64,000 nt of DNA, from positions 112,841 to 176,840 of the forward strand of contig CANCAY010000001.1 in assembly GCA_947374225.1 (NCBI GenBank), read 5' to 3'. Positions 1 through 64,000 of the stretch are shown piece by piece. Every line of letters starts with the position of its first letter. Position 1 is the stretch's first letter. A program made the position numbers and the translations under genes. The DNA is from Chitinophagaceae bacterium (GTDB taxonomy: Bacteria; Bacteroidota; Bacteroidia; Chitinophagales; Chitinophagaceae). The notes beneath the pieces are model-generated. The model did no database searches. It was given only the letters and a program-made list of their open reading frames with translations, and was not told where the DNA came from.

Positions 1-15
1 TTGTTGCATCTTAGT

Positions 16-1212
16 TTATTTATTTGATTCCTTAATGTGATGAAATATACTGGTTTGATTGCCAAATATTTTTGTAAACCCTCTAACATCCGCTCCTGTC
101 CATCCTGTATTCATTTCGCCGTACTTACCAAACTTTGCACTCATCAAGTCATTTGGAGATTCAATTCCAATTACTTGAAAACGGTATGGATTTAAATGAA
201 TAAAAACATCTCCTGTTACCTGCTCTTGAGAACTTGTAAGGTAAGCTTCCATATCACGCATTACAGGATCTAAAATTTGACCCTCATGCAACCAGTTACC
301 ATAAAACTGTGCTATTTGATCCTTCCAAGATAATTGCCATTTTGTAAGTACATGTTTCTCTAATGCATGATGCGCTTTTAATATTACCATTGGAGCTGCT
401 GCTTCAAAACCCACACGACCTTTAATCCCAATAATAGTATCTCCTACATGGATATCTCTTCCAATACCATAAGGCCCTACTATAGATTGTATATATTGAA
501 TAGCTTGAGTTGGATGCTCAAATGTTTTTTTATTAACTGTTTTGATTTCTCCTTTCTCAAATCCAATTACTAATTCTTCTTCTTGACCTTCTTTTGTCAT
601 TTGTGTTGGCCATGCAGCTTCCGGTAGCATTCCTTTTGAATTCAATGTTTCCTTACCACCTACACTAGTACCCCACAAACCTTTATTTATAGAATAGGCT
701 GCCTTTTCAAAATTCATTGCAACCCCTTTACCTTTCAAATATTCAATCTCCGCTTCTCTACTTAATTGTAAATCTCGAATAGGTGTCAAAATTTCAACGC
801 CAGGAATCATAATTTGAAATATCATATCAAAGCGAACCTGGTCATTTCCAGCACCAGTACTTCCATGTGCAACCAATTTAGCATCCATTTTTTTAACATG
901 CGCTGCAATATGTAAGGCTTGACTTAAACGTTCTGCGCTCACACTTAATGGGTAAGTATTGTTCTTTAAAACGTTACCATAAATTAAGTATTTAATAATG
1001 CTGTCGTAATAACCTTTTACGGCATCCACTGTGGTATGCGTTTTTACACCCAAAGCATAAGCATGTGCTTCTACTTTTTTTAATTCTTCCTCGGTAAAGC
1101 CCCCTGTATTTACCACTACGCTATGTACTTCTAAACCTTTGTCTTCTGTCAAATACTTCACACAAAACGTAGTGTCTAATCCACCACTAAAACCTAAAAC
1201 TACTTTTTCCAT
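16..1212 (-). CDS. argG: Argininosuccinate synthase
   Basis: Joins citrulline and aspartate using ATP to give argininosuccinate, the penultimate step of arginine synthesis in the cytoplasm. The 398-residue length is normal. The N-terminus carries the PP-loop ATP site (GFSGGLDTTF, residues 8-17), followed by the family's citrulline/aspartate-binding stretch around GSTGAGNDQVRFD (about residues 117-129). It lies 5 bases downstream of a GNAT acyltransferase gene on the same strand, so the two are almost certainly co-transcribed; further arg genes would be expected beyond the left edge. Transcription probably passes through the attenuator-like leader at 1881-2081. The family assignment is firm; the regulation is inferred. 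Confidence 0.97.
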   Translation of the reverse strand: MEKVVLGFSGGLDTTFCVKYLTEDKGLEVHSVVVNTGGFTEEELKKVEAHAYALGVKTHTTVDAVKGYYDSIIKYLIYGNVLKNNTYPLSVSAERLSQALHIAAHVKKMDAKLVAHGSTGAGNDQVRFDMIFQIMIPGVEILTPIRDLQLSREAEIEYLKGKGVAMNFEKAAYSINKGLWGTSVGGKETLNSKGMLPEAAWPTQMTKEGQEEELVIGFEKGEIKTVNKKTFEHPTQAIQYIQSIVGPYGIGRDIHVGDTIIGIKGRVGFEAAAPMVILKAHHALEKHVLTKWQLSWKDQIAQFYGNWLHEGQILDPVMRDMEAYLTSSQEQVTGDVFIHLNPYRFQVIGIESPNDLMSAKFGKYGEMNTGWTGADVRGFTKIFGNQTSIFHHIKESNK

Positions 1213-1217
1213 AATAT

Positions 1218-1865
1218 TTATTTTTTTCTAAACCAGTTCAATAATTTGCTTTGTTTTATTTTCATAAAACGCTCATATAGTTTAGACTTATTTTTAAATT
1301 CCGCTTCCACTTGATCTGGTGTATGTAAACTCTTTGGCTCATATAACATAGCAGTACACATACAATTTTTTCGATCCTTGCTCATTAAAATTTCATAATT
1401 CACACAGTTCTTACAGCCAGCCCAAAATTCTTCGTCGTCCGTTAATTCACTGTAAGTAACAGGCTCGTACCCCAATTCACTATTGATTTTCATAACCGCT
1501 AATCCTGTTGTCAATCCAAATATTTTAGCAGTTGGATATTTCTCTCTTGACAATTGGAAAATAGTCTGTTTGATTTTTTTTGCAATCCCTGTTTTTCTAA
1601 ATGGAGGAGCAACTATAAGTCCACTATTCGCCACAAACTGACCATGCTGCCAAGCTTCTATATAACAAAAGCCAACCCATGTCCCGTCCTCGGTATGCGC
1701 AATTACTGCTTTACCTTCTTCAATTTTTTGTGCAACATATGCTGGACTTCTTTTAGCAATTCCTGTTCCTCTTGCCTTTGCTGAAGACTCCATCTCGTCT
1801 GTGATGGCATTAGCATATGAAATATCGCCACTATGGGCTACACGTACTATGATTTTCTGTTCCAA
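1218..1865 (-). CDS. GNAT-family N-acyltransferase, candidate first enzyme of arginine synthesis
   Basis: A 215-residue GNAT protein. The acyl-CoA-binding stretch is visible around residues 80-100 (SGLIVAPPFRKTGIAKKIKQ), and a Cys-rich stretch (CKNCVNY...CMC, about residues 150-170) follows the core. It sits directly upstream of argG, as in other Bacteroidota arginine clusters, where such a GNAT is thought to acylate glutamate (acetyl or succinyl group). That role is inferred from context. The only plausible start is TTG at 1865: the frame upstream reaches a stop without an ATG, and the next internal Met is residue 25, inside the domain. An alternative is an unrelated acetyltransferase that is merely co-regulated. 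Confidence 0.8.
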   Translation of the reverse strand: MEQKIIVRVAHSGDISYANAITDEMESSAKARGTGIAKRSPAYVAQKIEEGKAVIAHTEDGTWVGFCYIEAWQHGQFVANSGLIVAPPFRKTGIAKKIKQTIFQLSREKYPTAKIFGLTTGLAVMKINSELGYEPVTYSELTDDEEFWAGCKNCVNYEILMSKDRKNCMCTAMLYEPKSLHTPDQVEAEFKNKSKLYERFMKIKQSKLLNWFRKK

Positions 1866-1880
1866 TGATAGATAAAATTT

Positions 1881-2012
1881 AAAAAAATGACACTTCTGGC
1901 TTCAAAAGACAATTTCGGGGCTTTTTCCACTGATAGGGGCAAGTGCCAATTGCTCGTCCTATCAGAATCCACGTCGGTAGAAAGATCTACCCAACTGGGG
2001 CAACCTGATAGG
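1881..2012 (-). promoter_or_regulatory. Attenuator-like leader of the GNAT-argG operon
   Basis: On the minus strand three segments can pair alternatively: CCTATCAG (2012-2005), CTGATAGG (1965-1958) and CCTATCAG (1937-1930). Segment 2 is an exact 8-base complement of both 1 and 3. The 2:3 hairpin is extended by GCAA/TTGC and holds TGGCACTT (1948-1941) in its loop region. When freed, TGGCACTT can pair with AAGTGTCA (1895-1888; one G-U), directly followed by seven Ts (1887-1881). So 2:3 looks like an antiterminator and the last pairing like a terminator. The terminator loop is long, so its strength is uncertain. Confidence 0.55.
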
Positions 2013-2081
2013 GCTGTTCATAACAGGAACAGATGCAGAAATTGCATGTGTCGATAAGATATGTAAGGTTTCCTGTTTCAT
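1962..2081 (-). CDS. Putative arginine leader peptide (39 codons)
   Basis: A short frame on the minus strand opens with ATG at 2081, preceded by AGGAAA, and ends at TGA (1964-1962) with a second TAG one base out of phase. It lies about 100 bases upstream of the GNAT-argG operon. Its C-terminal third contains four arginines (AGG, AGA, then adjacent CGA-CGT; the end reads GRSFYRRGF). The stop codon lies inside the middle of three mutually complementary segments. Clustered Arg codons next to alternative hairpins, ahead of an arginine operon, fit a classical translation-coupled attenuator. I infer this from the sequence; I do not know a described homologue. Confidence 0.6.
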   Translation of the reverse strand: MKQETLHILSTHAISASVPVMNSPIRLPQLGRSFYRRGF

Positions 2082-2137
2082 TTATAATTTCCTGTTGAGG
2101 AATGAGATAGTAAAAGTAGGCAATTAAATAGACAATT

Positions 2138-2155
2138 TAGGCCTAAATAGGCCTA
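2138..2155. repeat. Twin palindromes TAGGCCTA, possible operator
   Basis: Two copies of the 8-base palindrome TAGGCCTA (2138-2145 and 2148-2155) start 10 bases apart, one helical turn. They lie in the intergenic region between the divergent arginine leader and the YHS lipoprotein gene. Spacing and symmetry suit binding of a dimeric regulator, but no regulator is identified. Confidence 0.35.
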
Positions 2156-2216
2156 TAATTTGGGTTCAAGAGTAAATGTTAACACCAAAAGTGCAAATAA
2201 TAATACTTGTTAGTTT

Positions 2217-2245
2217 TTTGATGACCGCAATAGATCGTAAATTTG
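2217..2245 (+). promoter_or_regulatory. Promoter of the YHS lipoprotein gene
   Basis: A Bacteroidota-type -7 box TAAATTTG (2238-2245) stands 28 bases before the ATG. A TTTG at 2217-2220 could be the -33 element, but the 17-base spacer is shorter than the usual 19-21, so only the -7 box is well supported. Confidence 0.5.
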
Positions 2246-2273
2246 TTTTAACGTCAACCGTAAAAACCCAATT

Positions 2274-2591
2274 ATGAGAAAATTATTCCTAATCAGTTTT
2301 AGCGCATCTTGTATTTTATTTTTAGCAGCTTGTGGGACTAGTGCTACTGAACAAAAAGCAAATACTGCCAGTACCGATACTTCAGTTAGTACATTAGATA
2401 CTGCTGAAAAAACTTATGATGTCAAACTAGTTGACAATAAAAAAGACCCTACCTGTGGCATGCCTGTAACTGCAGGAATTAGTGACACCGCACATTATGA
2501 AAATAAAGTTTTAGGATTTTGTTCTACTGAGTGTAAGAATGAATTTTTAAAAAACCCGAAAGCAAATATTGCTGCAGCAGAATTAAAATAA
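2274..2591 (+). CDS. YHS-domain lipoprotein
   Basis: A 105-residue exported protein. The N-terminus has a lipoprotein signal with lipobox LAAC (Cys at about residue 20). After a Thr/Ser-rich linker comes a YHS-like domain (about residues 58-97) with the metal-type pattern DPTCGM and FCSTECKNEF. YHS domains are found in metal-handling proteins such as copper ATPases and in some monooxygenases, so a role in binding or sensing a transition metal in the envelope is likely but unproven. It is monocistronic, divergent from the arginine operon, and ends at a shared hairpin terminator before the convergent helicase gene. Confidence 0.85.
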   Translation: MRKLFLISFSASCILFLAACGTSATEQKANTASTDTSVSTLDTAEKTYDVKLVDNKKDPTCGMPVTAGISDTAHYENKVLGFCSTECKNEFLKNPKANIAAAELK

Positions 2592-2616
2592 AAAGTAAGT
2601 AAGTTTCATAAAACAA

Positions 2617-2644
2617 AAAAGAGTTCCAAATTGGAACTCTTTTT
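2617..2644. terminator. Bidirectional terminator between YHS lipoprotein and helicase genes
   Basis: The perfect stem AGAGTTCC/GGAACTCT with loop AAATT (2620-2640) is flanked by A-rich sequence on the left and T7 on the right, so it can end both convergent transcripts. Confidence 0.85.
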
Positions 2645-2677
2645 TTATAGCTATAATAGCTACTTAGTATAGTGATC

Positions 2678-5600
2678 CTAACTAAACAGGTAATTAATAT
2701 CTTCCTTCGTTAATGATTTTACAAAACCATCCTCGTCTGAAATAAGGTCTTTAGCCAAAGATCTTTTACGGTCTTGTAGTTTTAATATTTTATCTTCTAC
2801 AGTATCATTACAGATCATTCGATAAGCGAAAATATTTTTAGTTTGACCAATGCGATGCGTTCTGTCAATAGCTTGTTGCTCTACTGCTGGATTCCACCAA
2901 GGGTCAACAATGTATACATAGTCTGCTGCTGTTAAGTTTAGTCCAACTCCTCCCGCTTTTAGTGAGATTAAAAACACGCGACAGCTTGATTCGTTTTGGA
3001 ATTTCTCAATGGCGCGTTCTCTTTCTTGAATAGTACTTCCTCCATCAAAGTATTCGTATTCAATTCCTAAACGAGTTAGTTCTGCTCTAATCAATCCAAG
3101 CATTCCTAAGAATTGAGAGAATACTAAAGCTTTATGATCACCGATATTTTCAGTAATCTCTCTAATTAGTTCTGTTAGTTTAACTGATTCATTTGGATAT
3201 GCTTCGTCTTTTAAAATCGCAGGACTATCACATATTTGACGCAATTTCATTAAGCCTTGTAAAATAGATAATTGAGATTTTTGAATTCCTTTCTCCTCTA
3301 CCATTCCAATTAACTTATCACGATAATCGTTTCTATAAGCTTCGTATATTTTTCTTTGTGCGTCTCCCATTTCACAATACAATACCATTTCTTGTTTCTC
3401 TGGCAAGTCTTTTGCAACCTGCTCCTTAGTTCTTCTTAATATAAAAGGGAATACAAATTTTCTTAAATGTTCTTTTTGCTCTTTCTCGTCAAACTTGTCA
3501 ATAGGCATGGAGAAATTATGTTTAAAGAACTCTACCGATCCAAGCATACCTGGATTCAAAAAGTTCATTTGAGCATAAATATCAAATGTATTATTCTGTA
3601 ATGGGGTACCACTCAAACATAAACGGTTAGTTGCCTTTAATAAACTAGCCGCCTTTGTTACTTTACTCGCCGGGTTTTTAATCGCCTGACTTTCATCTAG
3701 AATTACATAATCAAAATTGATCTCTGAGAACATTTTGATATCACTTCTTAAAGTACCATAAGTGGTTATAATAACTTCTACCTGACCGTCTCCTAAATTC
3801 TTTTTGATTCTTGAACCACCATGATGTATTTGGAAAGTCAATGAAGGCGTAAATTTCTTCAATTCATTCTGCCAGTTAAATAACAAAGTAGTAGGACAAA
3901 CAACCAATGCTAATAATTTGCCATTTTTCTCTTTTAAGTGCTGAAGGAATGACAAGGTTTGGATGGTTTTACCCAATCCCATGTCATCCGCTAATATACC
4001 GCCCCATTGAACTTCATTCAAATAGTTCAACCACTGGAAACCACTAACTTGATAAGGTCTTAGAATTGGTGATAAATGTGCAGGAGGATCTATATTGGAA
4101 ATGGTATATTTTTCTCTAATATTTTCATACTTGCCTTCCAATTGAAATATTAATTCTTCTTCATCTCTTTGTTGATACAATTCATCTAAAACAGAAAAGT
4201 GATACTTGCTTAATTTCAAAGTATCAGTTTGACCATCTCCCACTTTAAATAATAAAGAATATTTATTCAACCAAGCTTCTGGCAATACGCCCAAGCTTCC
4301 GTCTTTTAATGGTATAAACTGTTGCTTATTATTCAGCATGTTCTTGATGTCCTGGATACTCACTTTCTGGTCACCAAAAGAAATGTCTACTTTAGCATCA
4401 AACCAATCTGTGTTACTACTAATGTATAATCTTGTAGCAGGCTTAGCAGTATTGAATTTAAACTGCTTTAAATACTCTGTACCAAATAATGGTATTTGAC
4501 GTTCTTTTAAAGTGTCAATGAATAAGAAAAACCAATTGTTCTTTAATACTTCTGCCCCCTTTAACGCCAATACATTGCCTTCATTAGGTCGTACAAAGCC
4601 AGAATGCAATTGTTCAATTACATTCATCAATTGTCTTTCAGACGCTAAATCTCTTTCTAATACTACAATTTTATCTCCTACCTGTTGAATCACATAAGGC
4701 TTGTCGTCCTTGTTTACAATAATATCATTGTACACAAATAAAGGTTCAAAGAATAGATAATCATTATTCTCTTTCAAGAAAATTTGCAAAGTAGGAGTGA
4801 CTCCTTTTATTTTTTCTTGTAATATTTGATCAAACTCTACTGCATATTTTTTAGCAATAGGCAGCATTGTTGTTTGCAAGTATTTAGGCCAGTCAGAGAA
4901 GGAAACTTCATGAAATCCTTTTGGCATAAACTTCTCCACCCAATTCAAGTCCTCTGCATTTTTCCACGCAAAAAACTGATGTTGATTTTGAAAAATAAAA
5001 TGAGACTTTGCGTGATTGTCCTCAATGGCAACTTGTCCATTTGGTAAAATAACTTGCGCATACACAATATACTTACCGTCTGCTTTTTCTACCTTAAAGC
5101 TAGGCTGGATGGTTGTATACACCAGGTCTGCTTTTTGGATATTAGCTGTAGTGAAAGGTTTGTTATGCGGAATAAAGAAATTGAAAGGATGTTCAGAAAG
5201 GTCCTTCCAAACCTTATCAATTTTAGGATGTAAATATTCTTGAATTAATTCTTTCGTTTCTTCTGGTAAACTTGCTTCGTCAGTATGTACTATAGTATCC
5301 CATATGCCTTGAAAAGGAGAATTCTTATTCAAGTACTTAGTCATTTCAGCAGGCTGTAACTTTCTAATTAATTGTAATAAAATTTTATCTTCTTCATTAA
5401 TTAAATTAGGGATCACCAACTTCATGATGTCCACTTTTTCCACCTTACTTACAAACGCAGTGCCTTCCTCATTTACTTCTCCCTTAATTACATTAAAACT
5501 AATATATGGATACTCAGTTGGATGATGTTGCATAACTAATCCAAATCGCTCCGTAATTTTGGTCTCTACTTCCTCTTCGTCATCATCCATTACATCTGGC

Positions 5601-6490
5601 AATGGCAATGGACGCATTGGCATTTTCCTTTTCACTAATTCTGCTGCAGGCTGATCGTATTTGTCAGAATACTTACTGGTATTGGACCCTGAGCCATCTA
5701 CTTTTTGAATAGACATATCTAAAACCTTCAGGTAAGGCTTCCCTTCATGATAGGTAAATTCAAATTTATCTTTAAGATTGTCTTGTAATGAATAGCCATA
5801 CAATGCCAATAACTTATTTTTCTCTCTATCCCAATTACGTATTGTTTCAAAATAGTCTGACCCTTTAAGTTGAAATAATTGTAATAATAAAACAGTCTTA
5901 TGTAAACAAAGTGGGTATTCGGTTTCTGTCAAACAATCACAAGAAGTATCAAAGAAACGCTCCTCATTTTTTTGAATAATAATATGATGTGTTTTCCCAT
6001 TCTCGTCCATCTCGGCAACTACTTTTTCGTTTTCACTAAAAGTAATATGTGGTCGAATGGTTTTTAAAGTTTCCTCTGCTTTTTCAAATGTAAACTTTGA
6101 ACAAAGCATACGAATGGTCTTTAAATCTAGCACTTTTGCTCTTAATAAAGTATGCGTTGTTTTATAAGAAGCCGCTTGATAGTCTAATAAATTTTTGTCT
6201 AATAAATCCTGAATGAAGAATAAAGCAGCTGCTTTATGTCTACATACTTCAGATAAATTATACGGACAACCACATCTTAAAGATAAGGTTGCTGCATTCG
6301 TAAAATTTTCAATAGTTACTTTATAATAGGTGCTATAACCGTCGTCTTTGACACGACAATGAATACTGCCAATTAAAGGATCAAATTTTACAAGTTCAAT
6401 ATTTTTTAGCGCGAAAATACGTTTACCCCTGCGGATAACCTCTTCGGTGCCATAACTGTAGATGTGTTTTACTAAATAGGGTAATGCCAT
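2678..6490 (-). CDS. SNF2-family DEAD/DEAH helicase with SWIM zinc finger
   Basis: A 1270-residue SWI2/SNF2-type ATPase, expected to translocate on double-stranded DNA and remodel or displace bound proteins. A SWIM-type zinc motif (CGCPYN...CRH, about residues 73-87) lies near the N-terminus, and a second similar C-x-C...C-x-H cluster lies at about 183-197. A long, poorly conserved middle follows. The C-terminal ATPase half has Walker A (DDMGLGKTIQ, about 835), the DESQ box (LDESQAIKNP, about 930) and motif VI (RTHRIGQ, about 1213). It is a stand-alone gene between two convergent or co-oriented units. The family is common in Bacteroidota; its cellular role is unknown. Confidence 0.9.
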   Translation of the reverse strand: MALPYLVKHIYSYGTEEVIRRGKRIFALKNIELVKFDPLIGSIHCRVKDDGYSTYYKVTIENFTNAATLSLRCGCPYNLSEVCRHKAAALFFIQDLLDKNLLDYQAASYKTTHTLLRAKVLDLKTIRMLCSKFTFEKAEETLKTIRPHITFSENEKVVAEMDENGKTHHIIIQKNEERFFDTSCDCLTETEYPLCLHKTVLLLQLFQLKGSDYFETIRNWDREKNKLLALYGYSLQDNLKDKFEFTYHEGKPYLKVLDMSIQKVDGSGSNTSKYSDKYDQPAAELVKRKMPMRPLPLPDVMDDDEEEVETKITERFGLVMQHHPTEYPYISFNVIKGEVNEEGTAFVSKVEKVDIMKLVIPNLINEEDKILLQLIRKLQPAEMTKYLNKNSPFQGIWDTIVHTDEASLPEETKELIQEYLHPKIDKVWKDLSEHPFNFFIPHNKPFTTANIQKADLVYTTIQPSFKVEKADGKYIVYAQVILPNGQVAIEDNHAKSHFIFQNQHQFFAWKNAEDLNWVEKFMPKGFHEVSFSDWPKYLQTTMLPIAKKYAVEFDQILQEKIKGVTPTLQIFLKENNDYLFFEPLFVYNDIIVNKDDKPYVIQQVGDKIVVLERDLASERQLMNVIEQLHSGFVRPNEGNVLALKGAEVLKNNWFFLFIDTLKERQIPLFGTEYLKQFKFNTAKPATRLYISSNTDWFDAKVDISFGDQKVSIQDIKNMLNNKQQFIPLKDGSLGVLPEAWLNKYSLLFKVGDGQTDTLKLSKYHFSVLDELYQQRDEEELIFQLEGKYENIREKYTISNIDPPAHLSPILRPYQVSGFQWLNYLNEVQWGGILADDMGLGKTIQTLSFLQHLKEKNGKLLALVVCPTTLLFNWQNELKKFTPSLTFQIHHGGSRIKKNLGDGQVEVIITTYGTLRSDIKMFSEINFDYVILDESQAIKNPASKVTKAASLLKATNRLCLSGTPLQNNTFDIYAQMNFLNPGMLGSVEFFKHNFSMPIDKFDEKEQKEHLRKFVFPFILRRTKEQVAKDLPEKQEMVLYCEMGDAQRKIYEAYRNDYRDKLIGMVEEKGIQKSQLSILQGLMKLRQICDSPAILKDEAYPNESVKLTELIREITENIGDHKALVFSQFLGMLGLIRAELTRLGIEYEYFDGGSTIQERERAIEKFQNESSCRVFLISLKAGGVGLNLTAADYVYIVDPWWNPAVEQQAIDRTHRIGQTKNIFAYRMICNDTVEDKILKLQDRKRSLAKDLISDEDGFVKSLTKEDINYLFS

Positions 6491-6550
6491 AATAAATAAG
6501 AATTACCCTTTGAAAAGGGCAATTTGCAAATGTACGGAATTGTGGGCTAT

Positions 6551-7288
6551 TTACATAATCCTATTCACCAAAGATCCATTTTCAAAAATGGGTAAAGAAG
6601 GGGCCGTGTCCTGAGAAATACAGTATAACATATCCGCTTCTAAGCCATAGGCTGCCAAACGATGCCAATGGGTAACCGTTTTAATATATTCTGGTAAATT
6701 ATTTTTATGTTGATTATATAATTGATTGGCCATGAAACTACTATCACAATGAATAGTAAATTCGTCTTTAATGGCTTCAATAACTGCCCCGGCAAACAAT
6801 GCATCTTCTATATTAAACCTATTTTTCCAACCAGAACATCCTAAAATTACTGGTGCTTTTTGTTGTTTCAAATAATCTACCACTCTAGTTAAATTAGGGA
6901 AAGAGCCAGTAATTACTTCCTTAGCGCCTTGCTTTAAGGCCATATGCAATAATTTAGTACCATTGGTAGTAGTAATAACAAGGGTTTTATTTTCAATAAA
7001 GGACCTTGGATATTCTGAAGGCGAATTGCCATAAGATAATCCCGGAATGATTTTACCGTCTCTTTCCCCTGCAGTAATGCCTCCAGTTTGTTTTCCCATT
7101 TCTATACATTGTTCTGCTGAATCAACAGGTATGATTTTAGTTGCTCCATTATGCAAAGCAGTAGCCATTGTAGAAGTGGCTCTAAAAACGTCAATAATCA
7201 CAACAATACTATCCTTTACATCATAAAGGTCTAGTAGTTGAGGTGTTAAAATGGTATGTAAACTTGGTTTATTATTTGAAGTACTCAT
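6551..7288 (-). CDS. comB: 2-phosphosulfolactate phosphatase family protein (ComB)
   Basis: A 245-residue ComB-family protein. The family hydrolyses 2-phospho-3-sulfolactate to sulfolactate, a step of coenzyme M synthesis in archaea. Diagnostic stretches are VIIDVFRATSTMATAL (about residues 30-45), AGERDG, GNSPSEY and TTTNGT. Bacteroidota do not normally make coenzyme M, so the physiological product here is open; sulfonate or sulfolipid metabolism is one possibility (inference). No other sulfonate gene is in the window. It stands between the SNF2-type helicase and ssb genes on the same strand with modest gaps. Confidence 0.85.
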   Translation of the reverse strand: MSTSNNKPSLHTILTPQLLDLYDVKDSIVVIIDVFRATSTMATALHNGATKIIPVDSAEQCIEMGKQTGGITAGERDGKIIPGLSYGNSPSEYPRSFIENKTLVITTTNGTKLLHMALKQGAKEVITGSFPNLTRVVDYLKQQKAPVILGCSGWKNRFNIEDALFAGAVIEAIKDEFTIHCDSSFMANQLYNQHKNNLPEYIKTVTHWHRLAAYGLEADMLYCISQDTAPSLPIFENGSLVNRIM

Positions 7289-7326
7289 AACTGCAAAGAT
7301 ACAACATAGGATAATTTTATAAGTGT

Positions 7327-7674
7327 TTAAGCCTGCTCTTTTGGCTTGTTTAATAATAAAATTTCAGAGACCACAATTTCTGTATTGACTCTTTTTACCA
7401 GGTTCTTGTCCGTATAAGACTTATTTACAATACGCCCTTCTATAGCCACTTCCGAGCCTTTGAACAAATACAGTTCTGCATAATTTGCTAATTTAGACCA
7501 AGCGACTAAATTGAACCATTGTGTTTCGTCTATCCATTCCCCCTTTGCATTTTTGTAACGATCATTGACTGCAATACTTAAATTGGCTAATTTCTTGTTT
7601 TCGTCATACAATTTAATTTCGGGAGCAGCACCCAGATGTCCAATTAATTGCACTTTGTTTTTAATTGCTTTCAT
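7327..7674 (-). CDS. ssb: Single-stranded DNA-binding protein, short form
   Basis: A 115-residue OB-fold protein with the SSB pattern (KNKVQLIGHLGAAPE, later WFNLVAWSKLANYAELYLFKGSEVAIEGRI). I start it at ATG 7674 because the 11 residues possible upstream do not match the family. It ends ...LLLNKPKEQA, without the flexible acidic tail (DDDIPF type) by which the main SSB recruits partner proteins. It is therefore likely a secondary SSB for specialised use, for example recombination or uptake, with the essential SSB encoded elsewhere. Confidence 0.9.
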   Translation of the reverse strand: MKAIKNKVQLIGHLGAAPEIKLYDENKKLANLSIAVNDRYKNAKGEWIDETQWFNLVAWSKLANYAELYLFKGSEVAIEGRIVNKSYTDKNLVKRVNTEIVVSEILLLNKPKEQA

Positions 7675-7747
7675 AGTTTTAATTTTTGGTTGAATACAAA
7701 ATTGCATTTAGTTATAACATCATTTTAAAGTGTTTATTCCACAAAAA

Positions 7748-7767
7748 AAGGGGCCCGAAAGCCCCTT
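7748..7767 (-). terminator. Terminator after gcvT
   Basis: AAGGGGC/GCCCCTT stem with loop CCGAAA. On the minus strand it runs into a T-rich tract (complement of the As at 7743-7749). Confidence 0.85.
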
Positions 7768-7794
7768 GTATAAAACTATTTAGTAATATTTATT

Positions 7795-8889
7795 TTACTT
7801 AAAAGGAAATTTCACCACTTTCGCTTTTACCAAAACATTTCTTATATCAATAAAAATTTCAGTTCCTAATTTAGCGTGTTCCGTTGCTACATATCCCATT
7901 CCTATTGCTTTCCCTAATGTTGGACCTTGTGTACCTGATGTGACCGCCCCTATTTCGTTACCTGCAGCATCCTTAATAATATAATAGTGACGAGGTATTC
8001 CGCGGTCAATCATTTCAAATCCAACCAATTTTTTTGCAACTCCATTTTCTTTTTGAGCTTTTAAAGCAGCAGCATTAGTAAACTCTTTTGTAAACTTAGT
8101 AACCCATCCTAATCCTGCTTCAATTGGGCTAGTGGTATCATCAATATCATTACCATATAAACAGAATCCCATTTCTAATCTTAAGGTATCTCTAGCACCC
8201 AATCCAATTGGCTTAATTCCAAATTCAGCACCTGCTTCAAATAATGCATCCCAAACTTTGTTAGCATTGTCATTTTCATCCTCAAAATAAATCTCCACAC
8301 CACCTGAACCTGTATATCCTGTTGCACTAATTAATACATTATCTATATCCAATAGCTTTCCTTTTGCAAAACTATAATATGGCATATTTAACACATCCAT
8401 CTGTGTCAATTTTTGTACAATCTGAGTTGCCTTGGGTCCTTGCACTGCAAGTAATGCTGTCTTTGGACTAATATTATGCATTTCAACACCCTTGGTATTA
8501 TAACTACTAATCCAATTCCAATCTTTTTCGATATTAGACGCATTCACCACTAACATGTATACTTTGTTTTTTTCAACACAGTACACCAATAAGTCGTCTA
8601 CAATTCCACCTGTAGTGTTCGGCAAGCAACTATACTGTGCTTTACCGTCTTCTAAAACAGAAGCGTCATTTGAAGTCACTCTTTGAATCAAGTCCAAGGC
8701 ATCTGGTCCTCTTAAAATAAATTCACCCATATGACTTACATCAAAAACCCCGGCATGGTTTCTTACCGCAGCATGCTCGTCATTAATACCAGTATAGCTA
8801 ATTGGCATATTATAACCTGCAAATGGAGCCATTTTAGCACCTAACGCAATATGTTTAGCCGTAAATGGGGTATTTAATACTTCACTCAT
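7795..8889 (-). CDS. gcvT: Aminomethyltransferase, glycine cleavage T protein
   Basis: The T protein transfers the methylene carbon of the aminomethyl-lipoyl H protein to tetrahydrofolate and releases ammonia. The 364-residue length is typical. Family stretches visible are AGYNMPISY near residue 25, [10 protein letters not shown] (about 47-56) and [20 protein letters not shown] (about residues 232-251), which contain folate-pocket residues. It is flanked by hairpin terminators on both sides, so it is probably a single-gene unit. The H-protein gene lies in the same window at 20555 on the other strand. Confidence 0.96.
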
Positions 8890-8916
8890 CTTTTTTAATT
8901 TTGCTCAAAGGTAAAT

Positions 8917-8952
8917 AAAAGCGCCCCTTCTTTTACAGAAAGGGCGCTTTTG
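8917..8952 (-). terminator. Terminator after the PspC-domain gene
   Basis: Long stem AAAAGCGCCC/GGGCGCTTTT. On the minus strand it continues into a T-rich stretch (TTTTATTT). It separates the PadR/PspC unit from gcvT. Confidence 0.85.
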
Positions 8953-8996
8953 TTCACAAAATTATATTCAAATTAAAACAAGTAATAAAATCAGGT

Positions 8997-11258
8997 TTAG
9001 TAAGTGAACCTTTCCAACACCCAATGCAAATCACCTAATTTAGAAACAGCATCTGGCAATTGATTTAGATTTGACTTCTTTGATACCTCAGCACTGATTT
9101 TGTCGGTAGCTTTCTCGCCAGCTTTGTTCTTTAAAGCACGATCAATTTTATCCAGCTCCTTTTGTTTCTCTTCTCTAGACTTATGTAAGTTATTTTCTAA
9201 TTCTTCTCTTTCTTTTTTAAGTTCCTCTAACCTTGACTCCATATCGGTAGGGCTGTCATCATTGTCATTATGCTCTATGGCATCGTCATCTATTTTTATT
9301 TTCTCTAAACCTGTGGCAGTCATTCTGTATTCCACCCCTCTTTCAAAAGAATAAGATTCATTATCCCAATTTTCATCCCATTCGTCTACCCAATTGGTTC
9401 TTCCTAAATTATCAATGGTTTCAGCTTGTATTCCACGATGGTTCACTTTAACATTAAGATTGGTTTGTGACCAACCCTTATTGGTGATTTTAATACGCTT
9501 ACCAATAGGTACTGCAATAGTCATTATTATATGTTGGTTTCTAAACATATCCTGCTTAGTAATGGCAATCCCCCTGTCCAAGAATATTAAACTGTCTTGT
9601 TGCGTAATGCCGAAATTGATTTTTTTAGCTAAAGCATTTGCTTCATTTACGCTGCTACCATTACTCATGGTAACATATTTTACTTCAAAACTATCTGTCT
9701 TAGATTGTACAATACGAATTTTTAAATTTCGAACATACACTGTGTCTTCATCATAAAAATTAAAAGGTTCAATATGAAACCATTTTTCTTCATAATATTT
9801 CATTTTAGGAGTAGCTGTTACTTCTAAAAAGTCGACTCCTGGTTTGCTTAAAGAAATGGCAGATTCAGTTGGTTGATTGTGTTTAGAGAAGCTGTTTCCT
9901 ATACTACTAATAAAGTAGAAAAGACAAATCCAACCCAATACCCACAAAGCAATAAAGCTTGACCTCACCCAGATATTTGATTTTTTATAACCAGCTATTT
10001 TTCTAACTATAGCAGATACTATCCCAATTACTGGTACCCATATAAATAAAATAATAGTGCCAATAAATGAAGCAGTTTGTAAGCCGTCCTCTAAAATGAA
10101 TTTTTTCAATGGCAATAAGCCGGTTGTTGCAACCCCTATTCCAAACAAAGCAGCTAATAAAGAAATAAGTATAATACCTAAAACAAAATATACAAAAACT
10201 TTAATCGAAATAGTAATAGCTCTTCCAACAAAATGCAAACAACCCTTATTTCTTTCTGGAGCTACATAATATTCCTCCTTATTTGTGGCATTATTGTCTT
10301 CCTTCTTGTCATTCGTCCCTTGGTTTTTTTTATAAAATTCACTACCCCATGTTTGTGCTCTTTTACTAAATCCTTCCATATCATTTTGAATGGTATTTTT
10401 AATACTATTCAAGTCCACTTTCTCTCCTATCATTTCTAATTTATCCGCACTGGTCTTAGCTTCTGGCAAAACCAACCATAAAATAATATATACAAAAATG
10501 GCGCCCGGGCTAAATGTAAGATCTAAAAAATTTGGAAAATCAGGGAACTCCCAGAATTGAAATAAATGAACATGTCTAAAATTAACAACGAATCTAATGA
10601 ATGGAATTAAAAATAGAATTCTAATAATCCAAACTTGAAGTCCGAAATACTTTGAAAGTCCAGCACAAACTCCTCCAATAATTTTATTATCAACGTCTCT
10701 AAATAAACGCTTTTTAGGACCACCTACTTCTTTTACAGAAGAACTTGGAACTGCAATCCATAAAATTAAATATCCTAAAATATTAATTCCAATTAAAAAT
10801 ATCCAAAGAATTCTTACTACTAATGGATCAATATTAAAATAGTTAGCAATACCACTACAAACTCCTCCTAATACTTTGTTTTTTTCATCACGATATAAGC
10901 GTTTTTGATGGGTTGATGACCACTCGTTCCCTTCAGTATGCGTCTTATTATTATTGGCAGTATCCGAAGTGGTTGTATTTGCTTCAAAGCCATCCTGTGC
11001 TTCAAAATCAGCAGGGCGTCCAATACTAGCAATAATTAGATTGATAGCAGATTGGTCAATGCAAACTTCCCCTTTCTTTAATTTGTCTTCACATAATTCA
11101 GCAATACGACATTCAATATCATTAATGATTTCATCACGTCCTTCTTCATTTTGAAAGTAGTTGCGTAGGCTTTCAATATATTGTTTCAACATCTCGTAGG
11201 CCATTTCTTCTATTGGAAGAATACGTCCTTGAAAATTGATATTAATTACTTTGTTCAT
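8997..11258 (-). CDS. PspC-domain membrane protein with coiled-coil tail
   Basis: A 753-residue membrane protein. Two PspC domains occur in tandem (about residues 118-175 and 183-270): each begins with RLYRDEKNKVLGGVCSG or RLFRDVDNKIIGGVCAG and is followed by a membrane helix. More membrane helices span about 345-470. Next is a beta-rich region (about 490-640), and near the C-terminus a charged coiled coil (about 675-715, heptad-like E/K/L). PspC proteins sense or respond to envelope stress. The gene follows a PadR regulator by 11 bases, the usual Bacteroidota arrangement, so PadR probably controls it. The beta region and tail are unassigned. Confidence 0.85.
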   Translation of the reverse strand: MNKVININFQGRILPIEEMAYEMLKQYIESLRNYFQNEEGRDEIINDIECRIAELCEDKLKKGEVCIDQSAINLIIASIGRPADFEAQDGFEANTTTSDTANNNKTHTEGNEWSSTHQKRLYRDEKNKVLGGVCSGIANYFNIDPLVVRILWIFLIGINILGYLILWIAVPSSSVKEVGGPKKRLFRDVDNKIIGGVCAGLSKYFGLQVWIIRILFLIPFIRFVVNFRHVHLFQFWEFPDFPNFLDLTFSPGAIFVYIILWLVLPEAKTSADKLEMIGEKVDLNSIKNTIQNDMEGFSKRAQTWGSEFYKKNQGTNDKKEDNNATNKEEYYVAPERNKGCLHFVGRAITISIKVFVYFVLGIILISLLAALFGIGVATTGLLPLKKFILEDGLQTASFIGTIILFIWVPVIGIVSAIVRKIAGYKKSNIWVRSSFIALWVLGWICLFYFISSIGNSFSKHNQPTESAISLSKPGVDFLEVTATPKMKYYEEKWFHIEPFNFYDEDTVYVRNLKIRIVQSKTDSFEVKYVTMSNGSSVNEANALAKKINFGITQQDSLIFLDRGIAITKQDMFRNQHIIMTIAVPIGKRIKITNKGWSQTNLNVKVNHRGIQAETIDNLGRTNWVDEWDENWDNESYSFERGVEYRMTATGLEKIKIDDDAIEHNDNDDSPTDMESRLEELKKEREELENNLHKSREEKQKELDKIDRALKNKAGEKATDKISAEVSKKSNLNQLPDAVSKLGDLHWVLERFTY

Positions 11259-11269
11259 AAAATATATAT

Positions 11270-11632
11270 TTAAGAAGCTTGTGCTTCTGTTGTAGAAATG
11301 GGGTTACTATTTTGCGTTAACTGATTTACAGCTCCTGCCATGTCATTCCAGGTTCTTAATAAAACAGCAAATGCTTCATTGCCAGCCTCTGTCATAACAA
11401 AATATTTTCTTGGGGGACCACTAATACTTTCCACCCATCTGTAGTTTAATAGACCCGCATTTTTAAGTCTTGTCAATAAAGGATATAAGGTTCCTTCTAA
11501 AATTTGCAAATTGGCCGCTTTCATTTTGTCAACAATATCACTTGGATAAACCTCCCCTTGTTGAATGATGGACAATATGCAAAACTCCAATACGCCCTTG
11601 CGCATTTGACTTTGTGTGTTTTGAATATCCAT
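11270..11632 (-). CDS. PadR-family transcriptional regulator
   Basis: A 120-residue winged-helix regulator. It has the PadR pattern of an N-terminal helix-turn-helix (LEFCILSIIQQGEVYPSDIV), then EGTLYPLLTRLKNAGLL (about residues 47-63), and the wing PPRKYFVMTEAG. The short C-terminal helix provides dimerisation. It is the first gene of a two-gene unit with the PspC-domain protein and probably represses its own promoter through the inverted repeat just upstream. Confidence 0.92.
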   Translation of the reverse strand: MDIQNTQSQMRKGVLEFCILSIIQQGEVYPSDIVDKMKAANLQILEGTLYPLLTRLKNAGLLNYRWVESISGPPRKYFVMTEAGNEAFAVLLRTWNDMAGAVNQLTQNSNPISTTEAQAS

Positions 11633-11669
11633 AACTTTAATTTATAAGACAAAGCTAAGGGAGTTTAAG

Positions 11670-11691
11670 GTACTATGTATCACCAAGTACT
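11670..11691. promoter_or_regulatory. Candidate PadR operator
   Basis: Inverted repeat GTACT (11670-11674) ... AGTAC (11686-11690), with partial symmetry continuing inward, lies about 40-60 bases upstream of the padR start. PadR proteins usually bind palindromes of this size at their own promoter. Assignment is by position and symmetry only. Confidence 0.4.
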
Positions 11692-11720
11692 AGATAATTT
11701 AATAGAATGGTAAATAAAAA

Positions 11721-11753
11721 TCCCTAAATTATTGATTTACAATAATTTAGGGA
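11721..11753 (-). terminator. Terminator after the M16 peptidase pair
   Basis: A perfect 13-base stem TCCCTAAATTATT/AATAATTTAGGGA with a 7-base loop. On the minus strand a TTTTTATTT tract follows. Confidence 0.85.
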
Positions 11754-11797
11754 TAATAAAATTATAAGAGCGACAAACAGAAATGATGAATGGTAGC

Positions 11798-13081
11798 TTA
11801 AAACACTACTAACTCGTAAAAATCCTCCTCTTTTAAGTACTTATTTGCCAAGGCTTTTAACGCTTCCGGTTGAATGCTTCTTACGGTTTGAATGGTATTA
11901 TAAAAGTATTCTTCCGTCAATCCGTTTAAGATATAAGTTTTCCAACGTCCAATAATTTGAAAAGGTCCATCTAAGTCTCCCAAAAGAGAACCTAACATAT
12001 AATTTTTCACTAAATGCAACTCTTCTTTATCTACTAATTCATTTCTTAAAATGGCCATCTCTTTATACACTTCGTCAATTGTAGCTCTACAAACATCTTT
12101 GCCTGCATCCGTACTAATTAACCATGCACAGGCTTGTACATGATTTTGCAAATAACTATGAATGCCATAAGTATATCCTTTGTCCTCTCTAATATTACTC
12201 ATTAAACGGGAACCAAAAAATCCTCCGAAAATATTATTCAATACTTGTGTAGGTGCAAAATCAGGATGATGTCTATTAGGAAAATGTCTTGCTATACGAA
12301 TAGAGCCTTGAACAGATGCAGCATCGTTTACAATACTATATTTTTTTTCAGTCGCTGAAATAATAGGATGTGTGATTTCTGTAATTTCTTTTTTATTTAA
12401 TGGCAATGCCCCAATATACTTATTCAGTAAGGATTGCATATTACTAGGAAATTTTCCCGCCATAAAAATAATACACTTTCCTTCCTTATAATAAGTGTTA
12501 TAAAAATCAACTAAGTCTTCGCGAGTTAATTTATTAAAATCTATCTCGGTTGAATATTTGCCATAAGGATGTTCAATACCAAATAAATATTCGTCAATTA
12601 AACGATTCGCAATAAAGTCCCCCTTCTTTAAATTCAAGGTTAATCGTTGAATCTGATTTTGCTTATAAATTTCTAGTTCTTTTTCTGGAAAACTAGCATC
12701 TGCAACCAATTCACTCACATTCGCAATTACATCTTTGAAATATTTTGTTAAGCAGTGTAAACTGATTGTTGAAGTTTCATTGTAACAGGTTCTATTTAAA
12801 TATGCTCCATAAAATTCAAAAGCATCATTTATTTCAAAAGCAGACTTTGTACTAGTTCCATTTTTCAACAAAAAATTGGTAGCAGCAGCTACCCAGTTCT
12901 TTTTTTCATAGCTGTTACCTGCAAAAAAGACCATCTCCATCATCATTACTTCCTCAGCTCCACCCTCATAGCCATACACTTCTACTCCATTATCTAAAAC
13001 GAATTTTTGATAAGGCTTTAATTGAATGTCAAAATCTATGGCGTCTTTGATATAAGGGGCCGTATTTCTATCTAATACCAT
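11798..13081 (-). CDS. M16-family peptidase subunit, catalytically incomplete
   Basis: A 427-residue M16 (insulinase/MPP-like) protein without the zinc motif HxxEH: the corresponding place reads AAATNFLLKNGT (about residues 65-76). It keeps the C-terminal-domain motif NIREDKGYTYGIHS (about residues 300-313), typical of the partner subunit that completes the active site of M16B heterodimers. It lies 3 bases after the catalytic subunit gene. The pair is expected to act as a periplasmic or cytoplasmic oligopeptide protease, though neither protein has an obvious signal peptide. Confidence 0.88.
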   Translation of the reverse strand: MVLDRNTAPYIKDAIDFDIQLKPYQKFVLDNGVEVYGYEGGAEEVMMMEMVFFAGNSYEKKNWVAAATNFLLKNGTSTKSAFEINDAFEFYGAYLNRTCYNETSTISLHCLTKYFKDVIANVSELVADASFPEKELEIYKQNQIQRLTLNLKKGDFIANRLIDEYLFGIEHPYGKYSTEIDFNKLTREDLVDFYNTYYKEGKCIIFMAGKFPSNMQSLLNKYIGALPLNKKEITEITHPIISATEKKYSIVNDAASVQGSIRIARHFPNRHHPDFAPTQVLNNIFGGFFGSRLMSNIREDKGYTYGIHSYLQNHVQACAWLISTDAGKDVCRATIDEVYKEMAILRNELVDKEELHLVKNYMLGSLLGDLDGPFQIIGRWKTYILNGLTEEYFYNTIQTVRSIQPEALKALANKYLKEEDFYELVVF

Positions 13082-13084
13082 AAT

Positions 13085-14344
13085 TTATGATTTGCTATAA
13101 TAGTATAAAGTGTTTCTGTTATTGTCTTGGAAAATTTCACGCGCGGTAGACTGAATTAATTCAGGAGTAACTGCTTGATATTTTGCCAACTCCGTATTCA
13201 TCAATGCTCCATCTCCTAATAATTCATAAAATGCTAAGCTATGTGCGCGATTCATAATACTCATGTCTTCAAAACAAATCATGCTCTCAGTTTTGTTGAT
13301 CACTTTCTGCACTTCTTTCTCTTCTAACAATGTATTTTTTATTAATTCTACTTCCTCTAACACTGCTTTCTCCGCAACTGACATACTCACTCCCTTCACT
13401 AATTTTCCTTCAATCACTAATAACCCTGGGTCAACCGTTCCAAAATGAAAACACTCAATGGAAGAAAATATTTGTTTTACTTTAATTAACTGCTCATATA
13501 ATCTTGAACTAGCCCCACCTCCTAAAACTTCAGTCAACAAATCGGTAGCATGATACCCCGCGTCAAAACGCCCGCCCATATGCCATGTCATCATTAACAT
13601 GTCCATGGGTACGTCTGCACGAACATCCAATGTTCTACTTTTATCTTGCTTAGGCTCTACCGGCAAATTGCGTACATAAGCCTCTCCTGCTGGAATAGGG
13701 CCAAACCATTTTTCAGATAAGGCTTTTACTTGTTCTAATGTTACATTCCCTGTAACCACTAAAATGGCATTATTAGGTCTATAAAATTTAAAGAAGAAAT
13801 CCTTAACGTCTTGCATGGAAGCCTGTTCCACATGATCCAAGGAAGCCCCAATGGTCATCCATTTGTAGGGATGCGTTGTATATGCTAATGTGCGCATTTT
13901 ATGCCAAGCATCACCGTAAGGCTTATTAATATAATGTTCTTTGAATTCCTCACATACCACTTTACGTTGCACTTCCAAACTCTTCTCACTAAACGCTAAA
14001 GACAACATTCTATCACTCTCTAACCAAAAAGCGGTCTCCAGGTTTTCAGCAGGCAATTGACAATAATAATTGGTTAAATCGTTTGTGGTATACGCATTAT
14101 TTTCTCCCCCAGCTCTTTGCAAGGGCTCGTCATATACAGGAATATTAATGCTTCCGCCAAACATAAGATGTTCAAATAAATGAGCAAACCCAGTTTTGTT
14201 TGGACTTTCGTCCTTAGCACCCACATTATATAAAACATTTACTACGGCCATAGGCGTACTGGTATCTGGATGTACCAGCACTTTCAAGCCATTGGCTAAT
14301 TGGAATCTTTCAAATTGTATCATAGAAGGGTCAAAATTAGTCAA
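13085..14344 (-). CDS. M16-family zinc peptidase, catalytic subunit
   Basis: A 419-residue M16 peptidase with the inverted zinc motif HLFEH (His55, Glu58, His59). The third ligand glutamate lies in the downstream stretch VVCEEFKEHY (about residues 128-137). It is the first gene of a two-gene operon with the non-catalytic partner at 11798-13081. No signal peptide is visible, suggesting cytoplasmic action. It is divergent from mqnC, with starts only about 50 bases apart. Confidence 0.93.
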   Translation of the reverse strand: MTNFDPSMIQFERFQLANGLKVLVHPDTSTPMAVVNVLYNVGAKDESPNKTGFAHLFEHLMFGGSINIPVYDEPLQRAGGENNAYTTNDLTNYYCQLPAENLETAFWLESDRMLSLAFSEKSLEVQRKVVCEEFKEHYINKPYGDAWHKMRTLAYTTHPYKWMTIGASLDHVEQASMQDVKDFFFKFYRPNNAILVVTGNVTLEQVKALSEKWFGPIPAGEAYVRNLPVEPKQDKSRTLDVRADVPMDMLMMTWHMGGRFDAGYHATDLLTEVLGGGASSRLYEQLIKVKQIFSSIECFHFGTVDPGLLVIEGKLVKGVSMSVAEKAVLEEVELIKNTLLEEKEVQKVINKTESMICFEDMSIMNRAHSLAFYELLGDGALMNTELAKYQAVTPELIQSTAREIFQDNNRNTLYYYSKS

Positions 14345-14365
14345 ATCATTGTATACTAGATATAT

Positions 14366-14373
14366 TAACTTTG
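14366..14373 (+). promoter_or_regulatory. -7 box of the mqnC promoter
   Basis: TAACTTTG matches the Bacteroidota TAnnTTTG box and lies 21 bases before the mqnC ATG. No convincing -33 TTTG is found at the usual distance. Confidence 0.5.
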
Positions 14374-14393
14374 TGCTTCTTAAATACCATGTT

Positions 14394-15518
14394 ATGCAAT
14401 TAGACGAATTATATAAAAAGGCACTGAATTTTGAGTACTTAACAAAAGAAGAAGGTATGTTTTTATTTGAAAACGCACCTTTGGCCGAACTTAGCTATGT
14501 AGCAGACGAACTTAGAAAAATACAAGTCCCTCATGGTAAAGTGACTTGGCAGATTGATAGAAATTTAAATACCACAAATGTTTGTATAGCTAACTGTAAA
14601 TTTTGTAATTTTTATAGAATCCCAGGACATGCCGAAGCCTACATTACAGAAATGGACACCTATAGAGTAAAAATTAAAGAAACTATTGCATGGGGAGGTG
14701 ATCAATTATTATTACAAGGCGGGCACCATCCTGAATTAGGATTAGATTTTTATAGCAATTTATTTAGACAAATAAAATCAGAATTTCCTGATATTAAATT
14801 ACACACACTAGGGCCCCCGGAAATTGCACATATCGCAAAACTGGGTGGTTATACACATACAGAAGTATTAAAAGCATTACAAGAAGCAGGTATGGATTCC
14901 TTACCAGGTGCAGGTGCGGAGATATTAGTAGACCGTGTAAGACGCTTGGTGTCCAATGGAAAATGTGGAGCAGACGAATGGTTAGACGTAATGGCAGCGG
15001 CACACCAATTAAATATTACAACAAGTGCTACCATGATGTTTGGTCATGTTGAAACTTTGGAAGAAAGATTTATTCACTTAATTAGAATACGTGAAGTGCA
15101 GGATAAAAAACCTGAAGGAGCAAAAGGTTTCTTAGCATTTATTCCTTGGACCTTCCAAGGAGTGGATACATTATTATCAAAGTTGAGAGGTATTCAAACC
15201 TTAACGTCTACCGAGGAGTATATTAGAATGATAGCTATTAGCCGTATCATGTTGCCCAATATTAAAAATATTCAAGCTAGTTGGTTAACCGTAGGTAAGG
15301 CAACTGCTCAGGTTTGTTTACAAGCTGGTGCTAATGACTTTGGAAGTATTATGTTGGAGGAAAATGTGGTTAGTGCCGCTGGTGCTCCCCATCGCTTCAC
15401 CTATAAATCAATTCAAGAAGCCATTAAAGAAGGTGGATTTGAGCCACAGTTAAGAAACCAACAATACGAGTGGAGAGTGCTTCCTGAGCATATCGAGGAG
15501 CAGATTATTAATTATTAA
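14394..15518 (+). CDS. mqnC: Cyclic dehypoxanthinyl futalosine synthase (radical SAM)
   Basis: A radical SAM enzyme that cyclises dehypoxanthinyl futalosine in the futalosine route to menaquinone. The iron-sulfur motif CIANCKFCNFYR (CxxxCxxC, about residues 63-74) follows the family's DRNLNTTNVC lead-in. GGDQLLLQGGHHPELGLDFY (about 102-121) and LPGAGAEILVDRVR are strongly family-typical. The start is ATG 14394: longer frames reach back into the divergent M16 gene and add sequence not found in MqnC. The length of 374 residues is normal. Its presence indicates menaquinone made by the futalosine pathway rather than MenA-F. Confidence 0.95.
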   Translation: MQLDELYKKALNFEYLTKEEGMFLFENAPLAELSYVADELRKIQVPHGKVTWQIDRNLNTTNVCIANCKFCNFYRIPGHAEAYITEMDTYRVKIKETIAWGGDQLLLQGGHHPELGLDFYSNLFRQIKSEFPDIKLHTLGPPEIAHIAKLGGYTHTEVLKALQEAGMDSLPGAGAEILVDRVRRLVSNGKCGADEWLDVMAAAHQLNITTSATMMFGHVETLEERFIHLIRIREVQDKKPEGAKGFLAFIPWTFQGVDTLLSKLRGIQTLTSTEEYIRMIAISRIMLPNIKNIQASWLTVGKATAQVCLQAGANDFGSIMLEENVVSAAGAPHRFTYKSIQEAIKEGGFEPQLRNQQYEWRVLPEHIEEQIINY

Positions 15519-15526
15519 GCTAAGAC

Positions 15527-15552
15527 TGTAACATTTAGATTCCTACTGCGTT
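15527..15552 (+). promoter_or_regulatory. Candidate ECF-sigma promoter
   Basis: TGTAAC (15527-15532), a 16-base spacer, then CGTT (15549-15552): the AAC/CGT layout of extracytoplasmic-function sigma promoters. It lies 27 bases upstream of the sigma gene and suggests autoregulation. The match is by pattern only. Confidence 0.5.
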
Positions 15553-15579
15553 ATACGTACAAATAGCCAATTTAAAGGA

Positions 15580-16071
15580 ATGACTGATAAAGAATATAAT
15601 AATGCTGTAGACTTATACGCCGACGGGGTGTACCGCTTTATTGTAAAAAATATCAGGCATCAAGAAGACGCTAGGGATATTGTCCAAACTGCTTTTGAGA
15701 AATTATGGGTAAACCGTGGTGCTGTAGATTCACTAAAAATTAAGTCCTATCTGTTTACCGTTGCTTATCATCAAATGATTGATCACCTGAGACAAGGAGC
15801 TAAGATGATTACTACTGAAGATTTTGAAACAGTTAACAATCATAGTACCTATCAAAAAGATGGTGAATTAAAGCAATTATTATTACAAGCAATTAACGAA
15901 CTTAATCCTACCCAAAAAAGTTTAGTGCTATTAAAAGACTATGAAGGCTATAGCTATCAAGAAATTGGTGAAATTATGAGCTTGTCTGAAAGTCAAGTAA
16001 AAGTATATTTACACAGGGCTAGATTACAGTTAAAAAATAAATTAGTACACCTTGAAAAAGTAAGTGCTTAA
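15580..16071 (+). CDS. ECF RNA polymerase sigma factor
   Basis: A 163-residue sigma-70-family protein with only regions 2 and 4. Region 2 (about residues 12-70) includes HQEDARDIVQTAFEKLWVN, which contacts the core and the -10 element. Region 4 (about 105-155) has the helix-turn-helix YSYQEIGEIMSLSESQVKVYLHRAR. The next gene's ATG follows its stop codon directly, so the two are translationally linked. It likely reads its own TGTAAC/CGTT promoter and drives the four-gene unit to 18728. Confidence 0.93.
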   Translation: MTDKEYNNAVDLYADGVYRFIVKNIRHQEDARDIVQTAFEKLWVNRGAVDSLKIKSYLFTVAYHQMIDHLRQGAKMITTEDFETVNNHSTYQKDGELKQLLLQAINELNPTQKSLVLLKDYEGYSYQEIGEIMSLSESQVKVYLHRARLQLKNKLVHLEKVSA

Positions 16072-16977
16072 ATGGAACTGAACCAAAATACATACGAAAC
16101 CTATTTATTGTCTTATATCGACAATCAACTGAGTCATTCAGAAAGGCTAGCAGTGGAACGTTTTGTAAAGTCGGATCCAAAATATGCAGTAGCTTTAAAT
16201 GATTTACAAAAAGTAGTACTACAACCCGAGCCTATTTCATATGAAGACAAAGCACTTTTGTATAGACTAGCGGAAATGAATGCATCATTAGACCTTGATT
16301 TTAAGAAAAGTTTATATAGAACCGAAGCTGCTTCCGTTGTTTCAATGGAATCAGCTGCTTTAGATACTTCAACGCTGTCCTTATGGAATCGAAATCTGTT
16401 TCGCTATAGCGCTATAGCCGCCTTATTTATCTTGACAATAGGAACCGCTATAAAGTTTATTGTAAATAAAGACCAAGCAGTTATCCTATCCGCAACTAAT
16501 TCAATTGCTGAAACTAAAAGTGTAGGTATTGCTTCAGTAGCACAGAAATTAATTGCCAATCAACCAAGTCAATTGCTTGTTGCAAATAATAATGGTTCAG
16601 TTAAGGTTAAAGGAAATAACAATACTCAAACATTCGAAACTCCTTCTAAAGGGATAGTGAATACTATAATTGCGAGCAATACACATACACTAGTTGATAC
16701 TAAAAATACCCTAATCAATAATACAACACAAGTAACTGAAGCTACAGAAACAAACGAGGCAGTGGCAGGTGTAGACAAAGAGCAAATTAACAAGGATGCC
16801 GAGCATTTGCCAGTAATTCAAAATGCCAGCCTAGCTGAAAGCTTTGAAGAAATAAATACAAATGAATCAGACCGCGTAATTTACATAAGTAGTATAGAAA
16901 TTGATAGTGATAAAATCAGAGGCTTTACTAGAAGAATAAACGCATTATTTAAAAGAAATAAATCAGACAAACAATAA
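16072..16977 (+). CDS. Putative membrane anti-sigma factor
   Basis: A 301-residue protein starting immediately after the sigma gene's stop. The N-terminal 100 residues form a cytoplasmic, helix-rich part (YLLSYIDNQLSHSERLAVERF), resembling anti-sigma N-domains. One membrane helix follows (about residues 110-131, YSAIAALFILTIGTAIKFIV), then an Asn/Thr-rich periplasmic stretch and a basic C-terminal tail (RRINALFKRNKSDKQ). No zinc-binding HxxxCxxC motif is seen, so it would be a non-ZAS anti-sigma. Position and topology support the role; the sequence family is not recognised with certainty. Confidence 0.65.
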   Translation: MELNQNTYETYLLSYIDNQLSHSERLAVERFVKSDPKYAVALNDLQKVVLQPEPISYEDKALLYRLAEMNASLDLDFKKSLYRTEAASVVSMESAALDTSTLSLWNRNLFRYSAIAALFILTIGTAIKFIVNKDQAVILSATNSIAETKSVGIASVAQKLIANQPSQLLVANNNGSVKVKGNNNTQTFETPSKGIVNTIIASNTHTLVDTKNTLINNTTQVTEATETNEAVAGVDKEQINKDAEHLPVIQNASLAESFEEINTNESDRVIYISSIEIDSDKIRGFTRRINALFKRNKSDKQ

Positions 16978-16987
16978 TACAAGCACT

Positions 16988-17854
16988 ATGAAAAAAATTA
17001 TCTTACCCGTACTTAGCATGCTAATTGCTTTTGGAGTAAATGCACAAAAAGATACTTTGATTGCCGTGAATCAGGATACCATTAAAATTGGAAGTTTATT
17101 AATTATTAAGGCGCAGAACCCTACTGAGAAAAAAGACTGGCAGTCCATGATTGAAAGAGGCGATTTTAAAAATACGCAAATTAAAATTGAAAGAATAAAG
17201 GGGGTTAAGAAATCGAAGACTACCAAATGGTTTACTATGGACCTTGGCTTTGCAAATTATTACGATGCTACCAACTATAAATATGACCCTTCATTTGTGA
17301 GACCAGCAACTGGAGCAGCTTTAAGTAATAAGAGTTTTAGATTAAACAATGCCAGATCAAGCAATTTTAACTTGTGGATTGTTCAACAAAAAATGAAATT
17401 AAAGAACCCTAATTTTAATTTAAAATATGGTATAGGATTGCAAATGTATAATTTCAGATTCGAACAACCCATTAGCTTTAGAAATGATGGAGCAAGTTTT
17501 GTATATCTTGACAATAAGACATTTAAAAAAGACAAGTTATTTGTCAACTATTTAACTATCCCTGTACAGTTAAATTACCATCCAAAGTCAGACAACAAAA
17601 GAGGCTTAAATGCTAGTGCTGGATTGAGTTTTGGTTACTTATTAAATTCTCGTAACAAACAAATTAGCGGTACTAAAGAAAAATACAATGGCAATTTTAA
17701 TTTGAATGACTTTCAAGTTGCCGGAATTGGAGAAGTTGGAGTTGGTTCTATAAAACTTTATGCTTCTGCTAGTGTAACCAATTTGTATGATAGCAAATTG
17801 TCAAAACAATTTAATTATCCTTTCTCTATTGGATTAAGATTTAGTAATTTCTAA
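16988..17854 (+). CDS. Outer-membrane beta-barrel-like protein (paralogue 1)
   Basis: A 288-residue secreted protein. The signal peptide is MKKIILPVLSMLIAFGVNAQ, with cleavage after AQ. The mature part has a short N-terminal segment, then alternating hydrophobic/aromatic strands (FRLNNARSSNFNLWIV, YGIGLQMYNFRFEQPISFR, FVNYLTIPVQLNY, LNASAGLSFGYLL), and ends in Phe (GLRFSNF), as outer-membrane barrels do. It is clearly paralogous to the next gene, which shares the blocks FEQPxSFRND, KYLTxPVQLN and RNKQISxxxxKEKYNG. It belongs to the ECF sigma unit. Ligand or function is unknown. Confidence 0.75.
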   Translation: MKKIILPVLSMLIAFGVNAQKDTLIAVNQDTIKIGSLLIIKAQNPTEKKDWQSMIERGDFKNTQIKIERIKGVKKSKTTKWFTMDLGFANYYDATNYKYDPSFVRPATGAALSNKSFRLNNARSSNFNLWIVQQKMKLKNPNFNLKYGIGLQMYNFRFEQPISFRNDGASFVYLDNKTFKKDKLFVNYLTIPVQLNYHPKSDNKRGLNASAGLSFGYLLNSRNKQISGTKEKYNGNFNLNDFQVAGIGEVGVGSIKLYASASVTNLYDSKLSKQFNYPFSIGLRFSNF

Positions 17855-17864
17855 TAATACCACA

Positions 17865-18728
17865 ATGAAGCAAACATTTTTACTTTTAATTGGATGGGGA
17901 CTTGCATTAAATGCTATAGCTCAAAATGACACTGTGAGAGTTGGCAAAATGGTAATTATTAAATCTACTATCGAAAATCCTGTTGACTCCAACAAGTCAA
18001 GTGTTAAAGAATTTCGTAAAATTGGGAGTCCTATTCAATTAAGTTTTGAACGAAATAATAAAACCAAACAAGTATCTAATATTTCTACTAGTTATTTTGA
18101 ATGGGATTTAGGATTTGCCAATTATCAAAATGAAACACCTGCAAACACTTATACCGCCTATTATACACCTAATATTGCGGCAAGTATTCCAACAGCTAAT
18201 CAGCTAAAATTAAATAATTTAAAATCAAGCAATGTGAATGTTTGGTTTATAAAGCAGCAAGTGAATCTCAGTAAACACTTTCTTAATTTAAACTATGCTA
18301 TAGGTTTAGAAATGTTTAATTTAAGATTTGAGCAACCCGTTAGTTTTAGAAACGACATACCTGCAAAGATTAAAATGGATGACATTAGTTTTTCTAAAAA
18401 CAAATTATTCGTAAAATATTTAACAGTGCCGGTACAACTCAATTTCAACACCAATCCCGGTTCTAAACATGGCTTGAATGGAAGTATTGGTATGAGTGCT
18501 GGTTATTTACTTAAAGCAAGAAACAAACAAATAAGCGAGGAAAGAGGTAAAGAAAAATACAATGGAACATTTAACCTGAACAATTGGCGTCTTGCCACTA
18601 TTGGCGAAATAGGCATAGGAACTTTCCATATCTATGGCAGTTATAGTCGCACTAACTTATTTGATGAAAATGTAAGCGACTTGAAATTTTTCCCCTACAC
18701 TCTGGGTGTTAGATTCTCAAAATTTTAA
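17865..18728 (+). CDS. Outer-membrane beta-barrel-like protein (paralogue 2)
   Basis: A 287-residue secreted protein with signal peptide ending ALNAIAQ and a terminal aromatic strand (LGVRFSKF). It shares the same strand blocks with the preceding gene along its whole length, so the pair arose by tandem duplication. The two differ most in the N-terminal 90 residues and in the loop around residues 90-115. It is the last gene of the sigma operon and is followed by a strong bidirectional terminator. Function is unknown; an envelope structural or porin-like role regulated by the ECF factor is inferred. Confidence 0.75.
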   Translation: MKQTFLLLIGWGLALNAIAQNDTVRVGKMVIIKSTIENPVDSNKSSVKEFRKIGSPIQLSFERNNKTKQVSNISTSYFEWDLGFANYQNETPANTYTAYYTPNIAASIPTANQLKLNNLKSSNVNVWFIKQQVNLSKHFLNLNYAIGLEMFNLRFEQPVSFRNDIPAKIKMDDISFSKNKLFVKYLTVPVQLNFNTNPGSKHGLNGSIGMSAGYLLKARNKQISEERGKEKYNGTFNLNNWRLATIGEIGIGTFHIYGSYSRTNLFDENVSDLKFFPYTLGVRFSKF

Positions 18729-18752
18729 TTAATTCAATTAATTTATTCTATA

Positions 18753-18786
18753 AAAAAAGGGTCACTCAATTGAGTGACCCTTTTTT
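18753..18786. terminator. Bidirectional terminator, sigma operon / serS
   Basis: Perfect palindrome GGGTCACTCA/TGAGTGACCC (extended by ATT symmetry) flanked by A7 and T6. It ends both convergent transcripts. Confidence 0.92.
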
Positions 18787-18791
18787 ATGCT

Positions 18792-20063
18792 TTAAACTAA
18801 AGTGTCAGACCCAAAATAGCTTTGTAATGCTTTTGGAATCGCAATACCAGTAGCTGTTTGATAGTTCTCTACAATAGCAGCGTAAATTCTTGGTAAGGCT
18901 AAAGAACTACCATTTAATGAATGCGCGAATTGTGTTTTACCTTCTGCATCTTTAAACCTGCACTTCATTCTATAGGTTTGGTATGCTTGGAAATTGGATA
19001 CACTACTCACTTCCAACCATTTTTCTTGCGCAGCACTATATACTTCAAAGTCATAAGTAATAGCAGAAGCGAATCCCATATCTCCACCACACAATCTTAA
19101 TATTCTATAAGGTAGCCCTAAGCTAATTAATAAATTCTCAACGTGTGCTACCATTTCATTTAACACTTCGTCGCTCTTATCAGGATGTACAATTTGAATG
19201 ATTTCCACTTTTTCAAATTGATGTACTCTGTTCAAACCTCTAACGTCCTTGCCAAAACTTCCAGCCTCTCGTCTAAAACATGGTGAATAAGCAGTCATTT
19301 GAATTGGCAAATCTGAATCCTTTAAGATCGTATCGCGAAAAACATTCGTTACAGGCACTTCGGCTGTTGGTATTAAATAAAAATCGTCTTCGGTAGCGTG
19401 ATACATTTGTCCTTCTTTGTCTGGCAATTGACCAGTGGCAAAAGCGGAAGCCGCGTTTACCATAAATGGTGGCAAATATTCAGTATATCCTGCAGCTGTA
19501 TTAAAATCTAAAAAATACTGCACTAGGGTTCTTTGGAACTTTGCACCCTTGCCAATATATAAAGGAAATCCGCTTCCAGTTATTTTTGCACCAGTTTCAA
19601 AGTCCACTAAATTATATTGTTTAATTAAATCCCAATGAGGTTTTGCGCCTTCATGTAAAGTGGGGATAGTCCCAGCCACTTTAACCACTTCATTTTCCTC
19701 CGGTGTCTTACCTATAGGAACAAGCTCATGAGGTAGATTCGGGAATTGCACAATAGTTTGTTGCAATACTGTTTCCACCTCCCCCATTTTAATTTTTAAC
19801 GGCTCAAGTTCTTTCTTCCAATCTGAAACTGAATTTTTCAAAGCTTCCGCCTTGTCTTTCTCTCCTTTAGCCATTAAGCCTCCAATTTCCTTAGACGCTG
19901 CGTTTACTTTAGACTGAATATCGTCAAAACCAGCTTGCAATAACTTTCTTTCGTCGTCCATCGCAATCACGGTATCTACTAAATCAAGATTAGCGAAATG
20001 TTTGATAGCCAACTTCTTTTTAGCCAATTCAGCGTTTTGACGCAAATAACTTACCTGTAACAT
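18792..20063 (-). CDS. serS: Seryl-tRNA synthetase
   Basis: Class II aminoacyl-tRNA synthetase that charges tRNA-Ser. The N-terminal long coiled-coil arm (about residues 25-105, Lys/Glu-rich) binds the tRNA extra arm. Class II motifs follow: LIPTAEVPVTNVFRD and CFRREAGSFGKDVRGLNRVHQFEKVE (motif 2), and NGSSLALPRIYAAIVENYQ (motif 3). The start is ATG 20063 (MLQVSYLRQN), the normal SerRS beginning; the upstream Met adds six residues. The 423-residue length is normal. A -7 box TATCTTTG lies at 20086-20079, about 15 bases upstream. Confidence 0.97.
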   Translation of the reverse strand: MLQVSYLRQNAELAKKKLAIKHFANLDLVDTVIAMDDERKLLQAGFDDIQSKVNAASKEIGGLMAKGEKDKAEALKNSVSDWKKELEPLKIKMGEVETVLQQTIVQFPNLPHELVPIGKTPEENEVVKVAGTIPTLHEGAKPHWDLIKQYNLVDFETGAKITGSGFPLYIGKGAKFQRTLVQYFLDFNTAAGYTEYLPPFMVNAASAFATGQLPDKEGQMYHATEDDFYLIPTAEVPVTNVFRDTILKDSDLPIQMTAYSPCFRREAGSFGKDVRGLNRVHQFEKVEIIQIVHPDKSDEVLNEMVAHVENLLISLGLPYRILRLCGGDMGFASAITYDFEVYSAAQEKWLEVSSVSNFQAYQTYRMKCRFKDAEGKTQFAHSLNGSSLALPRIYAAIVENYQTATGIAIPKALQSYFGSDTLV

Positions 20064-20118
20064 GTCAAATAATTTTGGCAAAGATAATCAAACAGACGGT
20101 GAACGCATCGATATCCCC

Positions 20119-20126
20119 TACCTTTG
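20119..20126 (+). promoter_or_regulatory. -7 box upstream of the 115-residue conserved protein
   Basis: TACCTTTG fits TAnnTTTG and stands 25 bases before the ATG at 20152. It is divergent from the serS box at 20079-20086. Confidence 0.45.
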
Positions 20127-20151
20127 CTTGATAAAATGAAAAACAGTGATT

Positions 20152-20499
20152 ATGGCATCGGTAGCAGACGATTTTCAGAGCAGATGGTGGAATTTGGAGA
20201 AAAAACTAATGGATCGCTTTGGTAAAAAACCAGACGTAGAGGCCATTTTGTTTTTAATAGGCCTTCAGGAGACAGGCTTATCCCAGGAAAAAATAAGTAA
20301 GGAGCAGAAACAAGACCTAATGCATGTAGCTATATGTACTATATTGACGTCTAGTGGCTATTATTTGGTAGAAGGCAAGGATCAGGAGGGCTGGCCGCAT
20401 TTTAAACAGCTCCAAAACCTGCCCGTTATGAATATGATAGAGCAGGAAGCCTTTTTAAAGGACCATATTTTATTGTATTTTGACAATAATCAGTTCTAG
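20152..20499 (+). CDS. Conserved Bacteroidota protein of unknown function
   Basis: A 115-residue soluble protein without signal peptide or membrane helix. It is acidic and helix-rich, with a Trp pair near the N-terminus (FQSRWWNLEKKL) and conserved-looking blocks DVEAILFLIGLQETG and DLMHVAICTILTSSGYY. I take ATG 20152 rather than the GTG two codons upstream. It is divergent from serS and upstream of gcvH. I do not recognise a functional family. Confidence 0.75.
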   Translation: MASVADDFQSRWWNLEKKLMDRFGKKPDVEAILFLIGLQETGLSQEKISKEQKQDLMHVAICTILTSSGYYLVEGKDQEGWPHFKQLQNLPVMNMIEQEAFLKDHILLYFDNNQF

Positions 20500-20503
20500 C
20501 AGA

Positions 20504-20534
20504 TTGGTTTTTTAGTGTTTTTTATGAATCTTTG
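20504..20534 (+). promoter_or_regulatory. Promoter of gcvH
   Basis: TTGG (20504-20507) and AATCTTTG (20527-20534) are separated by 19 bases, close to the Bacteroidota -33/-7 layout although the -7 box begins with A rather than TA. The gcvH ATG follows 20 bases later. Confidence 0.45.
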
Positions 20535-20554
20535 CAACAATTAAAAATTAACAT

Positions 20555-20932
20555 ATGCAATTCCCAGCAGACTTACGTTACACAAAGGATCACGAATGGA
20601 TTAAAGTAGAAGGTAATACTGCCACTATCGGTATTACAGATTTCGCTCAAAGTGAATTAGGAGATATTGTATATGTTGATATTAATACAGTAGGAACTAG
20701 CTTAGCTGCAGAAGCCGTATTTGGAACAGTAGAAGCTGTAAAAACAGTAAGTGATTTGTTTTTACCTATTGCAGGAACTGTTGCAGAAGTTAATCCGGCA
20801 TTAGCAGGACAACCAGAATTAGTAAACACGGATCCTTATGGTGCAGGATGGATGGTTAAAGTAACTGTCAATAATGTTGCCGATGTGGACGCTTTATTGT
20901 CTAGCGAAGACTACGCAAAGTTGGTGCACTAA
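20555..20932 (+). CDS. gcvH: Glycine cleavage system H protein
   Basis: A 125-residue lipoyl carrier that shuttles the aminomethyl intermediate between the P, T and L proteins. The start [20 protein letters not shown] is diagnostic. The lipoylated lysine is in [14 protein letters not shown] (Lys at about residue 63), and the tail [13 protein letters not shown] matches the family. It leads a tightly packed run with a VanZ-like gene 12 bases downstream. Confidence 0.97.
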
Positions 20933-20944
20933 TTTAGTTTATCA

Positions 20945-21316
20945 ATGAAAAGAAAACTTTGGGTGATTGCCGAAATAGGAATTGTCTTTTTTTTACTGAG
21001 TTTACCAGGAAGTAAATTCCCAAAACAAGAAAGCAGTTTTCCTATTGATAAAATAGTGCATATTATTTTATTTGCTTCATTGGTTTTCTCCTTCTTGTTT
21101 TATTACGAAAAATCGTCCATTGCTTTTTTCAAAACCACTAGGGCTAAGGCATACACAATACTGCTATGTATTTTGTATGGCATAGGAATGGAATTTTACC
21201 AAAAGTATTATGTACCTACAAGAGGCTTTGAAATAGCAGATATGTTAGCAGACGCTATTGGCGCATTAATAGCATTGCCTTTATTTGAATGGATAAAAAA
21301 ACTAAAAAATAGATAA
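20945..21316 (+). CDS. VanZ-family membrane protein
   Basis: A 123-residue protein with about four membrane helices. It has the VanZ-like layout: helix 1 (IAEIGIVFFLLSLPGSKFP), DKIVHIILFASLVFSFLFYY with the family's D-K-x-x-H motif, and GMEFYQKYYVPTRGFEIADMLADAIGA containing the E..Q...R..D..D pattern. VanZ relatives alter sensitivity to glycopeptides in some Gram-positives; in Bacteroidota the role is unknown. The stop overlaps the next start as TAATG, so translation with the MarR gene is coupled. Confidence 0.85.
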   Translation: MKRKLWVIAEIGIVFFLLSLPGSKFPKQESSFPIDKIVHIILFASLVFSFLFYYEKSSIAFFKTTRAKAYTILLCILYGIGMEFYQKYYVPTRGFEIADMLADAIGALIALPLFEWIKKLKNR

Positions 21317-21774
21317 TGGGTATTGAACAGGATATACAACAGTCTAGTTTTAGAAATGAATACCAGAAGATGGCTATCAATATCATTTTTACGGCTAATT
21401 GGCTCAATGAACAAATTGGCCGTGTGCTGTCTAATGAAGAAATTACGCATCAACAATATAATATTTTAAGAATTCTTCGCGGTTCAGATAAGCCTTTAAG
21501 TACCCTGCAAATTAGGGCACGCATGTTAGATAAGATGAGTGATACAAGTAGAATTGTAGATAGACTAGTAGTTAAAGGATTTGTAGATAAAAACTCTTGT
21601 GAAAAAGATAAGCGATTAGTTGATATTACCCTTTCCAAAAAAGGACACCAATTGGTAGACTCGTTAGATAAATTCAACACACAAATTGACGAAATATTAA
21701 TGGGTGTGAGTGAAAAAGAAGCCGCAACGCTAAATCAAATTTTAGACAAATTGCGCACGCAATTAGACAAATAA
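21316..21774 (+). CDS. MarR-family transcriptional regulator
   Basis: A 152-residue winged-helix regulator. The helix-turn-helix and wing are clear: ITHQQYNILRILRG (about residues 42-55), LSTLQIRARMLDKMSDTSRIVDRLVVKGFV (61-90) and CEKDKRLVDITLSKKGHQLV. It has flanking dimerisation helices. Its start overlaps the VanZ-like stop by one base, and a glycosidase gene starts 4 bases after it. The effector and targets are unknown; autoregulation of the unit is plausible. Confidence 0.9.
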   Translation: MGIEQDIQQSSFRNEYQKMAINIIFTANWLNEQIGRVLSNEEITHQQYNILRILRGSDKPLSTLQIRARMLDKMSDTSRIVDRLVVKGFVDKNSCEKDKRLVDITLSKKGHQLVDSLDKFNTQIDEILMGVSEKEAATLNQILDKLRTQLDK

Positions 21775-21777
21775 CAT

Positions 21778-23250
21778 ATGGGAATGACAAAGCGAATTAT
21801 CAGTACCCTACTTTTAGTGGGATTTTTTTTATTGGCTAAAGCACAGCCAAGCAAGAACGATAAAAATGTATTTGAATTTAGAGGAGTTTGGATTGCTACA
21901 GTTGAAAATATTGATTGGCCAAGTAAAAGAGGCTTAAGTAATGCCGATCAGAAATCAGAATTTATTGACTTATTAGATAGGCATCAAAGAAATGGCATGA
22001 ATGCCATTGTGATGCAGATACGCCCCTCCGGAGACGCACTTTACCCTTCTGCCTTAGAGCCTTGGAGTGAATATTTAATGGGCAAGCAAGGTGTAGCACC
22101 AAGTCCATTTTATGACCCATTAGCTTTTATGATAGAAGAGACCCATAAAAGAGGAATGGAATTTCATGCGTGGATTAATCCTTACAGAGCAGTTTTCAAT
22201 GTAAATAAATCAAGTGTTGCTTTAACACATATTACCAAGATTCATCCAGAATGGTTTTTGACTTATGGAGATAAAAAATATTTTAATCCAGGCATACCCG
22301 AAGTTTGGCAGTTTACAAATAGAGTAGTTAAAGACATTGTTAGTAGATATGAGATTGATGCCATTCATATGGATGACTATTTTTATCCTTATAAAATTCC
22401 AGGAAAAGAATTTCCAGACCAAGCTGCTTATTTAAAAAATCCAAGAGGCTTAAATAAAGAAGATTGGAGAAGAAGCAATTGCGATAGTATTATAAGACAA
22501 CTAAGTGCAACCATTCACCAAACAAAAGCAGCGGTACAATTTGGGATTAGTCCATTTGGCGTTTGGAGAAATAAATCCAAAGACCCAAGAGGTAGCGTTA
22601 CAAAAGCAGGCGTAACAAACTATGATGAATTATATGCGGATATCTTGTTATGGCTTCAAAAGGGCTGGATTGACTATGTAGTACCGCAATTGTATTGGGA
22701 ACATGGACACAATCTAGCAGACTATGATGAATTAGTTCAATGGTGGAATGACAATGCTTTTGGTAAGCAATTATATATAGGTCATGGCATTTACCGCGCA
22801 GGTTCTAATGCAGCTTGGAAAAATCCAAATGAAATACCTTATCAAATAAATAAACTAAGGTCCTTACCTAATACTGGAGGTAGTGTCTATTTTAGTAGTA
22901 GTAGTTTTAAAAACAATGCAAATGGCTGGAATGATAGTTTACAGCAACACTATTATATAAACCCTGCAATACTTCCTTCTGTTTTACCACAATATCAAAT
23001 GGAAAACCCAACCATCATAAAGACTGGTGGGCAAACTTATCAAATTGGGACTGCAGGCACAAAGCCATTAAAAGCATATGCCATTATTCAGAAACAAGCA
23101 GGCCAATTTTCAGTAGCTACTATGATTCCAGCTGATGCCAAAATAATTAATTTAAACGCATTAGGAGTCATTAGAAAGGCTAATAATCAATATTGGATAG
23201 TTGCTATTGGGATGCAAAATCAAATAAGTGATTACATTTTAATTCCTTAA
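21778..23250 (+). CDS. Secreted GHL10/DUF187-type glycoside hydrolase-like protein
   Basis: A 490-residue exported protein with signal peptide (TLLLVGFFLLAKAQ). The TIM-barrel hydrolase-like domain (about residues 30-380) is marked by FEFRGVWIATVENIDWPSK, AIVMQIRPSGDALYPS, MEFHAWINPYRA, IDAIHMDDYFYPYK and WIDYVVPQLYW, typical of the YngK/GHL10 family. Acidic residues in HMDDYF are candidate catalytic groups. The C-terminal 100 residues form a small beta domain. The family is predicted to cleave glycans, possibly cell-wall related; the substrate is unknown. It is the last gene of the gcvH run. Confidence 0.87.
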   Translation: MGMTKRIISTLLLVGFFLLAKAQPSKNDKNVFEFRGVWIATVENIDWPSKRGLSNADQKSEFIDLLDRHQRNGMNAIVMQIRPSGDALYPSALEPWSEYLMGKQGVAPSPFYDPLAFMIEETHKRGMEFHAWINPYRAVFNVNKSSVALTHITKIHPEWFLTYGDKKYFNPGIPEVWQFTNRVVKDIVSRYEIDAIHMDDYFYPYKIPGKEFPDQAAYLKNPRGLNKEDWRRSNCDSIIRQLSATIHQTKAAVQFGISPFGVWRNKSKDPRGSVTKAGVTNYDELYADILLWLQKGWIDYVVPQLYWEHGHNLADYDELVQWWNDNAFGKQLYIGHGIYRAGSNAAWKNPNEIPYQINKLRSLPNTGGSVYFSSSSFKNNANGWNDSLQQHYYINPAILPSVLPQYQMENPTIIKTGGQTYQIGTAGTKPLKAYAIIQKQAGQFSVATMIPADAKIINLNALGVIRKANNQYWIVAIGMQNQISDYILIP

Positions 23251-23256
23251 TTTGAA

Positions 23257-25227
23257 TTAATCGAATATCCGTTTTAAATTAATACTTTGATTGGAATTAA
23301 TAATTAAGGGAACATGTTCTACCACTGTCATGTCATTGTCTAATCCAAATGCTTTTTGATCGCTCTGAGCTAATTGCTTAATATTAAAGTAGGCATCCAT
23401 AATAAAGTCCTCTCTGAATGTTAATTCATTTTCGATAGAGAAGAAGCTTTCAATAATAACATAAGTGATATCTGTATGGAAGTCTTTACTCTTTAAAGAT
23501 TCGTATTTGCTGTAGATGCCAAGTTCTTGACATTCATTCAATTCTTGCATTACTTTCTTAAAGCAAATATTAATGCGAGGTTGTATTCTGAAACCAATTT
23601 TAAAGTCAACTCTCATGACTTTATCGTCCACTAATTCACGAATTGAATATTCCATTCCATATGGAGAATCGGTTCTGTCAATATGAATAAACCAATAAAT
23701 ATCAGCACGTTTTGGCTTACGATTTAATATAGAGTCAATAATACGATGCTCAATTTCACGATAGTTATTAGCCTTTGTTAAATAAACCAAATGAGTCGCA
23801 TACTTCGGAATATCCTTGTCTGCGCTCAAATCAACTAATGGAGTTAAATAATCTTTTAGTTTCACAAAGTCCAAATAACGATTGGTGATTTTTCGTGCAC
23901 GATGCCAAATCATCATCACAAAAATCATACTTAAAGAAAATACAAAAGTGATATAACTTTCTTTGATCTTCACTACGTTAGCTATAAAGAAAGAAATTTC
24001 AACTATACTAAAAATAGAAACAATTAATGCAACCACTGGCTGACTCCACCTTCTAACATTTAATAAATAAAAATTAATTAATACAGTGGTCATAATCATT
24101 GTGATTATGATTGAGAATCCATAAGCCGCTAGCATATGCTCACTCTTTCTAAAGTAGAGTAGCATCGTTACACATCCTACCCACAATATTAAATTTAAGC
24201 TTGGAATATAAATTTGCCCTTTTTGATCGGTAGGGAATTTAACTGTAACACGTGGCCAGAAATTCAAACTAATAGCTTCGTTAATTAATGTGAATGATCC
24301 ACTAATTAATGCTTGACTAGCAATAATTGTTGCAATGGTAGCTATACCAATACCTATTAACAAAAACCAGTGTGGCATAATCTCAAAGAAGGGGTTAATC
24401 CCGTTTGAAACAGTCCCAACATGATTTAATAACCATGCACCCTGTCCCATATAACTCATCACCAAGGCGAATTTCACAAACATCCAACTTACCTGAATAT
24501 TTTTACGGCCACAATGCCCTAAATCACTATATAATGCCTCCGCACCTGTAGTACATAAAAACACCGCTCCTAAAAGCCAAAATCCTTTAGGGTAATTTAT
24601 CAATAAGTCTAACCCATAATAAGGATTCAACGCTTTAAGTATGGAAAAATTTCCGACAACTTGTATCAAACCTAAAATCAAAATCATAGAAAACCACATC
24701 AACATAATTGGCCCAAATGCAAATCCAATAATTTTTGTACCAAAACGTTGAAAGAAAAAAAGAAGAGAAATTATAGTTAATACAATACCTACAGTCAAAT
24801 TATTGCCAGGTACTATCACTTTCTCTAACCCTTTAATACCGGCCAACCCTTCAATTGCGGAGGAAACAGAAACGGGTGGAGTTATCATACCATCCGCTAA
24901 TAACATGGCTGCGCCTACAATTGCGGGTATATAAATCCATTTTACGTAGCGACGAATTAATGCAAACAAAGAAAAGATACCACCCTCCCCTCTATTATCT
25001 GCTCTAAGCGTTAGAAAAACATATTTGAAAGTTGTTTGTAAAGTTAGCGTCCAAAACACACAAGAAATGGCACCATAAATTAATTGTTCTGTGATTACTT
25101 TATGATTTATGATAGTGCTAAACACATATAATGGAGAAGTTCCAATGTCGCCATATATAATTCCTAAAGTAACTAATAACCCTGCGACAGAAAGTTTGTG
25201 CGCGTGTCCACCAGATGTTTGTGCCAT
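23257..25227 (-). CDS. kup: KUP-family potassium uptake protein
   Basis: A 656-residue proton-coupled potassium importer of the inner membrane. The N-terminal block LGIIYGDIGTSPLYVF and then RADNRGEGGIFSLFALIRR are diagnostic. About twelve membrane helices reach residue 455, followed by a cytoplasmic C-terminal domain of about 200 residues. It stands alone, convergent with the glycosidase gene (6 bases apart), with no clear terminator between them. Confidence 0.95.
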   Translation of the reverse strand: MAQTSGGHAHKLSVAGLLVTLGIIYGDIGTSPLYVFSTIINHKVITEQLIYGAISCVFWTLTLQTTFKYVFLTLRADNRGEGGIFSLFALIRRYVKWIYIPAIVGAAMLLADGMITPPVSVSSAIEGLAGIKGLEKVIVPGNNLTVGIVLTIISLLFFFQRFGTKIIGFAFGPIMLMWFSMILILGLIQVVGNFSILKALNPYYGLDLLINYPKGFWLLGAVFLCTTGAEALYSDLGHCGRKNIQVSWMFVKFALVMSYMGQGAWLLNHVGTVSNGINPFFEIMPHWFLLIGIGIATIATIIASQALISGSFTLINEAISLNFWPRVTVKFPTDQKGQIYIPSLNLILWVGCVTMLLYFRKSEHMLAAYGFSIIITMIMTTVLINFYLLNVRRWSQPVVALIVSIFSIVEISFFIANVVKIKESYITFVFSLSMIFVMMIWHRARKITNRYLDFVKLKDYLTPLVDLSADKDIPKYATHLVYLTKANNYREIEHRIIDSILNRKPKRADIYWFIHIDRTDSPYGMEYSIRELVDDKVMRVDFKIGFRIQPRINICFKKVMQELNECQELGIYSKYESLKSKDFHTDITYVIIESFFSIENELTFREDFIMDAYFNIKQLAQSDQKAFGLDNDMTVVEHVPLIINSNQSINLKRIFD

Positions 25228-25314
25228 GAAATGAATAAATGAGAAGCAAAGTTTACGCTTTTTAACAGAACTATATGATTTGGCGGCAACTATTTTAAAA
25301 ATATTTTTTGAAAA

Positions 25315-25788
25315 CTACGGCTTGTAAGTCCCCCATTTTTCTTCAATGGCTTTAACCCTAAAATCGAAAATGTCTTTAAGTTGGTTTTTAATGAACAAGC
25401 TATTGGCAATATCCCCTAAAAAGCCCAATGGGATTTTGTAATGTACAATGTCTTCCATAGCGACTCCACCAGGAATTTCCTTGAAATGATGCTGATGATG
25501 CCAAAGGCTATAGGGGCCAAAGCGTTGTTCGTCAACAAAATACTTACCTTCTTCCACATGCGTGATCTCGGTCATCCAATACATTGGGACGTTCAAAACG
25601 GGAGAAACGGTGTATTCTATAATTTGACCAGGATACATTTTTTCACCATGGTGCTTACTAATAATATTGAACCCCATATGACTTGGGGTAATTTTAGCCA
25701 AATTGGCTGGACTGCTAAAAAAATCCCATGCTTCCGTTAAGGAGATAGGCATTTCTTGATACGTATGGAGGGTATATACTTTTGACAT
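25315..25788 (-). CDS. SRPBCC-family (START-like) protein
   Basis: A 157-residue protein with the helix-grip fold typical of ligand-binding cyclase/coat proteins. It starts MSKVYTLHTYQEMPISLTEAWDFFSSPANLAKITP and has GPYSLWHHQHHFKEIPGGVAMEDIVHYKIPLG in the second half. I start it at ATG 25788; the longer frame adds 30 residues of non-family sequence that reach the divergent helicase gene. The ligand is unknown; related proteins are often annotated as cell-division inhibitor-like without experimental basis here. Confidence 0.85.
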   Translation of the reverse strand: MSKVYTLHTYQEMPISLTEAWDFFSSPANLAKITPSHMGFNIISKHHGEKMYPGQIIEYTVSPVLNVPMYWMTEITHVEEGKYFVDEQRFGPYSLWHHQHHFKEIPGGVAMEDIVHYKIPLGFLGDIANSLFIKNQLKDIFDFRVKAIEEKWGTYKP

Positions 25789-25854
25789 ACTATTATAACA
25801 AGCTAAGTAGGTTTTTGTTGTAGGATTTAGCCATAAAGCCATTAATTTTATCCC

Positions 25855-28800
25855 ATGATTAGCAAAATGGAGCAGCAAAAGGCATTTGATGCCGTTTATG
25901 AAGGTTTAAATGAACAACAAAAAATTGCAGTAGACACCATTGAAGGCCCCGTAATGGTAATTGCAGGACCCGGAACCGGTAAAACGCAAATACTAGGAGC
26001 GCGCATTGGTAAAATATTATTGGAAACAGACACTGCTCCCGACAACATACTTTGTTTAACCTATACCGACGCTGGTGCTATTGCCATGCGCAAGCGTCTG
26101 ATGGACTTTATTGGAACAGCTGCCTACAAAGTAAACATTTCTACTTTTCACTCTTTTTGTAATGACATCATTCAGGACAATCTTTCTTTATTTGAGAAAC
26201 CAAGCTTGGATCCCATTTCAGAATTAGAAAAAATAGAATTACTTAAAAAGCTGATAGATCAATTTGATAAAAAAAATCCACTAAAGAGATACCGAGGGGA
26301 TGTATATTATGAAATGGGTAATCTAAGCAAATTGTTTAGTGCCATGAAAAAGGAAGGTTGGAATGTTCCTTATTTGACTACCCAAATAGACCAATACATT
26401 AAAGAGATTCCTTTAAGGGATGAATTTGTATATAAAAGAAAGTATAAGCAATTTGAAGCAGGTGATTTAAAGCAGGGCTTAGTGGATGTGGAATTGGAGA
26501 AAATGGAAAAATTAAAAGCAGCAGTAATTTCATTTGACAGCTATCAACAGCTCATGAAAGACCATAGTAGATATGACTTTGATGATATGATTAACTGGGT
26601 TATTAATGCATTTAAAGAAAATAAAAACTTACTAGCGCAATACCAGGAACGTTATTTATATATACTAGTAGACGAGTTTCAAGACACTAGTGGAACCCAA
26701 AATGAATTAGTACAATTGTTGGTGAACTATTGGGAACAACCCAATTTATTTGTAGTGGGAGATGATGACCAAAGTATATTTAGATTCCAGGGGGCAAACG
26801 TAGAGAACATGTTGCATTTTCAGAAACAATACAAAGACGATATTGTGAATATTGTTTTAGAAAACAACTATCGTTCTACACAGCCAATACTAGACGCATC
26901 TACCCAAGTAATTAATCAAAACCAGGAAAGATTAATTAACAAAATAGAAGGGCTATCCAAAAATTTAATTGCAGCATTACCAGAAAACAAATTGCTCAAT
27001 AACGCTCCTAATATTATTCAATACAATGATCCACAGGAAGAAATGATGGACATTGCAGAACAAGTAACCCAATTAATTTCGCAAGGTGTAGCTCCTAAAG
27101 AAATTGCAGTATTATTTAAAGAAAATAAATACGGAACAGAAATTGCACATTTTTTGCAACAAAAAAATATACCAATTTATAGCCGTCGTACTGCGAATTT
27201 GTTTGACCAAACATTGATTCAGCAAATATTAAAAATACTGGATTATCTAGCTTGCGAATGGGATCAACCAAATGAAGGAGCTAATATATTATTTGAAATT
27301 TTGCATTTTAAATGGTGGCAGATATCCCCTATTACTATTGCTATGCTTACCGTTGAAGCCAATCAATTAAAATATGGTGCCCCAGAAAATACATTTAGAA
27401 AAGTATTAGTAGATAAGACGCAGGAAGTACAAACCGACTTATTTGCAAAAGGCGGATTAGAAAATGTAGCAAAAGCAGTTCGCGTTTTAGAAGACTTAAT
27501 TGGTCAGGTTCCGAATGTAACTTTATTGAATTTAATTGAACAAATACTACAAAAGACCGGCATCATACAATCCATACTTAGTGGGGATAATAAAGCAGAA
27601 GCCTTGGACATGGTGACTCACTTTTTTGATTTTATCAAAGACGAAACCCATCGAAAACCAAGTTTAAACTTAAAGGACTTAGTAGACATGTTACGCTTAA
27701 TGAAGCGAGAAGAAATACGTTTGCCTTTGCCTATTACTACTGGCAGCGAGGCAGGTGTAAACTTGCTAACCACTCATGGCAGTAAGGGATTAGAATTTAC
27801 CCATGTATTTTTAGCAGGAACGAATGCACAATATTGGGAAAAGAAAAGGAGTACTGCGAGTGCAGGATACAAATTACCTGACACTGTATTGAGTACTTTA
27901 GAACATGCAGACGACAAAGAAGAATTAAGAAGATTATTTTATGTTGCAATTACAAGAGCTAAAAAACATTTAACTATCTCCTTTAGTAAATACAAGTCAG
28001 ATGGAAAGGAAACAGAACCAAGTCAATTCTTGGTGGAATTACTAGAAGGGAAAGAGGGGTTAATTGTACAAAAAACAATTGAAGCGTCTATTAAAATACA
28101 ATATAAGTTGCTTCGCTTACAAAGCACCCAAAGACCTGCTATTGAACAATTAGAAGCCGATTTTATTCAACCCAAACTAGAAAAGTTTGCAATGAATGTA
28201 ACTGCATTGAATAATTATTTAAAATGTCCCCTACACTTTTATTATAATAGTTTAATCCGTGTCCCTTCTGGAAAGTCTGAAGCCACTACATTTGGGTCTG
28301 CTATACATGACGCATTGAATAAGCTCTTTAGAAAAATGCAAGATTCAAATAATGTATTCCCAGATAAACAAAGCTTAATACAAGACTTTGAATACTACAT
28401 GAAAAGGCATAGAGAAGCATTTACCAAACAAGAATTTAAAGACAGAATAGAATTGGGTGAAACAGTATTAATCAATTACTATGATTTTTATGTGAACGAT
28501 TGGAACAAAGTAGTAACAACAGAATACAGAATTAATAATGTGGTAGTTAAAGACATTCCATTAAAAGGAGCAATAGATAAAATTGAATTTAATGGAAAGG
28601 AAGTAATTGTGATTGATTATAAAACTGGAAATATTGACAATGCAAGAGAGAAACTAAAAGGGCCCAATGAAAAAAATCCAGACGGCGGTGATTATTGGAG
28701 ACAGGCTGTGTTTTATAAAATATTACTAAACCATCATCCAAAAAATTGGCAGGTAAGTAGCGCCGAATTTGACTTTGTAGAACCCAATAAGAAAAAAGAA

Positions 28801-29010
28801 TTTGAAAAAATTGCCATTACCATAACCGAGGCAGACATGACTACGGTAAGTCAACAAATTCAAATGGTTTGGGGTAAAATACAAAATAAAGACTTCTATA
28901 CTGGTTGCGGCAAGGAGGACTGTCACTGGTGCAATTTTGTAAAAACGAATGAACTAGCAGTTGCTTTACACGATATCCAAGCTGATTCAGAAGAAGACGA
29001 AAAAAACTAG
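25855..29010 (+). CDS. UvrD/Rep-type helicase fused to PD-(D/E)XK nuclease
   Basis: A 1051-residue superfamily 1A helicase: Walker A GPGTGKTQ (about residues 38-45), motif II VDEFQDTS (about 271), GDDDQSIFRFQGA (about 302), NYRST, THGSKGLEFTHVFLAG (about 640) and FYVAITRAKK (about 697). The C-terminal RecB-type nuclease domain has GSAIHDAL and VIDYKTG (about 920). Four cysteines (YLKCP at about 788; GCGKEDCHWC at about 1017-1025) have the spacing of an AddB-like iron-sulfur clasp. It probably processes DNA ends in recombinational repair. ATG 25867 is an equally possible start. Confidence 0.88.
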   Translation: MISKMEQQKAFDAVYEGLNEQQKIAVDTIEGPVMVIAGPGTGKTQILGARIGKILLETDTAPDNILCLTYTDAGAIAMRKRLMDFIGTAAYKVNISTFHSFCNDIIQDNLSLFEKPSLDPISELEKIELLKKLIDQFDKKNPLKRYRGDVYYEMGNLSKLFSAMKKEGWNVPYLTTQIDQYIKEIPLRDEFVYKRKYKQFEAGDLKQGLVDVELEKMEKLKAAVISFDSYQQLMKDHSRYDFDDMINWVINAFKENKNLLAQYQERYLYILVDEFQDTSGTQNELVQLLVNYWEQPNLFVVGDDDQSIFRFQGANVENMLHFQKQYKDDIVNIVLENNYRSTQPILDASTQVINQNQERLINKIEGLSKNLIAALPENKLLNNAPNIIQYNDPQEEMMDIAEQVTQLISQGVAPKEIAVLFKENKYGTEIAHFLQQKNIPIYSRRTANLFDQTLIQQILKILDYLACEWDQPNEGANILFEILHFKWWQISPITIAMLTVEANQLKYGAPENTFRKVLVDKTQEVQTDLFAKGGLENVAKAVRVLEDLIGQVPNVTLLNLIEQILQKTGIIQSILSGDNKAEALDMVTHFFDFIKDETHRKPSLNLKDLVDMLRLMKREEIRLPLPITTGSEAGVNLLTTHGSKGLEFTHVFLAGTNAQYWEKKRSTASAGYKLPDTVLSTLEHADDKEELRRLFYVAITRAKKHLTISFSKYKSDGKETEPSQFLVELLEGKEGLIVQKTIEASIKIQYKLLRLQSTQRPAIEQLEADFIQPKLEKFAMNVTALNNYLKCPLHFYYNSLIRVPSGKSEATTFGSAIHDALNKLFRKMQDSNNVFPDKQSLIQDFEYYMKRHREAFTKQEFKDRIELGETVLINYYDFYVNDWNKVVTTEYRINNVVVKDIPLKGAIDKIEFNGKEVIVIDYKTGNIDNAREKLKGPNEKNPDGGDYWRQAVFYKILLNHHPKNWQVSSAEFDFVEPNKKKEFEKIAITITEADMTTVSQQIQMVWGKIQNKDFYTGCGKEDCHWCNFVKTNELAVALHDIQADSEEDEKN

Positions 29011-29018
29011 TAATTTTG
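29011..29018 (+). promoter_or_regulatory. -7 box of the Ig-like lipoprotein gene
   Basis: TAATTTTG directly follows the helicase stop codon and stands 8 bases before ATG 29027. If used, the transcript would be nearly leaderless. Confidence 0.35.
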
Positions 29019-29026
29019 TACCCTAT

Positions 29027-30445
29027 ATGAAGTATACCTTGAATCTCCGAAAAATAGCAATTGGATCCCTTTTTATTTATGTATTACAATTAGCGGTGGG
29101 CTGTGCGAATATTGTGCCCCCTGTTGGTGGACCAAGGGATACCATTCCCCCCTATTTAGCTATTGCGAGACCAAAGGATTCAACCACTGGTATTAAACCA
29201 AAAGAAATCCAATTGGTATTTAGTGAGTATATCAATACAACCGACTTACAAACCAATTTTATCATTTCACCAAGTATTAAAACTACCCCATTAATAGATT
29301 CAAGATTGAATGCAATAAGAATTAGAATTAATGACAGTTTATTACCCAACACAACTTATAGTTTGCAATTTGGCAATGCTATAAGAGACGTGAACGAAGG
29401 AAATATTGCTAAAAACTATACCTATGTTTTTAGTACAGGGAATCATATTGATACTGGAAGATTTAGTGGGAATGTACGTATTGCAGAGACAGGTCTTGTA
29501 GATAGCACTTTGATTGTAGTACTTCATCCAATCAATAATGACACTGCTATTTATAAAAATAGTCCGCAATATTATAGTAAAATAAACGGAAAAGGGAAAT
29601 TTGAATTTAAGTTTTTACCTTATCAGTCCTTCCAAGTTTTTGTATTACCTAATGACTATAATAAAAAGTATGACGATAGCACCAAATTAGTTGCCTTTTT
29701 AGATAGCCCAATACAAGTTACTGCCATCACAGATACACAGAATCTATATGCGTTTCAAGCGTATAAAAAATCAGATGCAAAAAAAGCGATAGCTAGTCAA
29801 GGATCCAAAATTGCTAAAGCAAAAAGCGCTGTATTAAAGTACTCCAAAATATTGGAAGGAGGAGGAGATCAAGATTTATTAAATCCTTTACAACTAGCAT
29901 TCGATAGTCCTATAAAAATAAATGACAGTTTCCCTATATTACTTTGTGACACAAATAACAAGCCATTAACCGGATTTGCGATTAGCTTAGACAGTGCAAG
30001 TCGAAATGTCTTTGTTAAATATGCGTGGGAGGAACAAACAAAATTTCATTTAATCATTCCAAAAGGATCTATATACGATAGTAGCTTTAATACTATTCAG
30101 AAATCTGATACCCTTAAGTTTATTACCAAATCAGAAGCAGCGTACGGCGCTGTTTTAATTAGATTGAGTGGATTTCAACAAATTAAAAATCCAGTACTAC
30201 TTTTTACACAAGACGATAAAGTAAAATATAGTTTCCCTATTACTCAGTCCCTTATAAGAATTCCTAAAATTTTACCTGGAGATTTTATTTTAAAAATTTT
30301 AGAAGACGATAACAATAACGGCAAATGGGATACCGGAAAATTTGGGAAAATTAGAAAACAACCTGAACATATTAGACTTATTGGAACCACTATCAACATT
30401 AAGTCCAATTGGGATAATGAGTTTAATGTGGTGATAAACAAGTAA
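29027..30445 (+). CDS. Lipoprotein with Ig-like domain
   Basis: A 472-residue exported protein. The N-terminus (IAIGSLFIYVLQLAVGCAN) ends in a lipobox with the Cys at about residue 26. It is followed by a motif common in Bacteroidota, PPVGGPRDTIPP, and then an N-terminal Ig-like (Big_5 type) domain (about 38-130: VFSEYINTTDLQTNFIISP, LPNTTYSLQFG). The rest contains further beta-rich segments and DDNNNGKWDTGKFGK (about 430-445), a Ca-binding-like acidic loop. Start at ATG 29027 gives a proper signal. It is a surface or periplasmic anchor protein of unknown role. Confidence 0.82.
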   Translation: MKYTLNLRKIAIGSLFIYVLQLAVGCANIVPPVGGPRDTIPPYLAIARPKDSTTGIKPKEIQLVFSEYINTTDLQTNFIISPSIKTTPLIDSRLNAIRIRINDSLLPNTTYSLQFGNAIRDVNEGNIAKNYTYVFSTGNHIDTGRFSGNVRIAETGLVDSTLIVVLHPINNDTAIYKNSPQYYSKINGKGKFEFKFLPYQSFQVFVLPNDYNKKYDDSTKLVAFLDSPIQVTAITDTQNLYAFQAYKKSDAKKAIASQGSKIAKAKSAVLKYSKILEGGGDQDLLNPLQLAFDSPIKINDSFPILLCDTNNKPLTGFAISLDSASRNVFVKYAWEEQTKFHLIIPKGSIYDSSFNTIQKSDTLKFITKSEAAYGAVLIRLSGFQQIKNPVLLFTQDDKVKYSFPITQSLIRIPKILPGDFILKILEDDNNNGKWDTGKFGKIRKQPEHIRLIGTTINIKSNWDNEFNVVINK

Positions 30446-30466
30446 TTTTACACTTCACAAATTTTT

Positions 30467-31081
30467 ATGCAATTACCTTCTACCTTACTTGAAAATGCAG
30501 TGGCAGAATTTGCCAAACTTCCGGGTATTGGTAAGAAAACTGCATTACGTTTGGTACTACATTTATTGAAGCAGGATATACAAGTAACAACTCATTTTGG
30601 AGAGACTTTGACAAAAATGAGAAAGGAAATACAGTTTTGTCAGAGATGCTATAATATTAGTGATGGTACTATTTGCTCCATCTGCGCGAATTCTGGAAGA
30701 GCAAAGGATACCATTTGTGTGGTCGAAAATATAAGAGACGTCATTGCCATTGAAAATACACAACAATATAATGGCACTTACCATGTGCTGGGCGGGATTA
30801 TCTCCCCATTAGATGGTATTGGACCTGACCAATTAACTATTGAGCCCTTATTAGAACGCATCAAAAATGACCAGGTGGTTGAGTTGGTTTTTGCGTTAAA
30901 CCCTACTATTCAAGGAGATACGACAATTTATTATATTCAAAAAAAGCTGGCAGGTGCCTCTTGCCGTATTACTACCATTGCTAGAGGTATTGCTTTTGGA
31001 GGGGAATTAGAATATGCTGACGAAATGACTCTAGGTAAAAGTATTTCCAATAGACAGCCTATTCAACAATATATAAAATAG
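30467..31081 (+). CDS. recR: Recombination mediator RecR
   Basis: A 204-residue RecR, which with RecF/RecO loads RecA at gaps and ends. The N-terminal helix-hairpin-helix is FAKLPGIGKKTALRLVLHLL. The zinc finger is CQRCYN...CSICANSGR (about residues 57-75). The Toprim domain starts ICVVENIRDVIAIE and includes YHVLGGIISPLDGIGPDQL. The length is normal. It follows the lipoprotein gene by 21 bases and may be co-transcribed with it. Confidence 0.97.
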   Translation: MQLPSTLLENAVAEFAKLPGIGKKTALRLVLHLLKQDIQVTTHFGETLTKMRKEIQFCQRCYNISDGTICSICANSGRAKDTICVVENIRDVIAIENTQQYNGTYHVLGGIISPLDGIGPDQLTIEPLLERIKNDQVVELVFALNPTIQGDTTIYYIQKKLAGASCRITTIARGIAFGGELEYADEMTLGKSISNRQPIQQYIK

Positions 31082-31101
31082 GATATTTAATAAGTTTTAT
31101 T

Positions 31102-31109
31102 TAATTTTG
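31102..31109 (+). promoter_or_regulatory. -7 box of the yceI-like gene
   Basis: TAATTTTG matches TAnnTTTG, 18 bases before the ATG at 31128. No clear -33 element is found. Confidence 0.4.
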
Positions 31110-31127
31110 ATGTTTAAACACTGATAT

Positions 31128-31664
31128 ATGAAAAAGCTACTTTCCATGCTTGCTGTTCTTTTTATTATAAGCAACACAAGTTTACAAGCCCAACAAAACT
31201 ATAGTACAAAAGCGGCAGTAGTTCACTTTAGAGCCGTGGACGATGACGATATTGATGCTGTAAATAAAAATGCAGTGAGTCGTCTAGAATCCAATGGTAA
31301 ATTGAGTTTCATAATGCTTGCCAAAGATTTCAAATTTGATATGGAGAAAATGCAGGAGCATTTTAATGAAGAATATATTGAGAGCGATAAATTTCCAAGA
31401 GCTATATTCAATGGTCAGATTACCAATTTCAGTACCGTGAATTTTAAAAAAGACGGCAAATATCCTATTACAGTAACAGGCAATATGCAAGTACATGGCG
31501 TTAATAAAACAATGCAAACCACTGGAATAATTGAAATCGTAGGTGGTGTTCCAAAAGCTTCCGCTAGATTCACCGTTACTTTAAAAGATTTTGGAATTGG
31601 CGGGGTATTGATCAAAATGGTTGCAGACAAAATAAATATAGACGTTACCGCAACTTATCAGTAG
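31128..31664 (+). CDS. YceI-family periplasmic lipid-binding-like protein
   Basis: A 178-residue exported protein with signal peptide (LAVLFIISNTSLQAQ). The YceI lipocalin-like fold is indicated by FIMLAKDFKFDMEKMQEHFNEEYIESDKFPRAIF, the turn YPITVTGNMQVHGVNKTM, and ASARFTVTLKDFGI. Family members bind isoprenoid-type lipids in the periplasm; the ligand here is unknown. Single gene. Confidence 0.9.
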   Translation: MKKLLSMLAVLFIISNTSLQAQQNYSTKAAVVHFRAVDDDDIDAVNKNAVSRLESNGKLSFIMLAKDFKFDMEKMQEHFNEEYIESDKFPRAIFNGQITNFSTVNFKKDGKYPITVTGNMQVHGVNKTMQTTGIIEIVGGVPKASARFTVTLKDFGIGGVLIKMVADKINIDVTATYQ

Positions 31665-31672
31665 TCCCTTAA

Positions 31673-31704
31673 TTTGGCTACAAGCTATTAGTATACTAAC
31701 TTTG
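31673..31704 (+). promoter_or_regulatory. Promoter of the metH operon
   Basis: TTTG (31673-31676), a 20-base spacer and TAACTTTG (31697-31704): an exact Bacteroidota -33/-7 promoter, the best in the window. It predicts a 5' leader of about 140 bases before the metH ATG at 31848. Confidence 0.75.
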
Positions 31705-31713
31705 CACCGCATT

Positions 31714-31814
31714 GCAGGTGGATTTGTTTATTGTTCAACCTGCCATCCGACAGGATAAAAAGAACTAATAAACGATACACTATATATCGACCCCGCTTTA
31801 TTATTAGATTCTTT
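31714..31814 (+). promoter_or_regulatory. Structured 5' leader of metH, possible riboswitch
   Basis: The leader can form GCAGGT/ACCTGC (31714-31719 with 31738-31743). It also has a competing short hairpin CCTG/CAGG inside the next segment. A long stem AAAGAACTAATAA (31759-31771) pairs with TTATTAGATTCTTT (31801-31814; one bulged A) and encloses CGAT/ATCG. The first two pairings exclude each other. I cannot match it to the SAM, SAH or cobalamin riboswitches I know, so the ligand, if any, is unknown. Confidence 0.4.
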
Positions 31815-31847
31815 GTACTCTTTTGGATGTTGCATAAAAAAATAATT

Positions 31848-32861
31848 ATGTCAATACAAGAGTCGTTAAAAAAAAGAATTTTGGTTATTGATGGTGCCAT
31901 GGGTACCATGATTCAACGCCATAAATTAACAGAACAAGATTACCGAGGAGAAAGATTTGCCAATTGGCCGTCAGACCTTAAGGGTAATAATGATTTATTA
32001 TGCATTACCCAACCAGCAATTATAACTGGTATCCATTTACAATATTTAGAAGCAGGTGCAGACATTATAGAGACTAATACATTTAGTAGTACTTCCATTG
32101 CTATGGCAGATTATGACATGCAGGAATTAGCCTATGAATTAAATGTTGCTGCAGCTAAATGTGTGAGAGAAGCTATTAACCAATACAAGTCAAAGCATCC
32201 CAATGCTTCTGAAAAATATATTGCAGGATCTATTGGACCATTAAATAAAACCTTGAGCTTATCCCCTGATGTCAATAATCCAGGATTCAGAGCAGTTACA
32301 TTTGACGAAGTGGTTGCTGCTTATACGGAACAAATTAAAGGATTGGACGATGCAGGAGTAGATGTATTATTAGTAGAAACTATTTTTGATACTTTAAATG
32401 CCAAAGCTGCCATATTCGCCATCAAAGAATATTATAGAAAAATCGGAAAGGCGGAACTACCTATAATGATAAGTGGAACCATTACCGATGCATCTGGAAG
32501 AACATTAAGTGGACAAACATTAGAAGCATTTTATACTTCTGTGGCGCATGCCAATCCATTAAGTGTTGGACTAAACTGTGCATTAGGCGCACAGGACATG
32601 AGAAGTCATATTGAAGAGCTTTCACAAATTGCTACTTGTTATACTTCTGCTTATCCTAATGCAGGTTTACCAAATGCCATGGGAGAATATGACGAAGCAC
32701 CACATCAAACAGCGCACTTCATAGAAGAATGGGCGAAAAATAATTTTGTAAATATTGTTGGAGGTTGTTGCGGTACCACACCAGACCATATTAAACATAT
32801 GGCTGATAATGTTAGAAGCATAACACCAAGAGCTTTACCAATAGTAGATACCACAATTTAA
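31848..32861 (+). CDS. metH: Methionine synthase, homocysteine-binding subunit
   Basis: A 337-residue protein equal to the first domain of cobalamin-dependent methionine synthase: [10 protein letters not shown] near residue 20, [13 protein letters not shown], and zinc ligands in GLNCALGA and GGCCGTTP (the last near residue 308). It binds and activates homocysteine. It ends at the linker between domains 1 and 2, and the remaining domains are encoded by the next gene 19 bases downstream. The start is ATG 31848; an upstream TTG start would place coding sequence inside the structured leader. Confidence 0.93.
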
Positions 32862-32880
32862 TATCATTAGAGATAATATC

Positions 32881-35610
32881 ATGAGCGAACTAATACATAT
32901 CAAACCTTATTTAAGATTAGCCGGATTAGAACCATTAGTAATTCGTCCTGAAACTAATTTTGTAAATGTAGGAGAAAGAACCAACGTAACAGGATCTAAA
33001 AAATTTGCTCGACTAATTAGAGAAAATTTATACGAGGAAGCTTTGTCTGTTGCAAGACAACAAGTGGAAAGTGGAGCACAAATTATTGATGTAAACATGG
33101 ATGACGCTTTATTAGAAGGCGTTAAAGCCATGACTACATATTTAAACTTATTACAAAGCGAGCCAGATATTGCACGTATTCCAATCATGATTGATAGTTC
33201 GAAATTTGAAATTATCGAAGCGGGATTGAAATGTGTTCAAGGTAAATGTATTGTCAACTCTATTTCTATGAAAGAGGGGGAAGCGAAATTTATTGAACAA
33301 GCACATATTTGTAAAGCCTATGGTGCAGCTGTGATTGTAATGGCTTTTGACGAAGTGGGACAAGCTGATACCAAAGACAGGAAAATTGAAATTTGCGAGC
33401 GTGCTTATAAAATATTAGTTGAACAAGTAGGATTTGATCCACAGGATATTATTTTTGATCCTAATATTTTTGCTATTGCAACAGGAATTGAGGAACATAA
33501 TAATTATGCTGTTGACTTTATTGAGGCGACAAGAATTATAAAACAAAAAATGCCTTTAGCAAAAGTTAGCGGAGGTGTGTCGAATGTGTCTTTCTCCTTT
33601 AGAGGCAATGACGCAGTTAGAGAAGCCATTCATGCCGTATTCTTATACTATGCTATCAAAGCTGGTATGGACATGGGTATTGTAAACGCTGGGCAATTAG
33701 AAATATATGATGAAATTGAACCTACCCTTCGCAATTTATGTGAGGATGTAATTTTGAATAGAAACAATGATAATAATGAAGCTACAGAAGCGCTTATTCA
33801 ATTTGCTGATGCTGTAAAAGCAAAAGGAGCTGACGCAGGCAGAGTAGCCGATGAGGATAATATAAAATTAGCTTGGCGTTCAGGCACCGTTGAAGAAAGA
33901 TTAGCGCACTCTTTAATAAATGGTATCACTGATTATATTGATGCAGACACAGAAGAAGCAAGATTACAATATAGTGCGCCATTGGAAGTAATAGAAGGCC
34001 CTTTAATGGCAGGCATGAATCAAGTGGGTGATTTATTTGGAGCGGGTAAAATGTTTTTACCACAGGTAGTGAAAAGCGCCCGTGTGATGAAAAAAAGTGT
34101 TGCAGTATTAACCCCATTTATTGAAGCAGAGAAAGAAAGGTTGAAATTAGCTTCTGCTACACCAGGTGGAAAATCAAAAGGTCCTGCTAAAATTTTATTA
34201 GCTACCGTTAAAGGAGATGTACATGATATTGGTAAAAATATTGTAGGCGTAGTGTTGGGTTGTAATGGATATGAAATTATAGATATTGGCGTGATGGTAC
34301 CTGCTGATAAAATATTAGCAGAAGCGGTGAAGCACGAAGTAGATATTATAGGATTAAGTGGATTAATTACGCCTTCTTTAGACGAGATGGTACATATTGC
34401 TAAAGAGATGAAGCGTCGTGGAATGACTATCCCATTAATGATTGGGGGTGCCACCACTAGTAGAATGCATACTGCAGTAAAAATTGCGCCAGAATATAAT
34501 GATGGCGTAATTCATGTATTAGATGCCTCTAGAAGTGTAACCGTTGCAGGATCTTTATTAAACAAGGATCAGAAAGCACCATTCCTAGCAGAATTAGAAG
34601 CAGCCTATGTACAATTAAAAACTGACTTTGATAATAAGAAAACGACAAAGCAATCATTGCCTTATCAAGAAGCATTGAAAAATAAAATGCCAATTGACTG
34701 GAAAAAATTTGAGGCAGTAAGTCCTATTTTTACAGGAAATAAAGGCATTGAAATAAATGACTTGTCTGTATTAGTTGATTATATAGATTGGAAACCATTT
34801 TTTATTGCTTGGGAATTACATGGTAATTTTCCAGCCATCTTAACAGACGAAAAAGTAGGTGAAGTAGCGACTAAATTATACAATGACGCAAGGGCTTTAT
34901 TAGATACTATTATAAAAGAAAAATGGTTGACAGCAAAAGGTGCAGTTGGATTCTGGCCAGCAAGTTCCAATGGCGATGATCTACTTTTGCAAAATGGAGA
35001 CCAGCAAGTTGAATTACACTTTTTAAGACAACAAGCTAAAAAAGCAGCAGGACAACCTAATTTTTCTTTAGCAGATTTTATCTGTCCAACAACCGAAAAT
35101 AAAAAAGACTATATAGGCGCTTTCGCAGTGACCATACATGGTATAGAAAAACACATCAAAGCCTTTGAAGAACAATTAGACGATTATAATAAAATTATTT
35201 TACAGGCATTGGCAGACCGTTTAGCAGAAGCTTTTGCTGAATACTTACACGCTAAAACTAGGACTGAGTTCTGGGGATATGCGAAGGACGAGCAATTAGG
35301 TAATGAGGAATTAATCAAAGAAAATTATGTTGGTATTCGTCCCGCACCAGGCTACCCAGCTTGTCCAGACCATACAGAGAAGTATAGTTTATTTGAATTA
35401 TTAGACGCAGAAAAGCATACTGGTATTACATTAACAGAAAGCTTAGCTATGTATCCAGCATCTAGTGTTTGTGGTTGGTATTTTGCAAATGCACAAAGTC
35501 AATATTTTGGACTTGGTAAAATACAGCAGGATCAGGTAATCGACTATGCAAAAAGAAAGAAGCAAAGTATGGAATATATTACACGTTGGTTACAGCCAGT
35601 TATTGATTAA
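32881..35610 (+). CDS. metH: Methionine synthase, pterin-, B12- and AdoMet-binding subunit
   Basis: A 909-residue protein with the remaining MetH domains. These are a methyltetrahydrofolate-binding barrel ([16 protein letters not shown] near residue 25; [10 protein letters not shown]), the B12 cap, and a cobalamin domain with the DxHxxG motif ([12 protein letters not shown], about 447). Last comes the AdoMet-dependent reactivation domain ([15 protein letters not shown], about 819). It transfers methyl groups from methyl-THF through cobalamin to homocysteine bound by the upstream subunit. It begins with its own ATG at the exact inter-domain linker, so this is a two-polypeptide enzyme and not a frameshift. 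Confidence 0.95.
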
Positions 35611-35617
35611 TAATATC

Positions 35618-36370
35618 CTACTTCTCCAATAACCACCATAAACGCTTATGTTTTTTAGCTTTATAGTTGGAGCCCATATAATTTTTTATATAGTTAATGG
35701 CTTCTTCTGTATCGTCAGTGAATAATATAAATTTTTTATCCTCGGGTGAAATAGTCCCGCCCGTAATCATATGTTCCATCCAATGTTGGAAGGGTTCATA
35801 ATAGTCCTTTCCCATAACTACAATTGGGAAATTCTTAATCACTTTGGTTTGAATTAAAGTGAGCGTTTCAAAAAATTCATCCTGCGTACCAAAGCCACCA
35901 GGCATAATCACAAAAGCGTATGAATATTTTACTAATAAAACTTTACGGACAAAGAAAAAATCAATTGTAATAGAATTATGTACATAGGGATTAGGTAATT
36001 GTTCATAAGGAAGTTTAATATTACAGCCTATCGACTTTCCATTGTTTTCAAAAGCCCCTCTATTAGCAGCTTCCATTATACCGGGACCACCACCTGTGAT
36101 AGTTGCAAAACCAGCTTCTGCAATTTTCTTCCCCATCTCTCTAGCTAAAATATAAAACGGATGATCTTCCTTAAATCTGGCAGATCCAAATACAGTAATA
36201 CATGGTCCAATAAAATGCAGTGCTCTAAATCCTTTAATAAATTGAACAAATATATCAATGGCATACCTTAATTCATGTAATCTTGATTTGGGTCCTTCTA
36301 AACCATAAGACTTTACTGCTGGTATAATGCGTCGTTTATTGCTTTTCTGGGTGTCCGTATTCATAGTCAT
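35618..36370 (-). CDS. LOG-family (TIGR00730) Rossmann-fold protein
   Basis: A 250-residue protein with the lysine-decarboxylase-like/LOG signatures ATITGGGPGIMEAANRGAF (about residues 90-108) and PGGFGTQDEFFE (about 157-168). Proven members release free cytokinin bases or hydrolyse nucleoside monophosphates at the N-glycosidic bond. The substrate here is not shown; nucleotide salvage is the likely role. ATG 36364 is an alternative start two codons in. It is convergent with metH, only 7 bases away. Confidence 0.88.
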   Translation of the reverse strand: MTMNTDTQKSNKRRIIPAVKSYGLEGPKSRLHELRYAIDIFVQFIKGFRALHFIGPCITVFGSARFKEDHPFYILAREMGKKIAEAGFATITGGGPGIMEAANRGAFENNGKSIGCNIKLPYEQLPNPYVHNSITIDFFFVRKVLLVKYSYAFVIMPGGFGTQDEFFETLTLIQTKVIKNFPIVVMGKDYYEPFQHWMEHMITGGTISPEDKKFILFTDDTEEAINYIKNYMGSNYKAKKHKRLWWLLEK

Positions 36371-36436
36371 AAAAAATTAACAATTTCAATCGTCTAAAGT
36401 TAAAATAAATTATGAAGCAGAGTAGCTTAAAATAGT

Positions 36437-36444
36437 TAAATTTG
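36437..36444 (+). promoter_or_regulatory. -7 box of the secreted unknown protein gene
   Basis: TAAATTTG matches TAnnTTTG, 22 bases before ATG 36467. Confidence 0.45.
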
Positions 36445-36466
36445 AATTTGTATTTTATAACAAATC

Positions 36467-37843
36467 ATGAAGCAGAAATTATATCTAATAGTCGTTTTAA
36501 TACTTTGTTTAAGCTCACAAACCAATGCCCAAACCAAAGTTGCGGTAGAAACCATACAGGCTTATTCTAATATTTTACCTAATGCAAGTTATTGGCATTT
36601 GAACACGCAAAATAAACGCCTCATTTTGGAAGCTTTGGATATGGGTATATTTAAATCTCTTAAGTTGGAGAGAGCGGCTGAATTAGAACCAACTTTACTG
36701 AATTTTAATAAAACCAGTCAGTTAGGGAAAATTGAAATCAATTGGAGTAGATCTAGACAAATCCCTTATCACGCTTATGTAGAATTATACGAAATGGAAC
36801 CTAATATAGCTTACCGAAATGGCTTATTAGAACTTCCTGAAATTGAAAAAGACAGTGTGAAAACTATTTGGTTTGTTACCTGTTCCATATTTGATCAAGA
36901 TAGAAAGGCAATATTTAAAAAGACCGTTTTAATGCGTATAGGACAAACCCAAACGCTGGGCATAGGATATCCAATTGCATTTCCATTAAGTAGTCCAATA
37001 AATATGTTTACTGCATTGTCTAAAGGAATAGCACAAATTACCCCTGGCACTGCAGACATGAGTTATTTACTTGCCAGAGCTACCATGTTATATGCTACAG
37101 ACAATTTATGGATGCCCTATGTACATAAAACACCAAGAATCAGTATTGATACTACTAAGGGTTTTATGTCATTCACCATTCAGGGAAACAACCAATTACT
37201 GAGAACCACTAGCGCAGTCACACAAAAAATAAATTTAAAAGACAAGTCTACAAATTATCCATTTACCGCTATTAGCAATGCTATAAGAGCTGCTAATAAA
37301 AATAGTAAAAATGAATATTACCAAATCTATCAACCATTAAGAGACGTGCGCAATAACATAGACTATGGCATTGAGTCATTTATTGCATTTAATGAAAAAG
37401 CCTCATTTGAAGAGGAAAGCGCCAATCCTATTACATTTTTAAGTGATACGCTAAATAAAATTTATTGCAATGATTTACAAGTTGGAAAATTTACTGTAGC
37501 TGAAAATTATACCCTGGCAGACAAATGGGCCAACCCCAATGAGTTATACAATGGCTATGATTCTACCGAAAAATTTGACTTAGGAACTAGCTTCAAAAGA
37601 CATTATATCACGGCTAATAAGTTTATAAGCGGTGTTTTTAAAAATAGCAAATTCAGTATTTTAGTTAATTATGATGCGAATTTGAAAACCATATTTATTG
37701 ATGATCAAATTACTTGTATCATTCAAGGAGATAAACTACCTACTCAAATGGTTTTAATACCAAACAATATTACAGACGACTATTTGAATTTTTTAATCCT
37801 GTTTAGTAATAGTGAATTATTTCAAATGCCCTCTTTAAACTAA
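36467..37843 (+). CDS. Secreted protein of unknown function
   Basis: A 458-residue exported protein. The signal peptide is MKQKLYLIVVLILCLSSQTNAQ. No catalytic motif or known repeat is visible. The sequence is mixed alpha/beta, rich in Asn and Thr, with aromatic-rich strands and no membrane helix after the signal. It lies directly upstream of xth (6 bases) and may be co-transcribed with it. I do not recognise the family. Confidence 0.75.
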   Translation: MKQKLYLIVVLILCLSSQTNAQTKVAVETIQAYSNILPNASYWHLNTQNKRLILEALDMGIFKSLKLERAAELEPTLLNFNKTSQLGKIEINWSRSRQIPYHAYVELYEMEPNIAYRNGLLELPEIEKDSVKTIWFVTCSIFDQDRKAIFKKTVLMRIGQTQTLGIGYPIAFPLSSPINMFTALSKGIAQITPGTADMSYLLARATMLYATDNLWMPYVHKTPRISIDTTKGFMSFTIQGNNQLLRTTSAVTQKINLKDKSTNYPFTAISNAIRAANKNSKNEYYQIYQPLRDVRNNIDYGIESFIAFNEKASFEEESANPITFLSDTLNKIYCNDLQVGKFTVAENYTLADKWANPNELYNGYDSTEKFDLGTSFKRHYITANKFISGVFKNSKFSILVNYDANLKTIFIDDQITCIIQGDKLPTQMVLIPNNITDDYLNFLILFSNSELFQMPSLN

Positions 37844-37849
37844 GTAAAT

Positions 37850-38620
37850 ATGCGTATTGTAAGTTATAATGTAAATGGTATCAGAGCTGCCATAAAAAAA
37901 GGATTAATCGAATGGCTAACGGAATACCCAGTGGATGTTTTATGTGTTCAAGAAACTAAAGCAAGTTCAACCGATATTGATTTAGCACTATTTACTTCAT
38001 TGGGCTATCATGTTGCATGGTATCCTGCAGAAAAAAAAGGATATAGTGGGGTGGCCATTTTTAGCAAGCAAAAGCCTACTAATATTGTGTATGGAAACGG
38101 ACATGGCATGAGTGACTCAGAAGGTCGAGTGGTAAGAGTTGACTTAGGTGATTTAACAATAATCAATGCCTACTTCCCTTCTGGAACCAGCGGTGATCTT
38201 AGGCAAACATATAAATACCAGTGGTTAAAAGAGTTTGCAGCATGGTTAGAAGTATTAAGAAAAGAAAGACCCAATATTATTGTAGCTGGGGATTATAATA
38301 TTGCACACAAAGAAGTAGACATTCATGACCCTAAAGGAAATAAAAAATCTTCTGGATTCTTGCCAGCTGAAAGAGACTGGATGGATCAATTTTTAGATAA
38401 TGGTTGGATAGATAGTTTTAGAAAAGTACACCCTGAAAAATTACATGCATACTCTTGGTGGAGTCAACGCTTCCCTACAGTAAGATTACAAAATAAAGGT
38501 TGGCGTATTGATTATTTATGTGTTACTGAAACCTTAGGTGACAAAATAAAAAATGCAGACATATTGCCTGACGTAAAGCATAGTGACCATTGTCCCATTT
38601 TAATTGAACTAAAAAAATAA
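37850..38620 (+). CDS. xth: Exodeoxyribonuclease III
   Basis: A 256-residue AP endonuclease/3'-exonuclease for base-excision repair. Metal and catalytic motifs of the EEP family are visible: MRIVSYNVNGIRAA (Asn7), CVQETKA (Glu ligand, about residue 35), INAYFPSG, GDYNIAHKEVD (Asp/Asn, about 148-158) and the terminal KHSDHCPI (Asp-His pair). The length is normal. It is followed by a DUF4286 gene 14 bases downstream. Confidence 0.95.
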   Translation: MRIVSYNVNGIRAAIKKGLIEWLTEYPVDVLCVQETKASSTDIDLALFTSLGYHVAWYPAEKKGYSGVAIFSKQKPTNIVYGNGHGMSDSEGRVVRVDLGDLTIINAYFPSGTSGDLRQTYKYQWLKEFAAWLEVLRKERPNIIVAGDYNIAHKEVDIHDPKGNKKSSGFLPAERDWMDQFLDNGWIDSFRKVHPEKLHAYSWWSQRFPTVRLQNKGWRIDYLCVTETLGDKIKNADILPDVKHSDHCPILIELKK

Positions 38621-38634
38621 GTCAATACTATAAT

Positions 38635-38937
38635 ATGAAAGTATGTAATATTAGTTTCCAAATTGAACCAGCTGTAGAGCCTATTTGGATTGCATGGATG
38701 CAAGAACAATTCATCCCCAGTTTTTTAGCTACTGATTGTTTTTCAGAGAGTCGATTTTATCAATTAGAAGTGGACCCTACACAAGCACCTACTTATACCT
38801 TGCAATTATTTGCCAAAAGCCCTGAAAGCCTAGAAACTTATCAATCTGTGCATGCAACTACACTCATCCACACATTACATAATACATGGGGGGAGCAATG
38901 TTTTCATTTTACCTCTTTTATGCAAATTGTGAATTGA
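38635..38937 (+). CDS. DUF4286-family protein
   Basis: A 100-residue soluble protein matching the small Bacteroidota DUF4286 family: an N-terminal VCNISFQIEPAVEPIWIAWMQEQFIPSFL and a C-terminal WGEQCFHFTSFMQIVN frame a ferredoxin-like alpha/beta fold. No catalytic residues are evident and the function is unknown. It is probably co-transcribed with xth. Confidence 0.82.
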   Translation: MKVCNISFQIEPAVEPIWIAWMQEQFIPSFLATDCFSESRFYQLEVDPTQAPTYTLQLFAKSPESLETYQSVHATTLIHTLHNTWGEQCFHFTSFMQIVN

Positions 38938-39156
38938 TTGTGGATACTTAGGCGCTTGAAAGCCGCCATAGCAGTAGATTTCAGAAAAATATGCCCTGAA
39001 ACTCAATAAAATCAAGGGTTCAATTACTACAAGGCGAATTCTATAAAAACTATGACAAAGCTCATTTTCGATGAAAACCTTACTATTTAAGGGTTTTAGT
39101 GGAAAAATAATGTGAAAAAAAACTATCAAAATATTTTTTCGTTTCATAAAACCTAA

Positions 39157-39164
39157 TAAATTTG
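39157..39164 (+). promoter_or_regulatory. -7 box of the HU gene
   Basis: TAAATTTG fits TAnnTTTG, 29 bases before the HU start. The 256-base gap upstream (38938-39193) otherwise holds only a weak hairpin at 39074-39097 (AAAACC...GGGTTTT), perhaps ending the xth unit. Confidence 0.5.
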
Positions 39165-39193
39165 TCTATCGTTTAAACTATAAAAAACACATC

Positions 39194-39463
39194 ATGAACA
39201 AAGCAGAATTAATTGCACACATTGCTGACGCAGTAGAGTGCCCAAAAACACAAGCTAATGCAGCTTTAGACGCTTTTATCGAAGCAGTTACAAAAGCATT
39301 GAAAAAAGGCGATAAAGTAACTTTAGTAGGTTTTGGTACTTTTTCAGTATCTAAGCGTGCTGCAAGAACTGGTCGTAACCCACAAACTGGTGCTACAATC
39401 AAGATCAAAGCTAAAAAAGTTGCTAAATTCAAGGCTGGTAAAGAATTGAGCGGCAAATTATAG
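39194..39463 (+). CDS. hup: HU-family DNA-binding protein
   Basis: An 89-residue histone-like protein that dimerises and bends DNA. It starts [21 protein letters not shown]. The DNA-binding arm includes [25 protein letters not shown] (about residues 43-67), and it ends in a Lys-rich helix. The length and sequence are canonical for HU. It is monocistronic with a strong terminator. Confidence 0.97.
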
Positions 39464-39486
39464 TTCTAAAAAACTAATTTGAAATA

Positions 39487-39520
39487 AAACCCCTCGGATA
39501 TACTTATATTCAAGGGGTTT
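39487..39520 (+). terminator. Terminator after HU
   Basis: AAAACCCCT/AGGGGTTTT stem with an 18-base loop, followed by a T-rich tract. Its T-tract runs directly into the -7 box TATTTTTG (39524-39531) of the next gene. Confidence 0.85.
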
Positions 39521-39523
39521 TTT

Positions 39524-39531
39524 TATTTTTG
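39524..39531 (+). promoter_or_regulatory. -7 box of the THX gene
   Basis: TATTTTTG matches TAnnTTTG, 33 bases before the THX start, and abuts the HU terminator's T-tract. Confidence 0.4.
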
Positions 39532-39564
39532 CAGTCAATTCACATTTAACTAAATAACAACATC

Positions 39565-39705
39565 ATGGGAAGAGGAGATAAAAAAACAGCTAAAGGAAAA
39601 AGATTCATGGGATCTTTCGGTGTAAGCAGACCACACAAAACAGCTTCTACGGCACCAAAGCCTGCAGCAGCTACTGCACCAAAAACAACTAAAGCAAGCG
39701 CTTAA
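39565..39705 (+). CDS. 30S ribosomal protein THX
   Basis: A 46-residue, very basic protein. The N-terminal half MGRGDKKTAKGKRFMGSFG, then VSRPHK, matches the small-subunit protein THX, known from Thermus and present in Bacteroidota. The C-terminal half is an Ala/Pro/Lys-rich tail. It would bind 16S rRNA in the head of the small subunit. It is easily missed because of its size, but is supported by its own -7 box and a strong terminator. Confidence 0.88.
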   Translation: MGRGDKKTAKGKRFMGSFGVSRPHKTASTAPKPAAATAPKTTKASA

Positions 39706-39720
39706 GATTTGTATAAAGAT

Positions 39721-39746
39721 CCCCGAACGCTCGGGGTTTTTTTATA
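39721..39746 (+). terminator. Terminator after THX
   Basis: CCCCGA/TCGGGG stem with a 4-base loop followed by T7. Confidence 0.9.
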
Positions 39747-39762
39747 CGTTTATATTTAGCAC

Positions 39763-39963
39763 ATGAAACAAAAATTCTTTTTATTCATTCTGTCGCTCTG
39801 CTTAACTGCAAGTACTTTTGCGCAATGTGCAATTTGTACTAAAACTGCAGCACAAATTGGAGAAGAAGCAGGAAGAGGATTCAACGCAGGTATCTTATAC
39901 TTGGCAGCTATGCCATTTGGCATTATGGGTTATATCATTTACAGATGGCGTAAGAGCCAATAG
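39763..39963 (+). CDS. Small secreted/membrane protein with CxxC motif
   Basis: A 66-residue protein. A signal-like N-terminus (FFLFILSLCLTASTFAQ) is followed by CAICTK, a CxxC motif. A second membrane helix (about residues 43-60, ILYLAAMPFGIMGYIIYRW) ends in a positive tail (RWRKSQ), so the C-terminus faces the cytoplasm and the cysteines the periplasm. Short Bacteroidota proteins of this kind are conserved but unassigned; redox or metal binding is possible. Confidence 0.75.
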   Translation: MKQKFFLFILSLCLTASTFAQCAICTKTAAQIGEEAGRGFNAGILYLAAMPFGIMGYIIYRWRKSQ

Positions 39964-39980
39964 GGATAACCATCTTGCAG

Positions 39981-40892
39981 TTAGGTATTAAAAAACTGCT
40001 TCGCGAATTCGAAAATATTAAAGTGTGGATTAGCCAATGCTATGGTTAATTTTTCCTCAATAATTCGCTCGTCAATACTTTTAATTTTATCTGCCATTAT
40101 TAATTGAATCGCTTTATTCAGCATCAATTTCTTTTTACGTTGAACGTTTTGTATGTTTTCTTGATGCGTATGAATAGCATTAATTAGTTCAGTAATTCCA
40201 ATATTTTGAGTGGCTACTGTTTTCAAAACAACAGGAGACCAATGACTTGTATGGTTGTCCATTACCATTTTCTGAATATGGTTGGCAAAAGTTGCCGCAT
40301 CGGGTCTGTCTGCCTTATTAACTACAAATAAATCAGCAATTTCCATCAGTCCAGCTTTCATCATTTGAACTTCATCCCCCGCTTCTGGCACCAAAACCAC
40401 GATAGTGGTGTCTGCCAAAGCCGCTACTTCCACCTCAGACTGCCCTACGCCTACAGTTTCTACCAGAATATAATCAAACCCAACCGCTTGTAAAAGGGTG
40501 GTCATTTCAATCATAGAGCTATTTAGCCCGCCTAAATGACCCCTAGAAGCCAAGGACCTGATAAATACATTGGGGTTCAAATACCAGTCTTTCATTCTTA
40601 TACGATCACCCAAAATTGCTCCTTGATGAAAGGGAGAAGACGGATCCACCGACAAGACTGCAACCTTCTTACCATTGTCAACCCAAGCACCAATTAAGGT
40701 AGCAATTAGCGTGCTTTTTCCCGCTCCTGGAGGGCCCGTAATTCCTATTATAGGAGCATTGGAAGGAGCAAGGCTTTCCAAGAAAGTAATAACGCCTTCT
40801 TTTTTATTTTCAACACTAGTCAATGCTTTGGCCAACAAAAGAAAATCCCCTTTTGCAACCCCGCTGGTAATATTTTTTAAATCAAAAAGCAT
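39981..40892 (-). CDS. meaB: Methylmalonyl-CoA mutase-associated GTPase MeaB
   Basis: A 303-residue P-loop GTPase of the MeaB/ArgK family that protects and gates cofactor loading of B12-dependent methylmalonyl-CoA mutase. Walker A is GPPGAGKSTL (about residues 53-62). Family stretches DPSSPFHQGAILGDRIRM and FIRSLASRGHLGGL, and the specificity motif NKAD (about 192), are all present. Its start overlaps the upstream glycosyltransferase stop (TAATG), so they are translated together. The mutase itself is not in the window. Confidence 0.94.
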   Translation of the reverse strand: MLFDLKNITSGVAKGDFLLLAKALTSVENKKEGVITFLESLAPSNAPIIGITGPPGAGKSTLIATLIGAWVDNGKKVAVLSVDPSSPFHQGAILGDRIRMKDWYLNPNVFIRSLASRGHLGGLNSSMIEMTTLLQAVGFDYILVETVGVGQSEVEVAALADTTIVVLVPEAGDEVQMMKAGLMEIADLFVVNKADRPDAATFANHIQKMVMDNHTSHWSPVVLKTVATQNIGITELINAIHTHQENIQNVQRKKKLMLNKAIQLIMADKIKSIDERIIEEKLTIALANPHFNIFEFAKQFFNT

Positions 40893-41767
40893 TAAGGTCT
40901 AATTATTTTATGATTTTTAAAATCAAAGGGACGTATACCAGTCCACTTTTCAAAATAGTATAGTAGCTTATTTTTTAGAGAGAATTGCTTTTTTGAAATA
41001 TCTAAATCAATCACCCAGTTTTTCTTTTTAATTCGATCTAACATTACTGTCGGATGTGTTTCTTTAAATTTTTCTAAGGAATCAAATCCTGAAAAATCAT
41101 AATAGTCTGGGCTAGTAATTATTTTTTCCATCTGCGAATCGTCATTCCAAAACACACTACTCTCTTTTTGTTTTTTACGCATTTGTTCCGGACTTTTAAC
41201 CCAGCCATAGTGGTAAATGCTAGCATTAATAGCCGCTACAGGCAATTTAGCATTCCCAATCCTAAATCCTTGTGCATCACGATAAGCGCTAATTTTTTTA
41301 TTATTTCTAATAATTCTAGTTTCATGTGCGTACCATTTTCTACTATCCCCTACATAGTCATAAGTACCAAAAAAATGTTTATAATTAAACAAAAGACCTT
41401 GCACCGCGGTGTCGTCTGCATATTTATTACATGCTTCTAAAATTGCTGGATGATATTTTTCATGTACTACTTCGTCACCTTGAATATAAAAAGCCCAAGT
41501 AAAAGAATCGTCAATTAATTGAAACGCCTTGTCTGTTTCTACGGCTAGGACAGTGCCGCCTTTTCTCAAATTCTTGTCCCAAACTGAATGATATATTTTA
41601 ATTTTTGGATCCCCTATCGACTCAATCAATGCAATTGTTTCGTCTGTTGAATCTCCAATTAAAACAATCATTTCATCCACCACAGGCAAAATAGATCGAA
41701 TGGCTTCCACAATTGGAAAGTCATTAACTACTGCATTTTTTATGATGGTGAATCCTGCTATCTTCAT
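40892..41767 (-). CDS. Glycosyltransferase family 2-like protein
   Basis: A 291-residue cytoplasmic GT-A type enzyme. MKIAGFTIIKNAVVNDFPIVEAIRSILPVVDEMIVLIGDSTD forms the nucleotide-sugar fold and FYIQGDEVVHE (about residues 92-102) replaces the usual DxD region. The C-terminal half has WYAHETRIIRNN. Sugar donor and acceptor are unknown. It is translationally coupled to meaB, an unexplained pairing. It is divergent from coaX. Confidence 0.82.
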   Translation of the reverse strand: MKIAGFTIIKNAVVNDFPIVEAIRSILPVVDEMIVLIGDSTDETIALIESIGDPKIKIYHSVWDKNLRKGGTVLAVETDKAFQLIDDSFTWAFYIQGDEVVHEKYHPAILEACNKYADDTAVQGLLFNYKHFFGTYDYVGDSRKWYAHETRIIRNNKKISAYRDAQGFRIGNAKLPVAAINASIYHYGWVKSPEQMRKKQKESSVFWNDDSQMEKIITSPDYYDFSGFDSLEKFKETHPTVMLDRIKKKNWVIDLDISKKQFSLKNKLLYYFEKWTGIRPFDFKNHKIIRP

Positions 41768-41850
41768 TTGGGGGGTTATTTAGTAGCTCAAATAACCGAA
41801 AACTTTTGCAACTTGCCTATTGTTTTAAGTAAACTTTGATTTAAAGCAGT

Positions 41851-41858
41851 TAATTTTG
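41851..41858 (+). promoter_or_regulatory. -7 box of the coaX operon
   Basis: TAATTTTG matches TAnnTTTG, 16 bases before the coaX ATG. A TTTG at 41835 is too close to be the -33 element. Confidence 0.45.
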
Positions 41859-41874
41859 AAACTCAAGTATTGAT

Positions 41875-42600
41875 ATGTCTGTAACCATTTGTTTTGATTT
41901 TGGGAATACCCGTTTCAAGGCTGCCATTTTTAAAGAAAAGGAGTTGGTTGAAGTATGTGTTTTAGAAAATGCTAGTGTAGAAAGTATATCAGCATTGCTT
42001 GCAAAATGGGGACCCGATAAATCTATTTTGTCCTCTGTTATGCATCATGACAAAGCTATTGAAGACTTATTGGCGCAAAAGACCCAATTTCACCTATTAG
42101 GCCCCCATACTAAAATAAACTTTACTACCCCGGTAGGCAAACCCGAGACCATTGGTGCAGATCGATTGGCGCTTTGTGCCGCTGTGGTACACCTTTATCC
42201 AGCACAGCATAATTTGGTTATTTCAATGGGAACCTGCATTACATTCAACTTTATAAGCAATAGACAGGAATTTTTAGGAGGCAGTATTTCCCCAGGCATG
42301 CAAATGAGATTTAAAGCCATGCATGAGCAAACTGCACTTTTACCCCTAATTACCCCTTCCAATGAGTTCAGTTTGATTGGATATGACACTAAAACCAATA
42401 TGTTAAGTGGTGTAATTCTTGGCATTGCAGCAGAAATAGACGGTATTATTGCTGCTTATGAAGAAAAATACGGGAACTTTAACGTGCTATTAACCGGGGG
42501 CGACCTTAGTTATTTTGTACCTCACTTAAAAAAGAGGATATTTGCCGACCAAAATTTAATATTTAAAGGATTATATGCTATTAGCGAAAAAAATAATTAG
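41875..42600 (+). CDS. coaX: Type III pantothenate kinase
   Basis: A 241-residue ASKHA-fold kinase for the first step of coenzyme A synthesis. The phosphate loop is FDFGNTRFK (Asp8), then GADRLALCAAV (about residues 100-110), GTCITFNFI (about 121-129) and GGSISPGMQMR. It is insensitive to feedback in known members. The first gene of a three-gene unit, it overlaps the following outer-membrane protein gene by 26 bases. Confidence 0.93.
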   Translation: MSVTICFDFGNTRFKAAIFKEKELVEVCVLENASVESISALLAKWGPDKSILSSVMHHDKAIEDLLAQKTQFHLLGPHTKINFTTPVGKPETIGADRLALCAAVVHLYPAQHNLVISMGTCITFNFISNRQEFLGGSISPGMQMRFKAMHEQTALLPLITPSNEFSLIGYDTKTNMLSGVILGIAAEIDGIIAAYEEKYGNFNVLLTGGDLSYFVPHLKKRIFADQNLIFKGLYAISEKNN

Positions 42601-43957
42601 GTTAACCACTCTCTTAGTTTTAGTTTGTTTTTTAACCCCATCGACAGCCCAAATTAATTCCCCATTTTCTAGATATGGCTTGGGAAATGAAAACTTAAAT
42701 AGTCAAAATGCTACTAGCCAAGGTATGGGTGGTTTTACTACTGCTTATACAGCTGGCATGAATGGTAGTTATGGACAAAGTATCAATTTCAATAACCCTG
42801 CATCTTACGGAAATATTTTTATGACCACATTCGATTTAGGATTGAACTTAAATCAGACTACTTTAAAAAGAGGAAATCCTTCAGGCAGTGAAAAGTCAAC
42901 TTATTTAATTCCTAATTATTTAACTATTGGAGTGCCTATTAGCAAAGAGAAGAAAATTGGATTTGCTTTTGGATTACAACCTATAACAAGTATTAATTAC
43001 TCTGTAAATGAGTATTTAAAATTAAGCACTGGAGATTCTATAAAAAATAACTACAAGGGTGATGGCGGACTTAATCAGTTATTTATTGGAATTGGAAAAG
43101 CTTGGAAATACGCAAGTCTAGGTATAAATACAGGATATAATTTTGGAAGAAAAGACATTGAAACAATAAAGACAATTACTTATAGTACCGACACGGCTTA
43201 TTTCTATCAATCTAAGTCTATGACAAGTACTCATTTTGGTGGTGCTTTTTTAAAGATTGGTTTATTAGGTGAGTTCCCAATAAAAAAAGTGGATCATCCA
43301 TTAACTAAAGAGAAAACAGAATATGCAATAAGCTATGGCGCTACTTATGCTTTAGATCAGAGCTTATCTGGTAAACAAGATATTACAAGATCTATAGGTA
43401 CCTACCTTGCTGCCGCAGAAGTTCCTTTAGACACCGCTTTGTCAACAGTAGATCATCCAGGAACTATCAAAATACCTTCAATGATTTCAGGCGCTATTGC
43501 ATTTCACAAAAAGCAAACAGTTGCAAGAGGTTCTTATGACGAATGGGTATTAGGATTTGAAATGAACCAAGCTGCATGGAAAAATAAGTACCAGTTTTAT
43601 GGCAAACAAGACCAATTGACAAATTCTTATATGTTTAGAACAGGTCTTCAATATAACCCAGACCCTTATGCTTTTGATAGCTATTGGTCAACTGTAATAT
43701 ATAGAGCTGGATTCTTTACAGGGAAAGATTATGTTAACATAGATAATAATGGACTAAAAGTGAGTGGATTTACTTTAGGACTTGGTTTACCGGTAAGAAA
43801 ATATCGTTCTTATGACTATCAGTTTACCATTATCAATTTAGCTTTGCAAGTGGGACAAAGAGGAACTAGTGTAAATAACTTTAAAGAGAGTTTTATGCAG
43901 TTCACACTTGGATACAGCTTAAGCGATGTGTGGTTTAATAAACGTAAATATGATTAA
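42575..43957 (+). CDS. Outer-membrane barrel protein of unknown function
   Basis: A 460-residue exported protein with signal peptide LLVLVCFLTPSTAQ. The mature part starts INSPFSRYGLGNENLNSQNATSQGMGGFTTAY, a Bacteroidota pattern seen in FadL-like/PorV-like barrels. It is followed by alternating strands with aromatic girdles throughout. Its start lies inside coaX and its end overlaps lptC, so the three are translationally linked. A role with LptC in outer-membrane biogenesis is possible but not demonstrated. Confidence 0.75.
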   Translation: MLLAKKIIRLTTLLVLVCFLTPSTAQINSPFSRYGLGNENLNSQNATSQGMGGFTTAYTAGMNGSYGQSINFNNPASYGNIFMTTFDLGLNLNQTTLKRGNPSGSEKSTYLIPNYLTIGVPISKEKKIGFAFGLQPITSINYSVNEYLKLSTGDSIKNNYKGDGGLNQLFIGIGKAWKYASLGINTGYNFGRKDIETIKTITYSTDTAYFYQSKSMTSTHFGGAFLKIGLLGEFPIKKVDHPLTKEKTEYAISYGATYALDQSLSGKQDITRSIGTYLAAAEVPLDTALSTVDHPGTIKIPSMISGAIAFHKKQTVARGSYDEWVLGFEMNQAAWKNKYQFYGKQDQLTNSYMFRTGLQYNPDPYAFDSYWSTVIYRAGFFTGKDYVNIDNNGLKVSGFTLGLGLPVRKYRSYDYQFTIINLALQVGQRGTSVNNFKESFMQFTLGYSLSDVWFNKRKYD

Positions 43958-44540
43958 TAGGAAACTTAATACATTTTTAATACTAGCAGTTACTGGAATC
44001 AGTAGCTGCTTTTTTATGGAGTCTTGTGAAAACAACGTGAATGATGTTAAAGCACTAGGTTCTAAAGTTGGAGGCGTTGATATTGGTAAAGACGTAGCAA
44101 TTTATATTAGTAACGGCGGAAAGTTAAGTGCCAAACTGACTGCTCCAATTATGAACAAATATTTACAGGACAGTGGAAGGATGATAGAATTTCCTAAATC
44201 TATTAAAGTAGATTTTTACAAGGATAGTGCCAAAGTGGAAAGTAAACTAACTGCCAAGTATGCGCACTATATTGAGTCGGAAAATAAAGTGTTTTTAAAA
44301 GATGATGTAGTTGTTTATAATATTCTAGGGGATACACTTTGGTGTAAGGAAATGTATTGGGACCAAATTACAAGTAAATTTCACACAGACAAAGAAGTGA
44401 TAGTGAAACAACATAATCCAATATCAAAAATATACGGACTTGGCTTAGAAGCTAATCAAAATCTAACAGACATTAAAATTTTTAAGCCGCAATCTAATAG
44501 CTTTGCTATAATTAGCGACAGTAGTTCATTACATCCTTAA
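43950..44540 (+). CDS. lptC: LPS-export periplasmic protein LptC
   Basis: A 196-residue LptC-family protein that passes lipopolysaccharide from the LptB2FG ABC transporter to LptA. The N-terminal lipobox-like signal is ITGISSCFFMESCEN-type (a membrane anchor or lipoprotein). The beta-jellyroll part has GKLSAKLTAPIMNKYLQDSGRMIEFPKSIKVDFY and ENKVFLKDDVVVYNILGDTLWCKEMYWD (about residues 108-135). I chose ATG 43950, which overlaps the preceding stop by 8 bases; an ATG eight codons upstream is less likely. Confidence 0.87.
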   Translation: MINRKLNTFLILAVTGISSCFFMESCENNVNDVKALGSKVGGVDIGKDVAIYISNGGKLSAKLTAPIMNKYLQDSGRMIEFPKSIKVDFYKDSAKVESKLTAKYAHYIESENKVFLKDDVVVYNILGDTLWCKEMYWDQITSKFHTDKEVIVKQHNPISKIYGLGLEANQNLTDIKIFKPQSNSFAIISDSSSLHP

Positions 44541-44554
44541 TAAATATCACATTT

Positions 44555-45544
44555 ATGGAATACAGAAATATGGGTAAATCCGGGCTTCAATTAAGCGCGT
44601 TGAGCTTTGGTAGTTGGGTTACTTTTCATAAACAAATTGATGACCGTATCGCCGACGAATTAATGGGAATAGCCTATGACGCTGGCGTTAATTTTTTCGA
44701 CAATGCTGAAGGATATGCAGAAGGCGAAAGTGAAAAAATGATGGGGCGAATTTTGAATATGAAAAAATGGGATCGAACTTCTATTGTACTTTCGTCGAAA
44801 GCATATTTTGGATCAAGAGGAAAAGCAAATAAGCCAAATCAAACTGGATTAAGTAGAAAGCATTTGACAGAAGCATGTCATGAAGCATTACAAAGAATGC
44901 AAACTGATTATTTGGATTTATACTTTTGTCACAGACCAGACAAAACAACTCCTATTGAAGAAGTAGTTCAAACTATGAACACTTTAATTCAACAAGGCAA
45001 AATTTTATACTGGGGTACTAGCGAATGGAGTGGTGTAGAAATAATGGAAGCACATCGTGTTGCCGCTGAGTATCGACTTATTGGGCCTTCCATGGAACAG
45101 CCTCAATACAATATGTTTGAACGTGCAAAAGTAGACAATGAGTACTTACAAATATTTAAGAATCAAGGAATGGGTACTACTATTTGGAGCCCACTTGCAG
45201 CTGGTATGTTAACAGGAAAATACAATGATGGTATCCCCGACGGATCCAGATTTCAAATAGAAGGATTCGAATGGTTAAGAGATAGATGGGTAATGCAGGA
45301 CAAAATAAAAAGAGTACAACAATTGGGGGCCTTGGCAAAAGCATTGAAGGTAAGTACCGCTTCACTGAGTATTGCTTGGTGTATTAAAAATCCCAATGTG
45401 AGCACTGCTATTTTAGGAGCTACTAGTAAAGCACAATTACTAGATAATTTAACAGCCCTAGATACTGCAGCCTTATTAACGTCTGAGATAATGGAGCAAA
45501 TTGAAGGAATCATAGAAAGCAAACCAGTAATGCCAGAGTGGTAG
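44555..45544 (+). CDS. Aldo/keto reductase (voltage-gated K-channel beta-like)
   Basis: A 329-residue NADPH-dependent reductase. The AKR tetrad is visible: Asp and Tyr in FFDNAEGYAEGE (about residues 47-58), Lys in VLSSKAYFG (about 84) and His in LYFCHRPDKT (about 125). C-terminal cofactor residues lie in NPNVSTAILGATSKAQL. It resembles the KCNAB2-like branch. The physiological substrate is unknown. It follows lptC by 14 bases and may be co-transcribed. Confidence 0.92.
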   Translation: MEYRNMGKSGLQLSALSFGSWVTFHKQIDDRIADELMGIAYDAGVNFFDNAEGYAEGESEKMMGRILNMKKWDRTSIVLSSKAYFGSRGKANKPNQTGLSRKHLTEACHEALQRMQTDYLDLYFCHRPDKTTPIEEVVQTMNTLIQQGKILYWGTSEWSGVEIMEAHRVAAEYRLIGPSMEQPQYNMFERAKVDNEYLQIFKNQGMGTTIWSPLAAGMLTGKYNDGIPDGSRFQIEGFEWLRDRWVMQDKIKRVQQLGALAKALKVSTASLSIAWCIKNPNVSTAILGATSKAQLLDNLTALDTAALLTSEIMEQIEGIIESKPVMPEW

Positions 45545-45578
45545 GCCACAACCAATATTTTTTAATTAACTTTAGTGT

Positions 45579-46814
45579 ATGGTTTTCGCAATAATAGCAT
45601 CTCTTATTTTAATCGGCTTCTTTTCGGGCTATGAAATTGGATTTGTAAGTGCCAACCGACTTAGTTTAGAATTAAAGAAAAAACAAGGCAGTCGTGCCGG
45701 CATTATCATTTCAAAATTCTTAGAAGCCCCTACCCAATTTATTGGAACCTGTTTAATTGGATTAAATATTTCTTTAGTAGTATTTGGCATTTTATTTGAG
45801 GAATTATTAGATAAATACTTATGGACTAAATTAAATCTTGGACCTTATAGTATATTATTAGGCAACACAATACTTTCTACTATAGTAATTTTATTGGTTG
45901 GAGAATTAATTCCTAAAGCTATATTCAAAGCCAGAGCGGCTTCCATGATAAGCACTTTCGCGCCATTAGCACATTTTTTTCATATTTTATTTAGACCACT
46001 GACCATTGTATTGGTGAATTTAGCACAGTGGTTTTTAGGCAATATATTACAAGTGAAAATGGTGAATAAAAAAGAAGCTTTCACCAAAGTAGATCTAGCT
46101 CATTTTGTGCAACAAACCAAAGACCAGCAACAACAGCAAGACCTAAATACTGATTTATTTGAAAATGCCTTAAGCTTGCCAGATATTAAAATCAGAGAAT
46201 GTTTGGTGCCTAGGACAGAAATTGTAGGTGTAGAATTAACCACCTCCATTAACGAACTTCAAAAAATATTTGTAGAAACTAAGCTGAGCAAACTAATTGT
46301 TTACGAAGAAACATTAGATTCTATTGTGGGATATGTACACCAATTAGATTTGTTTAAAAAGCCAAGCAATTTAGCACAGGTATTACATCCCATTTTGTTA
46401 GTTCCAGAAAGTATGAATGCTGCAGACTTAATTAATCTTTTCTCCAAAAAGAGAAAAAGTATTGCTTGGGTAGTGGACGAATTTGGGGGAACTGCCGGCA
46501 TTGTAACTATGGAAGACGTCTTGGAAGAGATATTTGGCGAAATTGACGACGAGTATGATGAACAGGAATTTTTAGAAAAGAAACTGTCTGAAACAGAATA
46601 CGTATTTAGTGGCCGTTTGGAATTAGATTACTTATATGAAAAATATGGTATAGACTTTTCGGCAGACAAGGCAGAAACCTTAAGTGGCTACTTAATTCAT
46701 AAATACGAAGCCATCCCTAAAATTAGGCAGGTGATACATTTAGCACATTTTGATGCCGAAATACTGGCAGTAAGTGATACTAGAATTGAGAAAGTTAAAA
46801 TAAGAATCCACTAG
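45579..46814 (+). CDS. CNNM/CorC-type hemolysin-family transporter
   Basis: A 411-residue inner-membrane protein. A DUF21/CNNM membrane domain of about four helices (residues 1-150; FFSGYEIGFVSANRLSLELKK is typical) is followed by a tandem CBS pair (about 200-325; VPRTEIVGVELTT, VVDEFGGTAGIVTMEDVLEEIFGEI). Last is a small CorC_HlyC domain. Family members export or gate magnesium or cobalt; GldE of gliding Bacteroidota also belongs here. Ion specificity cannot be read from the sequence. Confidence 0.9.
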   Translation: MVFAIIASLILIGFFSGYEIGFVSANRLSLELKKKQGSRAGIIISKFLEAPTQFIGTCLIGLNISLVVFGILFEELLDKYLWTKLNLGPYSILLGNTILSTIVILLVGELIPKAIFKARAASMISTFAPLAHFFHILFRPLTIVLVNLAQWFLGNILQVKMVNKKEAFTKVDLAHFVQQTKDQQQQQDLNTDLFENALSLPDIKIRECLVPRTEIVGVELTTSINELQKIFVETKLSKLIVYEETLDSIVGYVHQLDLFKKPSNLAQVLHPILLVPESMNAADLINLFSKKRKSIAWVVDEFGGTAGIVTMEDVLEEIFGEIDDEYDEQEFLEKKLSETEYVFSGRLELDYLYEKYGIDFSADKAETLSGYLIHKYEAIPKIRQVIHLAHFDAEILAVSDTRIEKVKIRIH

Positions 46815-46884
46815 GCATATTTTTACTAATTGTGCCTCCTATTTTCCCCTATAAGCCTTAACTTTATTCCTCATTCACAAGCAC

Positions 46885-47736
46885 ATGGCAATATTTGATA
46901 GATTCAATAAAAATGAAGGTTCAGAAATGTCTTTCATTGATCATTTAGAGGTTTTAAGAGGTACTATAGTTCGTTCATTAGGCGCTATTTTAATTACCAC
47001 TTTAGTTATATTTATTTACAGAGACTGGGTAATGGACAATGTGATTATGGGTCCAATTTATCCAGACTTTATTACCTACCGTGCTTTTTGTAATTTGAGC
47101 CATTATTTACACTTAGGGGATTCACTATGTATGCCTCCTGTAAAAGTAACTTTACAAAGTACCACATTTGGTGGTCAATTTTTGAGCAGTATTAGCATGT
47201 CCTTTGTAGGTGGAATCATTGTAGCTTTTCCGTTTGTATTTTGGCAGGTATGGTCTTTTGTTAAACCAGCTTTAAAGGAAAAGGAATTGAAGAACACTAA
47301 GTTTATGATATTCTTTGTTTCCTTCTTTTTCTTCTTAGGTGCTGCATTTGGATTTTTTGTTCTAGGACCATTTACATTTAACTTCTTGGCAAGTTTCCAA
47401 CTAGGCACTAAGGGAACAATTACTACTATACCAACATTTGCAGATTATTTAGACAATCTGACCAACTTGATATTAGGTTGTGGTATTGCATTTGAAATGC
47501 CTGTAATCGTGTTTTTATTAACTAAGATTGGATTAATCACTCCTAAGTTTTTAACAACAACAAGAAAATATGCAGTAGTTGTGATTTTAATTGTTGCTGC
47601 ATTTATTACCCCAAGTCCAGACTGGTATAGCCAAACTATTGTATTCATTCCATTGTATACTTTATTTGAATTTAGTATCCTTGTTTCAAAATGGGCACAT
47701 AAGTCTGTTAAGCAAGCTGATGAAGAATGGGATTAA
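46885..47736 (+). CDS. tatC: Twin-arginine translocase subunit TatC
   Basis: A 283-residue inner-membrane receptor for RR-signal peptides. The N-terminus has EMSFIDHLEVLRGTIVRS (conserved Glu, Leu and Arg residues for signal recognition), and six membrane helices follow. The first periplasmic loop is longer than in E. coli, as in other Bacteroidota. FVFWQVWSFVKPALKEKEL is typical. A likely client, an oxidoreductase with an RRDF signal, is encoded at 62060. tatA is not in the window. Confidence 0.95.
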   Translation: MAIFDRFNKNEGSEMSFIDHLEVLRGTIVRSLGAILITTLVIFIYRDWVMDNVIMGPIYPDFITYRAFCNLSHYLHLGDSLCMPPVKVTLQSTTFGGQFLSSISMSFVGGIIVAFPFVFWQVWSFVKPALKEKELKNTKFMIFFVSFFFFLGAAFGFFVLGPFTFNFLASFQLGTKGTITTIPTFADYLDNLTNLILGCGIAFEMPVIVFLLTKIGLITPKFLTTTRKYAVVVILIVAAFITPSPDWYSQTIVFIPLYTLFEFSILVSKWAHKSVKQADEEWD

Positions 47737-47782
47737 TAAATAGCTTTTATAAATTCAATTTCTACAACTTAAAATAAACCAT

Positions 47783-48235
47783 ATGTCATTTGTATTTGAC
47801 GCAAGTAAGCCTATTGCCATGGGTGCAGACCATGCAGGAATTGATTTTAAAAATCAAGTGAAAACCTGGTTAGAGGAAAAGGGATTTACAGTGAAAGATT
47901 TTGGAACATATAATACAGATTCTGTAGACTACCCAGACTTTGCACATCCTACTGCTAGCAGTGTTGAAACTGGAGAAGCAAGCTTTGGAATACTGTTTTG
48001 TGGTAGTGCTAATGGGGTTGCCATGACAGCCAATAAACATGCAGGTATTAGAGCAGGCTTATGTTGGGAGACAGAGATTGCAGAATTAACACGTTTACAT
48101 AATGATGCAAATATGATATGTATCCCTGCTAGATATGTATCCATTGAACTAGCAAAAGAGATGATTACAAAATTTATGGAAACCGCTTTTGAAGGTGGAC
48201 GACATCAGAATAGAGTAAATAAAATTGCTTGTTAG
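47783..48235 (+). CDS. rpiB: Ribose-5-phosphate isomerase B
   Basis: A 150-residue RpiB/LacAB enzyme interconverting ribose 5-phosphate and ribulose 5-phosphate. MGADHAGIDFKNQVKTWL (about residues 13-30), DYPDFAHPTA, the catalytic Cys in ILFCGSANGVAMTANK (about 70-85) and GIRAGLCWETEIAELTRLHNDANM are all present. It is spaced 46 bases after tatC and 37 bases before an M28 peptidase gene. Confidence 0.95.
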   Translation: MSFVFDASKPIAMGADHAGIDFKNQVKTWLEEKGFTVKDFGTYNTDSVDYPDFAHPTASSVETGEASFGILFCGSANGVAMTANKHAGIRAGLCWETEIAELTRLHNDANMICIPARYVSIELAKEMITKFMETAFEGGRHQNRVNKIAC

Positions 48236-48272
48236 TATTTATTAATACTATAATTATAATGAAAATTAACCT

Positions 48273-49790
48273 ATGAAAAAATTAGTACTACTATTATTGT
48301 CCTTTATGAGTTTAACGGCTTTCGCACAAAAAGCAGAAGCGATAAAGCAATTTGGAACCGTTATTACGCAACAAGGCTTGAAAGAAAAACTTTCAATTAT
48401 TGCAAGTGCAGAAATGGAGGGTCGTGAAACAGCTAGCCCAGGTCAGAAACGCGCAGCTGCTTATATTGAGTCTCAGTTTAAAAAAATGGGATTGCTTCCA
48501 GGTAATGGCAATAGCTACCAACAACTATATCCTGTGTATCAGGACGAGTTGACTGAAAAAAAATTAGTAGTGAATGGTCGTAGTTTTGAATGGGATAAAG
48601 ATTTTTCTTTTTCATTGTCAACAATAAGCTCTGGCAACTTCAATTATGAAAACGTAGTTTTTGCAGGTTATGGAATAATTGATTCTACAAAAGCAATTAA
48701 TGACTATGCTAGTTTAGACGTACAAGGAAAATTAGTAGTAGTATTGGAAGGTGCAGAAACTGGTGTGCCAACAATGGGCCCTGGTGGTAATCGTGCATAT
48801 AATGCCAACCCTGCTTCTCCAATGTCAAAAATGAAAAATGCCATAGCTAAAGGTGCTGCAGGTTTATTTATTATCTCAGCAGATTTCCCACGCAAGAATG
48901 CAACAACAATAAAAGGTGGACAGTATATTCGACCGAATACCAATAAGGGATTTGTATTAGCAACTATTTCTAAAGAAGTAGGAGCTACTATCTTAGGTAC
49001 GAATACTGCAAAAGGCCGCTACACAACTGCTATTAACTTGGTTGCTACCAAAGTGGTAAATAATTTAGAAAGTAGTAATGTGGTAGGTGTAATTCCGGGT
49101 ACCGATTTGAAAGACGAGTATCTTGTATTGTCTTCCCACTACGACCACTTAGGTAAAAAAGGCGATGTTATTTGGTACGGTGCAGACGATGACGGATCAG
49201 GTACAGTAAGTGTTATGCAAATGGCAGAAGCTTTTGCTACTGCAGCTAAAAAAGGAAAAGCACCAAGAAGAACCATTGTGTTTCTAATTGTAAGTGGTGA
49301 AGAAAAAGGTTTGTTAGGATCTGACTATTATTCCGAACACCCTTTATTTCCAATGGATAAAACTACTGCCGATTTAAATACAGATATGGTTGGACGTGTA
49401 GACACAGAGCGCTTAACAGCCGATTCGTTAAATTATGTGTATGTAATTGGACACGATAAATTAAGTACCGAGCTTCCTATTATTAATGAAGCAGCTAATA
49501 ATCAATCTAGCAAATTAGTATTGGACTACAAATACGATGACCCTAACGATAAGAATTTTATTTATTATAGAAGCGACCACTATAATTTTGCAAAGAAAGG
49601 CGTGCCTGTATTGTTCTTCTATGACGGTATGTTATTAGCAGACTATCACAAACCAACAGACACTATTGAGAAAATCAATTTTGATTTAATGCAAAGAAGA
49701 GTCTTAATGATTTACTATACTGCTGCAGAAATTGCAAACAGAGATGGAATGTTGAAAAGAGATTTGAAATTAAACATGCCTGCAAGATAA
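48273..49790 (+). CDS. Secreted M28-family zinc aminopeptidase
   Basis: A 505-residue exported peptidase with signal peptide LLLSFMSLTAFAQ. A protease-associated domain inserts at about residues 130-235. The M28 co-catalytic zinc ligands are visible: His in SSHYDHLG (about 290), Asp in GADDDGSGT (about 308), the Glu pair in SGEEKGLLGS (about 344), Asp in NTDMVGR (about 370) and His in RSDHYNFAKKGVPVLFFYDG (about 435). It is expected to release amino acids from peptides in the periplasm or outside. It is ended by a hairpin terminator. Confidence 0.93.
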   Translation: MKKLVLLLLSFMSLTAFAQKAEAIKQFGTVITQQGLKEKLSIIASAEMEGRETASPGQKRAAAYIESQFKKMGLLPGNGNSYQQLYPVYQDELTEKKLVVNGRSFEWDKDFSFSLSTISSGNFNYENVVFAGYGIIDSTKAINDYASLDVQGKLVVVLEGAETGVPTMGPGGNRAYNANPASPMSKMKNAIAKGAAGLFIISADFPRKNATTIKGGQYIRPNTNKGFVLATISKEVGATILGTNTAKGRYTTAINLVATKVVNNLESSNVVGVIPGTDLKDEYLVLSSHYDHLGKKGDVIWYGADDDGSGTVSVMQMAEAFATAAKKGKAPRRTIVFLIVSGEEKGLLGSDYYSEHPLFPMDKTTADLNTDMVGRVDTERLTADSLNYVYVIGHDKLSTELPIINEAANNQSSKLVLDYKYDDPNDKNFIYYRSDHYNFAKKGVPVLFFYDGMLLADYHKPTDTIEKINFDLMQRRVLMIYYTAAEIANRDGMLKRDLKLNMPAR

Positions 49791-49811
49791 TTCCACTTTA
49801 TAATTTTTCTT

Positions 49812-49840
49812 AAATGCCTCAGTTTACTGGGGCATTTTTA
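49812..49840 (+). terminator. Terminator after the M28 peptidase gene
   Basis: AAATGCC...GGCATTT stem with inner CAGT/ACTG, followed by Ts. Confidence 0.85.
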
Positions 49841-49862
49841 ATTATACCAATACCTAAATATC

Positions 49863-50025
49863 CAACATCAACATGCATCTCATTCTTCTCGCTCGCCATT
49901 TACGATAAGCTAAAAGTCAGAACTCGCACTTCGTGCTCAGACATGCTGACTTTTTTAACGCTTATCTTCAATATTTTTTTAACGCTATGGCTCAAAGTTC
50001 AGAATTAAGATGCACGTTGATGTTG
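49863..50025. repeat. Long imperfect inverted repeat 1 (163 bases)
   Basis: Outer arms 49863-49880 and 50008-50025 match at 17 of 18 positions (CAACATCAACATGCATCT against its complement). Inside them further arms pair in register: GCCAT/ATGGC, GATAAGC/GCTTATC and AAAAGTCAG/CTGACTTTT. At the tip is GCACTTCGTGC. The whole forms one long bulged hairpin resembling REP-type palindromic elements or an att-like site. No gene is found here. Confidence 0.65.
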
Positions 50026-50067
50026 TTCGTCTTCTGAAAGATTTGATATTAATGTTATTGAGCGCAA

Positions 50068-50241
50068 GTAAAAGCAGTGTCATATTATTCCGTAGCGAAC
50101 TTTGGAGCAAAGCGTAACTAGTAAGACAAGAAGTTGAGCAAACATAACTGATAAGTCTAATGAGAATAATAATCATAAAATTGAGTAAAAGTACAGCGCA
50201 TGCGACACGAGAGCCTAGGAATGATATGACGCTGACTTTAC
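50068..50241. repeat. Long imperfect inverted repeat 2 (174 bases)
   Basis: Arms 50068-50096 and 50213-50241 match at about 22 of 29 positions when one is complemented; the core is TGTCATAT against ATATGACG. The 116 bases between hold no frame worth calling. It follows inverted repeat 1 by 42 bases, and together they fill the 519-base gap between the M28 and deoxyhypusine-synthase-like genes. Confidence 0.5.
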
Positions 50242-50253
50242 AATTGTAGGCAT

Positions 50254-50288
50254 AAAAAAAAATCCCGAAGCGTTGCTGCTCCGGGATT
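50254..50288 (-). terminator. Terminator after the deoxyhypusine-synthase-like gene
   Basis: AATCCCG/CGGGATT stem with inner AGC/GCT pairing. On the minus strand it is followed by T9 (complement of the As at 50254-50262). Confidence 0.9.
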
Positions 50289-50309
50289 CAATATAAAATA
50301 TATAAAGGG

Positions 50310-51284
50310 CTATTGACCAAGTATATAAGCGAAAATCAAAGGCACTACAATGGTAGCATCACTTTCCACAATAAATTTAGGTGTATGAATATCTAATTTA
50401 CCCCATGTGATTTTTTCATTCGGTACAGCTCCAGAATAAGAACCATAAGAAGTAGTACTATCACTTACTTGACAGAAATAGCTCCAGAAAGGAACGTCAT
50501 GCCATTCTAAGTCTTGGTACATCATTGGTACAACGCAGATTGGAAAATCTCCCGCAATTCCACCACCCACTTGGAAGAAACCAACTCCTTTACCACCACT
50601 ATTTGCTCTATACCATTCTGTTAAGTACACCATATATTCAATACCATTCTTAACAGTACTTGCCTTCAATTCATTTTTGATTACATAGCTCGCAAAAATA
50701 TTTCCAGTAGTACTATCTTCCCAACCTGGTACTACAATTGGAATATTCTTTTTAGCAGCTGCAACTATCCAGCTATCCTTAGGGTCTATCTCATAGTATT
50801 GCTCTAACTCACCACTTAAAATCACTTGATACATGAACTCATGTGGAAAATAACGTTCGCCTTTCGCTTCCGCTTCTTTCCAAAACTTCACGATATGCTT
50901 TTGTAATCGTCTAAATGCTTCTTCCTCTGGAATACAAGTATCTGTAACACGGTTATAATGATTCTCTAATAAATCCCATTCGTCTTGAGGCGTTAAATCA
51001 CGATAGTTTGGAACGCGCTTATAGTGACTATGTGCAACCAAATTCATAACGTCTTCTTCTAAGTTGGCTCCAGTACAACTAATAATAGCGATTTTGTCCT
51101 GACGGATCATTTCAGCCAAACTAATACCTAATTCAGCAGTACTCATGGCACCTGCCAAACTAACTAACATTTTACCGCCCTCTAATAAATGGGTTTCATA
51201 TCCCTTAGCGGCGTCTACCAAAGCTGCAGCATTGAAATGTCTATACTGATGCTCTATAAATTGAGAAATAGGTCCTTTGCTCAT
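50310..51284 (-). CDS. Deoxyhypusine synthase-like protein
   Basis: A 324-residue NAD-dependent enzyme of the deoxyhypusine/homospermidine synthase family. It shows the NAD-site stretch SLAGAMSTAELGISLAEMIR (about residues 42-61), SCTGANLEED, VPGWEDSTTGN and GGGIAGDF. The catalytic-lysine block NEKITWGKLD (about 295) matches the eukaryotic WGK. Bacteria lack eIF5A, so the enzyme presumably moves an aminobutyl group onto another amine to make a polyamine (inference). The start is ATG 51284 (MSKGPISQFIEHQY); a longer frame adds 20 non-family residues. A -7 box TACTTTTG lies at 51308-51301. Confidence 0.9.
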   Translation of the reverse strand: MSKGPISQFIEHQYRHFNAAALVDAAKGYETHLLEGGKMLVSLAGAMSTAELGISLAEMIRQDKIAIISCTGANLEEDVMNLVAHSHYKRVPNYRDLTPQDEWDLLENHYNRVTDTCIPEEEAFRRLQKHIVKFWKEAEAKGERYFPHEFMYQVILSGELEQYYEIDPKDSWIVAAAKKNIPIVVPGWEDSTTGNIFASYVIKNELKASTVKNGIEYMVYLTEWYRANSGGKGVGFFQVGGGIAGDFPICVVPMMYQDLEWHDVPFWSYFCQVSDSTTSYGSYSGAVPNEKITWGKLDIHTPKFIVESDATIVVPLIFAYILGQ

Positions 51285-51300
51285 TTTTTCTGATTTGAAG

Positions 51301-51308
51301 CAAAAGTA
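51301..51308 (-). promoter_or_regulatory. -7 box of the deoxyhypusine-synthase-like gene
   Basis: TACTTTTG on the minus strand matches TAnnTTTG, 16 bases before ATG 51284. It supports that start over the longer frame. Confidence 0.45.
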
Positions 51309-51376
51309 ATTTTTTTTAGGCATAAATAGTAACTTGTGGTACAATACAGTTTATCCCTTTTGAAACCAATAATATT

Positions 51377-52039
51377 ATGAAAAAGACTACTCCTAACCTA
51401 TTGATAGCACTTGTTTTATTAGCTATTCCCTTTGGTTATGCAGCTTATGTATACCCCAGTTTACCAGATACTATCGCAATTCATTTTAATATAAAGGGGG
51501 AAGCAGACGGATTTGGAGGGAAAGACAGTATTTTTCTTGTACCGGGGATTATGGCAGCTACCGGATTATTTACATTTTTCCTACTTTCCAATATTAAAAA
51601 TTTCGACCCAAAAAGATACCAAGCTGCAGACGATGGAATGTTTAAAAAACTTGCATTAGGATTAGTTGCATTTTTAAGCTTACTTGCTTTAATTATCACA
51701 TTCTCTTCTACCAATCACACCATCAATATTACTAAATTATTGTTGCCGTTTATAGGTTTAAGTTTTTCTGCAATTGGGTGGTATATGCCTAAAATTCATC
51801 AAAACTATTTTGCAGGATTTAAATTGCCTTGGACATTGGAGAATGTTGACAATTGGAATGAAACACACAAAATTGCTGGAAAGCTTTGGTTATATGGAGG
51901 TGTTTTTCAAATCATTTCTACAATCACATTATCTTCTAAAGCAGGGTTCATTTGCTTTATGATAGCTACTGCCATCATGGTTATTATTCCAACCGTATTC
52001 TCTTATCGCATGTTCAAAAATGGCAACCAAGTCAAATAA
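51377..52039 (+). CDS. SdpI/DUF1648-family membrane protein
   Basis: A 220-residue inner-membrane protein with about six helices. The DUF1648 block (about residues 12-60: LPDTIAIHFNIKGEADGFGGK) and the C-terminal SdpI-like part with RKIHQNYFAGFKLPWTLENVDNWNETHKIAGKLW-type sequence (about 142-172) are both present. In Bacillus, SdpI protects against the SdpC toxin and acts as a signal receptor. No toxin gene is nearby, so the role here is unknown. Confidence 0.88.
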   Translation: MKKTTPNLLIALVLLAIPFGYAAYVYPSLPDTIAIHFNIKGEADGFGGKDSIFLVPGIMAATGLFTFFLLSNIKNFDPKRYQAADDGMFKKLALGLVAFLSLLALIITFSSTNHTINITKLLLPFIGLSFSAIGWYMPKIHQNYFAGFKLPWTLENVDNWNETHKIAGKLWLYGGVFQIISTITLSSKAGFICFMIATAIMVIIPTVFSYRMFKNGNQVK

Positions 52040-52129
52040 AAACAAATTTGACAAACGCATTAAATCACAAGAACCTACTAATTAAAAACAATTCATTCTT
52101 TTTAAAAAAGTTAATATAAAATAATAATC

Positions 52130-53281
52130 ATGAGTCATAAAAATAATCTTGGAACAAAATACATACACGCAGGCGCACATCCAGATCCAACAACGGGCGC
52201 CATCATGACTCCTATTTATCAAACTTCAACTTATGTTCAATCGGCACCAGGGGTGCACAAGGGATTTGAATATGCAAGAAGTCAAAACCCAACTAGATTC
52301 GCATTAGAAGAGGCATTTGCGGTAATTGAAAATGGCAAATTTGGACTAGCTTTTGCTAGTGGGGTGGCTGCCACAGATGCAGTGTTACGTTTATTGGTTC
52401 CGGGTGACGAAGTAATTGCAGCAAATGATATGTATGGAGGAACTTATAGATTGTTCTCGAAAGTACATGAGAAAATGGGAATCAAATTTGTGTATGTAGA
52501 TACTTCTAATGCAGACAATGTAGCAAATGCTATCACAGCAGCAACAAAATTAATATGGATTGAGACTCCTACAAATCCGCTAATGAATATTACGGATATT
52601 GCAGCCGTTTCGGCAATTGGTAAAAAGCATAATTGCATAGTATGTGTAGATAATACTTTTGCTTCTCCTTATTTACAAAACCCATTAGACGATGGCGCTA
52701 CCATTGTAATGCATTCTGCCACTAAATACCTAGGAGGCCATAGTGATGTGATTCAAGGTTGTTTAGTAATGAACGACCAAGACTTAAGAGATCAATTATA
52801 TTTTATACAAAAAAGCACTGGCGCGGTTCCTGGACCACAGGATTGTTTTTTAGTATTAAGAGGTATCAAAACCTTGCATGTTAGAATGCAAAGACATTGT
52901 GAGAATGGAGTAAAAGTAGCTGCTTATTTACGTCAACATCCAAAAGTATCAAAAGTATATTGGTGTGGATTTGAAGACCATCCTAATCATGCTATTGCTA
53001 AAAAGCAAATGAGAGGTTTTGGTGGTATGATGAGCTTTACATTAAAAGACGATAGTGTTGCTGCGGCAACTAAAGTATTATCAAGTACAAAAATATTTTC
53101 ATTGGCCGAAAGTTTAGGTGGTGTAGAGTCTTTAATTAATCACCCTGCAAGTATGACCCATGCGTCTATTCCTCGCGAACAAAGAATAGCGAATGGTTTA
53201 ACAGACGGCTTAATTCGATTGAGCGTTGGTATAGAAGATGCTGAGGATATCATTGCAGATCTAGCTCAAGCCATTGGATAA
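52130..53281 (+). CDS. Trans-sulfuration PLP enzyme (cystathionine gamma-synthase/lyase)
   Basis: A 383-residue Cys/Met-metabolism enzyme. PLP contacts include YARSQNPTRFALEEA, ASGVAATDAVLRLL, DMYGGTYRLF and ETPTNPLMNITDI. The Schiff-base lysine is in HSATKYLGGHSDVIQG (about residue 198). C-terminal SLAESLGGVESLINHPASMTHASI is typical. Synthase (MetB) and lyase (CGL) cannot be separated by eye. The split methionine synthase in this window makes a methionine-pathway role plausible. The 90-base leader shows no recognisable riboswitch. Confidence 0.93.
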   Translation: MSHKNNLGTKYIHAGAHPDPTTGAIMTPIYQTSTYVQSAPGVHKGFEYARSQNPTRFALEEAFAVIENGKFGLAFASGVAATDAVLRLLVPGDEVIAANDMYGGTYRLFSKVHEKMGIKFVYVDTSNADNVANAITAATKLIWIETPTNPLMNITDIAAVSAIGKKHNCIVCVDNTFASPYLQNPLDDGATIVMHSATKYLGGHSDVIQGCLVMNDQDLRDQLYFIQKSTGAVPGPQDCFLVLRGIKTLHVRMQRHCENGVKVAAYLRQHPKVSKVYWCGFEDHPNHAIAKKQMRGFGGMMSFTLKDDSVAAATKVLSSTKIFSLAESLGGVESLINHPASMTHASIPREQRIANGLTDGLIRLSVGIEDAEDIIADLAQAIG

Positions 53282-53295
53282 CTGCGTTACTAAAA

Positions 53296-54075
53296 ATGAA
53301 TAAGGAATTAAAAAAATTATTGGATCAAAAACTAAGGCAATACAATAGAATTGAGTTCATTGAAAAAGACCCAATTTGTATTCCACACCAGTTTAAAAAG
53401 CAGCAAGACATAGAGATTGCTGCTTTTTTTGCAAGTATTTTTGCATGGGGCAATAGAACTACCATAATAAATAAGAGCAATGAATTATTAGCGCGTATGG
53501 ACAATGCGCCATATGAATTTTGTATACACCACCAAACTAAGGATTTGAAAAAAATGTTGGGATTTGTACATCGAACCTTTAATGATACTGATGCCTTGTA
53601 TTGCGTTGAATTCTTTAAGCATCATTATAGTACCCATACAAGTTTAGAAACAGCCTTTTTTACCAATCAATTTACTGGTGAAAAGTTAAAAACAGTTGAA
53701 GCTGCATTAACACATTTTCAAACTTATTTTATGTCTTTAGAAGATGCTCCTAGGCGCACTCAAAAACATGTGTCAAGCCCTAAAAGCGGATCAACCTGTA
53801 AAAGGCTTAATATGTTTTTAAGATGGATGATTAGAAAAGATGAACAAGCCGTTGACTTTGGTATTTGGAAAGCTATCAAAGCTTCGGAACTCATTATTCC
53901 CATTGATGTTCATGTTGCCAGGGTTTCAAGAGCATTGGGTATTTTAAAAAGACCTAAAACAGATTGGACAGCAGCATTAGAATTAACAGATTATTGCCGA
54001 ACTTTAGATCCGAAAGACCCAGTGAAATATGACTTTGCTTTGTTTAGTTTGGGCGTGATAGAAAAGTTTAACTAG
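53296..54075 (+). CDS. TIGR02757 (DUF2400) family protein
   Basis: A 259-residue soluble protein. The family blocks FFASIFAWGNRTTIINKSNELL (about residues 36-57), KRLNMFLRWMIRKDEQAVDFGIWKAIKASELIIPIDVHVARVSR-type sequence (about 170-215) and PVKYDFALFSLGV at the C-terminus are present. The fold resembles helix-hairpin-helix DNA glycosylases, but function is not established. It begins 14 bases after the trans-sulfuration gene and is probably co-transcribed. Confidence 0.88.
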   Translation: MNKELKKLLDQKLRQYNRIEFIEKDPICIPHQFKKQQDIEIAAFFASIFAWGNRTTIINKSNELLARMDNAPYEFCIHHQTKDLKKMLGFVHRTFNDTDALYCVEFFKHHYSTHTSLETAFFTNQFTGEKLKTVEAALTHFQTYFMSLEDAPRRTQKHVSSPKSGSTCKRLNMFLRWMIRKDEQAVDFGIWKAIKASELIIPIDVHVARVSRALGILKRPKTDWTAALELTDYCRTLDPKDPVKYDFALFSLGVIEKFN

Positions 54076-54145
54076 AAAATTATTACCTCCTAATATCATA
54101 AGACATCATATAGTATCATTATAAAAGACATACAATAATAATTAT

Positions 54146-54463
54146 ATGGAAATCAATTTACAAGCTTTAGAAAAATTGGCAGTGCCCGACTTAGAGACAG
54201 CCATTAATGAATTAATTAAAAATGATTTTTCAAAATTGGTACAACTATTGTATCGAATAGACGTGTCAGAAGCCAAGCTAAAAAACATATTACAGGAGCA
54301 CCCCAACGAGGATGCTGGCAAACTAATTGCACAAGTTGTTTTAGAAAGATTAGCTGCTACAAAAAAAGCTAGAGAAATGTTTTCACAGAAAAATGACACT
54401 AATTCCTCCACTACGCATACTAATCAAAGTACTAAGGAAATAGATAGCGAGGAAAGGCTATAA
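54146..54463 (+). CDS. Small conserved helical protein of unknown function
   Basis: A 105-residue acidic, almost wholly helical soluble protein (INELIKNDFSKLVQLLYRIDVSEAKLKNILQEHP). A low-complexity Ser/Thr-rich tail follows residue 85. It has no signal, membrane helix or known motif. Similar short proteins are widespread in Bacteroidota, but I know no function. Confidence 0.7.
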   Translation: MEINLQALEKLAVPDLETAINELIKNDFSKLVQLLYRIDVSEAKLKNILQEHPNEDAGKLIAQVVLERLAATKKAREMFSQKNDTNSSTTHTNQSTKEIDSEERL

Positions 54464-54489
54464 GCCTTTGAATTATTGGTAACTATAAT

Positions 54490-55188
54490 TTACAAGTCTC
54501 CCAACTGCGGTCGCATAACAATATCTTCTACCACAGCCTGAGGACTTAAATGTGCTGCTGCAAAAATCATTTTAGCAATATCATTAGCTTCCATAATACG
54601 TTCTGGGTCAACTCCAGAGCCTGCCCAACTATTCGTATAAGTAGCGCCTGGGCAAATCGCAGTTACTTTAATTCCCTTGTCTTTTAATTCTAATCTCAAG
54701 TTTTTAGAAAATCCTAATAAAGCAAATTTACTAATACTATAAGAACCTCCATTTGTATAAGCTTGTAAGGATGCAATAGAGCATATATTAAAAATATGGC
54801 CATTGCCGTTTTGTATCATTGCAGGTAATGCCGCTCTTGTTGTATGATAAGCGGAATATAAATTAGCAGCCATTTGTTGTTCTAAAGTTTCTGCCGCTTC
54901 GTCTGCAATATTACCTGGCAGGAAAAACCCTGCATTGTTTACTAAAATATGGGGCTTCCCCTTTTGTAAACACCAATCGATAAAATTAACACATTGCTCT
55001 TTCTGAGATAAGTCAGCGGCTTGGAAATAAATGGTTGCATTAGGATAAGCTGCAGCTAATTGTTCGCTTGCTGCTTTTATATTAGCGGGTGTTTTACTGC
55101 ATAAAAACAAATTGTATCCTGCTTTTGCAAAAGCTTCTGCAATGGCATACCCTATTCCTTGTGAAGCTCCTGTGATTATAATATTCAT
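54490..55188 (-). CDS. Short-chain dehydrogenase/reductase
   Basis: A 232-residue classical SDR. Cofactor motif TGASQGIGYAIAEAF (about residues 6-20), NNAGF (about 85), the catalytic Ser in ICSIASLQ, and YSISK (Tyr-x-x-x-Lys, about 150) are all present. The Arg-free acidic/serine context after strand 2 (CSKTP) does not decide NADH or NADPH. The substrate is unknown; candidates include sepiapterin-like or 3-ketoacyl substrates. Confidence 0.92.
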   Translation of the reverse strand: MNIIITGASQGIGYAIAEAFAKAGYNLFLCSKTPANIKAASEQLAAAYPNATIYFQAADLSQKEQCVNFIDWCLQKGKPHILVNNAGFFLPGNIADEAAETLEQQMAANLYSAYHTTRAALPAMIQNGNGHIFNICSIASLQAYTNGGSYSISKFALLGFSKNLRLELKDKGIKVTAICPGATYTNSWAGSGVDPERIMEANDIAKMIFAAAHLSPQAVVEDIVMRPQLGDL

Positions 55189-55284
55189 AAACTGCTATAA
55201 TTGTTGCTAAATATGGCATTTGCACCATTATTTAGATAAAGATAAGAAGCAATATTGTAAATTAGCAATTCATAAAATGCACAC

Positions 55285-55980
55285 ATGGCTTATAAAGATT
55301 TGTTTTTTGACTTAGATCATACTATTTGGGACTTTGAATTAAATTCAAAAGAAACTATTCAAGAATTATTTGATACCTATGAACTCAAGAACTTAGGTAT
55401 ACTAGATTTTGATGCCTATTTTACCCAATACAGTATGCACAATCATCGCTTATGGGACCGATATACAAAGGGGTTTATTAAGCAAGAAGAATTGAGATGG
55501 AAGCGTATCTATTTAAGCTTGCTTGACTTTAAAGTAGCAGACGAAAAATTAGCCAAGCAAATGTCCATTGATTACTTAGACATATTACCCAATAAGACAA
55601 ACCTATTTCCTTATACTATTGAGATTCTTGACTATCTGAAAAATAAGGGATATAAAATGCATTTAATAACAAATGGATTTGAGTCGGTACAGTTTAAGAA
55701 AATTCAAAACTCTAATTTAGAATCCTATTTTATTGAAGTCATTACCTCCGAGGCAAGTAATAGTTTAAAACCACATAAAGCCATTTTTGAATACGCTTTG
55801 GGCAAAACCAATGCCACTGTGGAATCAAGTATTATGATTGGTGATAATGAATCCGCCGACATTCAAGGAGGTATTAATATAGGTATGGATACTATTTTCG
55901 TAAATCATATCAATGCAGTACCCACTATTCCTGCAACCTATACTATCACTCACTTGAAACAATTAGAAGACATTTTATAA
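55285..55980 (+). CDS. yjjG: YjjG-type noncanonical pyrimidine nucleotidase (HAD)
   Basis: A 231-residue HAD phosphatase. Motif I FFDLDHTIWDFELNS (Asp8 and Asp10), motif II HLITNG (about residue 125), motif III lysine in SNSLKPHKAIFEYAL, and motif IV IGDNESADIQGG (about 190) follow the YjjG pattern. It removes phosphate from unusual pyrimidine nucleotides, protecting DNA. Its stop codon directly abuts the end of the convergent psd gene, so no space exists for a terminator. Confidence 0.92.
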   Translation: MAYKDLFFDLDHTIWDFELNSKETIQELFDTYELKNLGILDFDAYFTQYSMHNHRLWDRYTKGFIKQEELRWKRIYLSLLDFKVADEKLAKQMSIDYLDILPNKTNLFPYTIEILDYLKNKGYKMHLITNGFESVQFKKIQNSNLESYFIEVITSEASNSLKPHKAIFEYALGKTNATVESSIMIGDNESADIQGGINIGMDTIFVNHINAVPTIPATYTITHLKQLEDIL

Positions 55981-56637
55981 TTACCAAGAAGCTAAAATAG
56001 TAACTCCACCTTTTACGGTATCTCCAATTTTAGTATGAATTTTTGTTCCAATAGGTAATAATAAGTCTACTCTACTTCCAAATTTTATAAAACCATATTC
56101 CGCACATTGGTCATATTTTGTCCCAACAGTTGCATAATTGCAAATTCTTCTTGCTAAAGCCCCAGCAATTTGTTTACATAAAATACTTCCCTTCTCATTT
56201 TCTACTACCACAGACCATCGTTCATTGTCGGTAGAAGACTTGGGATGCCATGCCACTAAAAATTTACCTGGATGGTATTTGTTGTAAATGATATTACCCG
56301 CAATTGGCATTCTATTTACATGCACATTGGCTGGGCTCATGAATACACTTAATTGAATTCTTCGCTCTTTATAAAATTCATCTGGTTCTACTTCTTCAAT
56401 CACAACCACCTTGCCATCAGCAGGAGCTATTATTGCTGAATCATTTATAGTTAACTTTCTATTAGGCATTCTAAAGAAAGAAACAATGAATAAAAATAAG
56501 CCTAGCAATATAGTAAATACGGCCCAAGCACCTACAGCGGTGATTGGAAATAAGTAAGAGAAATTGACAATATTTAAAATCCCAACTACCAATGCAGTTA
56601 ATGAAATAGTAGCGGTACCTTCTCTATGAATAGTCAT
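55981..56637 (-). CDS. psd: Phosphatidylserine decarboxylase family protein
   Basis: A 218-residue membrane-bound decarboxylase making phosphatidylethanolamine from phosphatidylserine. Two N-terminal helices (about residues 10-55) precede APADGKVVVIEEV, FMSPANVHVNRMPIAG, and the self-cleavage site GS in FIKFGSRVDLLLP (about 185), where the serine becomes the pyruvoyl group. The short archaeal-like form is usual in Bacteroidota. It is the last gene of the CPBP-DUF2007-cdsA-psd unit. Confidence 0.94.
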   Translation of the reverse strand: MTIHREGTATISLTALVVGILNIVNFSYLFPITAVGAWAVFTILLGLFLFIVSFFRMPNRKLTINDSAIIAPADGKVVVIEEVEPDEFYKERRIQLSVFMSPANVHVNRMPIAGNIIYNKYHPGKFLVAWHPKSSTDNERWSVVVENEKGSILCKQIAGALARRICNYATVGTKYDQCAEYGFIKFGSRVDLLLPIGTKIHTKIGDTVKGGVTILASW

Positions 56638-56668
56638 ATTATTATTTTGAGTGACAAAGATAAAACAT

Positions 56669-57547
56669 CTAAAACAGAATCTGAAGGATTAACCAAACAA
56701 AGGGAACAGCAAATAAGATAGAATCAAAGCGATCTAAGAAACCACCATGACCAGGCATCATAGTACCACTGTCTTTCACTCCAGCTAGCCTTTTCAATTT
56801 ACTCTCAAAAAGATCTCCAAAAGTACCTGCAATACTAGCAGTAATACTGATAATAAATATATACTTCTCTTGAATAGGTATCCAAATACCCAAAACCTTA
56901 GTTACCAATAACACAGAAAGCACAATCCCCGCAATAGTGCCTTCCCAAGTTTTATTGGGAGAAATAGAAGACAATGGAGTTTTACCTATAAAAGACCCAA
57001 CAATATAAGCCATAGTGTCATTTACCCAGATAGAAGCAATTACTAATAATGGAATTGAAAAAGACCAATCCATAAAAAAGGTACTCACCATAAATGCTCT
57101 CAATTGGAAAAATAGAGATAAGCACATTGGTATATAAATCAATCCGAAAAACGAGATGGCTAAATTTTGTAATACCATACCCTTGTCTTTATTTTTAATA
57201 AAATCCCAAGCTGTAAACGCAATCATTAATCCAAGCACCACATATAATGCGTAATTGCCAATATATTTTATACTTAGTCCATTAATTCCTAATGTACCAG
57301 GCGCCAATACCATCATCATTATAGTTCCTAAAACCAATAAACTCCATCTATGAATTGATCCAATTAATTTGTAGGAAGGAAAAATTAAAGCCATTAGTTT
57401 TTGATATTCGTATAAACATCCAAATTGTATAATAGTGAACAAAGCAAAAAAGGTCCATTGATTCCAAACCAAACCTGCAATCATTAAAACAGCAAAAACT
57501 ATTGCTGATATTGCTCTTACTTTAAACACAGAAAAATTTAACGCCAT
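56669..57547 (-). CDS. cdsA: Phosphatidate cytidylyltransferase
   Basis: A 292-residue inner-membrane enzyme converting phosphatidic acid and CTP to CDP-diacylglycerol. About eight membrane helices are followed by the C-terminal signature KLKRLAGVKDSGTMMPGHGG, then FLDRFDS (about residues 253-279), preceded by SPNKTWEGTIAG. It supplies CDP-diacylglycerol for phospholipid synthesis upstream of Psd, whose gene follows 31 bases downstream. Confidence 0.95.
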   Translation of the reverse strand: MALNFSVFKVRAISAIVFAVLMIAGLVWNQWTFFALFTIIQFGCLYEYQKLMALIFPSYKLIGSIHRWSLLVLGTIMMMVLAPGTLGINGLSIKYIGNYALYVVLGLMIAFTAWDFIKNKDKGMVLQNLAISFFGLIYIPMCLSLFFQLRAFMVSTFFMDWSFSIPLLVIASIWVNDTMAYIVGSFIGKTPLSSISPNKTWEGTIAGIVLSVLLVTKVLGIWIPIQEKYIFIISITASIAGTFGDLFESKLKRLAGVKDSGTMMPGHGGFLDRFDSILFAVPFVWLILQILF

Positions 57548-57593
57548 ACTTATTTATTTAAAATTCATTTTTAAAAAATATAAAACCTCTTTT

Positions 57594-57815
57594 TTAATCA
57601 GGCTCTACACTTGTTAGGTTTAATTCATTAATTATTTGCAATGCTAAGTCATATTGCGCTTCTTGAACATAGACTTCCACTTTTCCTAAAAAAACGAAAG
57701 ACGAGTCTTGTTTATTTAATAATTTAGCAGCTATGCCATTTTCATTGAGCATTCCCATTACCATGGAAGCTGTGGCTAATTGCGTACTACTAAATACTTT
57801 TTTCCAGTCCTGCAT
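57594..57815 (-). CDS. DUF2007-type small protein
   Basis: A 73-residue soluble protein: WKKVFSSTQLATASMVMGMLNENGIAAKLLNKQDSS, then VEVYVQEAQYDLALQIINEL. This is the GlnB-like-fold putative signal-transducer DUF2007 pattern (alpha-beta with one repeat). Its start lies 26 bases inside the upstream CPBP protease gene, showing translational coupling. Function is unknown. Confidence 0.85.
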   Translation of the reverse strand: MQDWKKVFSSTQLATASMVMGMLNENGIAAKLLNKQDSSFVFLGKVEVYVQEAQYDLALQIINELNLTSVEPD

Positions 57816-58707
57816 TTTCTGAGTTGTTTTTTAATTGCTTCAATAAAAAATATACTACAATAATAGCAACAAAAACCCAATAGTAAGTAAGATTGCCTTC
57901 CAATACGGTTTCTACTTTTTTAGGATCGTCACGCACTAAATATAAAGCAGTAATGCCAATTGCATTATTAATAAAGTGCATTAACATGGGTAACCAAATA
58001 CTTTTGGAAAAATAATAGATACAACCCAATACAATACCTAATGACATTCTAGACAAAAAGCCAAAATAAGAAAAATGAAAGGCACTAAATAATATCGCAG
58101 TAACTACAATTGCTATATAAGGTTTCCCTGACCAATCCATTAATATTTTTTGAAGGCTGGCTCTAAAAAATAATTCCTCCACAATTGCCGGCACTAATGC
58201 CACAGCCATAATAGCATATAGTAAATCTAATACTGACTTCATTTGTGTCATGGCCATTAAGGCCTGTTTGTATTGTGCTTCCAACCCATCCGCCCATGCT
58301 TTTATGCCTGAGGTAACTGGAATTTTGTCTGTTAGGTCTCCTAATGCGCCACTTAAAAACAAACCAGCTATGGCTAATAAGACTACTAATATAATTTGTT
58401 CATTTTTAGGTTTACAATTCATACCCATATTATGAGCAAGCTTCCCCTTGGTAAAAATGGCTACCGCAATACTTGGGAGCCCAAATGCAATAATAGAAGC
58501 CAATCCGTTGGCAAATTGAGCCAACTTGCTATTTTCGGGATCTAAAATAATAGATTGCAATTGGTTAAAAGGGACATGTAAATAGGCTGCCACTAAGGAA
58601 AAACTAATCAGCGCGCCTAAAATCATACTTATGCCGGTAGCACCCAGAAATAAGGCCATTCTATAACCAGGGGACATATTAAAAATTGAATGCGCTGATG
58701 ACTCCAT
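57790..58707 (-). CDS. CPBP-family intramembrane glutamic endopeptidase
   Basis: A 305-residue membrane protein with about eight helices. The CPBP/ABI motif 1 is EELFFRASLQ (EExxxR, about residues 178-187), motif 2 is the His in FSAFHFSYFGF, and motif 3 is LPMLMHFINNAIG (about 250-262). Family members cleave within membranes (Rce1-like); the substrate is unknown. I start at ATG 58707 because residues upstream are outside the first helix region and atypical. It heads the phospholipid unit and is divergent from dusB. Confidence 0.88.
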   Translation of the reverse strand: MESSAHSIFNMSPGYRMALFLGATGISMILGALISFSLVAAYLHVPFNQLQSIILDPENSKLAQFANGLASIIAFGLPSIAVAIFTKGKLAHNMGMNCKPKNEQIILVVLLAIAGLFLSGALGDLTDKIPVTSGIKAWADGLEAQYKQALMAMTQMKSVLDLLYAIMAVALVPAIVEELFFRASLQKILMDWSGKPYIAIVVTAILFSAFHFSYFGFLSRMSLGIVLGCIYYFSKSIWLPMLMHFINNAIGITALYLVRDDPKKVETVLEGNLTYYWVFVAIIVVYFLLKQLKNNSENAGLEKSI

Positions 58708-58725
58708 GTAAATACAATTTATTGG

Positions 58726-58733
58726 TACCTTTG
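58726..58733 (+). promoter_or_regulatory. -7 box of dusB
   Basis: TACCTTTG matches TAnnTTTG, 36 bases before the dusB ATG, in the divergent region with the CPBP gene. Confidence 0.45.
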
Positions 58734-58769
58734 CAACCGTATCGGTTAGATGCAAGATAATGAATTCAT

Positions 58770-59810
58770 ATGGTTTCTATAGGTCCTATACAATTACCGG
58801 ATTTTCCTTTATTACTCGCTCCAATGGAGGATGTAAGTGATCCCCCATTTAGAGCAGTGTGTAAAGACAATGGTGCAGACCTCATGTATACTGAGTTTAT
58901 AAGTAGTGAGGGGCTTATTCGTGATGCCATTAAAAGCAAGCAAAAGCTTGATATTTATGACTATGAACGCCCTATTGGAATACAGATATTTGGTGGAGAC
59001 GAGGAAGCAATGGCGCTTTGCACTAAAATAGTTGACACAGTAAATCCGGACTTGATAGACATCAATTTTGGTTGCCCAGTTAAAAAAGTGGCTATGAAAG
59101 GTGCTGGTGCTGGGGTCTTGAAGGACCTAGACTTAATGGTTAAATTAACGGAAGCCGTGGTAAAAAGTACCAACTTACCGGTTACTGTAAAGACAAGATT
59201 AGGCTGGGACGAGTCAACCAAAAATATTCACGAAGTAGCTTTACGTTTACAAGACGTAGGTATTAAAGCATTAGCAATTCATGGTAGAACAAGAATGCAA
59301 ATGTATAAGGGAGAAGCAGACTGGACTTTAATAGGTGAAATTAAGAATGACCCAAGAATTCAAATTCCAATTTTCGGGAATGGGGACATTAATTCCCCAG
59401 AGAAAGCATTAGAATATAAAAACAGATATGGCATTGACGGAATCATGATTGGACGAGCTGCAATTGGATACCCTTGGATATTTAGAGAAATAAAACATTT
59501 CTTAGCCACAGGCCAAAGAATGGCTGACCCTACTATTGAAGAGCGTGTAGAAGTAGCAAGAAAGCATTTGATAAAATCATTTGAATGGAAAGGACCGGTT
59601 GCTGGAATTAATGAAATGAGAAGACATTATGCCAATTATTTAAGAGGCCTTCCTAATATTAAAGAGTACCGTGCTAAATTAGTAACAATAACAGAACAAG
59701 CTGAAGTTGAAGCGGTATTAGATGAGATTAAAGAAACTTATAAAGGCATGGTGATTGAATCAGGACATATTGTGCTTGAAAATTATCACGAACATTGTCC
59801 AATCAATTAG
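58770..59810 (+). CDS. dusB: tRNA-dihydrouridine synthase
   Basis: A 346-residue FMN enzyme reducing uridine to dihydrouridine in tRNA D-loops. LLAPMEDVSDPPFRAVCKDNGADLMYTEF-type start, the catalytic Cys in DINFGCPVKKVAMKGAGAGVL (about residue 98), VKTRLGWD, HGRTRMQMYKGEADW and GNGDINSPE are DusB-like. The length is normal. It ends at a bidirectional terminator. Confidence 0.95.
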   Translation: MVSIGPIQLPDFPLLLAPMEDVSDPPFRAVCKDNGADLMYTEFISSEGLIRDAIKSKQKLDIYDYERPIGIQIFGGDEEAMALCTKIVDTVNPDLIDINFGCPVKKVAMKGAGAGVLKDLDLMVKLTEAVVKSTNLPVTVKTRLGWDESTKNIHEVALRLQDVGIKALAIHGRTRMQMYKGEADWTLIGEIKNDPRIQIPIFGNGDINSPEKALEYKNRYGIDGIMIGRAAIGYPWIFREIKHFLATGQRMADPTIEERVEVARKHLIKSFEWKGPVAGINEMRRHYANYLRGLPNIKEYRAKLVTITEQAEVEAVLDEIKETYKGMVIESGHIVLENYHEHCPIN

Positions 59811-59812
59811 CA

Positions 59813-59840
59813 AAAATGAGTCTCTAACGGGACTCATTTT
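59813..59840. terminator. Bidirectional terminator, dusB / glutathione peroxidase
   Basis: AAAATGAGTC/GACTCATTTT stem with loop TCTAACGG, flanked by A-rich and T-rich tracts. Confidence 0.88.
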
Positions 59841-59861
59841 TTTATCCTACTAATTTTAAAA

Positions 59862-60536
59862 TTATTTCGCCTCTACTGCAGCAATCACTTCAGCAGCTAA
59901 AGGGTCCACTGTCATTGGGAAATAATGCGTTAATACTCCTTGCTCATTAATTAAATACTTACAAAAATTCCAAGCAGGCTCTTGATGACACCATCCATTA
60001 ATGGTCATGTCGGATAACCATTTATGCACTTCGTTTTGATGGTTCTTTTTAATGACAATTGATTTTTCCATTAAAGGAAAACTAACCCCATAATTCTTCT
60101 TACAGAAAGCAGCAATGTTTTCATTACCCCCTTTTTCTTGTTCTTTAAAATCATTAGAAGGAAAACCAATGACCACTAATTTATCCGCAAATTGTATAGA
60201 CAATTTTTCAAGTGCCTCATATTGACCAGTAAAACCACAATCACTTGCCGTGTTTACTATCATTATTTTTTTTCCTTTAAATTGTTCAAAGCTAAAGTCC
60301 TTGCCATTAATGTCTTTCATTTTTAACGAGTAAAATGAAATTATTGGAGCAACATTTTGTTGGTTAATTAAAGTTTGCTTTTTACCACTAGACTTACTGG
60401 ACCACATTATAACAGGATACAGTGTTTTTAAGACCGACTGCTTATAAGACATGTCTTTTCGTTTCATCAACAAAGTAGCAGCAACTAAAACACCAATGGC
60501 AATGGCAATTTTTATCATAATATTTTTTTTAAGCAT
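59862..60536 (-). CDS. Glutathione peroxidase-like thiol peroxidase, membrane anchored
   Basis: A 224-residue protein with one N-terminal membrane helix (about residues 8-25), a linker, and a GPx domain. The peroxidatic Cys is in IVNTASDCGFTGQYEALEKL (about residue 109), then VIGFPSNDFKEQE and the Trp block AWNFCKYLI. It uses cysteine, not selenocysteine, so thioredoxin is the likely reductant. I take ATG 60536, which overlaps the aldehyde dehydrogenase stop as TAATG. The catalytic domain should face the periplasm. Confidence 0.87.
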   Translation of the reverse strand: MLKKNIMIKIAIAIGVLVAATLLMKRKDMSYKQSVLKTLYPVIMWSSKSSGKKQTLINQQNVAPIISFYSLKMKDINGKDFSFEQFKGKKIMIVNTASDCGFTGQYEALEKLSIQFADKLVVIGFPSNDFKEQEKGGNENIAAFCKKNYGVSFPLMEKSIVIKKNHQNEVHKWLSDMTINGWCHQEPAWNFCKYLINEQGVLTHYFPMTVDPLAAEVIAAVEAK

Positions 60537-61903
60537 TATCCAATTAGTTTTTTCAGCAACCAACCCTTGCCCTTATAAGGAGGATATTTTAAATCGGGGT
60601 CTATCCAAGTAGGTGTTTTCATAACCGCTTTTAAATGCGTGAAAGTGTCAAAACTTGACTTACCATGATATCCACCCATTCCGCTATAACCCCTGCCACC
60701 AAAGGGCAATGCATGATTCGTCAGATGCCAACTTGCATTATTTACACAAGCTCCTCCAGATGGCACTTTAGTTAACCAATAATCCTGTGTTGCCTCATTA
60801 CTTGTAAAAACATAAAATGCTAATGGGTTAGGATGACGATTAATAATTTCCAATGCTTCTTCCTCACTGTCATAAGTTATGACAGGTAAAATTGGACCAA
60901 ATATTTCGTCCTGCATTACTTTAGCATCTGCTTTAATTTCTGTTAAAATGGTTGGCTCAATAAATAAAGTAGCCGCGTCTGACTTTCCACCATACACAAT
61001 TTTACCATCGTTAAAATATTGCACCAATCTTGACCACTGTTTATTATTAATTATTTTGCCATACCCATCTGTATTGGCTGCATCCTTACCATAAAATTGC
61101 TGAATGGCTTTTATTAATTCTTCAATTAAAACATCTTTAAACGCAGTTGGTACTAAAATATAATCAGGTGCTACACACATTTGACCAGCATTAGAAAACT
61201 TAGTGGTAGCAATTCTTCTGGCAGCCACTCTCATATTGGCATCCGCAGCAATCAAGGCTGGACTCTTGCCCCCTAATTCCAATGTTACTGGAACTAATTT
61301 TTCAGCAGCTGCTTTGTAAATAATTTTACCCACTTCGGTACTTCCAGTATAGAAGATATGATCGAATCTAAATTCACTGAACATAGGAGGTAATACTTGT
61401 GCACCTTCTCCTTCTACATACAAAATATAATTATCTGGAAATAAAGAATTTATAATCTGCTGCATGACTTTCGACGTAGCAGGTGCAAATTCACTAGGCT
61501 TAAGTACCACGCAATTTCCTCCAGCAATGGCCCCAATTAATGGTGTAAACAATAATTGAAATGGATAGTTCCAAGGACCAATAATACAAACCACTCCTAA
61601 TGGTTCTCTAATAGTAAAGCAGCTAGACGGTTGGTTTAATAAATTGGTAGGCACTGACGTTGGCTGCATCCAAGATTTCATATGGTCAATGGTATAGTTC
61701 AATTCATTCATGAAAAAGCCAATCTCGGTAGCCCAAGCTTCCTCAGGTGTTTTTTTCAAATCGGCATATAATGCTTCATTTAACGCTTTTTCTGACTCTA
61801 AAACAGCCTTTTTCAGTCTATTAAGTTGTAATAATCTAAAAGCTAGGGTTTGAGTAGCACCAGACATAAAGTATTGTCTTAGTTGCAGCAAGGAGGAATT
61901 CAT
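60536..61903 (-). CDS. Aldehyde dehydrogenase, class 3-like
   Basis: A 455-residue NAD(P)-dependent dehydrogenase. GPWNYPFQLLFTPLIGAIAGGN (about residues 107-128) and KPSEFAP bind cofactor. The catalytic Glu is in TLELGGKSP (about 207) and the nucleophile Cys in NAGQMCVAPDY (about 242). The short length is that of the class 3 fatty-aldehyde type, with a C-terminal membrane-proximal tail. The start ATG 61903 is preferred over one 10 codons upstream. It is translationally coupled to the glutathione peroxidase, suggesting detoxification of lipid peroxidation products. Confidence 0.93.
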   Translation of the reverse strand: MNSSLLQLRQYFMSGATQTLAFRLLQLNRLKKAVLESEKALNEALYADLKKTPEEAWATEIGFFMNELNYTIDHMKSWMQPTSVPTNLLNQPSSCFTIREPLGVVCIIGPWNYPFQLLFTPLIGAIAGGNCVVLKPSEFAPATSKVMQQIINSLFPDNYILYVEGEGAQVLPPMFSEFRFDHIFYTGSTEVGKIIYKAAAEKLVPVTLELGGKSPALIAADANMRVAARRIATTKFSNAGQMCVAPDYILVPTAFKDVLIEELIKAIQQFYGKDAANTDGYGKIINNKQWSRLVQYFNDGKIVYGGKSDAATLFIEPTILTEIKADAKVMQDEIFGPILPVITYDSEEEALEIINRHPNPLAFYVFTSNEATQDYWLTKVPSGGACVNNASWHLTNHALPFGGRGYSGMGGYHGKSSFDTFTHLKAVMKTPTWIDPDLKYPPYKGKGWLLKKLIG

Positions 61904-62059
61904 AAAACAGGTATTAATAATATGATAAAGCAATTTAAGCTATAATAACGAAAGCGATACTGATATTGTTCACTCGTAAAAATTATTCTCCTTATTGCTA
62001 AATTTTTTATAATTTAACGTAGTCATTAATTAACGATTATTAACTTTTAACGAATTGCT

Positions 62060-63514
62060 ATGTCCAAGAAAAAATCAGATAATTCTAGGAGAGATTTTAT
62101 TAAAAACGCCTCGCTTGCAATGGGTGGTTTTTATATCTTACCAAGACACGTATTAGGTGGAAAAGGATTTATTGCCCCAAGCGATAAATTACAAATTGCA
62201 GGTATTGGTGCCGGTGGAAAAGGAGAAGGTGACTTATGGTCCTTCTACAATAGTGGAAAAGCAGATATCGCTTTTTTATGTGATGTAGATGAGCGTCAAA
62301 CAGCGAAAAGCCGTGAGCGTTATCCAAAAGCAAAAGTATACACAGACTATAGAGAGATGTTAGAAAAAGAAGCAAAGCATATAGATGCTGTTTCAGTTTC
62401 AACACCAGACCATATGCACGCTGTTCAAGCAATGGCTGCAATGCAATTAAAAAAGCACGTATATGTTCAAAAGCCAATGGCACATGACATTTACGAGGCA
62501 CGTATGATGACTAAAGCTGCACACGATCATAATGTAGTTACTCAAATGGGTAACCAAGGTTCTTCTGGTGACGGTGTACGTATGTTACAAGACTGGCATC
62601 AAGCTGGTTTAATTGGGGACATTCATACTATTTATTGTTACACTGACAGACCAGTATGGCCTCAAGGTGTTATGCGTCCAACTACTAATTCACCAATTCC
62701 AGCTGGATTGAATTTTGACTTATGGTTAGGTACCGCACCACAAAGAGATTATTTTGATGGCTTATTACCGTTTAACTGGAGAGGATGGTGGGATTACGGT
62801 ACCGGCGCATTAGGTGATATGGCTTGTCATATTATGGCTCCTGCATTTGCAGTAGCAGGTTTAGGATACCCTATTGCTGCTGAATGTAGTGTTGCAACAA
62901 GATACACTGCACCTTGGCAGAGACTAAACGCACCAGACAGTGGACCAATGTCGTCTCATATTATTTTAACTTTCAAAGGTCAAAATGGTAAACCAGACAT
63001 TAAATTACATTGGATGGATGGCGGAATTCAACCTGAAAGACCAGCTGAATTAGGACCTAATGAAGTGATGGGTGATGGTGGTAATGGTGTAATTTTTGAA
63101 GGAACTAAGGGAAAAATGATGGCAGGCACTTATGGAGTGAATCCTCAGTTATTACCTACCAATTTAACAAGTACTACCAAAGTGCCTCAAATAATTGAAA
63201 GAGTTAAAGGAGGTGCCGAAGGTCATTATGCAGCATGGGTGGAAGCTTGTATTGCAGGGCCAGGAAGTAGAGAAGCAAAAATGTTAAGTTCTCATTTTGA
63301 TATTGCAGGGCCTTTAACAGAGTCTGTATTAATGGGCAACTTAGCTATTAGAAGTTATGATGTTAAAGTGAATGACAAAAAAGGATTAAGTACTTACCCA
63401 GGCCGTAATATTCAATTATTATGGGATGGACCAAATATGAAGATTACCAATTTCGATCCAGCGAATCAGTTCGTGAAAAGAACGTATCGTGACGGTTGGT
63501 CATTGGGCGTTTAA
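62060..63514 (+). CDS. Tat-exported Gfo/Idh/MocA-family oxidoreductase
   Basis: A 484-residue protein. The N-terminus has a twin-arginine signal SRRDFIKNASLAMGGFYILP (about residues 8-27), so it should be exported folded with its cofactor. The Rossmann domain begins LQIAGIGAGGKGEGD, then AFLCDVDERQ, DAVSVSTPDHMHA and VQKPMAHD (about 138-145), where the lysine is typical of the family. Homologues act on sugars or glycosides such as N-acetylgalactosamine; the substrate here is unknown. TatC is encoded at 46885. Confidence 0.92.
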   Translation: MSKKKSDNSRRDFIKNASLAMGGFYILPRHVLGGKGFIAPSDKLQIAGIGAGGKGEGDLWSFYNSGKADIAFLCDVDERQTAKSRERYPKAKVYTDYREMLEKEAKHIDAVSVSTPDHMHAVQAMAAMQLKKHVYVQKPMAHDIYEARMMTKAAHDHNVVTQMGNQGSSGDGVRMLQDWHQAGLIGDIHTIYCYTDRPVWPQGVMRPTTNSPIPAGLNFDLWLGTAPQRDYFDGLLPFNWRGWWDYGTGALGDMACHIMAPAFAVAGLGYPIAAECSVATRYTAPWQRLNAPDSGPMSSHIILTFKGQNGKPDIKLHWMDGGIQPERPAELGPNEVMGDGGNGVIFEGTKGKMMAGTYGVNPQLLPTNLTSTTKVPQIIERVKGGAEGHYAAWVEACIAGPGSREAKMLSSHFDIAGPLTESVLMGNLAIRSYDVKVNDKKGLSTYPGRNIQLLWDGPNMKITNFDPANQFVKRTYRDGWSLGV

Positions 63515-63543
63515 TATAAAATATTCGACTTGTTTATTTACAG

Positions 63544-63575
63544 TCCCTCTCGATTTATCGGGAGGGATTTTTTTT
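63544..63575 (+). terminator. Terminator after the Gfo/Idh/MocA gene
   Basis: TCCCTC...GAGGGA stem extended by CGA/TCG, loop TTTA, then T8. Confidence 0.9.
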
Positions 63576-63702
63576 ATCCCTTACTTTTTGAATTCTATTT
63601 TTATAACATACCTTTTTTGAATATCAACTCCAATTTATTAAAAGCGTATCTTCATGAATAGAAAATATTTTATAAAAAGTAGTTAGCACTAATAGATAAA
63701 TT

Positions 63703-64000
63703 ATGGAAAATTTAGCAAGTCAGTTTTTATTAAGAAAAGATATTAATTTTTTAAATTTCGGATCCTTTGGGGCAACGCCTAAACCCGTGTTTGATTATTA
63801 CCAACAATGGCAAAAAGTATTAGAGGCAGAGCCCGTACAATTTATTGCATTTGACGGTCCTGAATATTTATCAACTTCCAGAGCTGCTTTGGCAAAATTT
63901 ATTCATTGCGACGACAAGGACGATTTAGTATATGTTACCAACCCTTCCTTTGGAATAAACATTATTGCAAAAAGCTTCCCTTTAGAAGCAGGAGATGAAA
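63703..64000 (+). CDS. Class V aminotransferase-fold PLP protein (partial, 5' end)
   Basis: The frame opens with ATG 63703 and runs off the window after about 99 codons. MENLASQFLLRKDINFLNFGSFGATPKPVFDYYQQW-type start (residues 1-36) and DLVYVTNPSFGINIIAKSF (about 74-92) match the isopenicillin-N epimerase-like branch of class V aminotransferases, where the latter is the phosphate-binding loop region. The PLP lysine lies beyond the edge. The substrate is unknown. Confidence 0.82.
   Translation, partial: MENLASQFLLRKDINFLNFGSFGATPKPVFDYYQQWQKVLEAEPVQFIAFDGPEYLSTSRAALAKFIHCDDKDDLVYVTNPSFGINIIAKSFPLEAGDE

Follow-up and report, generated by a model that had tools for sequence, protein, structure and literature searches.

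A probable ribosome-mediated attenuator with an arginine leader frame and a stop-codon hairpin upstream of GNAT and argG in Chitinophagaceae

Results

The arginine locus

The operon described here lies on the minus strand of a 64,000-nt stretch of a Chitinophagaceae genome, called the window below. Its closest public relatives are Chitinophagaceae, several of them labelled Sediminibacterium. The order on the minus strand is a -7 promoter box, the leader frame, a hairpin named P1, the sequence AAGTGTCA with seven Ts (T7), a GNAT-family acetyltransferase gene starting with TTG at 1865, and argG (Table 1). The argG product matched NCBIfam argininosuccinate synthase models at E-values down to 9.8e-88, yet stayed under their cut-offs. 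The original prediction placed an arginine leader peptide here, with three segments of which the second can pair with either of the others, and every one of its elements was read back exactly where it had been positioned. Segment 2 is CTGATAGG (1965-1958) and segment 3 is CCTATCAG (1937-1930). The leader has the Arg codons AGG (2006-2004), AGA (1988-1986), CGA (1976-1974) and CGT (1973-1971), and its stop is TGA at 1964-1962. A divergent, small predicted lipoprotein-like gene lies at 2274-2591 on the plus strand, with a YHS-domain match (PF04945) of 28.6 bits, under the cut-off of 30.3.

Table 1. Features of the arginine locus in the window.
Feature	Position	Strand	Basis
-7 promoter box TACTTTTA	2111..2118	-	Bacteroidota sigma-A consensus TAnnTTTG, one mismatch
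Arginine leader frame, 39 codons, MKQETLHILSTHAISASVPVMNSPIRLPQLGRSFYRRGF then stop; end SFYRRGF	1962..2081	-	Frame listing, frame comparison, read-back
Segment 1, CCTATCAG, able to pair with segment 2	2005..2012	-	57-nt 1:2 stretch folds at -26.3 kcal/mol
Putative sensor codons CGA-CGT, then GGA, TTC, stop	1971..1976	-	Read-back, frame comparison
P1 hairpin: segments 2 and 3, inner stem GCAA/TTGC, apical loop; leader stop in 5' arm	1930..1965	-	Covariance model, pattern search, folding
TGGCACTT, proposed 5' arm of the terminator, inside P1	1941..1948	-	Read-back, folding
AAGTGTCA (1895-1888) and T7 (1887-1881), 3' arm of a weak terminator with a long interior	1881..1895	-	Folding, -11.6 kcal/mol
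GNAT-family acetyltransferase, first structural gene, TTG start	1218..1865	-	PF00583, E 2.5e-5, above cut-off
argG, argininosuccinate synthase	16..1212	-	PF00764 and PF20979, above cut-off

TAnnTTTG has been described as the sigma-A -7 consensus of Bacteroidota (PMC9723704). Of the 17 close relatives compared, the window's own sequence included, 10 have TACTTTTAC directly 5' of the leader. Among the 98 loci that carry P1 (type A, defined below), an exact TAnnTTTG was found within 220 nt upstream of the hairpin in 55, compared with 11 on the antisense strand, and nearly all of these boxes fall between -170 and -101. Since sigma-A -7 boxes stand at the expected distance 5' of P1, the leader is probably transcribed, from a putative start.

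A total of 199 GNAT loci was gathered, 186 of them distinct and with at least 300 nt upstream. The extrapolated GNAT start fell on a start codon in 71 of the 199 loci (TTG 53, GTG 13, ATG 5). A weak GNAT start codon, as at 1865 in the window, may therefore be conserved.

Arginine codons next to the leader stop

In a loose test, the last 12 residues of an upstream ATG frame held at least two Arg in 134 of the 186 loci and at least three in 99; the antisense control gave at least three in 21. Type A is made up of the 98 distinct GNAT-upstream loci that were chosen by the P1 hairpin alone and not by the peptide. In 97 of these, the frame ending at P1's TGA has at least two Arg codons among its last eight, compared with 0/98 and 7/98 for the other two frames. 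The Arg codons near the stop, whose conservation in Chitinophagaceae had been proposed as a check, are thus kept. All 98 leaders have an in-frame ATG, GTG or TTG (ATG in 68). The ends of the peptides vary (RRGF, RRGC, RRRPGC, MRCPDC, RPRRVV) and Arg is kept throughout. The last Arg precedes the stop by two codons in 71 leaders, by three in 14 and by four in 11. Lying between promoter and first gene, the leader frame is, by this comparison, probably translated.

A chance frame was ruled out by the frame comparison together with the reversed-pattern control for P1 (see below). A programmed frameshift from the leader into the frame that overlaps it (1847-1972, GTG start) is also unlikely, as P1 loops range from 19 to 22 nt in length and so disrupt the second frame in some loci. 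The leader peptide of the window matched no Pfam family at an E-value of 0.01.

Selection can also be followed at the level of codons. CGA makes up 124 of the 248 Arg codons in the last eight codons of the type-A leaders; among the window's ORFs of at least 250 aa, which have 527 Arg codons in all, its share is 6.6%. A second group of leaders, which has no P1, ends in RRPRx, mostly RRPRI, directly before the stop. Its 33 distinct variants use all six Arg codons at the last Arg and all four Pro codons at the Pro, and 32 of them encode the leading Arg pair as CGA-CGA. The use of all six codons at the last Arg argues that the peptide itself is under selection. The enrichment of CGA at the sensing point and the CGA-CGA pair of the RRPRx leaders suggest selection for a slow codon.

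Arginine leaders were also found beyond the family. A strict test was passed by 27 of 44 non-family loci, compared with 1/44 antisense; these loci come from a class sample with 82 GNAT genomes outside the family and are mostly the best-scoring ones. Within the family, with three start codons allowed, 106 of 142 loci passed, compared with an antisense rate that was also high (26/142). The failures amount to 17/44 non-family loci and 36/142 family loci.

The P1 hairpin

P1 was compared in 55 aligned loci, where 95.2% of its 12 pairs are standard. The inner stem, which lies outside the pattern used for selection, covaries: pair 33:45 is A-U in 29 loci and C-G in 23, and pair 31:47 is G-C in 44, A-U in 6 and C-G in 1. 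The fourth pair of the inner stem fails in 26 of the 55. The outer stem, CTGAYAGG/CCTRTCAG, is nearly invariant, as is the adjoining ACGAGC. Its variable pair is T:A in 63 of the 98 type-A loci, C:G in 20, T:G in 15 and C:A in none; the other seven of eight pairs are fixed in the aligned set, where the search expression itself set most of those columns. The invariance is more than plain pairing requires, with the same proviso that the expression fixed most of the columns concerned. The hairpin between segments 2 and 3 that was originally predicted is thus strongly supported as a real structure, with a covarying inner stem.

A search for the stem with its TGDA tail hit 92 of the 294 family genomes; its reversed pattern hit none. 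A covariance model search for P1 likewise gave 92/294, so no genome with a compensated outer stem was seen at these thresholds. One match of the model (R1), in G248, looks false, as it apparently lies inside a long coding frame. Without it, P1 is present in 91/294 family genomes, which belong to 33 of the 34 genera with a match. The pattern occurs at 95 places. All 84 that were checked by coordinates lie 54-97 nt 5' of a GNAT match on the same strand. The remaining places are three before proC, the false-looking one in G248 and seven outside the coordinate check, of which G191 shows a GNAT start.

P1 does not appear to be a general part of arginine leaders. Model R1 gave nothing convincing on 51 other sources (44 non-family loci and 7 family loci that are not type A), with three matches at E-values of 0.71 to 3.9. 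The stop codon is paired downstream in 98/98 type-A loci by construction, in 10/34 RRPRx leaders (control 10/34) and in 15/32 leaders of other classes (control 9/32). This also argues that P1 is not general.

No known riboswitch or leader family was identified: Rfam gave no family at gathering score in the window, and the three matches at 1850-2150 were all far under it and on the opposite strand. Among the matches listed, five other places found with a looser pattern, in G008, G031, G028, G077 and G224, have no frame rich in one amino acid that ends at the hairpin. Short palindromes such as CTGACAGGTCTTTAAGACCTGTCAG share the outer stem of P1. Among the matches listed, they were seen in G096, where the looser pattern has 66 places, and similar ones in G064 and G227; counts for this pattern are also high in the family genomes G247 (34), G009 (32) and G233 (20). 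P1 may be derived from, or convergent with, short palindromic repeats.

A proline version before proC

A second copy of P1 was found in three of the 294 family genomes (model E-values 3.2e-6 to 7.3e-6), each time before proC. These leaders end in VPCPPPGC or FPSPAPGC, so that Pro codons replace the Arg codons on an unchanged stem, CTGACAGG/CCTGTCAG. In the genus, 18 genomes have a proC match; four of these carry the proline version, and another two are unreadable upstream. The window genome's own proC has no such leader upstream. By comparison of the leaders, the proC copies are a natural swap of the predicted specificity from Arg to Pro. Nothing else points as strongly to the codons as the sensor.

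Segment 1, the terminator and pairing of the P1 loop

In the window, the stretch that pairs segments 1 and 2 would win without translation (-26.3 kcal/mol, compared with -12.1 for P1). When the stretch from nine nucleotides before the stop onwards was left free, the outer stem of P1 formed. When everything up to 12 nucleotides past the stop was masked, TGGCACTT paired with AAGTGTCA ahead of T7. These two states agree with trp logic in the window. The arginine terminator was matched by 10% of 40 shuffles.

The outer parts of the predicted switch did not extend beyond close relatives. Across the 98 type-A loci, segment 1 is unconserved: a loose CCYRTCAG copy was present in 10, and the longest complement had a mean of 5.9 nt compared with 5.8 nt in shuffled sequence. 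The T7 terminator was found in close relatives of the window alone. Short canonical intrinsic terminators were not enriched after P1, either in the type-A loci of the window clade (2/17; shuffle mean 1.0, maximum 2) or in the other type-A loci (8/81; mean 4.9, maximum 14), nor were they after RRPRx leaders (6/35; mean 3.6, maximum 8). They were enriched after the Arg leaders of other families (13/32; mean 4.9, maximum 8). Compensatory changes in segments 1-3 and the terminator had been proposed as a check. In P1 the inner stem covaries; segment 1 and the terminator are limited to close relatives. Several other families have in common another second hairpin, with CCTACGYGG as its core, after their Arg leader (L121, L132, L147, L118, L153 and L154; CCTACGTAG in L140).

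Pairing between the P1 loop and a downstream element reaches further. Cognate loops and elements pair at -9.41 kcal/mol, compared with -8.60 for non-cognate ones (permutation z -4.1, relatedness ignored). One loop position is Watson-Crick paired with the element in 18 of 26 loci, through four pair types, and unpaired in the other eight; the permutation mean was 6.9 and none of 20000 permutations was as high, again with relatedness ignored. These data support a predicted loop-to-downstream pairing across clades. No terminator-like T-run was found at loci such as L100, which share a TGGTN element. In one clade the downstream element, GGAYTGGTNAYCC, resembles a small hairpin whose own loop could pair with that of P1.

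Absence of ArgR

The arginine repressor ArgR (PF01316) was found in none of the 294 family genomes, the window's own included; 9 of 14 control genomes were positive. In the class it was found in 14 of 247 genomes, 12 of them above the cut-off. Seven class genomes have both a strong ArgR match and GNAT. In all seven, argR is found immediately 5' of GNAT, and the strict test gave no Arg leader before GNAT; two frames upstream of argR pass the strict test and look like chance. Weak ArgR matches lie elsewhere in two GNAT genomes, G441 (just above the cut-off, on another contig) and G450 (below the cut-off), and G450 has an Arg leader (L134). ArgR is missing from 233/247 class genomes whether GNAT is present or not. 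Because of this, it is from position that we infer that the leader stands in for ArgR.

Histidine and tryptophan leaders in the same genome

The window's genome also has a His leader, MTLNKHIHHHHLLSKG (HIHHHH), before hisG (L240) and a Trp leader, MKTINNFWWWHTNSVGVL (WWW), before trpE (L241). Both are followed by strong intrinsic terminators, at -16.7 and -17.7 kcal/mol, compared with -11.6 kcal/mol for the arginine terminator. By eye, the stop of the His leader sits in a stretch complementary to the 5' arm of its terminator. Given these two leaders and their strong terminators, the mechanism looks routine in this genome. The original prediction spoke of a lineage not best known for such control. 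This fits the literature found, but it is qualified by the genome's own His and Trp leaders and by an earlier proposal for Flavobacterium psychrophilum (PMC9723704).

Discussion

The arginine operon is probably controlled by a ribosome-mediated attenuator. An arginine-sensing role for the leader is well supported by the comparisons above, and P1 is likely to be the switch. The codons at the sensing point are those of the pathway in question: Arg in 97 of 98 leaders before GNAT and Pro in four genomes before proC. What stood of the original interpretation was its core, the control of arginine genes by ribosome position on an arginine leader peptide; its hairpin between segments 1 and 2 and its T7 terminator did not hold beyond close relatives. 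This core is strongly supported because the leader is conserved, its codons are under selection, Arg has been exchanged for Pro and ArgR is absent.

In the proposed mechanism, the leader would be translated and charged tRNA-Arg would set how far the ribosome travels. When arginine is short, the ribosome would wait on CGA-CGT just before the stop, leaving P1 free to form. P1 would then keep TGGCACTT from pairing downstream, and the operon would be read. When arginine is plentiful, a ribosome at the stop would mask the 5' arm of P1 and the loop segment would pair downstream. In this genome that pairing would be the weak terminator with T7, and expression would fall; other lineages may use Rho, mRNA decay or translation as the output. 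On a leader free of ribosomes, the 1:2 hairpin could form and give the same off state, in the window and a few relatives. The original prediction found it puzzling that stalling so close to segment 2 should favour one fold. In 71 of the 98 leaders the last Arg stands two codons short of the stop. Given the usual ribosome footprint, stalling on the Arg pair would therefore do no more than abut or fray P1, whereas a ribosome at the stop would cover the whole 5' arm; this is likely to be the trp logic in compressed form.

The same sensor could work with the opposite sign. P1 and its downstream partner would then be the off structure, through termination, Rho access or a blocked translation start, and a stalled ribosome would open it, as in translational attenuation of the erm type. 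This would account for the lack of enrichment of canonical terminators after P1 and for the small-hairpin-like element of one clade, and a ribosome of usual footprint whose A site is occupied by the last Arg codon would overlap P1 at its base. We consider it unlikely, since a ribosome at the stop would open P1 more than a stalled one does, and plentiful arginine would then bring the weakest off state. Another explanation is nascent-chain arrest, in which the RRP or RRG end of the peptide stalls the ribosome on free arginine or a related metabolite and not on uncharged tRNA. The C-terminal residues (RRGF or RRGC, RRPRI) are indeed kept with synonymous change, and Salmonella speF joins a pair of Arg codons with control by ornithine (PMC6386406). 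The CGA-CGA pair of the RRPRx variants is a codon-level preference, however, the upstream part of the peptide differs among clades and the exchange at proC tracks the pathway amino acid, all of which make arrest quite improbable.

It could also be asked if P1 is a protein-binding site or an aptamer and the leader frame secondary, as an outer stem and ACGAGC nearly invariant across 91 genomes and 33 genera might suggest. Such a site would not need Arg codons in one frame of nearly every type-A locus, Arg leaders where P1 is missing, as at RRPRx loci and in other families, or a proline version before proC, and no Rfam family reached gathering score. We regard this explanation as highly improbable.

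For the preferred reading, a ribosome-mediated attenuator with P1 as the on state, a wider picture is possible and is put forward tentatively: P1 and its leader may be a portable, compact module of Chitinophagaceae, with a hyperconserved stop-codon hairpin and loop-to-downstream pairing instead of a canonical terminator, which replaced ArgR and, in a copy re-coded from Arg to Pro, came to control proC. The attenuator would offer an answer to how Bacteroidota without ArgR sense arginine. The same slot before one operon is taken by a regulator gene or by a leader peptide, depending on lineage. The natural exchange of Arg for Pro codons separates codon sensing from RNA structure, and the placing of the stop codon itself within a switch arm makes for a compact, testable design.

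Among the matches listed in the open-licence literature, supplements aside, no leader peptide for arginine biosynthesis or proC was found in Bacteroidota. In F. psychrophilum, of the same phylum, "strong clues" were reported for leader peptides before amino-acid biosynthesis operons; the sections concerned name no arginine case (PMC9723704). Long 5' UTRs of B. thetaiotaomicron have been reported to contain sORFs reminiscent of leader peptides (PMC7366714). Other upstream-frame motifs are named in PMC8632094, none of them, in the sections concerned, in Bacteroidetes. The Pseudomonas carA leader is alike in being a leader peptide at an arginine/pyrimidine gene, but its attenuation is tied to pyrimidines, and gene and phylum are different (PMC4997734).

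The orf34 leader of Salmonella speF works by the same logic. Its short upstream frame has two Arg codons in a row; when arginine is low, a paused ribosome permits a hairpin downstream of the stop to form, and a ribosome that reaches the stop gives another structure (PMC6386406). It differs in that it controls ornithine decarboxylase, acts through Rho and RNase G, and has its Arg pair at codons 12-13, not near the stop (PMC6386406). Its peptide belongs to DUF2618, a family to which the window leader gave no match, and the genes downstream of the window leader are GNAT and argG.

The trp and his attenuators of the Yanofsky type have cognate codons in a short frame and a stop-proximal segment that competes with a downstream structure. 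The arginine leader shares the cognate codons, a stop-proximal segment that is predicted to compete in this way, and the site just 5' of the first gene. In contrast to trp and his, its stop lies within segment 2, its cognate codons mostly stand two to four codons before the stop, it has no strong terminator, and the sequence of its hairpin is nearly invariant across genera.
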